From the IMG/VR virus record IMGVR_UViG_3300045135_000986, positions 1 through 36,649 of that record: a stretch of 36,649 bases of DNA; one strand, written 5' to 3'. How positions within the stretch are numbered: the stretch's first letter is position 1; the number at the start of each line of letters is the position of its first letter. The notes beneath the pieces were generated by a model. That model searched no databases and was not told where the DNA came from. It was given only the letters and a program-made list of their open reading frames with translations. Positions 1 through 36,649 of this stretch are shown here, piece after piece. This DNA is from a virus. The translations under genes and the position numbers were made by a program.

Positions 1-29
1 TTGTCTGTGTCACATCTCCAGAGTTTCAT
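1..29 (-). CDS. 5' end of an unidentified gene, cut by the window edge
   Basis: A frame opens with ATG at 29-27, overlapping the DNA polymerase stop in a TAATG junction. It reads M-K-L-W-R-C-D-T-D before leaving the window. The TAATG overlap suggests translational coupling; there is no strong ribosome binding site. If positions 1 and 36649 were directly joined, this frame would run into the PhoH-like frame at the other edge, but the product would lack a P-loop. A missing piece or a separate gene is therefore more likely. Confidence 0.35.
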
Positions 30-1900
30 TAGTGAGTCTCTGCCCACGTACTACCTATATCTGCTGTACCTCTAATTGGTATTCTAAACTTTAGGTACTC
101 TGTTACATCATTAAAACTATCTTCAGCTATCTTAGCTACTCTTTCAGCTATATCTTCATCACATTCTATCTGAGCCTCATCGTGAACATTTAGTACAAAC
201 TCATACTGCTTACCTACTTCAAACTCTTTCTGTAGGTTTCTATCTAAAAAGATTAACCAGTACTTCATAACTAGAGCACCTGCACCTTGTAGTAAAGTGT
301 TAAGTGCTGAGTGGCTGCTACGTATAAAGTAAGCATTGCCATCTAAAGCTTTAAGTGTTTTAGTATTCTTATAAACTTTAGCTACCTGGTCTACAAGCTT
401 TTTGATAGCTGGTATCTGTCGGAAGAACTTAGCCTTAAGCCTTGCTCCATCATCTGCTGTTCCATTAACAATTTCTCCAATCTTACCATCTCCAGCTCCA
501 TAGAGAAAGGCGTAGATAAATGTTTTGGCATCATCTCTCGTTGGTAACCCTGCACCTTTTTGGTTGAGCGTATGAATATCCGTCCCGTTGTCTTTCTTAC
601 CTTCATCAACTGCTTTTGCATAACTGCCTCCATCAAATCTTGACATATAATGTGATAGCGTACGTAGTTCTAAACCATCTGCATCACAACCTACAAGCTT
701 CTTACCTTTTGGTACAGTAAATAACTCTCTAGCTTCGTGTCCTTTATAGGCTCTACTACTAGGTACTTGTGCCATATTAGGTCTACTATGTGTACACCTT
801 CTACTAACTGCTCCTAATGTATCAACACTTCCGTGTATTCTTTGGTCATCTTTAACCTGCTTTAACCAGGCATTATCACCTTCAGCTAATTGACCTATTA
901 ACTTTTTTACGTTGAAGTAGTGGGCTAGTATCTTACCTTCAGGAAACTCAAGTGCATTTAGTACAGTCTCATTAATAACTATACTTCCTTTTTCAGTAAA
1001 TTCTGTAGGTTTCCAGTCGTATACTTCCGATAACCATCTAGCTATGTGTTGTCTTGAACCAGGGTTAAATGCTACTTCTACATATCTTCCCCATTCACCA
1101 GTCTCAGGGTGGTCAATAGCACCTAAAGCTTCTTGTTTAACTCTGTTCTTATTTAATGCTCCAGACTTTGTATATTTATCTGGTTTGTTGTTGTAGGGTT
1201 TCCAATCTTTAAGTGGTTTGAAAACTTTAAACAACTCTACCTCTGCTTTATCTATCTCTTCTAGTAACTCTATGTGAAGCTTCTGTGCTTTCTTAAGGTC
1301 AAAGTAACAACCATACTTTTCTTGTCTTGATATAATTTTAGCAAACTCTTGCTCTAACCATATAGCTTCGGCAGGTGGGTAGTTATTTTGTTTCAGCAGA
1401 TGCTCATAAAGTTTGTAGGTTAATTCTGTATCTTGCCTACAGTACTCTATCATATCTGGTGTTAACTTATCCCAAGCTTCCTCTTGTTCTCCATACGTTC
1501 CTTTCATAAATCTTAGTCTTTGACCCCAAGCTTTAAGACTGTGTCTACCTTTCATCTTACCTTCAAGTGACTTACGTCTTGAGTCTCGTACCAACATATC
1601 AGGGTACATTAACTTACTAAGTATAAGCGTATCTAATAATTCGTTCTTAAACTCAACACCAGTTAGTTTAGTTAGTGTTGGTAAGTCAAAGTTGATAATA
1701 TTATGCCCTACTAAAAGGTCTGCCTGTTGAAGGATAAGTAGTCCTTCTTCTATTGTACCATCTGAGTTACCTATTGGTTTGCTAGTATAGACATAAGTCT
1801 GTGTTACTTTTTCACCATTTATAAGTTTAATACTGATACAGTGTAATGTGTCTGTTTCATAGTACAAGTTGTTTGTCTCAATATCAAAAATCGCTGTCAT
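29..1900 (-). CDS. Family A DNA polymerase with 3'-5' exonuclease domain (T7 gp5-like)
   Basis: Replicative phage DNA polymerase of 623 aa, against 704 aa for T7 gp5. The N-terminal proofreading exonuclease shows Exo I (FDIETN, D6/E8), Exo II (GHNIINFD, residues 65-72) and Exo III (YCRQDTE, near 153). The polymerase domain has motif A (DADGLELR, about residue 405), motif B (RDDAKTFIYAFLYG, about 455-468) and motif C (HDE, near 577). All catalytic acidic residues are present, so both activities are expected. The ATG at 1900 lies inside the end of the primase-helicase gene (17-base overlap) and follows GGAGGA at good spacing. It belongs to the replication operon with the helicase, RusA and SSB. 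In T7 this enzyme uses host thioredoxin as processivity factor; that partner cannot be judged here. Confidence 0.97.
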   Translation of the reverse strand: MTAIFDIETNNLYYETDTLHCISIKLINGEKVTQTYVYTSKPIGNSDGTIEEGLLILQQADLLVGHNIINFDLPTLTKLTGVEFKNELLDTLILSKLMYPDMLVRDSRRKSLEGKMKGRHSLKAWGQRLRFMKGTYGEQEEAWDKLTPDMIEYCRQDTELTYKLYEHLLKQNNYPPAEAIWLEQEFAKIISRQEKYGCYFDLKKAQKLHIELLEEIDKAEVELFKVFKPLKDWKPYNNKPDKYTKSGALNKNRVKQEALGAIDHPETGEWGRYVEVAFNPGSRQHIARWLSEVYDWKPTEFTEKGSIVINETVLNALEFPEGKILAHYFNVKKLIGQLAEGDNAWLKQVKDDQRIHGSVDTLGAVSRRCTHSRPNMAQVPSSRAYKGHEARELFTVPKGKKLVGCDADGLELRTLSHYMSRFDGGSYAKAVDEGKKDNGTDIHTLNQKGAGLPTRDDAKTFIYAFLYGAGDGKIGEIVNGTADDGARLKAKFFRQIPAIKKLVDQVAKVYKNTKTLKALDGNAYFIRSSHSALNTLLQGAGALVMKYWLIFLDRNLQKEFEVGKQYEFVLNVHDEAQIECDEDIAERVAKIAEDSFNDVTEYLKFRIPIRGTADIGSTWAETH

Positions 1901-3506
1901 CAGTCTCCTCCGTTGGTGTTATCTCAAACACTTCATCTAGTTCGTGACATATACCAGTATCTTTATCGTAATAAAAACCTACTGTATTACCTGTAGCACT
2001 ACCACTAAACCTATCTTTTAGTATTCGTACCAAACCTTTGTTTCTTTCATCTGGGTCTTCGTGTAGGGTATTTCTCTCGATACCTAACATAGTGTATGAC
2101 CATCTCATAATTGCTCTTGAACCTGTGAACTGTGCTTGTTCAGTCTTACCTCCAGCTTCGTGTGTTGGACCACTCTTAGGTGGGTTAAGGTGTGAAACTA
2201 ACATAATCCATACATCTAGTTCTTTAGCTAAACCTGCTACCTCTGCCATAAGAGCATCAAGGTTACGTCTTTCATCTGCTGCGTGAGCATTAAGAGCAGT
2301 TAAATTATCTATGTAGAAAATACGACAACCGTAATTATGGTACATATATCTTATCTTGTCTTGTATAGTTTCCCAATCATTACTACCAAAGTTATCAAAC
2401 ATAAACAAGTTACCTTGAAAGCTGTGTACAGTTTCCTTTAACTTTTCTTTATCAAACTCAGCATCTGGTAGGTGGTAGTGTAAGCCGTCTACTTTACCTG
2501 CTGTTCGCAGTAGTGTTTCTTTTACAGATTGCTCTAGCATAAATGTAGCTACCTTCCAGCCTTGCTGTAGGTCAAAAGCCATCTGTGACATTATAAAGTC
2601 TGTCTTACCAATACTAACACCTGCTCCTACTGTGATAACCTCACCAAATCTTCTGCCATATAAAGCTTTACTTAAGCCACTATAGTAATAATCAAAACCT
2701 ACCTTGATAGGCTCAGCAATAGTTTCTAGTAAATCATCTGGACTAACTATATCATCTGGTTTATACTTCTCTGCGTTGTAGAAACAGTTTAAGATACCTG
2801 ACTTACCTGTGTACACTAATACCTCATTAGCATCTTTGTAGTCTGCGTGTCTTATAATCTTAACTTTATTTGCTGGTACTAAATTAACACATTCTTCTAA
2901 AGCTTTTCTACCAGGGTCATCATTATCAAACCAAAAGTAAACTTCTTCAAACTCATTAATCCACTCTAGCTGCTGTGATATCTCTCGCTTAGCTGCTGAT
3001 GAACCACCTTTAATACTAACAACTGGATACTTACCATCAAAAGCAGTACTAACAGATAAAGCATCAATCTCTCCCTCTGTGATAACTAACTTTTTACCAT
3101 TACCCCATAGTGTTTGACCATACAATAAAGCTTCTTTAGTGTCACCTATAAACTTAAAAGTCTTGTCTGGATACCTAAGCTTTTGTGCTACTAATTCTTT
3201 TTCTTTGTTGTAGTAGTTAGCTACCTGACACAGGTTACCATTCACATCTACTGCTGTACCATATCTATACTTCTTAGTGATAGCTTCAGGTATTTTTCTT
3301 TTGTTTAAGTCACACGACTCAATCGTTAGTAGGTTCATAGGTTTACTCTTTCTATTATAGGTTGTTGGTTGTTTGTATTCCTCATCTACCCAAGCTGTAT
3401 CACAGCTAAAGCATTTCATCATACCTTCTACGTCTGCGTTTGGAACGGCTGAAGCAGCATCTGAACTACCACAGTGAGGACATTCAGTATGTAACTTAAA
3501 TCCCAT
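1884..3506 (-). CDS. Bifunctional DNA primase-helicase (T7 gp4-like)
   Basis: Replisome enzyme of 540 aa that unwinds DNA and primes the lagging strand. The N-terminal zinc ribbon has four cysteines (C9, C12, C32, C35). A TOPRIM primase core follows, with TEGEIDAL and WFDNDDPG. The C-terminal DnaB/RecA-type helicase has a Walker A (GAGVSIGKT, about residue 295), Walker B (IFYIDN) and a downstream LVSHLNPP motif. An in-frame ATG at 3533 is possible, but the ATG at 3506 is chosen: it sits 6 bases after AGGAGG and begins directly before the zinc ribbon (MGFKLH). The start overlaps the end of the upstream 45-aa gene by 11 bases, and the end overlaps the DNA polymerase start. Confidence 0.96.
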   Translation of the reverse strand: MGFKLHTECPHCGSSDAASAVPNADVEGMMKCFSCDTAWVDEEYKQPTTYNRKSKPMNLLTIESCDLNKRKIPEAITKKYRYGTAVDVNGNLCQVANYYNKEKELVAQKLRYPDKTFKFIGDTKEALLYGQTLWGNGKKLVITEGEIDALSVSTAFDGKYPVVSIKGGSSAAKREISQQLEWINEFEEVYFWFDNDDPGRKALEECVNLVPANKVKIIRHADYKDANEVLVYTGKSGILNCFYNAEKYKPDDIVSPDDLLETIAEPIKVGFDYYYSGLSKALYGRRFGEVITVGAGVSIGKTDFIMSQMAFDLQQGWKVATFMLEQSVKETLLRTAGKVDGLHYHLPDAEFDKEKLKETVHSFQGNLFMFDNFGSNDWETIQDKIRYMYHNYGCRIFYIDNLTALNAHAADERRNLDALMAEVAGLAKELDVWIMLVSHLNPPKSGPTHEAGGKTEQAQFTGSRAIMRWSYTMLGIERNTLHEDPDERNKGLVRILKDRFSGSATGNTVGFYYDKDTGICHELDEVFEITPTEETDDSDF

Positions 3507-3633
3507 CTTCCCCCTCCTGGAACATATTCTCATATATTTGAGTAGCTAAATCCATAGCCTCATAAAACTCTAACCATTCATCTTCGTACATTAACTCTGA
3601 AGCTAACTCATTTATTATCTCTTGTCTAGTCAT
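3496..3633 (-). CDS. Small acidic hypothetical protein (45 aa)
   Basis: A frame of 45 codons (starts MTRQEIINELASE, ends EDGI) fills the gap between the RusA-like gene and the primase-helicase. It begins at ATG 3633, overlapping the RusA stop (GATGACTAG), and ends 11 bases inside the helicase gene. Its last codons carry the AGGAGG that serves the helicase start. The product is acidic and probably helical. The family is not recognised. The tight overlaps at both ends and the lack of an alternative use for the gap support a real gene. Confidence 0.6.
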   Translation of the reverse strand: MTRQEIINELASELMYEDEWLEFYEAMDLATQIYENMFQEGEDGI

Positions 3634-4030
3634 CACACACTTCCTCTAGTTCTACGTCACATCTAGGATTATCTTTATCAATCCCACCAAACTTAAATAC
3701 TATCTCCTGGATAAACTCATAGTTATCGTCTTCAAGTATTCCAAGTTCTGTTAAAGCATCATTGTTAAACTTACAAACAACAGCACCTACATTATCTATA
3801 TCAAACTTTCTTTTGTTTGGGTAGTAAATCGTGTAAATTATCTTACACTTTCCCTCGACAGGGGCTAATTGTCTAACATCTTTAGCAACTGCTGCCTTAA
3901 ATAAACGTTTAAGTTGGTTTGATACTTGAAAATGCCACTGCTTGTAACTATTTAAGTTTAAGTAATGCGTTTTCTTTTTATTTGTTCCTGCCTCTAACTT
4001 GATAGGCACGCTATAACTTTGTACTTTCAT
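3626..4030 (-). CDS. RusA-like Holliday junction resolvase
   Basis: Predicted structure-specific endonuclease of 134 aa that cleaves branched DNA intermediates of recombination and replication. The RusA signature is visible: a conserved aspartate pair in FDIDN (about residue 86) followed by NDALTELGILEDD, the active-site block of this family, and a beta-rich C-terminus. T7 uses the unrelated endonuclease I (gp3) for this job, so this looks like a functional replacement in the same operon position. The start lies 20 bases inside the upstream HNH gene. Its end overlaps the 45-aa gene. Not to be confused with the neighbouring HNH endonuclease, which shares no sequence with it. Confidence 0.85.
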   Translation of the reverse strand: MKVQSYSVPIKLEAGTNKKKTHYLNLNSYKQWHFQVSNQLKRLFKAAVAKDVRQLAPVEGKCKIIYTIYYPNKRKFDIDNVGAVVCKFNNDALTELGILEDDNYEFIQEIVFKFGGIDKDNPRCDVELEEVCDD

Positions 4031-4538
4031 TTGCTTTCAACCTTTCGTGTTCTAGTCTATGACAAGTAGCACATAATAATACACACTTATCAACTTCTCT
4101 CAATAATTTCTCAAGGCTTCCGTGTACTAATCTACCTATCTCACCTTCTTTCTCATCTGGATTAATGTGATGAAAATCGAATGGAGCAGATGTTGGATGC
4201 TCAAAGCCACAGTGTTTACATTTGTAAGTACCTCCAATGTATTGCTTTAAAGCTTCTCTGTTATTCTTTTCTCTTTCTTTTACTCTTTCTGTGTTTTCAT
4301 TGTACCATTTCTTAGCTCTTTCTCTGTCTCTTTCTATGTTTTCATTACGCCATTTCTTGTTATTTTCTATAGCTCTTTCTGTGTTTTCATTATACCACTT
4401 CTTGCTTTTTTCGCTAGCACACTTTTTACAAATGGTAGACCTGTCATAAAGTTTACTTTTATCTTTAACAAACAACTCTAACTCTTCTTCAGTATGGGCC
4501 TCAAGCCCACACTCTCTACATTTTCTTAAAGGTTTCAT
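4011..4538 (-). CDS. HNH endonuclease with N-terminal Cys4 module and internal repeats
   Basis: Predicted free-standing HNH nuclease of 175 aa. The N-terminal zinc module has CREC and CKKC pairs (C7, C10 and a pair near 37-40). A charged linker (about residues 43-93) holds three imperfect copies of KKWYNENTER. The C-terminal HNH domain shows CKHC, DFHHINP and a CVLLCATCHRLEH block. There is no clear Shine-Dalgarno; the ATG follows the SSB stop by a few bases, suggesting coupling. The first 47 bases of usable sequence match the endonuclease gene at 27248-27670 exactly, although the nuclease domains differ. It sits between SSB and the resolvase, a typical site for a homing-type insertion. Cleavage site and mobility are unknown. 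Confidence 0.88.
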   Translation of the reverse strand: MKPLRKCRECGLEAHTEEELELFVKDKSKLYDRSTICKKCASEKSKKWYNENTERAIENNKKWRNENIERDRERAKKWYNENTERVKEREKNNREALKQYIGGTYKCKHCGFEHPTSAPFDFHHINPDEKEGEIGRLVHGSLEKLLREVDKCVLLCATCHRLEHERLKANESTKL

Positions 4539-4542
4539 AAGT

Positions 4543-5163
4543 CTAGAAGTCTAAGTCGTCTTGCTCTTCAGCAGTTGTTTCAAACACATCTTCAACAGCA
4601 TCTTCAGTAGCAAATAAATCATCTTCATTATCATAAGTAGCTAATTCAAATACTCTTAACTTTTGCCACATTAATGTTACTCCTACTTTCTTAGTTGAAG
4701 CCATCTCATAAGGGTATGCGAAACAACCTACAACTCCAATACTACCGTTACCTACTTTTGTTTTGTTAGCAGATAAGTTTTCTTTGTTAGGTCCTGAAGC
4801 CTGAATTGTATGTGCTTTACCTGCTGCTTTTCTCTTAGCAACATCTTTAAGCTTACATTTAACAAGAACTTTACCAGTTGGTTCACCCTCTTTATCAAAG
4901 TGTTCTGATACAACCTCATTAGTTGACCATTGTTTACCTTTAGCACCTAAGTTTTCTCTTAGCTCGTTCATAGCTGTGTCTCTTAAATCTTCTAGCTTAC
5001 CAATAAACTCTTTTGCTTTAGCATCATTAGGGTCTAATAATAAGTTAACTGATAACTCACCGTCTGCGTTATACTTTGTGTCTGGCTCTAAATACTTACA
5101 CCATTCTAACTCACCTTTTGGTGAAACTACTGAGATACCTTTTACGTCGAAATAATTTGCCAT
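4543..5163 (-). CDS. Single-stranded DNA-binding protein (T7 gp2.5-like)
   Basis: A 206-aa protein expected to coat single-stranded DNA and coordinate polymerase and primase-helicase. The body fits the gp2.5 OB-fold family (MANYFDVKGISVVSPKGEL start; AYPYEMASTKKVGVTLMWQ near the end of the fold). The last about 35 residues are strongly acidic and end in DDLDF. A C-terminal aromatic residue after an acidic tail is the gp2.5 hallmark for partner binding. AAGGAGT precedes ATG 5163. It is the first gene after the T7-like promoter at 5199-5218, so high middle expression is expected. Confidence 0.93.
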   Translation of the reverse strand: MANYFDVKGISVVSPKGELEWCKYLEPDTKYNADGELSVNLLLDPNDAKAKEFIGKLEDLRDTAMNELRENLGAKGKQWSTNEVVSEHFDKEGEPTGKVLVKCKLKDVAKRKAAGKAHTIQASGPNKENLSANKTKVGNGSIGVVGCFAYPYEMASTKKVGVTLMWQKLRVFELATYDNEDDLFATEDAVEDVFETTAEEQDDLDF

Positions 5164-5198
5164 CTTTACTCCTTTTGGCTGATTAATTTATAAATTCT

Positions 5199-5218
5199 TC
5201 TAGTGAGTACGTACTAAG
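5199..5218 (-). promoter_or_regulatory. T7-like phage RNA polymerase promoter upstream of SSB
   Basis: On the minus strand this reads CTTAGTACGTACTCACTAGA, close to the T7 class promoter core ACTCACTATAG. It lies between the RNA polymerase stop (5231) and the SSB start (5163). The same core recurs at 7807, 11608 and 35495, all in intergenic positions and all on the coding strand. Transcription would start just downstream of CACTAGA. It is preceded by AAACTTAAAGTT, also present before the 7807 copy. Confidence 0.82.
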
Positions 5219-5236
5219 CTAACTTTAAGTTTAGCT
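5217..5236 (-). repeat. Inverted repeat at the RNA polymerase stop, next to promoter
   Basis: Arms AGCTAA and TTAGCT enclose ACTTAAAG and overlap the RNA polymerase stop codon. The inner AAACTTAAAGTT recurs at the same distance from the promoter at 7807-7826. It could be a transcript 3' hairpin or an extended promoter element. No U-run follows, so it is a poor intrinsic terminator. Confidence 0.5.
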
Positions 5237-7726
5237 AAAAATATACTCACTCTTATATACATCGTTTAGGTTTAATGTGTTTATCATAATATCTTCATTA
5301 AACTCTAAGCCTAACTGCTCTACCCAATCTTTAAGAACATCTTGCGAAAACAACTCTACGTATGCCTCTCTAACATTCCTATTAAGTGAGGGTACATCGT
5401 TTGGTAGTACACCATAACTATCGTGGATTAACCAGAAGTCTTGTACACCCTCTTTCATACATTTCTCAACTGTTAAATACATAAGAGTAGCATCAAGGTT
5501 ATGTATAAAGTTAGGTGCTATACTACTTAACATCTTAGCTTTATTAATACCTTCTGTCTCTTTGTAGTAGACTAGTTTTCCAAAGGGTGTTTGTATTCTA
5601 CTCTTTGTTTCTTTTGGTACTCTTTGTAACATAGGCAAATTAAAGATAGGTGAGTACCATTTTAAATATTCATCTTTACTTGCGATAGTCTGTGTTACTT
5701 CTTTAATATACTTTTGACCTTTAATAGCACCTTCAACTACTTGACTGATTGCCCTAGCATTTACATCTGCTAATACCTTAGCAACAACCCACTTATCTCC
5801 TTTCCACCAAATGTTACCATTAAGTTCATCTTCTGTTAGTAAGTCTTTAACCTGGTCAAACATACCCCTTGCTGTTACTGAGTAAGGTGTAGTCATTACA
5901 TTTCTTTTGGTTAACTTTCTAGTTATGTTACCCTTTAAGCTTGAAGCTTCAAGTTCTGTGTTAACTGTCTTTTCGTTACCATCTGAGGTTGTAAAACTTA
6001 ACTCTTTTTGGTAGTCGTTGTTAGTAAGTAGTTGGTTACCTACATCTGCGACATCACCATAAACATCTTCTCTTGTTGAGCCTGTAACATTAACTGCTTT
6101 GGCTCCCTTACCGTCCCTTAGTAAACCTGAATAGATTTGTATACCACTACAAGTAGCATCTAAGGCAACTGGTATATGAATAGTAGCATTACTATCTTTA
6201 AAATAATCTGAAAGACTAAAACAAAAAGCTAAGAACTCAAAGGGACTGTCTGCATCAACCCAATACTCTAAATGTGCTAAAGGGTCTTCAGCTATCTCTT
6301 TGATAATCGGTATCATTTCGTTTATCTTTTCAACTCTTATGTTATAAGGTTCTTTATCGTACCCATAACAGTTAGCACCGTGTATCTTTAACGAATATAA
6401 ACCTTCATCATTTAAAACACAACCCCTATGGAACTGTAAGAGTGCCTTTAGGTTACTACTTTGCTGCGGGTTGAGGTGTTGTTGAAGTGGATATAATCTG
6501 TAACGATAGTCAAACTGGTACGTAAAGTAAAACTTTTTGTACTCTGTATATCTTTTAGCTAAATCAATAGCAAACATATAGCTGTATCTGTTACCTATAA
6601 TCTTTTCAATAACACCCTCTTGATGTGTTTTGTCTCGATAATATCGGTCGTAGTCTTCATCATTTAAAAACTTACCATTATTATCTACTAAGCCATAATC
6701 CTCCTTCTTTATTAAATCATTTATATCTAAGGTTTCAAAGGTTGGTATACCTCCAAACAGCTTAGGGTTAAGTCTGTGTGCCTTAGGGTCTTGTAGGTTG
6801 TTGTCAATTATGTAGGACATAACATCTAGTACCCTTTTATTTACCTCCCAAGGTACACTTTGTACCCTATTTATAATATCTAGCAGTCTGTGTGAGTTTC
6901 TGTTAAAGTCTGTTTCAATAAGCTTTAAGTAACTTGACTTCTGCTTTACAACAGATAACTTATATAAACCTAACAAGTAACCACCACCTCCATACAGTTG
7001 TGTATGAGGCTTAGGCTCTATAACCATAGGTACATAAGTTAGTAATGTATGTAGTAGTGTCTTTTTGTGATTAAACAATACTTTCATAGCTTTGTCTGTT
7101 AAAGCTACCTTGTACATACCCTTATAGTTTTCTACTACTTGAAACAAATCAACACCACTTTTAACAACTGCCTCTGTTAAATGACTGCCTAACTTTGTGT
7201 TAGCCTCTATGTTATCTTCATCAAAACCTTTAAGTGTTGATAACTTAACCTTTCTCTTTTTAATAAAGGCTTTACCTCTTTTTCTAAACTCATAGTCGAG
7301 GTAGCTGTATAGCTTAGGTTCATACTTTTTCAGTTTCTCAACTGCTAGTACATCATTTATATCTTTGATTATCTTTTTGGATAAACTTATAAGACTTACA
7401 GGCTCTTTAGCCGTTGATGTTAATAATGTGTTTAGTATGATGTAAGCTAACTGCTTTTCTCTACCTTGAAAAAATAACTTTAATCTTTCTTGTTCACTTT
7501 TATACTTACCTCTAAGCTGTACGTTTAAGAAAGCTTTTAGTTGCTCTACAACTGGCTCTAAGCTTATCTTTATAAGTGACTGCCCTAGGTTAGTTTCTGA
7601 TAACCTCCCCTGCTCTACAATAGCTACAAATCCTAATGCTACTTTTTGTTTAGCATCAGCAACAGTTTTACACTCTAACCTTTCTTGCTCTGTTTCAAGC
7701 TCTAGTAATTCTTTAACACTATCTAT
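5231..7726 (-). CDS. Single-subunit (T7-type) DNA-directed RNA polymerase, probable AUA start
   Basis: Phage RNA polymerase that transcribes middle and late genes from the T7-like promoters in this window; 831 aa against 883 in T7. Motif A is DATCSGIQ (about residue 522), motif B is RKLTKRNVMTTPY (about 605-617) and motif C is HDSYG (about 770), all with catalytic residues. The frame has no ATG, GTG or TTG in its first 193 codons. The first canonical option, TTG at 7147, would remove conserved N-terminal sequence such as KLGSHLTEAVVKSGVDLF. AGGAGG at 7738-7733 lies 6 bases before ATA at 7726-7724, and an in-frame TAG at 7732-7730 bars any earlier start. AUA initiation is therefore inferred; a sequencing error for ATG is the alternative. 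A phage promoter lies upstream (7807), implying self-activation. Confidence 0.93.
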   Translation of the reverse strand: MDSVKELLELETEQERLECKTVADAKQKVALGFVAIVEQGRLSETNLGQSLIKISLEPVVEQLKAFLNVQLRGKYKSEQERLKLFFQGREKQLAYIILNTLLTSTAKEPVSLISLSKKIIKDINDVLAVEKLKKYEPKLYSYLDYEFRKRGKAFIKKRKVKLSTLKGFDEDNIEANTKLGSHLTEAVVKSGVDLFQVVENYKGMYKVALTDKAMKVLFNHKKTLLHTLLTYVPMVIEPKPHTQLYGGGGYLLGLYKLSVVKQKSSYLKLIETDFNRNSHRLLDIINRVQSVPWEVNKRVLDVMSYIIDNNLQDPKAHRLNPKLFGGIPTFETLDINDLIKKEDYGLVDNNGKFLNDEDYDRYYRDKTHQEGVIEKIIGNRYSYMFAIDLAKRYTEYKKFYFTYQFDYRYRLYPLQQHLNPQQSSNLKALLQFHRGCVLNDEGLYSLKIHGANCYGYDKEPYNIRVEKINEMIPIIKEIAEDPLAHLEYWVDADSPFEFLAFCFSLSDYFKDSNATIHIPVALDATCSGIQIYSGLLRDGKGAKAVNVTGSTREDVYGDVADVGNQLLTNNDYQKELSFTTSDGNEKTVNTELEASSLKGNITRKLTKRNVMTTPYSVTARGMFDQVKDLLTEDELNGNIWWKGDKWVVAKVLADVNARAISQVVEGAIKGQKYIKEVTQTIASKDEYLKWYSPIFNLPMLQRVPKETKSRIQTPFGKLVYYKETEGINKAKMLSSIAPNFIHNLDATLMYLTVEKCMKEGVQDFWLIHDSYGVLPNDVPSLNRNVREAYVELFSQDVLKDWVEQLGLEFNEDIMINTLNLNDVYKSEYIFS

Positions 7727-7738
7727 CTTCTACCTCCT
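7724..7738 (-). promoter_or_regulatory. Strong ribosome binding site deciding a non-canonical AUA start
   Basis: Minus strand AGGAGG (7738-7733), then the 6 bases TAGAAG, then ATA. The spacing is ideal and the in-frame TAG within the spacer fixes the earliest possible start of the RNA polymerase. No other reading frame with a canonical start here gives more than a few codons (GTG at the AGTGTT ends quickly). Confidence 0.75.
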
Positions 7739-7766
7739 CTTTATTAAAGTAGTCTTAGCAGTAGTT

Positions 7767-7792
7767 GTTGCTCTAACCTAAGCTTAAAGCTC
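7767..7792 (-). repeat. Leader element shared with the 11568-11594 leader
   Basis: Plus strand GTTGCTCTAACCTAAGCTT plus AAAGCTC matches GTTGCTCTTAACCTAACTTA plus AAGCTTC at 11568-11594 with only small indels. Both lie about 15-35 bases downstream of a T7-like promoter. The position suggests a conserved 5' leader RNA element, for example for RNase III processing or mRNA stability. Function is inference. Confidence 0.5.
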
Positions 7793-7806
7793 TGCGTTGG
7801 GTTGCT

Positions 7807-7826
7807 TCAAGTGGGTCCATACTAAG
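7807..7826 (-). promoter_or_regulatory. T7-like phage promoter upstream of the RNA polymerase
   Basis: Minus strand CTTAGTATGGACCCACTTGA lies between the ThyX stop (7833) and the RNA polymerase start (7726). It shares TTAGTAYG and CCCACT-GA with the copies at 5199 and 11608. It is preceded by the perfect palindrome GAAACTTAAAGTTTC (7827-7841), which contains the ThyX stop codon. A phage promoter driving the phage polymerase gene implies positive autoregulation after host-driven early transcription. Confidence 0.78.
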
Positions 7827-7832
7827 GAAACT

Positions 7833-8432
7833 TTAAGTTTCAGTACTAACACTATCTTTAAATAAGAATATATGTTCATCTGGTATTACTTGATACATAG
7901 CCCTAGCTAAGTTCTGTATCTCCCACAATGCGTGAGAGTCTGTACGTAGTGCTAAGAAGTTCTGCAAGGCTCTAGCATTAATAGTCATTACTAAGCTAGT
8001 CTTATAGGCTTCTGGTAGCATATACTTAGCTATGTCATTAGTTACCTTACCACTCTGAAGTAAGTCTCTAAGCTTTAAGAGTTGCTCACAGTTATATATA
8101 TCTATTGTATCCCTACCTGTTAGTACCAAGAACTCATTAACAGTACCAAACTCTGAGTTCTTTAACTCACTTAACGTATATCTTGTAGATTTTACAGTAT
8201 AACTTGCTATTCTATGTCTAGCTAGTTCCTGTAGGACTGCCCTAGATATACCGTCTATATCAAAACTATATACCAAATGTTCTATGGTACTACTATGTTT
8301 ACTAACATTAGCAACTCTATCTATCCTACCTTGTATCTTCTCAAGGTCTGTGTAAGGTTTCTTGTTGTAGCATTTAGCTATTGCTGTATCTGCTACTTCT
8401 AGTGGTGTGTATTGTAATAATTCTACTTTCAT
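7833..8432 (-). CDS. thyX: FAD-dependent thymidylate synthase ThyX
   Basis: Flavin-dependent enzyme of 199 aa that methylates dUMP to dTMP using methylene-tetrahydrofolate and NAD(P)H. The signature RHR-x7-S is present as RHRIASYTVKS (R72, H73, R74, S82). The C-terminal ARALQNFLALRTDSHALWEIQ region fits the FAD/dUMP-binding part of the family. The length suits a compact phage ThyX. It is the last early gene, one base after the upstream 62-aa gene and just before the phage promoter for the RNA polymerase. It would supply dTTP for an AT-rich genome. AAAGGA precedes ATG 8432. Confidence 0.95.
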   Translation of the reverse strand: MKVELLQYTPLEVADTAIAKCYNKKPYTDLEKIQGRIDRVANVSKHSSTIEHLVYSFDIDGISRAVLQELARHRIASYTVKSTRYTLSELKNSEFGTVNEFLVLTGRDTIDIYNCEQLLKLRDLLQSGKVTNDIAKYMLPEAYKTSLVMTINARALQNFLALRTDSHALWEIQNLARAMYQVIPDEHIFLFKDSVSTET

Positions 8433-8433
8433 A

Positions 8434-8622
8434 TTAATCCTTTATTTCTAATTCTATAAAGCTTAAAGCTTCTTCTTTACTATCAAAAAAGTCTGTTTCG
8501 TACACGTTACCATCAGTCATTCTAATATATAGGAGATAGTTTTCATAATATGTACTCAAGGTAACTGCTGTCACAAACTCTTTGTTTATAAATTCTGTGT
8601 TATTTATCTGTATTAATTTCAT
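8434..8622 (-). CDS. Small hypothetical early protein (62 aa)
   Basis: A 62-aa acidic protein starting MKLIQINNTEFINKEFV, predicted beta strands followed by a C-terminal helix (SKEEALSFIELEIKD). It begins at ATG 8622 immediately after the stop of the preceding gene (TAAATG), with GGAG in the end of that gene. ThyX starts one base after it ends. The tight spacing and good ribosome binding site support expression. No family is recognised; the small mostly-beta layout is common among phage early proteins. Confidence 0.75.
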   Translation of the reverse strand: MKLIQINNTEFINKEFVTAVTLSTYYENYLLYIRMTDGNVYETDFFDSKEEALSFIELEIKD

Positions 8623-8841
8623 TTAGTCATCTCCCATTAACATATCGTCTTTGTACTCATCGTACGCTCTGTCTCCATATTCCCCTATGTACTCTTCATA
8701 TTTATCGTTAAGATAATCTTCAAGTATTGGTAAATCGTCTATCATATAAGGTTCTGGACACCTATTGTACCAATCTAGTAACTCATTTTCTAGCGTTTCC
8801 CCGTAGCTATCGTACCAATCGCTATAATCTAATAGTCTCAT
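8623..8841 (-). CDS. Very acidic early protein (72 aa)
   Basis: A 72-aa protein with 14 Asp and 9 Glu against 5 Lys/Arg, a net charge near -18, and many Tyr/Trp residues. AAAAAGGA precedes ATG 8841. It is the first gene after a candidate host promoter at about 8874. No family is recognised. High negative charge in an early phage protein recalls DNA mimics such as T7 Ocr (gp0.3), but there is no sequence match to Ocr and the analogy rests on composition only. Confidence 0.75.
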   Translation of the reverse strand: MRLLDYSDWYDSYGETLENELLDWYNRCPEPYMIDDLPILEDYLNDKYEEYIGEYGDRAYDEYKDDMLMGDD

Positions 8842-8871
8842 AATAAATTCCTTTTTGTTTAAGTTAGAGTG

Positions 8872-8893
8872 TAATTGTACACACCCTAACCTT
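8872..8893 (-). promoter_or_regulatory. Candidate host promoter with overlapping inverted repeat
   Basis: On the minus strand TACAAT (8879-8874) resembles a -10 element and stands 30-40 bases before ATG 8841. It is embedded in an imperfect inverted repeat with arms GTTAG/CTAAC and GTGT/ACAC, which could be an operator. No good -35 is seen. Confidence 0.35.
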
Positions 8894-8935
8894 AATTTCT
8901 ACTTAACTTAAATAGATAATCTTTAAAATGTGGAT

Positions 8936-9112
8936 TTAGTAGTTAATATATGTACTAAAATCATCACATAAGATTGTGTTTGTTTCAGTATTCCAATTAT
9001 ATATCCCTAATTTAGCGGTACATCCGTTACTAAAAGTAACTACTACCACCTCATCTTCAAACACCTCAAAATCAACTACGTCTAAATCACTTTCACTATT
9101 TCTACCATACAT
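8936..9112 (-). CDS. Small acidic hypothetical protein (58 aa)
   Basis: A 58-aa protein (MYGRNSESDLDVVDFEVFED start) with alternating hydrophobic residues typical of beta strands and no basic patch. The ATG at 9112 is preferred over an upstream TTG at 9127 because GAGGGG lies 7 bases before it. It overlaps the end of the preceding gene slightly. Not recognised; early position suggests a role in host takeover or defence evasion, but nothing in the sequence proves it. Confidence 0.65.
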   Translation of the reverse strand: MYGRNSESDLDVVDFEVFEDEVVVVTFSNGCTAKLGIYNWNTETNTILCDDFSTYINY

Positions 9113-9116
9113 AATA

Positions 9117-9443
9117 CTACCCCTCAATCTTTAAGTTTAAACCGTTAACGGCTACAATATTATCTCTATTTATATTTCTATAGCCTTTATTAAAGTCATA
9201 GAATAAAATATACTTTGAGTTAGTTTCAATTGAACGCTTACCAATACCTTTTAAGTATTTTGTAACACCTACTCTACCCCAAACTTTAGCTAGTCTACCG
9301 CTATTTGTACGAAATACCACACTACATATTCTAGGTTGCTCAATAATCGTGTTAAGTAAAATATCTTTAGTTTTTGTTAAGTTTAACTTACCTATTCTCT
9401 CAAATCCTACTTTAGCTACTCTTCTTTCTACTACTGGTTTCAT
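9117..9443 (-). CDS. Hypothetical protein, possible SH3-like beta-barrel (DUF2693-like)
   Basis: A 108-aa basic protein. Residues from about 35 on (ICSVVFRTNSGRLAKVWGR, then ILFYDFNKGYRNINRDNI) follow the layout of small SH3-barrel phage proteins of the DUF2693 type: a strand with V-x-F-x-K/R-x-x-G, then a closing strand with YDF-x-x-x-x-R-x-I. This assignment is by pattern only. AAGGA precedes ATG 9443. It is basic, unlike its acidic neighbours, so nucleic-acid binding is possible. Confidence 0.65.
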   Translation of the reverse strand: MKPVVERRVAKVGFERIGKLNLTKTKDILLNTIIEQPRICSVVFRTNSGRLAKVWGRVGVTKYLKGIGKRSIETNSKYILFYDFNKGYRNINRDNIVAVNGLNLKIEG

Positions 9444-9461
9444 AATTATTTCCTTTTATTA

Positions 9462-9653
9462 TTATTTGTTTAAATATTTGTTACTATAATTAATAACTAC
9501 ATCGCTTGAAGCTTGATACATAGCTTCTTCAACCTCTTGATACAATTCTATAACTAATTCATCAAGTTCTTTCTCAGTGAATTCTATATCGTTATTGTAT
9601 ATTTCTAACATTTCTCTTATATCTAGTTCTAATTCTTTCTCATTAATAATCAT
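9462..9653 (-). CDS. Small acidic helical protein (63 aa)
   Basis: A 63-aa Glu-rich protein (MIINEKELELDIREML start) that looks entirely helical, with a heptad-like leucine/isoleucine pattern. Its ATG overlaps the stop of the upstream 47-aa membrane protein in an ATGA junction, so the two are probably co-translated. No family recognised. Confidence 0.65.
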   Translation of the reverse strand: MIINEKELELDIREMLEIYNNDIEFTEKELDELVIELYQEVEEAMYQASSDVVINYSNKYLNK

Positions 9654-9793
9654 TTTGTACCCCTTTTATTTTTATCTAATTCTAGTTCTAGCTCTTCAAG
9701 TGCCTCAGTTATAGGACTAAATACCCTATAACCTACTACCACCAACGCTATTATCAATAAAGCCATCATTAAACATATTATATCAACTATCAT
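9650..9793 (-). CDS. Small single-pass membrane protein (47 aa)
   Basis: A 47-aa frame from ATG 9793, preceded by AAGGAGA at 8-base spacing, ending at a TGA that overlaps the next gene start. It has a long hydrophobic stretch (about residues 3-21, IICLMMALLIIALVVVG) followed by an acidic then basic tail (ALEELELELDKNKRG). One transmembrane helix with the tail probably cytoplasmic. The ribosome binding site, overlap and clear membrane segment support a real gene. Function unknown. Confidence 0.68.
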   Translation of the reverse strand: MIVDIICLMMALLIIALVVVGYRVFSPITEALEELELELDKNKRGTK

Positions 9794-9805
9794 CTTAATT
9801 TCTCC

Positions 9806-10393
9806 TTAATGTTCTAAGAACACTACATTATTATTTTGTACACAATAGTTACAACCCTCACCACATTTTACAGTTTTATCTAGAGTAGCTGGACAAATAA
9901 AACTATCGTACTTTTTTTCAGCCTCTAAACAATATTCTAAAGAGCCATAATTCTTTAAACCATTTGGTAGAAAGCTATCAATTATGTTTACATTACTTAA
10001 GTTCTTAAGCCTCGTAAAGTCAAACCTACCCATAGATTTAGTGTAGGTATAGAAACTAATTTCGGGAAAGCCCTCAGCTATTTCAGCCCACGCCTCAATA
10101 TACTCTTGACTTATAAAGTCCCCACTTGAGTGTATTCTCACCGTTTTCTTACGTGTTTTAACTAATTCTTTTGTTATTTGTACCTTAAATACATCAAGGT
10201 TATTTTTAACAAGTTTTAAGTTTCTATCCCAAGCATTTTTAACGTTTGGGTATTGCTTATAACTTTTAACGGCGTAACACGTTGAGGCACAACTTGAACA
10301 GTCTAAACAGCCTTTAATCGGTGCGTGACTATATACCAACATATTCTTTAATTTCTTATTACCATTCTTTAAAATATTGTTCTTAAATTCCAT
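9806..10393 (-). CDS. Cys-rich Gp88-like phage protein
   Basis: A 195-aa protein resembling the phage Gp88 family. N-terminal cysteine cluster GCLDCSSCASTCYA (about residues 28-41), then YPNVKNAWDRNL, a central RIHSSGDF (about 86-93), FYTYTKS (about 114-120), and a second cysteine cluster near the C-terminus (ICPATLDKTVKCGEGCNYC). The spacing of cysteines would allow metal or iron-sulphur binding, and the RIHSSGDF/YTK layout resembles a TIM-barrel enzyme, but the activity is unknown. AGGAG precedes ATG 10393 and a candidate extended -10 promoter lies at 10432-10440. Assignment by motif memory; not verified by search. Confidence 0.78.
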   Translation of the reverse strand: MEFKNNILKNGNKKLKNMLVYSHAPIKGCLDCSSCASTCYAVKSYKQYPNVKNAWDRNLKLVKNNLDVFKVQITKELVKTRKKTVRIHSSGDFISQEYIEAWAEIAEGFPEISFYTYTKSMGRFDFTRLKNLSNVNIIDSFLPNGLKNYGSLEYCLEAEKKYDSFICPATLDKTVKCGEGCNYCVQNNNVVFLEH

Positions 10394-10421
10394 AACTTAC
10401 TCCTAGTTATTGTTTTTGTTC

Positions 10422-10440
10422 TGATACTGAAATTGTATCA
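10422..10440 (-). promoter_or_regulatory. Candidate extended -10 early promoter (before the Gp88-like gene)
   Basis: Minus strand TGATACAAT has the TGnTAYAAT form of an extended -10 and overlaps the inverted repeat TGATAC...GTATCA. Sixteen of 19 bases match the element at 10725-10743. Both stand just upstream of early genes. The -35 is weak. Confidence 0.45.
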
Positions 10441-10466
10441 TACCTATTATTAAATTTAGCTTAAAA

Positions 10467-10700
10467 CTATTCTTTATTAGCTAATACAATATATTTAGCT
10501 TTATTTTCTAACCACTTAATATCTATAATATTATCACTGTACCCATTTTCTTCTAATATATCCATAGCTTGGTCGATAACATAGTTATATTTATAGTCGA
10601 AACTTATATAGCTATTTGATAGCCCTATAATTCTAAATCTTAAACCTTTAGTATCCGTCGGTCCGTATACTCTTATTTCTAGTTTTTTAACATTTTGCAT
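10467..10700 (-). CDS. Hypothetical early protein (77 aa), first gene after the terminal region
   Basis: A 77-aa basic/neutral protein (MQNVKKLEIRVYGPTDTKGL start) with predicted strand-strand-helix layout (LRFRIIGLSNSYISFDYKY, then DQAMDILEENGY). AAGGA lies before ATG 10700. It follows the strongest-looking host promoter (TGTTATAAT at 10735-10743), so it should be the first gene expressed on infection. The family is not recognised. Position matches that of T7 gene 0.3, but there is no sequence resemblance to Ocr. Confidence 0.72.
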   Translation of the reverse strand: MQNVKKLEIRVYGPTDTKGLRFRIIGLSNSYISFDYKYNYVIDQAMDILEENGYSDNIIDIKWLENKAKYIVLANKE

Positions 10701-10724
10701 TTTGTATTCCTTTTTGTTTTTTAT

Positions 10725-10743
10725 TGATACCGAAATTATAACA
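10725..10743 (-). promoter_or_regulatory. Candidate extended -10 host promoter for the first early gene
   Basis: Minus strand TGTTATAAT is a perfect extended -10 (TGnTATAAT), 35 bases upstream of ATG 10700. The following TTTCGGTATCA is shared with the element at 10422-10440 (16 of 19 bases). The upstream TTAAGA is a poor -35, as extended -10 promoters allow. Confidence 0.55.
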
Positions 10744-11046
10744 TAGCTTTTCTTAAAAGTTTCTTAAGCGAATTGCCTCTTATTTCATAGGGCTTATATT
10801 CATTTATAGTTTAAAGCGTAACTTTAAAAGTAATAGCTTTAAACCTTTATATAAGAAATTTAAACTATGTTAACATTCTGTACCAACTTTAAATAACTCA
10901 AAGCCGTTGTTGCTTTGTATAAGAGAATTATAATATATGTTAGCTTAAAGTATTCTTAAATTTAATAGAAATACTAAAGAAATTACAAAATAAATAAAAG
11001 GCGCTAATAGTTGCTAGTAGTTAGTAGTTGAATATGGACGCGTGCG

Positions 11047-11255
11047 AATAGCTAAAGGTAGCTTAAAGAATGCTTAAGGATAGCTTCAAAATAAATTAAG
11101 TAGCTTAAAGGTAACCACCTAACATAACTTAAGGTAACCACCTAGCATAACTTAAGGTAACCACCTAAGGCTTAGCATAAAGTATCTTAAGGCTAGCTTA
11201 AAGAGGTAACCACTTAAAGTGTAGCATAAAGTAGCTTAAAGGTTGCTTAAGGCTT
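11047..11255. repeat. Array of CTTAAAG/CTTAAGG heptamers
   Basis: AGCTTAAAG, GCTTAAGG and variants recur about a dozen times, often preceded by TAG or GTAG. T7 has arrays of the heptamer CCTAAAG flanking its terminal repeat, near the sites where concatemers are cut. The unit here differs by one or two bases and sits in the same genome position. Confidence 0.75.
11104..11170. repeat. Tandem 23-24 bp repeats containing GGTAACCACCT
   Basis: Three consecutive units: CTTAAAGGTAACCACCTAAC plus ATAA (11104-11127), CTTAAGGTAACCACCTAGCA plus TAA (11128-11150) and CTTAAGGTAACCACCTAAGG (11151-11170). A diverged fourth GGTAACCAC lies at 11205-11213. Each unit joins a CTTAARG heptamer to AGGTaaccACCT, itself an inverted repeat. 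Confidence 0.9.
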
Positions 11256-11266
11256 AGCTTTTGGCT

Positions 11267-11275
11267 ATTGTACCA
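11267..11275 (-). promoter_or_regulatory. Candidate extended -10 promoter in the terminal region
   Basis: Minus strand TGGTACAAT fits TGnTAYAAT. It faces the early genes, but about 570 bases of non-coding sequence follow before the first of them. No convincing -35. Weak evidence on its own. Confidence 0.3.
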
Positions 11276-11359
11276 CAAAGAATTCTTTAGGGTCGACGGG
11301 GGAAGCTTCGAGTAGTATAATATAGATACCCTCTTAGATTTTTGTAGTATTTTTTGAAA

Positions 11360-11450
11360 GTAGTCAGTAGGAGTAGTTGTGCTTGGAGCTAAGCTAGTAG
11401 ATAGTTAGGAGAGTAGGTAGAGGTAGTCAGTAGTGGTAGTAGTGCTTGTA
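11360..11450. repeat. C-poor segment with a 28-bp imperfect direct repeat
   Basis: The copies at 11360-11387 and 11423-11450 match at 24 of 28 positions (both begin GTAGTCAGTAG and contain GTGCTTG). The plus strand from 11341 to 11460 has only a handful of C residues, so the minus strand is nearly free of G. The rest of the stretch is built from TAG/GTAG steps. Confidence 0.8.
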
Positions 11451-11455
11451 GATAA

Positions 11456-11505
11456 CTTTAAGACTGTGTTAGGAAAAAGGAGGGAAACCTAACACAGACT
11501 TAAAG
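11456..11505 (-). repeat. 18-bp inverted repeat (long hairpin)
   Basis: Arms 11456-11473 and 11488-11505 (CCTAACACAGACTTAAAG) pair at 17 of 18 positions around a 14-base loop. On the minus-strand RNA the loop is U/C-rich (TTTCCCTCCTTTTT). It lies about 100 bases downstream of the phage promoter at 11608. It could be a processing site, terminator or end-formation signal. Confidence 0.85.
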
Positions 11506-11565
11506 ATAGCTTTAATCATACGTTAGTATAATCATTACCATACGAAACCTAACACAGACTTAAAG
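11484..11565. repeat. Direct repeat of GAAACCTAACACAGACTTAA plus AG, exactly 60 bp apart
   Basis: Identical 22-base copies lie at 11484-11505 and 11544-11565. A third, slightly changed copy (AAACCTAACACAGTCTTTAA plus G) lies at 35404-35424, also downstream of a T7-like promoter. The recurrence in two promoter leaders argues for a functional RNA or DNA element. Confidence 0.85.
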
Positions 11566-11567
11566 CA

Positions 11568-11594
11568 GTTGCTCTTAACCTAACTTAAAGCTTC
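11568..11594 (-). repeat. Leader element shared with 7767-7792
   Basis: Plus strand GTTGCTCTTAACCTAACTTA plus AAGCTTC is nearly the same as the element between the 7807 promoter and the RNA polymerase. It occupies the same place, just downstream of a phage promoter. Confidence 0.5.
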
Positions 11595-11607
11595 TTTTCC
11601 CGTTACC

Positions 11608-11628
11608 TCTAGTGGGTCCATAACTCAG
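11608..11628 (-). promoter_or_regulatory. T7-like phage promoter in the terminal region (phi-OR-like)
   Basis: Minus strand CTGAGTTATGGACCCACTAG then AGG. GACCCACTAGAGG aligns with the T7 core GACTCACTATAGG with few changes. It lies just past the terminase stop and points into the gene-free region, like phi-OR/phi-OL of T7, which serve replication and packaging. It has one more base than the 5199 and 7807 copies between the upstream AG and the core, as does the 35495 copy. Confidence 0.8.
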
Positions 11629-11656
11629 GGGGTACCCTACTACAGCTACCACCCCC
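11628..11656 (-). terminator. GC-rich hairpin after the large terminase gene
   Basis: GGGGGT (11628-11633) and ACCCCC (11651-11656) can pair around a 17-base loop 19 bases after the terminase stop. No U-run follows; the phage promoter begins directly after it. It may mark the end of late transcripts. Confidence 0.4.
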
Positions 11657-11674
11657 TCGAGTCTACAACCACTT

Positions 11675-13333
11675 CTACCTATTGGCTGAAAACCACCTAC
11701 TATCACTGTTACTATCTATCCAATTCTCAAGCATTTCATTCTTCATTTCACTTAAGTAACTATCCTTAGCTTCATCTTCATCAACACCCACAGTTTCAAC
11801 TATAGCTGCTAAAGCAATAGCAAGAGCATCAAGTCTATCATCGTGCCTTAAGCATCCTCTATCCTTAGTCAAGTGAGTTAACTGGTACACCAAACTATAC
11901 TGCATCTTTGTAGGGTCAGCTAAAGCTTCCTTAACATCCTTAAGCAACAACTGCTTACTAAATACCAATCTGTGTTGATTAAGCAGTGGCTCAATAGTAT
12001 CTATAAGCCTTAACTCCTTCTGCTTACTACTTCTAACTTCTTCTATTGTACAAGGGTACACCTTACCTAACACAGGCTTAAGTAACTGGTCAAACATACC
12101 ATCACCAAAGTTAGACTCAATCCATATCTTCTCTACTTTATTTTGCTTAGCAATACTCGCTAACTTAAACAGATTGTCTTCCTTGTAGCCACCGTTAAGA
12201 CCACCAACATCTACAACATATATCTTACCATTTAGGTACTTAATAACTGAGTACCCCATCTCATCACTACCTCTACCTGAGGGGTCAATCGACATAATAC
12301 TAAAGTCATAGTTAGCTCTCTCAGCATCTACATATCCTGGTTTAAAGAAGCAGTCGCCTGTAAACCCAATATTAGGTATGTCATTAATAGCATTACTTCT
12401 GTCACTACTGTATGCAATACTGATAGGTGCTTTATCCCTATCAACATCAAACACAATCATATCGTTCTGCTTAAGGGGATACTTATCAGCATCACTTAAA
12501 CTTGTATCTAATTGGTACTGCAGTCTAAAGTAAGACTTACCTACTGATACTTCCCTCTGTAACAAGTCATCGTGTGTAAACCTTGTATCAGTTACATCTC
12601 CAGGCTTACCACCTTCTGCAATCATATTCCAAACATAATCAGATAGTGTACCTTCATATACTTCAGGGTTCTCTGGTATTCTTGCAGTCCATACCTTAAC
12701 AGTAAACCCCTTTTCCTTAAATCTATTATAGATACTGTCACCTGTCTGTGGTGTACCTAATCCAATAATACAAGCATCATCATTTGTCTGTAGGATAGAG
12801 TCAAACTCATTTACCTGCTCAATAATCTTTGTACGCATTGTTTCAGTAGCAGAGTTAATTGAAGTTTCAACGTCATCACTAATTAAGATACTAGCTCTGT
12901 TACCCTGTAGCTGAGATGTAATACCAAGACATTTAACTGATGGCTGTACTGTAGTTTTACAACCTGACACATCAAAGGCTTCCACCGAGTTCCTACAGTC
13001 AGGACCAGGCTTAAGGTGTTCCAGTAATGGTACAGTATTAAGTAATTTATGTATAAATGTAGATATAGCTTTAGCGTGTGTTCCTGAAGCTGATACAATA
13101 AGTATTTTCTCATTAGGGTTCCTTAGTAGTCTCCAACAAGCATAAGCACCTGTGGTATATGTTTTACCTATACCCCTAAAGGCTTCAATCAGTAATCTCT
13201 TGTGACCCTGCTGTAGAGTCTTAGCTATATCTCTTTGTACAGGAGTAGCAGGAGGTAAGTTAATATTACTCCAGATATAGTCTACGAAACTTGGGAAGTC
13301 CGTTACCAGTTTTTTAATCTCTTGTTCTGTCAT
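11675..13333 (-). CDS. Terminase large subunit (T7 gp19-like)
   Basis: DNA-packaging motor of 552 aa, ATPase plus nuclease. Walker A is RGIGKT (residues 53-58), matching the T7 gp19 form. Walker B is ILISDD (about 150-155). The C-terminal RNase H-like nuclease shows MSIDPSGRGSDE, WIESNFGDGMF and the final LRHDDRLDALAIAL, giving the three acidic positions. AAAGGA precedes ATG 13333. It acts on concatemers at the adjoining terminal region with the small subunit (13461) and the portal. It is separated from the small subunit by a hairpin-rich 127-base gap. Confidence 0.97.
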   Translation of the reverse strand: MTEQEIKKLVTDFPSFVDYIWSNINLPPATPVQRDIAKTLQQGHKRLLIEAFRGIGKTYTTGAYACWRLLRNPNEKILIVSASGTHAKAISTFIHKLLNTVPLLEHLKPGPDCRNSVEAFDVSGCKTTVQPSVKCLGITSQLQGNRASILISDDVETSINSATETMRTKIIEQVNEFDSILQTNDDACIIGLGTPQTGDSIYNRFKEKGFTVKVWTARIPENPEVYEGTLSDYVWNMIAEGGKPGDVTDTRFTHDDLLQREVSVGKSYFRLQYQLDTSLSDADKYPLKQNDMIVFDVDRDKAPISIAYSSDRSNAINDIPNIGFTGDCFFKPGYVDAERANYDFSIMSIDPSGRGSDEMGYSVIKYLNGKIYVVDVGGLNGGYKEDNLFKLASIAKQNKVEKIWIESNFGDGMFDQLLKPVLGKVYPCTIEEVRSSKQKELRLIDTIEPLLNQHRLVFSKQLLLKDVKEALADPTKMQYSLVYQLTHLTKDRGCLRHDDRLDALAIALAAIVETVGVDEDEAKDSYLSEMKNEMLENWIDSNSDSRWFSANR

Positions 13334-13361
13334 TATTCATCCTTTATTTATAAACGTTCAT

Positions 13362-13388
13362 AAAGGCCTCTGTCGAGCCACAGGAGGC
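13362..13388 (-). terminator. Hairpin with short U-tract between small and large terminase
   Basis: On the minus strand GCCTCCTGT pairs with ACAGAGGC (one bulged base) around a 6-base loop, followed by CTTTAT. A weaker GCCT-ACA-AGGC-CTTTT hairpin lies at 13429-13448. A partial terminator here would lower expression of the large relative to the small subunit. Confidence 0.45.
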
Positions 13389-13460
13389 ACGAAAGCTTCT
13401 TTAAGCTGTTATCGTTCCTTGTGACTCTAAAAGGCCTTGTAGGCTCTTATTTGCAATCTA

Positions 13461-13688
13461 TTATTCTATAGCGTCTGCATATTCTTCTGACTGTAGGAAG
13501 CTTTCTATAAGATTACTCATAGGTTTACTTTCTACAATATCAGCTGTTATCTCATTATCTTTTAGAAATTTCAAGATAGCTGACAACTCACCTGGAGCTA
13601 ACCTTTCATCACTCTGTAGTAGAGAGACGAAGTAGGTAGCCACTTGGTCGTGGAGACCATTAAGTACTTCTATGTTTGCTTTATTCAT
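13461..13688 (-). CDS. Terminase small subunit (T7 gp18-like)
   Basis: A 75-aa acidic helical protein (T7 gp18 is 89 aa). The segment RLAPGELSAILKFLKDNEI (about residues 30-48) follows the helix-turn layout seen in gp18-type small subunits, which recognise DNA and stimulate the motor. Its ATG abuts the stop of the 1089-aa virion protein (TAAATG) with AGAGGA upstream. Position between the gp16-like gene and the large terminase is as in T7. Sequence similarity alone is modest; the synteny is strong. Confidence 0.85.
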   Translation of the reverse strand: MNKANIEVLNGLHDQVATYFVSLLQSDERLAPGELSAILKFLKDNEITADIVESKPMSNLIESFLQSEEYADAIE

Positions 13689-16600
13689 TTAAAATTCCTC
13701 TTTAATATAGTTCTTTCCTAAGTCATAACCAGGAACTCTAGGTACAAGACTAAAAATAGTACCAGGTAATCTATCTGGTTCTGCAATAGCTCTAACCATT
13801 TGGTCTATTGTATTTACTGTAGGACCTCCTATAGCTCCATAGATTGAAGTAGGTGTATATGTTGTACCAGGTATAGGCATACCAAGAGCAGGAGCAGCTA
13901 TATTATAAGCTGTAGGATATATTCCTAAAAATGGATTCATAGAAAATGTCTTAGCTGCTAATAACTGCATCTGTTCTGTATCGTTAAAAATATCATCATA
14001 AGGGTTTTCATAGTCAATACCAATTAACTCAGCTAATTTAGCTCCAGCAGTTACTTTACCATATTCAACTAAAGCTGTTGTAAGTCCAGATATCATAGAT
14101 GCACCTAACGCTCCTACATCTCTATCGTTAATAGCTTTACTTAATAACTGTGATTGTGCAGCAATAGGAAATTTATAGTATTGAAGTAGTATAGAATGTA
14201 AAGGTTTATCAGGGTCTGACATAAGCATAGGTATATCCATAGCTGTAGGTTCTAGTATATTACCTTTAGTAATTCTGTGTAGTACATCAGCAAATCTATC
14301 ACCAACATCTTGTTCCCAATCATCTATGTTAAACTTTTTAATATAACCTTTGTTATCAAACTCTCCATACTTATCCATATTAGCTTTTATTTTAGCTAAC
14401 ATTTCATCATCTAAACCAACTCTAGATAACATAGCATTTTCAGCTGTAGATAAAGATTCACCTCTAGCTCTTTTACTAGCAATATTTACAACTCTTGAAG
14501 TAAATCCTCCAGCTAACATAGACTTCATAGCATCAGTCATAGCTACTAAGCCACCATACCTAAACACAGCATTCTCAGCTTTACGTAAACCATTAATAAC
14601 TTTATTACTTTCAAAGAATTGTGTACCTTCTGTGTACCTAAGCATAGCTTTAGAGTTTTGTATATCAGCTCCAATACCCATACCATTTAACTCATTAATA
14701 AAATCATCTGCTAACTGTTTGTTTGTAATCTTCTTTATAGAAGCACTTATAGATTGTTTAAAGAAACCTAAAGTTTTAACTCCACCCATATGCATAGTAG
14801 GCCCAATTTCATTTAAAGCTACTATAGAGAAGTTAGGACCAAACCTAACATTGTTTAAAGAAGTTGTTACTTTCTTAGCTATTTGTCCCCAAGAGTTAGG
14901 TCTTGATGTAATCTCTCTTGTACCTCTTATGTCTTCAAACACAGTCTGTAAAGCTGCATTAGTTCTATCAATCTCTTCTCTAGACTTACCAGATACTCTA
15001 TATTCCTCTGAAAGGTTTTCTAAGTATTTATCTTTGTAGTCTTGCCAAGTATCTATGTCATCATCTTTAAAAGCTTTTCTAATTGATAACTTACCACTCA
15101 TATCTGTATGATAAAAATCTAATACCTCACTCATATCTTTGTGTACCAAATCATCTAATAGTGTTTCGTCTACATCTATTCTTCTACCTGTAGCAAAACC
15201 ACCACTAACAATATTAGCACCACCAGCTCCATCACTACCTACTAAATCTCTAAGTTGATTTAAGTCTTTTGCATCCTGTATTTTAGCAGCCATCTTAGCA
15301 GCTACTTCAGCTAACTCATTCATCTTAGCATTATATTCAGCTCTAGGTAAATATTCTCTCATAGCTTTTGCAGTAGGAGAGTTTTGTAAAGCCCTAGTTA
15401 ATGTAGCAACCACATTAGTATTTGATTGTATTCTGTCTTTATCAAAGATTCTTGTAAGGTAACCAGTATATTCAGATGGTGACCATCCTTCAAGTTCTGT
15501 TTTCTTTCTTTCAAGTGCTGCTCTAGTTGCATCATTAACGTCACCTACTGGAAGCTCATCAAGTTGTTGTTTAATTTGATTTAGCTCTTTTTCAATCTTA
15601 GGTCTTCTAAGACTATCTTCCATATATTTATAGTATTCATTAAATGTTTCATTAATTTCTCTACTAGCATTACTAGAATAATTTATCTCAGGTTGTGTTG
15701 CTTTAAGTGTAGCTAACTCAGACTCTTGTTGAGGTGTTTTTTCTTTAATACCTTCTAGTACTTCTATTCTAGCTTTGTGTTCTCTAACTTGTTTAGTAGC
15801 TTCTAATCTAGCATCGTACATAAATCTACTAAATTCAGTTTCATTTAATTTCTTTTGTCCGCTATTTTTTAATTCTAAATTATACTTATTGTAAGTTTCC
15901 ATAAGTTTATTTACAGTTGTACCTTTAACTCCTTCAAACTCTCTTTTATAATCAAAAGCAGTTCTTTGAGATTGTACAACAAAGTTACCTTCGCTATCTT
16001 TTAGAGCATCATTAGAGTTAACTAACTTACTAACACTCTTATATATACTAGGTAATTTACTAGAATATAACCAAGCTCTTGGAGAAAACCATTTACTCAT
16101 TTGCGTAACACTTGGAGTAGGTACATCATTTATATCATCAATATCTATGTTTTGTCTAGTACCAGTAAATCCTGCAGAACCTATAGATTGATTATGTAGG
16201 TTTTCTGTTACTTCATTTATTTGATTATTAAACTGAGTTGTATCAGCTTCAATAGCATTTAATATAGATTGTTGTTGAGTAGGTGTATGTTGATTAAAGA
16301 AATCAAACCAACCTTTAGCTCCTAATGTACCGCCTAAAGCAGTACCAAATAGAAACGTATTAAATCTAGCATCTTCATCTTCTATACCTTGTGTTTCTTG
16401 TCTAAAAGTTTCTGAAGCATATCCTGCTATACCACCTTCAACAGCACCTAAAGCTATACTAGATGTTTTCTTATATTGATTCATTACCTTGTTTATAGCT
16501 TTTAAAGATGTAACAGCTTTTCCTACTCCAAAAGTTGATAAAGCAATAAACCAATCAGCTGGATTAATTAAAGAAGCTGCCCCATATAAACCAATACTAC

Positions 16601-16958
16601 CTGCAACTCCTCCATACTCATATAGGTCTTGTTGTATTTTTTGGTCATCAGCTACTCTGTTTATAATAGCGTTTACTTGTTGTCTATTTCTAAAACCACC
16701 ATTACCTTGTATAGAGTCTTGTGTAATTTTATCTAAAGTAGGAAATTCATTATTATAAAAATCTATTATTTCTTCATCAGAAGCTGTTATATGTTCGTCA
16801 TCTATAGGGTATTTAATTTCTTGTACAAAAGGTAAAGTACCTTCTAATGCAGTAACAAAAGCATCACCAATACCTTTAATGTTTCCCTCTGTAGACGGAG
16901 CTACATCAGTAGTCCTATCTATAAAATTAGTTGAGGGTAATTCTTCTAAATCTATCAT
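13689..16958 (-). CDS. Large internal virion protein (T7 gp16 position)
   Basis: A 1089-aa protein ejected with the DNA in T7-like phages, forming part of the core and the trans-envelope channel. It starts MIDLEELPSTNFIDRTTDVA. A hydrophobic segment lies near residues 104-135 (GSIGLYGAASLINPADWF), and long charged helical stretches with coiled-coil character occupy about 330-560. The C-terminal part is rich in Gly/Pro/Tyr (PFLGIYPTAYNIAAPALGMP). Unlike T7 gp16 (1318 aa) there is no N-terminal transglycosylase motif. The start abuts the stop of the preceding gene with GGAG. Identity rests on size, order and composition. Confidence 0.85.
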   Translation of the reverse strand: MIDLEELPSTNFIDRTTDVAPSTEGNIKGIGDAFVTALEGTLPFVQEIKYPIDDEHITASDEEIIDFYNNEFPTLDKITQDSIQGNGGFRNRQQVNAIINRVADDQKIQQDLYEYGGVAGSIGLYGAASLINPADWFIALSTFGVGKAVTSLKAINKVMNQYKKTSSIALGAVEGGIAGYASETFRQETQGIEDEDARFNTFLFGTALGGTLGAKGWFDFFNQHTPTQQQSILNAIEADTTQFNNQINEVTENLHNQSIGSAGFTGTRQNIDIDDINDVPTPSVTQMSKWFSPRAWLYSSKLPSIYKSVSKLVNSNDALKDSEGNFVVQSQRTAFDYKREFEGVKGTTVNKLMETYNKYNLELKNSGQKKLNETEFSRFMYDARLEATKQVREHKARIEVLEGIKEKTPQQESELATLKATQPEINYSSNASREINETFNEYYKYMEDSLRRPKIEKELNQIKQQLDELPVGDVNDATRAALERKKTELEGWSPSEYTGYLTRIFDKDRIQSNTNVVATLTRALQNSPTAKAMREYLPRAEYNAKMNELAEVAAKMAAKIQDAKDLNQLRDLVGSDGAGGANIVSGGFATGRRIDVDETLLDDLVHKDMSEVLDFYHTDMSGKLSIRKAFKDDDIDTWQDYKDKYLENLSEEYRVSGKSREEIDRTNAALQTVFEDIRGTREITSRPNSWGQIAKKVTTSLNNVRFGPNFSIVALNEIGPTMHMGGVKTLGFFKQSISASIKKITNKQLADDFINELNGMGIGADIQNSKAMLRYTEGTQFFESNKVINGLRKAENAVFRYGGLVAMTDAMKSMLAGGFTSRVVNIASKRARGESLSTAENAMLSRVGLDDEMLAKIKANMDKYGEFDNKGYIKKFNIDDWEQDVGDRFADVLHRITKGNILEPTAMDIPMLMSDPDKPLHSILLQYYKFPIAAQSQLLSKAINDRDVGALGASMISGLTTALVEYGKVTAGAKLAELIGIDYENPYDDIFNDTEQMQLLAAKTFSMNPFLGIYPTAYNIAAPALGMPIPGTTYTPTSIYGAIGGPTVNTIDQMVRAIAEPDRLPGTIFSLVPRVPGYDLGKNYIKEEF

Positions 16959-19559
16959 TTATTCTCCTTTTAATTGCGTACTCTTATATGAAGATAGTAT
17001 CTTAGCTATAGCAAATAATACATTAGCTTTTTTATTGTTTAATAAAACATCTTTAGCATAAGCTTTATCTTTATTAAATTTAGTTAAGTTTATATTAGCT
17101 TCTTTAGCTGCTTTATTTCCAAAGTATTGTTTTCCAGACTTTGTTAAATCTCTAGCTGTAGAAACTAATACCTGTAGTTCTCCTAAAGCTCCTGTATTAC
17201 TTACTTTACTTTGAGAAGTACCGTAATGAGTTTCAGCTGAGTACACTTTTTTAATAGCTGTTTTTAAGTCGTCTTTACTTATATTGTATTTGTTTAATGT
17301 TGTGTTATAAGCTTTTGTATTTTCTACGATATTTTCTACAGCAGTTAAATTCTTTTTCATTGTAGGTGTTTCTACTTGTCTGTTAGCATTACTTAACCAT
17401 ATTTGTTGCTCCTCTTGAGAAGCTGCATTATAGTTTGAAGCTAAAAACATATCTTGAGTAATACCTGTAGAACTTTCATTAATAGTTCCTACATTACTAA
17501 ACAAAGTTTTAATTTCACTTCCCTGTGCTTTAGTAGGTCCTATAGCATCTAGTACTGTATCAACAACATCATCTACTTGTTTTGTAGACTCATTATAATC
17601 ACTATCAGTAGAAAGTTTAAAGTTAGTACCATTTACTCTGTTAGACCAAGACTTAATACCATCTTTAAGTTTTGTAATAATATCAGGAGTAGTTCCTTCA
17701 GTTTCTAGTGTACCAATAATTTCACTGTTGTTTTTATATAGGTCTACTATACCTTTCTTAACATCTGTAATAATATCTTCGCTTATTCCTTCTGTTAAAG
17801 TATTATCTTGATTAATTGCTTCATCAATCTTTTTTTCTATTTGTTGAGCAGCTAATATACCCTTTTGAGCTTTCTTTAAATCTTCTGTTGTTACTTTAGC
17901 ACTTACAAAAGGCAAGTCACTATCAAACACTCTAATACTACCATCTTCTAGTACCTCCACTGTATTGTACTCAAAACCTTCAAACACTGTTTCAATTTGA
18001 GTATTTAATTGTTCTGCTTCTACCTCTTCTATTCTACCTAAAAACTTAGTACCACTAATCTCTTTACTTACTGATGGTACAAAATTATCCTTTACAAAAT
18101 CTATAGAATCTTTAGCATCTCTACCATTTGTATTAAAAGCGTACTGTCTTAAAGAGTTAGCAACTTCTGCATCTTTAGGAGATAATGTAGCTATTACTTT
18201 TTGCCAGTCTTTATAGTATTTATTTTTTTCTCCATATTGTCCATCTTTAATAAGCTCAGAGTTTAATACTTCTCTAATCATTTGAGGGTCAGTTTCAGGG
18301 TATACAGATAAAATCTCTAAAGCTGTTCTATCGTTTTTAGATACGCCATATAAAACTAAATCACCATCTCTTGTGTTTTTTAAGTTATTATAAGCTGTCA
18401 TTTGTGCGTTTAACATATTAGGGTCAGTTGTGTTTGTATTAAAGAAACTTTTTATTATAGCATCAGAAGCTTTTGTATTCTTTGAAACAGTATTAACTAA
18501 ACTAAAATAAGCTCCAGACTCTAAAGAATAAGATATGTTTTTAGATACTTGTTCGTTTACATAAGTTTTTTGTTTAGCATTAAGCATTTCATAATTAGCG
18601 TTGTTAGTAGCGTTGTGTAATTCAAACTCTCCTTCAAAAATATCTTGGTTTTGTTTTGCTTCGTACTCTTTTCTATAGGCAGCTTTAGACTTAACTGCAT
18701 CTGACCTATCTTGGTACTCACTATTATCAACAAATCTATCATATAAATCAGGAGTCATACTATAGTCTCTTTCTACAAGAGCTTTTTGTACCTGATAGTT
18801 TTCTTTAAATACCTTATCTTTACTTTTAACTATAGTATCAAAATTCTTTTTAAGCTTTACTTGAATATCAAGAGCATCTTTAGATTTACTTCCACCTGCA
18901 TATGGATTAGAGTTATAAACTTTAAATAAGTTATTGTATTTAGCATTAAACTCTTTTAAGTCTTCTTTTGTTTTTACATCAGCAATATCTATCTGAGCAT
19001 TTTGAAGAATAGCAGTAGCATATAAACCGTGTACATTTTCTTTTCTAACTCTTGTACCAAACTCACTCATTAAGTTATCGTAATTAAAATCTTCTCCATT
19101 TATATCTGTAGAAAGTCTTTTAAATAACTCATTCTCTTGTGCTTTGTATCCTTCAATCTTAGCTCCTGCTAAAGCTTTACTATAGCTACCACTAAAAGTT
19201 TTTATAAAAGACTCTCTATACTTTTCGTTAACACCTTCATTAGATAAGCTTCTCATTTTATCCTGTAGGTATAAAGCTCTATCTGCATCTGAATTTAAAG
19301 CGTTCATTTCTTCAATAGTAGTTAATCTATCAGTGTAAAACTGACTCATAGCTTCTTCGTCTTTTTGTCCTTGATAAAGTTCGTACCCCTTGATAGCAGT
19401 ATCAGTTACCATACCAAGGGTCTTAGCTAACTTAGACCCTTTAGATTCTTTTTGTTGTACATACCCCATTGTAGGTGTCTGTGTAACGCCAGTCTGTAAT
19501 ACACCTTGTTGTACCTCAGTACCAGGTGTCTTGTTTAGTCTTTGTATTTGTTCTCTCAT
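16959..19559 (-). CDS. Internal virion protein (gp15 position) with C-terminal transglycosylase-like domain
   Basis: An 866-aa, mostly helical, charged protein in the gp15 position. Near the C-terminus, YSAETHYG (E776 candidate catalytic Glu) followed by KVSNTGALGELQVLVSTARD (about residues 785-804) matches the lytic transglycosylase (SLT/Slt70-type) pattern E-S...S-x-x-G-A-x-G-x-x-Q-x-x-x-x-T-A. This would locally open peptidoglycan during DNA entry. In T7 that domain is at the N-terminus of gp16. The remaining about 750 residues are without recognised domains. The start ATG 19559 has GAGGA at a longer than usual distance. Confidence 0.87.
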   Translation of the reverse strand: MREQIQRLNKTPGTEVQQGVLQTGVTQTPTMGYVQQKESKGSKLAKTLGMVTDTAIKGYELYQGQKDEEAMSQFYTDRLTTIEEMNALNSDADRALYLQDKMRSLSNEGVNEKYRESFIKTFSGSYSKALAGAKIEGYKAQENELFKRLSTDINGEDFNYDNLMSEFGTRVRKENVHGLYATAILQNAQIDIADVKTKEDLKEFNAKYNNLFKVYNSNPYAGGSKSKDALDIQVKLKKNFDTIVKSKDKVFKENYQVQKALVERDYSMTPDLYDRFVDNSEYQDRSDAVKSKAAYRKEYEAKQNQDIFEGEFELHNATNNANYEMLNAKQKTYVNEQVSKNISYSLESGAYFSLVNTVSKNTKASDAIIKSFFNTNTTDPNMLNAQMTAYNNLKNTRDGDLVLYGVSKNDRTALEILSVYPETDPQMIREVLNSELIKDGQYGEKNKYYKDWQKVIATLSPKDAEVANSLRQYAFNTNGRDAKDSIDFVKDNFVPSVSKEISGTKFLGRIEEVEAEQLNTQIETVFEGFEYNTVEVLEDGSIRVFDSDLPFVSAKVTTEDLKKAQKGILAAQQIEKKIDEAINQDNTLTEGISEDIITDVKKGIVDLYKNNSEIIGTLETEGTTPDIITKLKDGIKSWSNRVNGTNFKLSTDSDYNESTKQVDDVVDTVLDAIGPTKAQGSEIKTLFSNVGTINESSTGITQDMFLASNYNAASQEEQQIWLSNANRQVETPTMKKNLTAVENIVENTKAYNTTLNKYNISKDDLKTAIKKVYSAETHYGTSQSKVSNTGALGELQVLVSTARDLTKSGKQYFGNKAAKEANINLTKFNKDKAYAKDVLLNNKKANVLFAIAKILSSYKSTQLKGE

Positions 19560-19600
19560 ATTTATGTTATCCTCAGATATTTAATTTGTTGTTAATAGTA

Positions 19601-20347
19601 TTATCTACCAAAAGTACTTTTACTTGAATATAAACCCATACCAGTTTGGAATGCTGTTGCATTTGACATACCAAATAATGAACCAGAAGATGCTCCAAGT
19701 GCAGAACCTGCTGCAAACTGTGAACCACCTAGAGTTGTAAACGTATAACCTGCTGGTACTGACCCCATTGCTGCTGTTTCACCTGCTGACATTAAAGCCA
19801 TTTCTCCTGAAGGTGCTGTTAAAGTTCCTGCTCCTGCTCCTGAAGATGCTCCCGCTCCTCCTAATGCTCCACCCATCATATACCCAGCTCCTGCTGAAAT
19901 ACCAATTTGTAGTGCTGCATCGAAACCAGTTGTGTATTGTGCATCTAAAGCATTTATCTGACTTAACCCCTGTAGGTAAGTAGATTGGTTTTGTAGAGCT
20001 AAACTTCTTTGCTCTGCTTCACTTTTACTAATAATAGTACCAGCTGTTAAAGACTCCTGTAGGTATGTGTTTGCTAACTCTCTTAATGGAGAAGCACCTG
20101 CTACACCTGACTCAGCTTGAGCTGCTCTTACTGCACCTCTTTCTTGAAATCTTTTAATAGCTTCACCTGTAAGTTCCATACCAGCCTGTGCTTTTGCCTC
20201 TGCTTCTTGTTGTTGTTTTAAAGCATAATTCATTTTAGTTGTTGCTGTTATAGAATCTTGTTGGTCAGCTATTGCTTCATTTTGTTGTTTAATTTGGTAG
20301 GCTGATAACCCACCCATTATTACTGCTCCTACTATTGCGTAAGACAT
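19601..20347 (-). CDS. Internal virion protein (T7 gp14-like)
   Basis: A 248-aa protein. The N-terminus has a hydrophobic start (AIVGAVIMGGLSA) followed by a long Gln/Ala-rich helix (residues about 18-130), then a Gly/Ala-rich low-complexity half with GYMMGGALGGAGASSGAGAG. This layout is typical of gp14-like ejection proteins, which insert in the outer membrane. AGGAG lies 8 bases before ATG 20347, and the start overlaps the cupin gene by 16 bases. It heads the gp14-gp15-gp16 series. Confidence 0.88.
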   Translation of the reverse strand: MSYAIVGAVIMGGLSAYQIKQQNEAIADQQDSITATTKMNYALKQQQEAEAKAQAGMELTGEAIKRFQERGAVRAAQAESGVAGASPLRELANTYLQESLTAGTIISKSEAEQRSLALQNQSTYLQGLSQINALDAQYTTGFDAALQIGISAGAGYMMGGALGGAGASSGAGAGTLTAPSGEMALMSAGETAAMGSVPAGYTFTTLGGSQFAAGSALGASSGSLFGMSNATAFQTGMGLYSSKSTFGR

Positions 20348-20769
20348 TTGTTCTTCTCCTGAGTAAATTTTTGTATTAGTTTACCCATAGCTAATGCTTT
20401 AGGGTCTGTGTGACTTACGTACTTATCTTCTAATGTTTCGATATCTTTTTCATCATCTTCATTAGTATGTATAGTTAACCACGTACAATCTTCAAATATA
20501 TAGAGAGTCTTTTGGCTTCCTTCCAAACTCTCAAATACATCACCAGCTTTAAATTCCTTTATCTCTCCATTAATCATTACTTCACATCTACCACTCATAA
20601 CAATATTAAGGTGTGTAGTTTTGTGGGTTTTACCTGCTATTAATAATCCTTGAGGCATAAATATCTCTCGTACATATATACCATCGCTAAAGTGATGTTT
20701 AACAGGCATAAGGTTTGTTGTGTCTCCAAAAGGCTGACGACTACTGTTAGTAAGTTCCTGTGTATTCAT
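20332..20769 (-). CDS. Cupin-fold protein within the virion gene cassette
   Basis: A 145-aa single-domain cupin-like protein. Residues from about 50 (THKTTHLNIVMSGRCEVMIN) give the first cupin motif with histidines, and GEIKEFKAGDVFE plus LYIFEDCTWLTIH the second. The ATG at 20769 is chosen over one at 20853 because AGGAGG lies 6 bases before it and the cupin fold begins after it. It overlaps the gene before and the gp14-like gene after. Such beta-barrels may be structural or bind a small ligand; the role here is unknown. Confidence 0.8.
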   Translation of the reverse strand: MNTQELTNSSRQPFGDTTNLMPVKHHFSDGIYVREIFMPQGLLIAGKTHKTTHLNIVMSGRCEVMINGEIKEFKAGDVFESLEGSQKTLYIFEDCTWLTIHTNEDDEKDIETLEDKYVSHTDPKALAMGKLIQKFTQEKNKCLTQ

Positions 20770-21010
20770 ATAGGTCCTCCTCAATCTCTGTACTATGGTT
20801 CTTAAAGAAATCTTTGTCTTTAATACAATACAACAATCTACCTTGTATTTCATCTCTGTGTTCTTTCCATAACCTAAACAATTGCTTAGGTGTACCTTCC
20901 ATATGTACTATAAATGTATATGGACCAAACTTATCTGTATGCAGTATAGTATTACTAAATACAACATAACTACCATCATCACTAAACATTGTTTTACTAT
21001 CTACAATCAT
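20747..21010 (-). CDS. Small protein in the T7 gp13 position
   Basis: An 87-aa protein (MIVDSKTMFSDDGSYVVFSN start). T7 gp13 is a 138-aa GNAT-like protein needed for virion assembly. Here the middle RLWKEHRDEIQGRLLYCI and end IEEDLYEYTGTY recall the second half of gp13-like proteins, which would make this a shortened form. The resemblance is by eye only. AAAAGGAGC precedes ATG 21010, and its end overlaps the cupin gene by 23 bases. It is followed upstream by a hairpin-rich gap. Confidence 0.7.
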   Translation of the reverse strand: MIVDSKTMFSDDGSYVVFSNTILHTDKFGPYTFIVHMEGTPKQLFRLWKEHRDEIQGRLLYCIKDKDFFKNHSTEIEEDLYEYTGTY

Positions 21011-21132
21011 AGTTGCTCCTTTTTGTCTTAACTTATTAATAAGCGTTTAAACGCTCATATCTCGCTCACAGAGCCTAAACTCTTTCACAAGGGGTCACAA
21101 TAAGCTACCCCTCTAAAAAGCTCTCACGGCTC
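21011..21132 (-). terminator. Hairpin-rich gap after the holin-like gene
   Basis: Three possible hairpins on the minus strand: AAGAGC-CGTGA-GAGCTTTTT overlapping the holin stop (21116-21135), GGGGT...ACCCC (21092-21112), and the 14-bp palindrome AGCGTTTAAACGCT (21042-21055). The first, followed by U residues, is the best terminator candidate. The gap separates the fibre/lysis cassette from the internal virion genes. No small gene is seen. Confidence 0.5.
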
Positions 21133-21495
21133 TTATTTTGATGCTGATGAATTGCCAAAGTAAAAACCAATTATTGCTAATAGTATTTCTCTAGTTGTTG
21201 CATCATACATAATCCCTTTAATTTCTGTAGTTGTCGTAAACAACCACCCTTCATTAACTATAACAGTATGTAGGTCTGGAAAGAAAGCTGGTGCTATAAC
21301 AATGAATGAAAAAATACTCATCATCACTAGTACAATAAATCTTCTAACCCATACACCACCTCTAGCTGAGGCTGCTTCTCTTGACTCTTCATCGTGCTTT
21401 AGTAATTTGTAGGTATTCTCTTGCTGATTTGCAAGGTACTTTAAGAGCCAACCTACTATAGCTGACCCTCCCATTGTTAATAGTTCCACTGACAT
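21133..21495 (-). CDS. Putative holin with two or three membrane segments
   Basis: A 120-aa membrane protein with hydrophobic segments at about residues 6-21, 52-72 (FIVLVMMSIFSFIVIAPAFF) and 101-113 (ILLAIIGFYFGN). A charged stretch, KLLKHDEESREAASARGG, lies between the first and second. The layout fits three-TM phage holins. It directly follows a second small membrane protein (21497) with a one-base gap and AGGAGG in good position. Together they form the probable lysis pair, but no endolysin lies nearby. Confidence 0.7.
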   Translation of the reverse strand: MSVELLTMGGSAIVGWLLKYLANQQENTYKLLKHDEESREAASARGGVWVRRFIVLVMMSIFSFIVIAPAFFPDLHTVIVNEGWLFTTTTEIKGIMYDATTREILLAIIGFYFGNSSASK

Positions 21496-21496
21496 A

Positions 21497-21766
21497 TCAG
21501 CCTCCTGAGACAGATACTGAAAGACCTCTAAAGACTGTTAGTATTAAACCAGTAGATAAAATACCAACTACCCAAACAATACCATTAACTACTACTTTCA
21601 TTCTTGGTAAATCTTTAATAGACTCTTCAAGATTGTTTAGTCTTTGATGGTACGAAGCTAAGGAAGCTACAGCTTTATTCATAGCTGATATCTCTTCCCT
21701 TGTTGCTTTTTGTTCGTCCTTAAGTTCTTTGATGGCACTAATTATTAATTCGTCTTTACCATCCAT
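21497..21766 (-). CDS. Small coiled-coil membrane protein, XhlA-like
   Basis: An 89-aa protein with an N-terminal charged coiled coil (about residues 5-50, ELKDEQKATREEISAMNKA) and one C-terminal transmembrane helix (about 58-80, VVVNGIVWVVGILSTGLILT). This is the layout of haemolysin XhlA-type proteins, often found next to holins. AGAGGA precedes ATG 21766. Lysis accessory or anti-holin role is inferred from position. Confidence 0.68.
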   Translation of the reverse strand: MDGKDELIISAIKELKDEQKATREEISAMNKAVASLASYHQRLNNLEESIKDLPRMKVVVNGIVWVVGILSTGLILTVFRGLSVSVSGG

Positions 21767-21770
21767 AATG

Positions 21771-22109
21771 CTATTCCTCTAATGTATTAATTAAGTTTCT
21801 ATAGAATGTTCTGTTTATTAATTCTTCTTTGTACTTTTCCATTAAACTAGTTGTATCAACACCTTCTAGTTGCATTTCAGTTATCTTTACAATAACCCAA
21901 TCAGTATCAGATAAATACTTTGTAGCTTCTGCTATTTGCTTAGCTTTGTCTTCTTCTAGTTTTAAAGCATCTAAAGCATCTTGTAGTTCTTGAGGTTGAT
22001 ACATTTCTGTACCATCCTCTAAGATTTCTTTTGTGAATTCTTTAAACTCACTATCAATTTGTGTATTAGCTGTGTGTACTTCTGTACCTACTATTTTATA
22101 ATATCCCAT
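21771..22109 (-). CDS. Tail fibre assembly-like protein (behind fibre 22111-24090)
   Basis: A 112-aa protein starting MGYYKIVGTEVHT. YLSDTDWVIVKITEMQLEG (about residues 66-84) is the hallmark (L-S-D-T-D-W) of small phage fibre-assembly and XkdW-like proteins, followed by a basic helix. The ATG at 22109 has GGAGGT 7 bases upstream; an ATG at 22124 would lie ahead of that site. It overlaps the fibre gene stop by a few bases, consistent with a dedicated chaperone for that fibre. Confidence 0.72.
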   Translation of the reverse strand: MGYYKIVGTEVHTANTQIDSEFKEFTKEILEDGTEMYQPQELQDALDALKLEEDKAKQIAEATKYLSDTDWVIVKITEMQLEGVDTTSLMEKYKEELINRTFYRNLINTLEE

Positions 22110-22110
22110 T

Positions 22111-24090
22111 TTATTTACCTCCAAAAAAATGTACTGAAGCTATACAATTAACGACAGAACCATAGTAAGCCGTACCAATAGTCATATGGTTTAATTCTTG
22201 ACCTGCATTTCTAGTTCCAGTAGGCGCTCCTCCAACAATGTATGCTCCATAACCTACACCATAATTTTCTGCAGTTCCAGAAACACTATAATTTGTGTTG
22301 CCCATTTCTTCCTTAAAGTAAATATCATATTGTCCAGTACCAATTCTAACTACATCTCTAACATTAAAGCTATCTCTAATCGTAGGAGGTGTTGTAGTAC
22401 CATCAAAATTAACCCAAGCAGTACATTGGTTCTTACCTTTAACTTCACCACTTACTTCTAAGTCACCATCTACATAACTACTCTCCATAACATTCTTAGG
22501 AATACTTGGATAATCTTCTAGTCTATCCATAGGTGTACCTGAAGCTACTTGATATGGTTTATCATCTATGAAGCTGATAGGAGTTGTTAAAGCTGTAGTA
22601 CCATCATTATCGTACATAACTCCAGTTACAGTATTAAAGATAGGTAAAGCATCATAAAACTTAGGAGCATTATTACTATCTAAAGCTACATAATGAATAC
22701 CATCAGGACAAGTTGAGAAATCTACTGAACCAGTATAGCTTTGAGTAAATACATTATAAGCACCATTAGTAGTATCTCTACCATCTGTGTAAGGTAACTT
22801 ACCTGCTGTTACATTTAAGTTTGTATCATCTGTTGGTAAATCAAAGTATGTGTCATCTGTTGAGTTAGTTGTGTCGAACTCTACTATTGCTATGTATTGA
22901 CCACCTGATGCATTATAGCCAGTATTTATACCACCAACTGTAAATCCATCAATGTTTATTTCACCAGTAAAACCAAGCTCAGCTGAACTTGAGTCTAATG
23001 AAATTTGGTTAGTAGCTCCTCTTTCACTATCTATTGCATACCAGCTACCAGTACTATCAATTCTCTTAATAATAACTCTTCTAGGTCTTCTTGGTACACC
23101 ATTAACATCTTTTGTTTCTACAAAGTTACCAGATGCTCTAGTACCTTGATACTGTGTGATTATCTTAGTTTCTGAATTAGCGAATCCGTATGAGATGTAA
23201 GGTTGATTTACACCATTCCACATATTATTTGAAGAGCCAATTTCAAGATAATTATCAGAAATTATATGAGGATTTGCAGTGCTTGTAATAAATGCTCCAG
23301 TAGTGTTTATTTGACCTCTATTAATATTTCCATTTATAGACACCCAACCATCAGCAGATAAATCCAACTGTTTAATATCAACATAATCCAGCTTAATACC
23401 TAAAGCATTTGGTATCTGATGCCCTGCTATACCACTACCTTGATACATAGTCATTACTTCTCTAGTAACTGGATTGTAAGCAGTTATGTATCTTTTACCT
23501 TGATTAGTTAATCCCCACTTGATATGAGTGTATAGTGCTTGGTGGAGGATGTAAGTTTGACCAGATTGATTAACTCCTACGCCACTACCAACAGATATGC
23601 TTCCGCTTCCAAAAGCTGTAAGTGTGCCAATCGAGTTTGCTTCTGCTGCTGTTTCATTAGTGAAAACAACTTCTTGTATCCCTCTAATCCCGTCATAGAT
23701 ATTGTTACCATAGGCAGTACTCCTACATTTAATATGCACCTTACTAACATTAACTACACAACTACCACTCTCAACAATAGTACCAGCATCATTCTTTACA
23801 ATACAATCTCCAGCACTTCTATCGTGATAATACCCACTACCATTTGAAGCTACTGTAAAGTCTACTGAGCCTATACCAGTAGTAATACTTTGAGTAGAAC
23901 CATTACCAGTATAAGTTATGTTTGCATTTGATTTAGTTATAGCTGAACTTGCTAATGCTAAGTTACCTGATAGCAATACATTTGAAGCTACTTTAATAGG
24001 TGGTTGTGGTATATTGTTAATAGATGTGTCTATTTCACTTTGAGTATAGATTCCCTGACCTATATCTCTTGCGTTTTCTATATTCGACAT
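22111..24090 (-). CDS. Tail fibre / receptor-binding protein (659 aa)
   Basis: A Ser/Thr/Gly/Asn-rich beta protein. It starts MSNIENARDIGQGIYTQSEI without the anchor seen in the 763-aa fibre. The middle (about residues 200-430) contains repeats of the type ...GWVSINGNINRG..., ...PYISYGFAN... and SWYAIDSERG, typical of phage fibre domains. The C-terminus (YDIYFKEEMGNTNYSVSGTA, then HMTIGTAYYGSVVNCIASVH) looks like a trimer tip. Its ATG overlaps the preceding stop (CTAATG). A DTDW-type assembly protein follows. Host receptor unknown. Confidence 0.82.
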   Translation of the reverse strand: MSNIENARDIGQGIYTQSEIDTSINNIPQPPIKVASNVLLSGNLALASSAITKSNANITYTGNGSTQSITTGIGSVDFTVASNGSGYYHDRSAGDCIVKNDAGTIVESGSCVVNVSKVHIKCRSTAYGNNIYDGIRGIQEVVFTNETAAEANSIGTLTAFGSGSISVGSGVGVNQSGQTYILHQALYTHIKWGLTNQGKRYITAYNPVTREVMTMYQGSGIAGHQIPNALGIKLDYVDIKQLDLSADGWVSINGNINRGQINTTGAFITSTANPHIISDNYLEIGSSNNMWNGVNQPYISYGFANSETKIITQYQGTRASGNFVETKDVNGVPRRPRRVIIKRIDSTGSWYAIDSERGATNQISLDSSSAELGFTGEINIDGFTVGGINTGYNASGGQYIAIVEFDTTNSTDDTYFDLPTDDTNLNVTAGKLPYTDGRDTTNGAYNVFTQSYTGSVDFSTCPDGIHYVALDSNNAPKFYDALPIFNTVTGVMYDNDGTTALTTPISFIDDKPYQVASGTPMDRLEDYPSIPKNVMESSYVDGDLEVSGEVKGKNQCTAWVNFDGTTTPPTIRDSFNVRDVVRIGTGQYDIYFKEEMGNTNYSVSGTAENYGVGYGAYIVGGAPTGTRNAGQELNHMTIGTAYYGSVVNCIASVHFFGGK

Positions 24091-24431
24091 TAGTTATCTC
24101 CTTTTGGATATTTTGCTTTAATAGCATTACAAGCATCAATATAGTTTTGAACTTGTTGGTTATCCCCTTTTACTATACCATCTATGTATTCTTCTATTGG
24201 TGGGTATTCTAAAAGTCTTTCTTGCTTGTACATATTATTTTTTATTTCTAAATCTGCTTCAGCATTTGAAACTATTTCATTGTTTTGAAATATCCATTTG
24301 CCAGAAGCAGATGCAGGAAGCTTGTCAATAGACATAAAACCTCCAGTAGAATTTATTTCCATAAAAGCTTTTTCATTTTCTATATTATGAAGCTTTATTA
24401 CTGAATTGTCTTTTAACACTCTTACTATCAT
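24090..24431 (-). CDS. Fibre-associated assembly-like protein (behind fibre 24428-26719)
   Basis: A 113-aa protein. The C-terminal half, LLEYPPIEEYIDGIVKGD then YIDACNAIKAKYPKGD, follows the common A-Y-P-P-I-x-x-x-L-D-x-x-x-K-G...I-K-x-K-Y-P-K pattern of small proteins coded behind marine-phage fibres. ATGA overlap with the end of the 763-aa fibre gene shows coupling. Likely a fibre chaperone or short accessory subunit. Confidence 0.7.
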   Translation of the reverse strand: MIVRVLKDNSVIKLHNIENEKAFMEINSTGGFMSIDKLPASASGKWIFQNNEIVSNAEADLEIKNNMYKQERLLEYPPIEEYIDGIVKGDNQQVQNYIDACNAIKAKYPKGDN

Positions 24432-26719
24432 ACTTTATCCTTTTCTAAATATAAAGCCATTGCTTCTTCTGCTGTAATTTCTCTGTCAAATACTCTTAGC
24501 TGGTCTAATTGTCCATCCCAAGGTTTTCCATACGTTTCACTTCCAATATATCCGTAATCATAAGAACCATTAGCTCCTATGTAAAAACCATAAGTATCGT
24601 TTGTAGGAGAAACATAGGCTGAAAGACTAGAATGAAAAACTCCATTTATATATACTTTATTAGTTGAAATACATATGTGATACCAAGTATTTGTTAAAAA
24701 TGTGTATTCATCTGCACTACCATACTCTTGATTGTGACCAGCAGTATTTAAAGTATTACTACTAGAAATAATGATAGACCTTCTATTGGAACCATTTGAG
24801 TGTTTTCCTGATGACCATAAAACTCCATTATCAGAGCCATTGTTTTTGTTAAACCATATTGATACAGTAATTACTTTATTATTGTTCATACCAGAGCCGT
24901 TTTTCATATATCCACCAGTACCATAAACTCCACCATTACCTATAATACCAGCAGAACTTGACATTCCACTTACTGTAGACATATTATATTGACCACCAGT
25001 GTCTATACCCAATGCTCCAGGATTAAATTCATATAAAGCTACAGAACTGTTGTCATTAAAAAAATCAAATTTTCCATAATGGTATAAACTAACAAGTGTT
25101 CCCTTCTGTCCTGACCATTCATTTTTATCAGTAGTTGCGTCTGTACATATAAATATTTCTCCAGTTTCAGAGTTAATTATTTTGTCACCTACAAAAGTGT
25201 TTTCTGTGATAGTGGGGTTTGAAGTTTTTGTAGTTATTAAATTTTCTTTGTTGCTAATAACCGTATCTACTTCTGTTTTAGTATATGTGTTAGTTTTGTT
25301 ATAAGCATCTGTAATACCATAACCACTTAATGTTGTAGCACTATCTGCTTTAGCATCTAACAATACATCAGCTTGTGCTTGAGTATAAGTATCTGCTATC
25401 TCAAATGTACCATAAGCAACAATATCAACTATATCTCCTGCATTAGCACCAGAACTTAATACAATATTTGTACCATTAGTTGCTGTAAAATCTACAGTAT
25501 CTTGTAGTTTAATACCATTAAGATATACATCAACATATCCACTATCGTATGTAGCATTAAATGTTGTTTGACTTGCTGTAGCTGTATATGTATTTCTTTC
25601 ACTTGTACCATTAACAGATGAACCTGCTGATTGCCAAGAACTACCATTATATACTTTCATAATATCTGTAGTTTCATCAAACCATAAAGCTCCCTCTTCT
25701 GGTGAAGTAGGCTCAGTAGTAGATGATGTATAGTTATCATTAAAACTATCTAAACTATTAGCAGCACTTAAAGCACTTGCTGATGCTTCACTAGCTTTTG
25801 TAGTAGCAGTTGATGCTGAAGAACTAGCTGAACTAGCACTTGAAGCAGCTGAGTTAGCTGAGTTACTTGCTGAAGTAGCACTTGAAGATGCTGATGTTGC
25901 ACTTGCTGAAGCAGCTAAGGCTTCTGTAGTTGCTTGGCTTGCTTTAGTTGTAGCTACACCTGCTTGAGTAGTTGCTGTAGCAGCTGAGTTACTTGCTGAA
26001 GTAGCACTAGCTGAAGCTTCACTTGCTTTAGTTGTTGCAATACCAGCTTGAGCTGTTGCAGTAGCTGCATTAGTATCTGCTTGGTATATTTCAACTCTAT
26101 TATTATATATCTCATTAATAGCTACTGTATCTGATGCTACTTGATTTATGTTTGTAGTGTTACCAGCTACTGTGTTAATAGTATCTATATCTTCTCCAGC
26201 TGCAATAATAGCACTAGAGTTAGCACTTACATCTGATACTGCATTAGCAATACCTGCAACTGTTTGTACCTGATTGTACACAGAAGCTACAGTTTCTATA
26301 TTATCTACATTATCAACAATACCTTGTAAACCTTCGCTACCAATAGCAGCAACAGTATTAATATTAGCTATGTTAGTAGCATTTGTATTTACTGATGAAA
26401 TGTTTGTAGCTGTAGTATTAATAGCTGTTAAGTTATCTTCGATAGTGTTTATGTCAGCGATGTTAGCTGCAACAGTATCTATGTTAGTTGTTGATGTTAG
26501 TAAATCGTCAGGTGTTGTACCTACTCTTACTACTACGGCTGAACCTGAAGCAGGAGCTGCTGCAAACACAACTGAACTATTAATTGTATCATAATCACTT
26601 TTAGAAACTTGTACACCATCTACTAATACTTCTACGTGACTTTCCGAAAGGATTTTAAAGTCTGAGGCAAACTTGTTAGTTGAGCCATTACCTGTGTATT
26701 GTTTACTTACTATACTCAT
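24428..26719 (-). CDS. Long tail fibre with coiled repeats and LamG-like C-terminal domain
   Basis: A 763-aa fibre. Residues 1-70 (KQYTGNGSTNKFASDFKIL) are a common adaptor domain in marine T7-like fibres. About 75-200 is built of N-I-x-x-I-N-T-V-A units, suggesting a coiled shaft. About 215-330 is an Ala/Ser/Thr repeat (ATTKASEASASATSASNS). A second adaptor-like domain follows (about 360-450). The C-terminus (about 560-757) has a concanavalin/LamG fold pattern, with NTWYHICISTNKVYINGVFH and WDGQLDQLRVFDREITAEEA, suited to glycan binding. AAAGGA precedes ATG 26719. Confidence 0.88.
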   Translation of the reverse strand: MSIVSKQYTGNGSTNKFASDFKILSESHVEVLVDGVQVSKSDYDTINSSVVFAAAPASGSAVVVRVGTTPDDLLTSTTNIDTVAANIADINTIEDNLTAINTTATNISSVNTNATNIANINTVAAIGSEGLQGIVDNVDNIETVASVYNQVQTVAGIANAVSDVSANSSAIIAAGEDIDTINTVAGNTTNINQVASDTVAINEIYNNRVEIYQADTNAATATAQAGIATTKASEASASATSASNSAATATTQAGVATTKASQATTEALAASASATSASSSATSASNSANSAASSASSASSSASTATTKASEASASALSAANSLDSFNDNYTSSTTEPTSPEEGALWFDETTDIMKVYNGSSWQSAGSSVNGTSERNTYTATASQTTFNATYDSGYVDVYLNGIKLQDTVDFTATNGTNIVLSSGANAGDIVDIVAYGTFEIADTYTQAQADVLLDAKADSATTLSGYGITDAYNKTNTYTKTEVDTVISNKENLITTKTSNPTITENTFVGDKIINSETGEIFICTDATTDKNEWSGQKGTLVSLYHYGKFDFFNDNSSVALYEFNPGALGIDTGGQYNMSTVSGMSSSAGIIGNGGVYGTGGYMKNGSGMNNNKVITVSIWFNKNNGSDNGVLWSSGKHSNGSNRRSIIISSSNTLNTAGHNQEYGSADEYTFLTNTWYHICISTNKVYINGVFHSSLSAYVSPTNDTYGFYIGANGSYDYGYIGSETYGKPWDGQLDQLRVFDREITAEEAMALYLEKDKV

Positions 26720-26734
26720 TTATTATCCTTTCTT

Positions 26735-27232
26735 TTATTGGTTTACAATAACTGCGTTAGAGAACGTTTTTCTATAGCCTACAAGTGTATAGTAAGCTGC
26801 TACTGATGCAGCATTGTCTGTTGATGTAAATTGTAGTGTGTCATTGTCAGCTGTTAAATAACCTTCTAAAGTTACTACGTGACCATTTGTAGTTGTTCTT
26901 GATGTTTGGTGTACAGAAACAGTCCAGTTGTAGTCTGTGTTGTTAGTAATACCAAACGTAGAAGTTAAAGTAGGTTGCCAGTTACCTGAAAACGTACCTC
27001 TTCTAATTATTACCATATCATTTAGGTCAGCTTCTAGGTCGTTTAAACCTGACTCAATAGTTAAAATCTCAGTTGTGTTTGAGTTGATAGAATTTGTGTG
27101 TGTTGTTAAAGTTGACTCGTTAGCTGTTACTCTACCATCTAAGTTTTCAATACCATCTTCGATATTGTTCAGGTGAGCAGCATCTAACGCTGGAGCAGAA
27201 TCATCTACCCAAGTCGTTTTGCTATATGCCAT
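26735..27232 (-). CDS. Short tail fibre or fibre connector (165 aa)
   Basis: A 165-aa protein whose start, KTTWVDDSAPALDAAHLNNI, matches a widespread phage fibre N-terminal motif (K-T-x-W-x-D...P-x-x-x-x-x-L-N-N-I-E). A heptad coiled coil follows (about 30-75, DGRVTANESTLTTHTNSINS), then a small beta domain (about 80-165). It lies between an endonuclease gene and the 763-aa fibre. Probably trimeric. Receptor-binding or fibre-joining function is inferred. Confidence 0.75.
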   Translation of the reverse strand: MAYSKTTWVDDSAPALDAAHLNNIEDGIENLDGRVTANESTLTTHTNSINSNTTEILTIESGLNDLEADLNDMVIIRRGTFSGNWQPTLTSTFGITNNTDYNWTVSVHQTSRTTTNGHVVTLEGYLTADNDTLQFTSTDNAASVAAYYTLVGYRKTFSNAVIVNQ

Positions 27233-27247
27233 ATTTATTTTCCTTTG

Positions 27248-27670
27248 TTAATTGTCAAGATATTCTATTGCATTTTTTAGAATAGCTATATTATCATCTG
27301 CCATTCCAAGCATAGAATTACATTTAGTACAGAGTAATCCCCGTACTTCGCCTCCTGTATGACAATGGTCAACAAACAAAGGTTTTTTAAATTCACTTTG
27401 ATGTTTTCCACAAATCTTACAGCATCCCTGTTGTTCTTCAAACATAGTCTTATACTCTTCGTTAGTAAGACCATAATTTGTCTTTAAGTTAGACTCTCTT
27501 TGTTTATCTCTATTATCTGCAAAGTAAGAAGATATTCTTTTGTTTTGACACTTTTTACATAAAGTCTCTCTTCCATAAGGATGTGTACTTCGTTTAACAA
27601 ATAAGTCAAGGTCTTTTTCAGTATGGGCCTCAAGCCCACACTCTCTACATTTTCTTAAAGGTTGTGTCAT
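27248..27670 (-). CDS. Endonuclease VII-like nuclease with N-terminal Cys4 module
   Basis: A 140-aa protein. The N-terminal zinc module (CREC and CKKC) is almost the same as that of the HNH gene at 4011-4538, including 47 identical bases. The C-terminal domain is of the recombination endonuclease VII type: YGLTNEEYKTMFEEQQGCC, CKIC, VDHCHTGGEVRGLLCTKCN and a final helix (LKNAIEYL). It is inserted between tail tubular protein B and the fibre cassette. Probably a free-standing homing-type nuclease; it may also resolve branched DNA. Confidence 0.9.
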   Translation of the reverse strand: MTQPLRKCRECGLEAHTEKDLDLFVKRSTHPYGRETLCKKCQNKRISSYFADNRDKQRESNLKTNYGLTNEEYKTMFEEQQGCCKICGKHQSEFKKPLFVDHCHTGGEVRGLLCTKCNSMLGMADDNIAILKNAIEYLDN

Positions 27671-27701
27671 ATTTATTTTCCTTTATTATTTTTTTATGTT
27701 A

Positions 27702-29951
27702 CTACACATTACGAGAATTTTTTACGTATGTACCAACTAAATCTAGTGAATTAATCCTAAACCCTGCTGAAATATCATTTGTAAATACAATATCTAAGTT
27801 ATCTCTGTTTCCTGCTACAGCATACTTATGGTCAGTTTTCATTACATAAGTTGTAGCTCCTGGTAATAAACTATCTGTAGGTAGTAATGATTGTGATGGG
27901 TACGTACCTTCTGATGACGTATATTCAAACGATTTGCTTGAGATATAGTCTTTAGCTGGGTATTGTCCTACACCTGCATTATAATAGTAGTTTCTAGGTT
28001 TGTTAAATCTATATGAAATAACATTATATAAAGAACCATAGTCAGCATTTACCTTTAAGTTTCTTAAAATTAATGTACCTCTTGAGTCATCTATCTTATC
28101 ATTACCTGTAGCAAACCCTGGTTTAGTTAGTACCAATTTACTTTCGTACGCGTCTACTCCACCATCTAAATACATAATATTACTAAAGTCATTTCTAAAC
28201 TCTAAAGCAATAGTCTCTAGGTTAATGTCTCCTGACTCTCTTTGTATCATTACTAAAAGTGTTGAACCCATAGCTTTTATATTAAATACATTACCTGCAA
28301 ATGTCCACTTGTGCCAAGCTGATTGTGCTTTTTCTTCACCATTCCAATAAAAGTTATATACATATACTGTGTCTGGTGTTTCAGAACTTAAAGCAAACAG
28401 CATATCATTAGCTGATGAACCTGTAAGTGCTATAATGTTTTTAGGTAGGTAGTTAGGGCAGTGGGCTGTTACGTTAGCAGCATCGTTAGATAAACTGTCT
28501 GGTTGTACATAATACTCTCTGATGTTACTAAACTCATTTTTTTCTGTAGCAAAGTAAGCATTAGGCCCTAGTACTACTGGCTCTACATCTTTAATACCAA
28601 AGGCAGTTGATTGTTGTACCGATACATCAGTAGGTGTTAAAGTATCTCCTGCTGACATTACGAACTGTGCTTTGTCTCCAAAGATTAAAAGCTCTTTGTT
28701 AAATGGTGTAGCATATCTTAAAGATATAGCCTGGTTACTATCTACTGCAACATCAATCATATCTGAGTCAATTATTGAAGTAACTGTAGTTGGCCAGAAG
28801 TTATAGTACTCACCACTTTCAGATAGTACAACATTATCTCCACATATAAAACCTAATCTATTTCTATAGAAAAATACATCTTGTATTGCTTGACCTATAA
28901 AACTAGGTTCACCTGCTGAGTCTTCATCACCCACTTTTCTAGCTTCCCATTCAATAACATCAAAGTTTTGGTAGTATGTACCATCATCTAATAATCTTAG
29001 TTCAATCTTATGAGGCATTGTAGAATCTACAAACTCATTAGCTAATCCTGGTTTAAATGTTTCAAGGTATACACCATCTACATACTTAACATAATAGTTA
29101 TCAAAAGCTGAATCTTCATCACCTGTTACTTCTATTACTGCATTTTCAAAACCAAAGTCTGTTGGTAAGTCTTGTAGTTTCTTTATTTTACCTGTCCAGC
29201 TTTCTGATGCTTGGTTACCCCAAGAGTCTGCTCCAGAATATACATCACCAGTTGCTCTTACTTTTTTAACTACTGAACCAATAGCTTCACCACCAATAGA
29301 ACCTGCTAAGGCACTAGCTGCATTTGCTGAATCGTGGTTAGTTGTTCCTTCTGTAAGTACGTAAGGGTCTTCCTCAGTACCAGTACCAGATTGTACAGCA
29401 TTTTGTATTACGCCATTTTTATAGATGTAGTAAGTGTATCTTAAACTAGCATTATCACCTGCATCACCATTAGTTCTTTTAACCCAATAGTAGAAAGTGT
29501 CTGCCCAGTCTGAGTCACCATTATCATCTATTGTAGTTGACATAGCAGGTATTTTAGTTTTGTTTACAATAAATGTTGTATCACCAACTGTTGACAGTGA
29601 AAAGTTATCTTTAGCTAATTTACCTAAGGGGAGTGCTAGGTACGAGTGAGTAGTCCAACTGTTAATCCAAGTGTTATTAATAATATCAAAGAACCTATAC
29701 TGACTATTACTGTTAATAGCAATTATGTATTGTTCATTACCAGCACCTCTATCGTAAGCATAGATAAAAGCATCAGTTGGGAAAGTGTTGTCGTTGTAGT
29801 TGTTTACAGTAGGAGGCCTTTTAGATACACCACCAATTACTGTAGGGTAACAGTTAATCATTTCTGAAACCTGTGTATCGTGTCTTAACTCAGGAGTTTG
29901 CTGAGAAACCCCTCCATATAGTCCAGGTATTGTTTGATTTACTAATGCCAT
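27702..29951 (-). CDS. Tail tubular protein B / nozzle (T7 gp12-like)
   Basis: A 749-aa protein (T7 gp12 is 794 aa). The start, MALVNQTIPGLYGGVSQQTP, with NCYPTVIGGVSKRPPTV, is diagnostic for gp12-like proteins. The centre carries the conserved FIGQAIQDVFFYRNRLGFI and LSESGEYYNFWPTTV, and later FGDKAQFVMSAGDTLTP. It forms the tail nozzle below gp11. It starts shortly after the gp11-like stop, with AGGATAATAAT before ATG 29951. Confidence 0.95.
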   Translation of the reverse strand: MALVNQTIPGLYGGVSQQTPELRHDTQVSEMINCYPTVIGGVSKRPPTVNNYNDNTFPTDAFIYAYDRGAGNEQYIIAINSNSQYRFFDIINNTWINSWTTHSYLALPLGKLAKDNFSLSTVGDTTFIVNKTKIPAMSTTIDDNGDSDWADTFYYWVKRTNGDAGDNASLRYTYYIYKNGVIQNAVQSGTGTEEDPYVLTEGTTNHDSANAASALAGSIGGEAIGSVVKKVRATGDVYSGADSWGNQASESWTGKIKKLQDLPTDFGFENAVIEVTGDEDSAFDNYYVKYVDGVYLETFKPGLANEFVDSTMPHKIELRLLDDGTYYQNFDVIEWEARKVGDEDSAGEPSFIGQAIQDVFFYRNRLGFICGDNVVLSESGEYYNFWPTTVTSIIDSDMIDVAVDSNQAISLRYATPFNKELLIFGDKAQFVMSAGDTLTPTDVSVQQSTAFGIKDVEPVVLGPNAYFATEKNEFSNIREYYVQPDSLSNDAANVTAHCPNYLPKNIIALTGSSANDMLFALSSETPDTVYVYNFYWNGEEKAQSAWHKWTFAGNVFNIKAMGSTLLVMIQRESGDINLETIALEFRNDFSNIMYLDGGVDAYESKLVLTKPGFATGNDKIDDSRGTLILRNLKVNADYGSLYNVISYRFNKPRNYYYNAGVGQYPAKDYISSKSFEYTSSEGTYPSQSLLPTDSLLPGATTYVMKTDHKYAVAGNRDNLDIVFTNDISAGFRINSLDLVGTYVKNSRNV

Positions 29952-29955
29952 ATTA

Positions 29956-30543
29956 TTATCCTATAATCCCAGTAGGGTTAGAGTTTCTAGTTAAGATTCT
30001 AGCTACTTGTGAATTGTCAAAGATTGTAACATCTTTAATATCATCTTCGTGGTTTCTAACTCTAAGTAAAGCTTCTTGTTCGTCTTTAATTAAAATGTTA
30101 AGCATATCTGCATCACCTACTAGTCTTTGGTACAAAATTCTTGAAGCTTTTAAAGTTATATAAGACTTCATAATTGTAGGTAAATCATCAAAATCTACAT
30201 CCCATACAACATCACATTCTACAGAAGACTCAAAGATATATGTTTGGTTATCTTTGTCATATAGTTTTCCATCTTTTCTAATAACATTTGTATCAGTTGA
30301 TGAAGCGTCGATTCTTAAAGCTGTAGTTGGTATAACAATATACCCATTAACGTCTGGCAGCATTTCCCAGTTTTCGTCTGTGTTAAAACTCCAACCTTCT
30401 TCAAGGATTTCAGTTTTAGTTGTTTCAATTAATAAGTCAGCTACTTCTGCTTCGTAGATACCTTCGATTGGTACGTCATTCTCGATAAGTTGTTCTCCTA
30501 CAACACTCAAAGCTATGTTTATAGCGTTATTATACTTCCTCAT
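29956..30543 (-). CDS. Tail tubular protein A / adaptor (T7 gp11-like)
   Basis: A 195-aa protein (T7 gp11 is 196 aa). It begins MRKYNNAINIALSVVGEQLI and has WSFNTDENWEMLPDVNGYIV and LRIDASS, the conserved core of gp11-like proteins, then a C-terminal helical arm (LIKDEQEALLRVRNHEDDIK). It joins the portal to the nozzle. An endonuclease gene separates it from the capsid gene. AAAGGA precedes ATG 30543. Confidence 0.94.
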   Translation of the reverse strand: MRKYNNAINIALSVVGEQLIENDVPIEGIYEAEVADLLIETTKTEILEEGWSFNTDENWEMLPDVNGYIVIPTTALRIDASSTDTNVIRKDGKLYDKDNQTYIFESSVECDVVWDVDFDDLPTIMKSYITLKASRILYQRLVGDADMLNILIKDEQEALLRVRNHEDDIKDVTIFDNSQVARILTRNSNPTGIIG

Positions 30544-30544
30544 T

Positions 30545-30955
30545 TCAGTCCTTTAAATATTCTATTGCATTTTTTAGGAACGTAACATTATCTTTAAACA
30601 TCCCTAAGCCTGTGTTACAATTACTGCATAGTAAACCTCTAACATCTTCAGTTATATGGCAGTGGTCTACGTGTAAAGAATGCTTCAAGTTTGATTGATG
30701 AGTACCACATACTTTACAACAACCTTTCTGCTCTTCAAACATAATATTGTAGTCGTTTAAAGTAATCCCATAAGTACGTTTTAAATGAAGATTTTTCTTC
30801 GTATCAGGATTCTCTTTTCTTCTTTTTTCAGAGTGACAGCTTTTACAAAAATTCTGTCTACCATACTTACAACTTTTAGCTTTCCTAAATTCTTCTAACT
30901 CAACTTCGTTATGCGCTTCTTTACCACAATCTCTACATTTTCTTAATATTTCCAT
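30545..30955 (-). CDS. Endonuclease VII-like nuclease, paralogue of 27248-27670
   Basis: A 136-aa protein with the same two parts: an N-terminal Cys4 module (CRDC and CKSC) and an endonuclease VII-like domain (YGITLNDYNIMFEEQKGCC, CKVC, VDHCHITEDVRGLLCSNCN). It ends like its paralogue (LKNAIEYLKD), and 20 or so bases near the 3' end are identical in both genes. It sits one base before the gp11-like gene and behind the capsid terminator, a typical insertion place. A homing-type role is inferred. Confidence 0.9.
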   Translation of the reverse strand: MEILRKCRDCGKEAHNEVELEEFRKAKSCKYGRQNFCKSCHSEKRRKENPDTKKNLHLKRTYGITLNDYNIMFEEQKGCCKVCGTHQSNLKHSLHVDHCHITEDVRGLLCSNCNTGLGMFKDNVTFLKNAIEYLKD

Positions 30956-31006
30956 TTTAGTCCTTTAATATATTATTCTATAAAGTTAATCTTATAGTAA
31001 AAGACT

Positions 31007-31026
31007 AAAGACCCCTAAGAGTCTTT
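31007..31026 (-). terminator. Intrinsic terminator after the major capsid gene
   Basis: Minus strand AAAGACTCTTAGGGGTCTTT forms an 8-bp stem with a TTAG loop, followed by AGTCTTTTACT. It lies just behind the capsid stop, in the position of the T7 terminator T-phi after gene 10, which lowers but does not stop transcription of the tail genes. Confidence 0.75.
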
Positions 31027-31038
31027 AAGCCTTATTAA

Positions 31039-31968
31039 TTATGCTGCAGTTGTATCTAACTTACAAACACAACCATTGTTTAGTACACCGAATCCCATTG
31101 CATAAGAAGATACCATTAATGTACCTTGCTTTTGAATTTGATATTCAGCTTCTGTTTTAACGTCTAATAACTTAACAACACCAACAGCTTCGTTAGTGAA
31201 TACATAAATTGTATCAGCACCAATGTTGTTAGAGATAGTTACATTCATACCAGCAACTTGTACTAATTTACCAGTGTCAATACCACCGTTGTTACCTTGA
31301 GTCATATCTTTATGAACAGCACCTGATTGTACTAATCTGTTGTAGTTCTTTGGAGACATAACACAGTATCTTTCACCTGGAATATCATCTTCGTCAAATG
31401 CAGTATTAGCATCGAATAAAGAAGCTAAGATTTTATCACCAGCTTCAGCGTTAGAGTCAGCGATAGCTACACCTACAGAAATTGCAGTTTGAGCTGAAGG
31501 TTGACCTTCTCCACCGTTTGTATCGTCTGCGTTTGCAGTACCAGCAGCAGCAGTGTCTAATGCACCAATAACAGCTTTATCAACTTCAATAGCTAACTTT
31601 CTACCCATTTCTGATGCGTAAGTAGCTCTTGTTTCGTAGTGTTGCATAGCTTCTTCAAATCTATCAACAAACACTGATGCATATTTTAAGTTATCGATTT
31701 CGATTACTCTCTCACCAGCGTTGATTAAGTTAGGTACTACATCCTCACCTGGTACGTGTGTTGATACAGCAGTATCATATTTACCGATTACTGCGAAAGA
31801 TGCAGATTTACCGTGTGGAATTGTTCTAGTTTTAACTAATGGTAAGAATACGTTTTTAGTTTCAAATGAAGTCATAACCTCACCTGAGAATACTTTGATT
31901 GCTAGGTCTCTATCAGATACTCCTAAAGTTCTTGAAGTACCAATACCTTGTGAAGGTGTAAATGCCAT
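31039..31968 (-). CDS. Major capsid protein (T7 gp10-like)
   Basis: A 309-aa HK97-fold-type capsid protein of the T7-like marine group. It starts MAFTPSQGIGTSRTLGVSDR; KNVFLPLVKTRTIPHGKSAS and RYCVMSPKNYNRLVQSGAVH are conserved blocks; it ends CVCKLDTTAA. No frameshifted longer form, as in T7 gp10B, is obvious. It is preceded by scaffold and portal, with a 273-base non-coding leader, and followed by a terminator. AAGGA precedes ATG 31968. Confidence 0.94.
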   Translation of the reverse strand: MAFTPSQGIGTSRTLGVSDRDLAIKVFSGEVMTSFETKNVFLPLVKTRTIPHGKSASFAVIGKYDTAVSTHVPGEDVVPNLINAGERVIEIDNLKYASVFVDRFEEAMQHYETRATYASEMGRKLAIEVDKAVIGALDTAAAGTANADDTNGGEGQPSAQTAISVGVAIADSNAEAGDKILASLFDANTAFDEDDIPGERYCVMSPKNYNRLVQSGAVHKDMTQGNNGGIDTGKLVQVAGMNVTISNNIGADTIYVFTNEAVGVVKLLDVKTEAEYQIQKQGTLMVSSYAMGFGVLNNGCVCKLDTTAA

Positions 31969-32241
31969 TTTATTTTCCTTAATAGTTAGTAGCAGTTGGT
32001 CTGCTTATGTTAGCCTTGAAGGGCAGCCAAAGGTTTATGTTGTGTTCGTTATCGTTACTTTCTTGCTGGTATCCTCTCAAAACCTACCTCGGTAAATTTA
32101 TTGGAGGGCAACAGTACTCGTTATTGATTTGTGAACGGTAACTCCCCCGAAAGGGAGCTAAGAGTAAAGATGATGAACTTTGGTCTTACATATAGGTCAG
32201 TTAAACTTCCAAATCAGAGGTCCTCACTTTAATGCCAAAGA
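31969..32241 (-). promoter_or_regulatory. Long leader of the capsid gene with GC-rich hairpin
   Basis: 273 bases without a gene between scaffold and capsid. The clearest structure is AGCTCCC-TTTCGG-GGGAGTT on the minus strand (32159-32140), a 7-bp stem with one G-U pair; a TAGAAGTCAATTCTA hairpin overlaps the end of the scaffold gene. No copy of the T7-like promoter core is found here, unlike T7, where phi-10 lies before the capsid gene. It may hold an RNA processing or translation control element. Confidence 0.5.
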
Positions 32242-33048
32242 CTAGAATTGACTTCTAGCTATCTTCATCTCTACTTGTTTTCTAAAGGCAGGGTCAGTTC
32301 TATATCTAGGGTCTGCCATTTCTCTAGTCATTTCTTTAGTAGAAGAGTAACCTCTTGAGTTATTAGTTGCTGTTGTACCATTGTCAATTAAGTTAGGTTC
32401 TCCAGCTTCACTTCTATATCTTGCGTATAAACCTTGAAGGGCAAACTTAGCAGTTTCCTGTTTAGATACCATTTGGTTTAAAGCGTCAATCTCACTTTCA
32501 GGTAAATTCTCATTAGCCCACTCAACCATTTCATTAAACTGTTCTGTACCACCTGCTACAGCGTGTAGCTCCTGTACATTCTTTTCAGCTAATGCTTGTT
32601 GTCCAGCGATATAAGCATCTACAGTATCTTTACCTAAACCTTTGTCTGCTAACATCTTATAAGTATCTTCCGATAATTGTCCGTTGTCTGCAAACTCTTG
32701 ATTAAGTTCTGTAAGGTCAAAGCCTTTTTCTTCAGCTACTGCTTGAGCTTCATCTTCAGTTGATGGTACATCAGCAGGTTCATCTTCTGCTTTAGGTTCA
32801 TCTGTTGGTTCGTCTGTAGGGTTATCTTCTTTCTTACCTAGCCTAGCTTCGAGTTCCTTGTAAGCTTTCTCTAGTTCTTCAGGTGACTTATATTTACCTG
32901 CTAATAGAGCTTCATCTTCTCCAAACTGTGCTGAGTCTTTTTCAAGTGATGCAGCTTCAGCATTATCTACTTTAGCTATCATCTCAGCTTCGTGATTACT
33001 TACTTGTTCCGTTGTTACTTCGTTGTTTTCTACTTGGTTTGTTATCAT
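32242..33048 (-). CDS. Capsid assembly scaffolding protein (T7 gp9-like)
   Basis: A 268-aa very acidic protein (T7 gp9 is 307 aa). It has KYKSPEELEKAYKELEARLG (about residues 52-71), a common scaffold segment, then a Glu/Asp/Pro-rich region (about 72-110), a helical middle, and a basic C-terminus (DPAFRKQVEMKIARSQF) suited to capsid binding. It lies between the portal side and the capsid gene. The start is inside the upstream 57-aa gene (53-base overlap). Confidence 0.93.
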   Translation of the reverse strand: MITNQVENNEVTTEQVSNHEAEMIAKVDNAEAASLEKDSAQFGEDEALLAGKYKSPEELEKAYKELEARLGKKEDNPTDEPTDEPKAEDEPADVPSTEDEAQAVAEEKGFDLTELNQEFADNGQLSEDTYKMLADKGLGKDTVDAYIAGQQALAEKNVQELHAVAGGTEQFNEMVEWANENLPESEIDALNQMVSKQETAKFALQGLYARYRSEAGEPNLIDNGTTATNNSRGYSSTKEMTREMADPRYRTDPAFRKQVEMKIARSQF

Positions 33049-33169
33049 CTTTACTTTCCTTTTCTTCTAGTGCTTTTCTTCTTGCTTCTTGTTCTTCTAA
33101 CATTTTTTGCATAGGTGTTTTGTGTTTGATACCATCATATACATCACCATACTTTTTACTTAATGCCAT
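32996..33169 (-). CDS. Small charged protein between portal and scaffold (57 aa)
   Basis: A frame of 57 codons from ATG 33169, with AAGGAGT 6-8 bases before it, running 53 bases into the scaffold gene in another frame. The product starts MALSKKYGDVYDGIKHKTPM, has a Glu/Lys/Arg-rich helix (MLEEQEARRKALEEKE) and a polar basic tail. No family recognised. The good ribosome binding site and filling of the gap support expression; a head-assembly accessory role is only suggested by position. Confidence 0.65.
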   Translation of the reverse strand: MALSKKYGDVYDGIKHKTPMQKMLEEQEARRKALEEKESKDDNKPSRKQRSNNGTSK

Positions 33170-33187
33170 ATCTTTACTCCTTCCTTA

Positions 33188-34723
33188 TTATTGTTGTTGA
33201 GCTGCTGCTTGAACTGCTGCTGAACCTGCTTCTGCTCCAGCTGTTTGTGCCATAGCACCCATACCTTGCTGAGCTAGTGCTGCTTCTTGCTGTGCTTGTT
33301 GTTCTTGAGCTATTTGCTCTTGTGATTTAATTATCCCTTTAGTCTCAATACCAAGTGACATACCAATCTGTGCGATAACTGCATCTACATTTGTGTATTG
33401 TGCAAATATCTCTGGTCCTAGTAGTTGTTGTAGTGTTTGAGAGAATTGTACCAATTTATTATAGTCGTGTCCTCTACCTAAAGCTTCTACACCTGTTACA
33501 ATAACTGGTTCAACTAAGTCCTCTGGGAACTTAACTTTACTTGAAGCCATTAATAATCTAACTAGTGGTAGTTGTAGTTCTTGAGTTAAAATACTATAGA
33601 TACCACCTAAAGCATCTTCAAGTTCTCCTGCCATAAGCCTAACTTCTTCTGCTGTAACTCTTTCAGCGTCTCTTCTAGCTGACTCGTTAAGCAAGAAAGC
33701 TGATGCTAATCTTCTTGAAATATCTTGTGATACTTCGTACGCAATTCTAAGGTCACTGCCTTTATCTACCTGCATAGTTGATATGTCGGCTGCGTTACCC
33801 CTGATAAAACTACCAGAAGGAGACTTAACTAACTTATCTAGTTTAACAGTTGAAGCAGGGTTAACTAAGAATAATATCTTTGATGAAGCAGCTGAAGCTT
33901 CGATAATACTCATCTGTAGGGCTTCAAGTGAACGTAAGTCACCTAAGTATTGTTCAACTAAACCTCTACCATAATCTTCACCAGCGATTGCTGTCCATCT
34001 TAATGGGATGTAAGGTAAGTTTTCAGGTTTAAAAACACCTCTTGTACCAGGTACTTCTTGCTCTAGTGCTTCTTGCCATACGTCAAATGTTTTACCATTC
34101 CACTCTGCAACTGTGTACAAATCAACATCGTTAGTTGAGTTTTGTACTTGCTCTGCGTTCATACCTTCAGGTAAGTCAAGAGGGTTTACAACTTCTTTAG
34201 TTACGATTGTTTTTAATTTTCCATTCGTTGCTCTTTTAATTACATAGTTGTTTAGGTTATATACTTTAGTTTTACCAGATTTATCTCTGTACACTAATGC
34301 GTTACCTGTTGCTACTAGTAGTTTAAGGGCGTGGAATAAAGGAACTCTTAACGCTTCTCTTTCGATTTGTGCTTTAAGTCCTTGTTCGATATCAGCTAAT
34401 TGTTGATTAACAACTGCTGTTGCTCCTGCTTGTTGTTGTTCCAGGTCTAGCATAGCTAACTTATCTGGTACAAATCTAAAGAAAGGAGAGTTTGGAGGTA
34501 GTAGTGATAGTAGTAGCTTTGAAGCTAAGTTGTTAACTGCCCTAGAACCTAACGATTGATACGGTGTATCTAAGTCTGTTGTCTCTGTGTGTGCTGTATC
34601 TACGATTAATGATGGGATTGTAAGCTCTGCACAAGCCTTTGCTCTGTCTAGTACAGAAGTTCTTTCACCATCAAGCTTAGACCATCTAGTTTTTACAGAG
34701 AAAGTTTCTTGTTGCTCTGCCAT
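33188..34723 (-). CDS. Portal (head-tail connector) protein (T7 gp8-like)
   Basis: A 511-aa protein (T7 gp8 is 536 aa). Conserved blocks are visible: CAELTIPSLIV, SRAVNNLASKLLLSLLPPNS (about residues 57-76), PYIPLRWTAIAGEDYGRGLV (about 236-255) and ESARRDAERVTAEEVRLMAG. The C-terminus is Gln/Ala-rich. It forms the dodecameric ring for DNA entry and exit. AGGAG precedes ATG 34723. Followed by the 57-aa gene and scaffold. Confidence 0.96.
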   Translation of the reverse strand: MAEQQETFSVKTRWSKLDGERTSVLDRAKACAELTIPSLIVDTAHTETTDLDTPYQSLGSRAVNNLASKLLLSLLPPNSPFFRFVPDKLAMLDLEQQQAGATAVVNQQLADIEQGLKAQIEREALRVPLFHALKLLVATGNALVYRDKSGKTKVYNLNNYVIKRATNGKLKTIVTKEVVNPLDLPEGMNAEQVQNSTNDVDLYTVAEWNGKTFDVWQEALEQEVPGTRGVFKPENLPYIPLRWTAIAGEDYGRGLVEQYLGDLRSLEALQMSIIEASAASSKILFLVNPASTVKLDKLVKSPSGSFIRGNAADISTMQVDKGSDLRIAYEVSQDISRRLASAFLLNESARRDAERVTAEEVRLMAGELEDALGGIYSILTQELQLPLVRLLMASSKVKFPEDLVEPVIVTGVEALGRGHDYNKLVQFSQTLQQLLGPEIFAQYTNVDAVIAQIGMSLGIETKGIIKSQEQIAQEQQAQQEAALAQQGMGAMAQTAGAEAGSAAVQAAAQQQ

Positions 34724-34727
34724 AGTT

Positions 34728-34967
34728 TTATACTCCTGTTCCTAGTCCAGTACCACCTGAAGCAGCAACTCCTGCTGTTCCTGTGTTTGTTGTAGGGATT
34801 TGTAGTTTTCTTTTACCTTGCTTCTTCTTTTTCTTTCTTTCAGTATCTTCTGATTCTTGGTAAGCCATTTCGCTAGTTGCTTGATTACTTACTTTTGCTT
34901 TTGGTTCTGGTGCTGGTGCTGGTTTACTGCTTCCTCCACCAAAGATTTTTTTAACTGTACCACCCAT
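34728..34967 (-). CDS. gp7.3-like small virion protein, copy 2
   Basis: A 79-aa basic, low-complexity protein: MGGTVKKIFGGG start, Pro/Ala/Lys linker, ERKKKKKQGKRKLQIPTT, then a Gly/Thr-rich end. The motif K-x-x-G-K-R/K-x-L-x-I-P followed by Gly/Ser/Thr is shared with the gene at 34970-35179 and recalls the C-terminus of T7 gp7.3 (GKKSLSV...GGGINI), a virion protein ejected into the cell. Position just before the portal agrees. Confidence 0.72.
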   Translation of the reverse strand: MGGTVKKIFGGGSSKPAPAPEPKAKVSNQATSEMAYQESEDTERKKKKKQGKRKLQIPTTNTGTAGVAASGGTGLGTGV

Positions 34968-34969
34968 AA

Positions 34970-35179
34970 TTAGATACCCCCTACGCCACTACCTGAAGTA
35001 GTTGTTGTTGTTGTACCTGTTGGTATCTGTAGTCTCTTCTTACCCATCTTTCTTTTCTTTACATCATTGTCTTTTTCATCTTCACCACCTGGTTGGAATG
35101 TTGCTTCCTCTACTGATGCCGAAGGCTCAGGTGCTGGTGTGTAAGATTGTGTTTTTGGTTTACTGAATATACCGCTCAT
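34970..35179 (-). CDS. gp7.3-like small virion protein, copy 1
   Basis: A 69-aa protein: MSGIFSKPKTQSYTPAPEPS, an acidic middle, KKRKMGKKRLQIPTG, then Thr/Ser/Gly-rich end (GSGVGGI). It shares the P-A-P-E-P segment and the basic G-K-x-x-L-Q-I-P motif with the next gene, pointing to a tandem duplication. T7 gp7.3-type role (tail/virion assembly, ejection) is inferred from motif and position. AAAGGA precedes ATG 35179. Confidence 0.72.
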   Translation of the reverse strand: MSGIFSKPKTQSYTPAPEPSASVEEATFQPGGEDEKDNDVKKRKMGKKRLQIPTGTTTTTTSGSGVGGI

Positions 35180-35180
35180 A

Positions 35181-35369
35181 CTATATTTCCTTTAAGTCGT
35201 TGTTGATTTCTTTAATCTTTTCTATGATTAGCACTTTGCCGTGCAACAAGCCCTGTTCATAAGCAGATTGTTCAGCTGTTACAATCGTCTGTGTTTCAGG
35301 GTAAACCTCTGCTAACCATTGTACCAAATCTTCTAAGTTGGTTGGTAGTAGTTGTTTGTCTTCTAACAT
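35181..35369 (-). CDS. Small hypothetical protein (62 aa)
   Basis: A 62-aa acidic helical protein (MLEDKQLLPTNLEDLVQWLA start; ends KIKEINNDLKEI). AGAGGA lies before ATG 35369. It is the first gene after the promoter at 35495 and its hairpin leader, so it heads the late structural operon. No family recognised. Confidence 0.68.
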   Translation of the reverse strand: MLEDKQLLPTNLEDLVQWLAEVYPETQTIVTAEQSAYEQGLLHGKVLIIEKIKEINNDLKEI

Positions 35370-35389
35370 ATCTTTATCCTCTCTTTAGT

Positions 35390-35456
35390 AAAAAACAAGA
35401 GAGAAACCTAACACAGTCTTTAAGTAATCTTAAAGCATACTTTAAGTGTTCTCTCT
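35390..35456 (-). terminator. Hairpin leader with U-run between promoter and late operon
   Basis: On the minus strand AGAGAGAA (35456-35449) pairs with TTCTCTCT (35405-35398), enclosing a second hairpin CTTAAAG-TATG-CTTTAAG and a copy of the CTGTGTTAGGTTT element, and is followed by a run of six T residues (35395-35390). It looks like an intrinsic terminator, yet a promoter lies upstream and genes follow; attenuation or an RNase III-type processing site are both possible. Confidence 0.6.
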
Positions 35457-35494
35457 CTAGCTATAGGTATTCTTTAGTTCTTCCATAGCCTTCT

Positions 35495-35515
35495 TCTAGT
35501 GGGTACGTAACTCAC
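35495..35515 (-). promoter_or_regulatory. T7-like phage promoter for the late structural operon
   Basis: Minus strand GTGAGTTACGTACCCACTAG then A. It shares GAGTTAYG-nACCCACTAGA with the 11608 copy and the ACYCACT core with all four. It overlaps the exonuclease stop (35512) and leads into the hairpin leader and the small virion genes. Confidence 0.8.
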
Positions 35516-36267
35516 CACTTAGGTGTCCATAAATCTATTGTAGACCCGTTGTACTGGTGCATAGAGCATAGTCTCATAGTGTTAATAGCATCCTCTTCAG
35601 TAAGTCCTTTGCTTTCGTAAGTTTCTACCACTGCTGACCATATCTTCTGTTCATCACCTTCACATTCTTTAAGTATAGCTTTAGCTTTAACTGGACCAAT
35701 ACCAGGACAACCCTTGTAGCCATCTGATGTATCTCCAACTAAACATTGGTAGTATTCAAAGTTAATAGCTTTCTTCTCACTGATAGTTACATATAAGTCG
35801 TTGTTGTAGTTGTAGTGGTATCCAGGTGTTTGGTACAAGACATCTTTATCTATAGCACAAACCATACAATCATCAGGGTACTCTTTTTTGTACCACACAA
35901 CATAATCATCTGCTTCATAACCTTCACACATCTTGCTTGGGTAGTTATCTAACATAAACTGTAGTATCTCTTTGTAGCCTGTAGGTTTTCTAGCTCCTAC
36001 TCTGTGTTGTTTATAACCTAAAGGATTATCATACCTAAAGTTACCTTTACCTGTAAATACTAATAACACTTCGTCAGCTTCAGCAGCAAACATAATGTTT
36101 TCAATCAAGGTACTACAAGACTCGTAACACTGCTCTAGGTCAGTTGTATAGTCTATGTCAGGTTCTGCTCCCTCGTGCTTTACCTCGTATTCATTCCAAT
36201 AGTTTTTCTCTTCAATAGCGAAACCTACCTTGTAGATTAAGCTATCGGCATCTATAAGTGCTTTCAT
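35512..36267 (-). CDS. 5'-3' exonuclease (T7 gp6-like, FEN family)
   Basis: A 251-aa flap/5' exonuclease that removes RNA primers and degrades host DNA. Metal-binding acidic residues are visible in LIDADS (D5, D7), YEADDYVV (near 117-124), AIDKDVL (near 137-143) and GDTSD. The helix-three-turn-helix DNA clamp GCPGIGPVKAKAIL (near 187-200) follows directly. AAAGGAG precedes ATG 36267. It lies between PhoH and the late promoter, as gp6 lies before the structural genes in T7. Confidence 0.94.
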   Translation of the reverse strand: MKALIDADSLIYKVGFAIEEKNYWNEYEVKHEGAEPDIDYTTDLEQCYESCSTLIENIMFAAEADEVLLVFTGKGNFRYDNPLGYKQHRVGARKPTGYKEILQFMLDNYPSKMCEGYEADDYVVWYKKEYPDDCMVCAIDKDVLYQTPGYHYNYNNDLYVTISEKKAINFEYYQCLVGDTSDGYKGCPGIGPVKAKAILKECEGDEQKIWSAVVETYESKGLTEEDAINTMRLCSMHQYNGSTIDLWTPKW

Positions 36268-36276
36268 ATTTCTCCT

Positions 36277-36649
36277 TTATCCGAAGATATTATCAACAAC
36301 CTTAGTTAACTCTGACCTTTGGATGTGTTGTAGTTCTACAAAGCTAATGTGTTTGTTACCTTTACAATGTGGTAACAGTTTCTTATAGCCTTCCATACCT
36401 CTGTTAGCTCCATACGTCTGTGATGGGTCTAGTATTAATACCAACTTAGAACCTTCAGCTACCCTTGACATAATCTGTCTTAAGGTGTTGTGGTCTAGTA
36501 ACTGTGCTTCATCTACCAACAGTATTTTATTATGGTAACTTGCACCCTGAATAGACTCAATCGGCATAGCCTCAAAGTATTCATCATATATTTTCTGAGC
36601 TTCTTCATTCTCTCTATCCTTATCTGTACATTCATATAGGAACTGTAGG
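36277..36649 (-). CDS. PhoH-like ATPase, C-terminal part (5' end outside the window)
   Basis: An open frame of 123 codons enters from the right edge without a start. It contains YFEAMPIESIQGASYHNKIL, the Walker B block LLVDEAQLL, a sensor-like SKLVLILDPSQ and QHIQRSELTKVVDNIF at the end, all as in PhoH C-terminal halves. The P-loop half is missing. An internal ATG in that block (36567) is not the real start, since conserved sequence lies above it. PhoH-like genes are common in marine phages; their role in infection is not settled. Confidence 0.85.
   Translation of the reverse strand, partial: LQFLYECTDKDRENEEAQKIYDEYFEAMPIESIQGASYHNKILLVDEAQLLDHNTLRQIMSRVAEGSKLVLILDPSQTYGANRGMEGYKKLLPHCKGNKHISFVELQHIQRSELTKVVDNIFG

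Follow-up and report, generated by a model that had tools for sequence, protein, structure and literature searches.

A probable AUA start codon behind a strong Shine-Dalgarno sequence in the RNA polymerase gene of a T7-like phage

Bacterial genes starting with codons other than AUG, GUG and UUG have been described. In Staphylococcus aureus, infC and ccpN have AUA starts located behind extended Shine-Dalgarno (SD) motifs; initiation profiling showed both starts, and reporters were used for ccpN (PMC13009471). Non-canonical starts in reporters (AUA or AUU) gave approximately 10% of the expression from AUG, with ccpN reaching up to 30% in rich medium (PMC13009471). The Streptomyces sigR gene starts with GTC behind the SD AGGAGGTG and is repressed by IF3, an effect that was measured (PMC5472188). 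The infC gene of Escherichia coli starts with AUU and is subject to IF3 autoregulation (described in PMC5472188). Our literature searches, with partial coverage, returned no described phage gene with an AUA start. Here we describe a phage RNA polymerase gene that probably has one.

The virus record analyzed (hereafter, the window) is 36.6 kb long and comes from a T7-like phage, which has connector, capsid, terminase and tail genes and also encodes a family-A DNA polymerase and a T7-type primase/helicase. On its minus strand, a frame spanning 7729 to 5231 from stop to stop contains a gene that encodes 831 amino acids when read from an ATA codon (5231..7726). Residues 9-830 of the product matched PHROG_414 from position 4 to position 816 of 816 (E=1.5e-174), and a Pfam RNA_pol match was also obtained (E=2e-85). 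The family profile matched T7 RNA polymerase itself in two stretches (T7 residues 32-342 and 389-882). Residues D522, R602, K606, Y614 and D768 were invariant in the polymerase alignment (A3), with their motifs aligned with those of T7, and we take them to be the equivalents of the T7 catalytic residues D537, R627, K631, Y639 and D812. Judging from the full-length family match and the catalytic residues, the product is a T7-type single-subunit RNA polymerase. A ThyX-like thymidylate synthase gene (7833..8432, minus strand; PHROG_85) lies upstream, 106 bases from the ATA.

The polymerase frame contains no ATG, GTG or TTG above a TTG at 7145..7147, which is located 193 codons below the ATA (7724..7726). 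An in-frame TAG (7730..7732) closes the frame above the ATA and directly follows an AGGAGG SD sequence (7733..7738; AGGAGGT including the next base), all on the minus strand, leaving a 6-nt spacer (TAGAAG) between AGGAGG and ATA. The near-cognate codons in the first 50 codons are AAG 7729, ATA 7726, AGG 7681, ATT 7621 and AGG 7606. The AAG (7729-7727) follows the SD at just 3 nt and the ATA at 6 nt, and the others are out of reach, so that the ATA is the sole near-cognate at a workable SD distance. The initial annotation had proposed this AUA start together with the same SD, TAG and first conventional start, an 831-residue product and 193 open codons above the TTG; every coordinate held and both lengths were reproduced. 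SD energies were computed for 36 genes of the window with ACCUCCUUA as the anti-SD. The polymerase ranked first, with the strongest site (-13.3 kcal/mol), the next being -10.6 and many lying near -5.6, and the SD of TTG 7147 was weak (-3.6 kcal/mol). The 35 other genes scored all start with ATG. The TTG listed as the start of the ORF at 21771-22124 is probably incorrect: the TTGGAGG at this place is itself an SD, and GGAGG precedes an internal ATG six codons in. No tRNA or Rfam element was found at the polymerase start. A predicted hairpin in the window takes in part of the polymerase SD and could also regulate initiation.

The nearest full-length relative that we found, L019, was recovered by a search with the neighboring thyX gene. 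Its polymerase is 55% identical to that of the window, and its thyX (766-1380) and polymerase genes adjoin in the same order. The start region of the L019 frame reads AGG AGG TGT AGT ATA AAC, with AGGAGG at 1370-1375 and ATA at 1382-1384 separated by a 6-nt spacer (TGTAGT), and no other start codon there is preceded by a ribosome-binding site. The SD of this ATA (-11.6 kcal/mol) is stronger than that of every plus-strand ORF scored on the L019 contig (next -9.1). The L019 polymerase frame overlaps thyX, and its only conventional starts above the ATA are ATGs inside thyX without an SD (ATG 1319: +0.1 kcal/mol). The alignment sets the window ATA seven codons above that of L019, and an ATA-to-ATA layout with a later gap is also possible; the two codons may therefore not be strictly homologous in position, while both stand at the same distance from the SD.

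The 193 codons above TTG 7147 are coding. At a stop rate of 0.123 (that of non-coding frames of this genome), 193 open codons would arise by chance with P ~1e-11, and the other two frames carry 26 and 29 stops across the same stretch. The N-terminal part shows 48% amino acid identity with L019 and differences of 0.42/0.29/0.59 at codon positions 1/2/3, a coding pattern similar to that of the rest of the gene (0.38/0.25/0.52). Homology reaches the codons just below the ATA, where the first residues of relatives align and where PHROG_414 position 4 falls at residue 9. The initial annotation had read these codons as a plausible RNA polymerase N-terminus and had suggested a homology search; PHROG_414, the relatives and T7 bear out that reading, and the alignment starts at the ATA end, not at the TTG.

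Translation might instead start elsewhere, namely at TTG 7147, by frameshifting from the upstream frame, or at ATG 1319 in L019. It is true that no conventional start precedes TTG 7147 in the window frame, but the SD of this TTG is weak and its use would cost 193 conserved residues. Since the family profile aligns T7 RNA polymerase from residue 32, a start at the TTG would delete a large part of the conserved N-terminal domain, and we reject it. ATG 1319 does lie in the L019 frame overlapping thyX but lacks an SD, and an L019-type upstream extension into thyX is impossible in the window because of the TAG at 7732-7730. This TAG, together with the end of thyX about 100 nt upstream, also leaves no room in the window for a thyX-polymerase frameshift fusion. 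A start other than the AUA is therefore very unlikely.

In a maximum-likelihood tree, the window, L019 and L036 formed a clade with 100/100 support. The sister groups of this clade use ATG, as do most of the more distant kin, and ten polymerase relatives of about 40% identity begin with ATG within about 7 residues of the window ATA. ATA is found in both clade members with an intact start (n = 2), as L036 is a truncated contig that lacks the start; by sequence comparison, the start codon is thus conserved in L019, the sole other intact-start phage of the clade. The initial annotation would have taken ATG in all close relatives as evidence against the AUA start; ATG does prevail at about 40% identity, but the nearest relative carries ATA. 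The path length between the window and L019 is 1.06 (about 1.06 amino acid changes per site), which, together with third positions that are 52-59% different, indicates that the shared ATA/SD arrangement does not reflect recent identity.

Further searches added few readable starts. Two contigs related to L019 begin within the polymerase gene, leaving no start to be read. Viral contigs, from which near-identical records may have been withheld, contained neither a match to the precise DNA pattern around the start nor a second copy of the window. An alignment query (A2) and a clade-specific peptide pattern returned the contig of L019 again and nothing else. Among the matches to the pattern LAYIILNT, only L019 encoded a polymerase, and the GTDB genome contigs searched contained no relative. 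Polymerases from connector relatives (44-48% identity), a partly usable set, provided two clear ATG starts. In a separate observation on the head-tail connector gene, L083 (2044-2821), compared with L070, carries an insert of roughly 770 bp within a region that is more than 99% identical. The insert encodes a 169-aa HNH-like ORF, which suggests a mobile intron or homing-endonuclease insertion, and it had no Rfam match at the gathering threshold.

The main concern raised by an ATA known from one metagenomic contig is that the true codon is ATG and that the record shows A for G, either through a mistake in sequencing or assembly or because a minority variant was recorded. ATG is, after all, used by all other genes of the window and by the relatives of about 40% identity. 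However, L019 carries ATA independently at an equal SD distance, each of the two being preceded by the strongest SD scored in its own set; two start-codon errors in two contigs are very unlikely, and the other frames of the window are intact. We therefore consider a one-base error very unlikely. A changed genetic code reading AUA as Met was also considered and ruled out: AUA codons within the polymerase gene align mostly with Ile, Leu or Val and not with Met, which, together with the ATG starts of all other genes, points to the standard code. Support for the AUA start proposed initially comes from the ATA in the diverged L019, from N-terminal homology and from the strongest SD in the genome, and we conclude that polymerase translation very probably starts at AUA 7726-7724. 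Gene finders limited to ATG, GTG and TTG would trim this polymerase by 193 residues.

A comparable situation may exist in Lauvirus lau218, the closest named relative (58% identity in the connector and 36% in the polymerase), which sits on a long branch of the polymerase tree with unsure placement. In this phage, the polymerase frame is open beyond the annotated ATG (L037:2354, KJ183192.1), up to an ATC at 2306 that lies 7 nt after AGGAG. This ATC has an SD energy of -8.7; the annotated ATG scores -5.6 and a GTG between the two +1.2. The three Lauvirus records (L037, L137 and L138) agree at the ATC site. Here too, the annotated polymerase start lies below the best ribosome-binding site. The Lauvirus polymerase may therefore start at the ATC above the annotated ATG, which we offer as a lead only; the candidate start is ATC, unlike the ATA of the window. 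Two of the three records split the polymerase annotation into two pieces.

The core of the T7 promoter is TACGACTCACTATAG, and a four-copy motif in the window resembles it in sequence. The copies are TACGTACCCACTAGA (35495..35509), TATGGACCCACTAGA in a gene-free region (11608..11622), TATGGACCCACTTGA, which precedes the ATA by about 80 nt (7807..7821; one mismatch to the consensus TAYGKACYCACTAGA), and TACGTACTCACTAGA in the gap that separates the polymerase gene from the next gene (5199..5213), all candidate phage promoters found by motif search. With at most one mismatch, TAYGKACYCACTAGA, a consensus built from the very four sites that match, occurs at these sites (35509, 11622, 7821 and 5213), all on the minus strand and all intergenic, and at no site on the plus strand of the window. 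When the single 11622 copy was used as the query with at most three mismatches, six matches were obtained against 0.77 expected, and none of 100 shuffles reached six. TATGGACCCACTTGA recurs near 11622 together with part of its downstream sequence. The surrounding region (10701-11674), about 1 kb and gene-free, contains 23-bp tandem repeats (AGGTGGTTACCTTAAGTTATGCT) in addition to the promoter-like site, and a terminator-like inverted repeat, AAGTCTGTGTTAGG...CCTAACACAGTCTTAAAG; it is possibly a genome-end or early-control region.

Because the motif occurs only between genes, and one copy immediately precedes the polymerase gene, this gene probably activates itself through the predicted promoter. 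The window motif is absent from L019, and no such site was found upstream of the L019 polymerase. The phage of L019 has a repeated motif of its own, TGTTRCAGATACCGA, at two intergenic places (L157:3900 and 13970), one copy sitting just after the polymerase gene, as the 5213 site does in the window; by sequence, this is a candidate promoter set unlike that of the window. The self-activation suggested by the initial annotation thus gains a T7-promoter-like site at 7821-7807 in the window but finds no counterpart upstream of the L019 gene. A promoter-driven loop is therefore supported for the window only, and the AUA start is independent of the promoter arrangement of the window.

These features suggest how the start might act. 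The seven-base SD match AGGAGGU, whose AGGAGG is separated from the AUA by six bases, would keep the 30S subunit on this codon, of which only two bases would pair with the initiator tRNA. Initiation would be weaker than at AUG, with IF3 disfavoring the complex and probably repressing it, and the strong SD would partly rescue it; less polymerase would consequently be made per mRNA. The reduced dose is proposed by analogy with the published AUA, AUU and GTC starts, and by the same analogy the throttling probably depends on IF3. If, as is probable, the polymerase drives transcription of its own gene from the phage-type promoter about 80 nt upstream, a weak start would limit this positive loop.

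Alternatively, the AUA could be a tolerated mutation without a special regulatory role, compensated by the strong SD. A strong SD can offset a weak codon, and L019 lacks the upstream promoter copy; on the other hand, ATA is present across about 1.06 amino acid changes per site, even though ATG is just one base change away, and a strong SD is present in both phages. We regard the absence of a role as unlikely. We lean slightly towards the AUA start being a deliberate brake on polymerase output, most likely serving to keep a self-activating polymerase in check. The explanation as a whole, in which an AUA start with a strong SD limits polymerase synthesis and so restrains a self-activation loop, seems to us likely. 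A broader and rather doubtful idea is that a T7-like phage lineage combines IF3-discriminated starts (AUA, and perhaps AUC in Lauvirus) and very strong ribosome-binding sites in order to restrain production of a self-activating polymerase or to tie it to the initiation-factor state of the host, the start codon thereby setting the timing of the lytic transcription switch. Should the present case be confirmed, it would provide a conserved AUA start from a phage and would illustrate how a polymerase that amplifies itself is limited by the choice of its start codon.

Compared with T7 gene 1, the polymerase belongs to the same family over nearly its whole length. T7 gene 1 has a conventional ATG start and is not known to have a T7 promoter immediately upstream. 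The S. aureus infC and ccpN genes are similar in their AUA start, unusually strong SD, conservation among relatives (ccpN) and regulator product; they are cellular genes, whereas the present gene encodes a phage RNA polymerase known from its sequence. Streptomyces sigR shares the combination of a rare start codon and the SD AGGAGGTG on a transcription-directing protein whose level must stay low, but the codon is GTC and the product is a cellular sigma factor with an antisigma factor partner. E. coli infC shares a start codon of the IF3-discriminated class and differs in that the codon is AUU and that its own product gives the negative feedback. The polymerase start described here would thus be a phage version of a device for limiting translation that is already known from bacteria.
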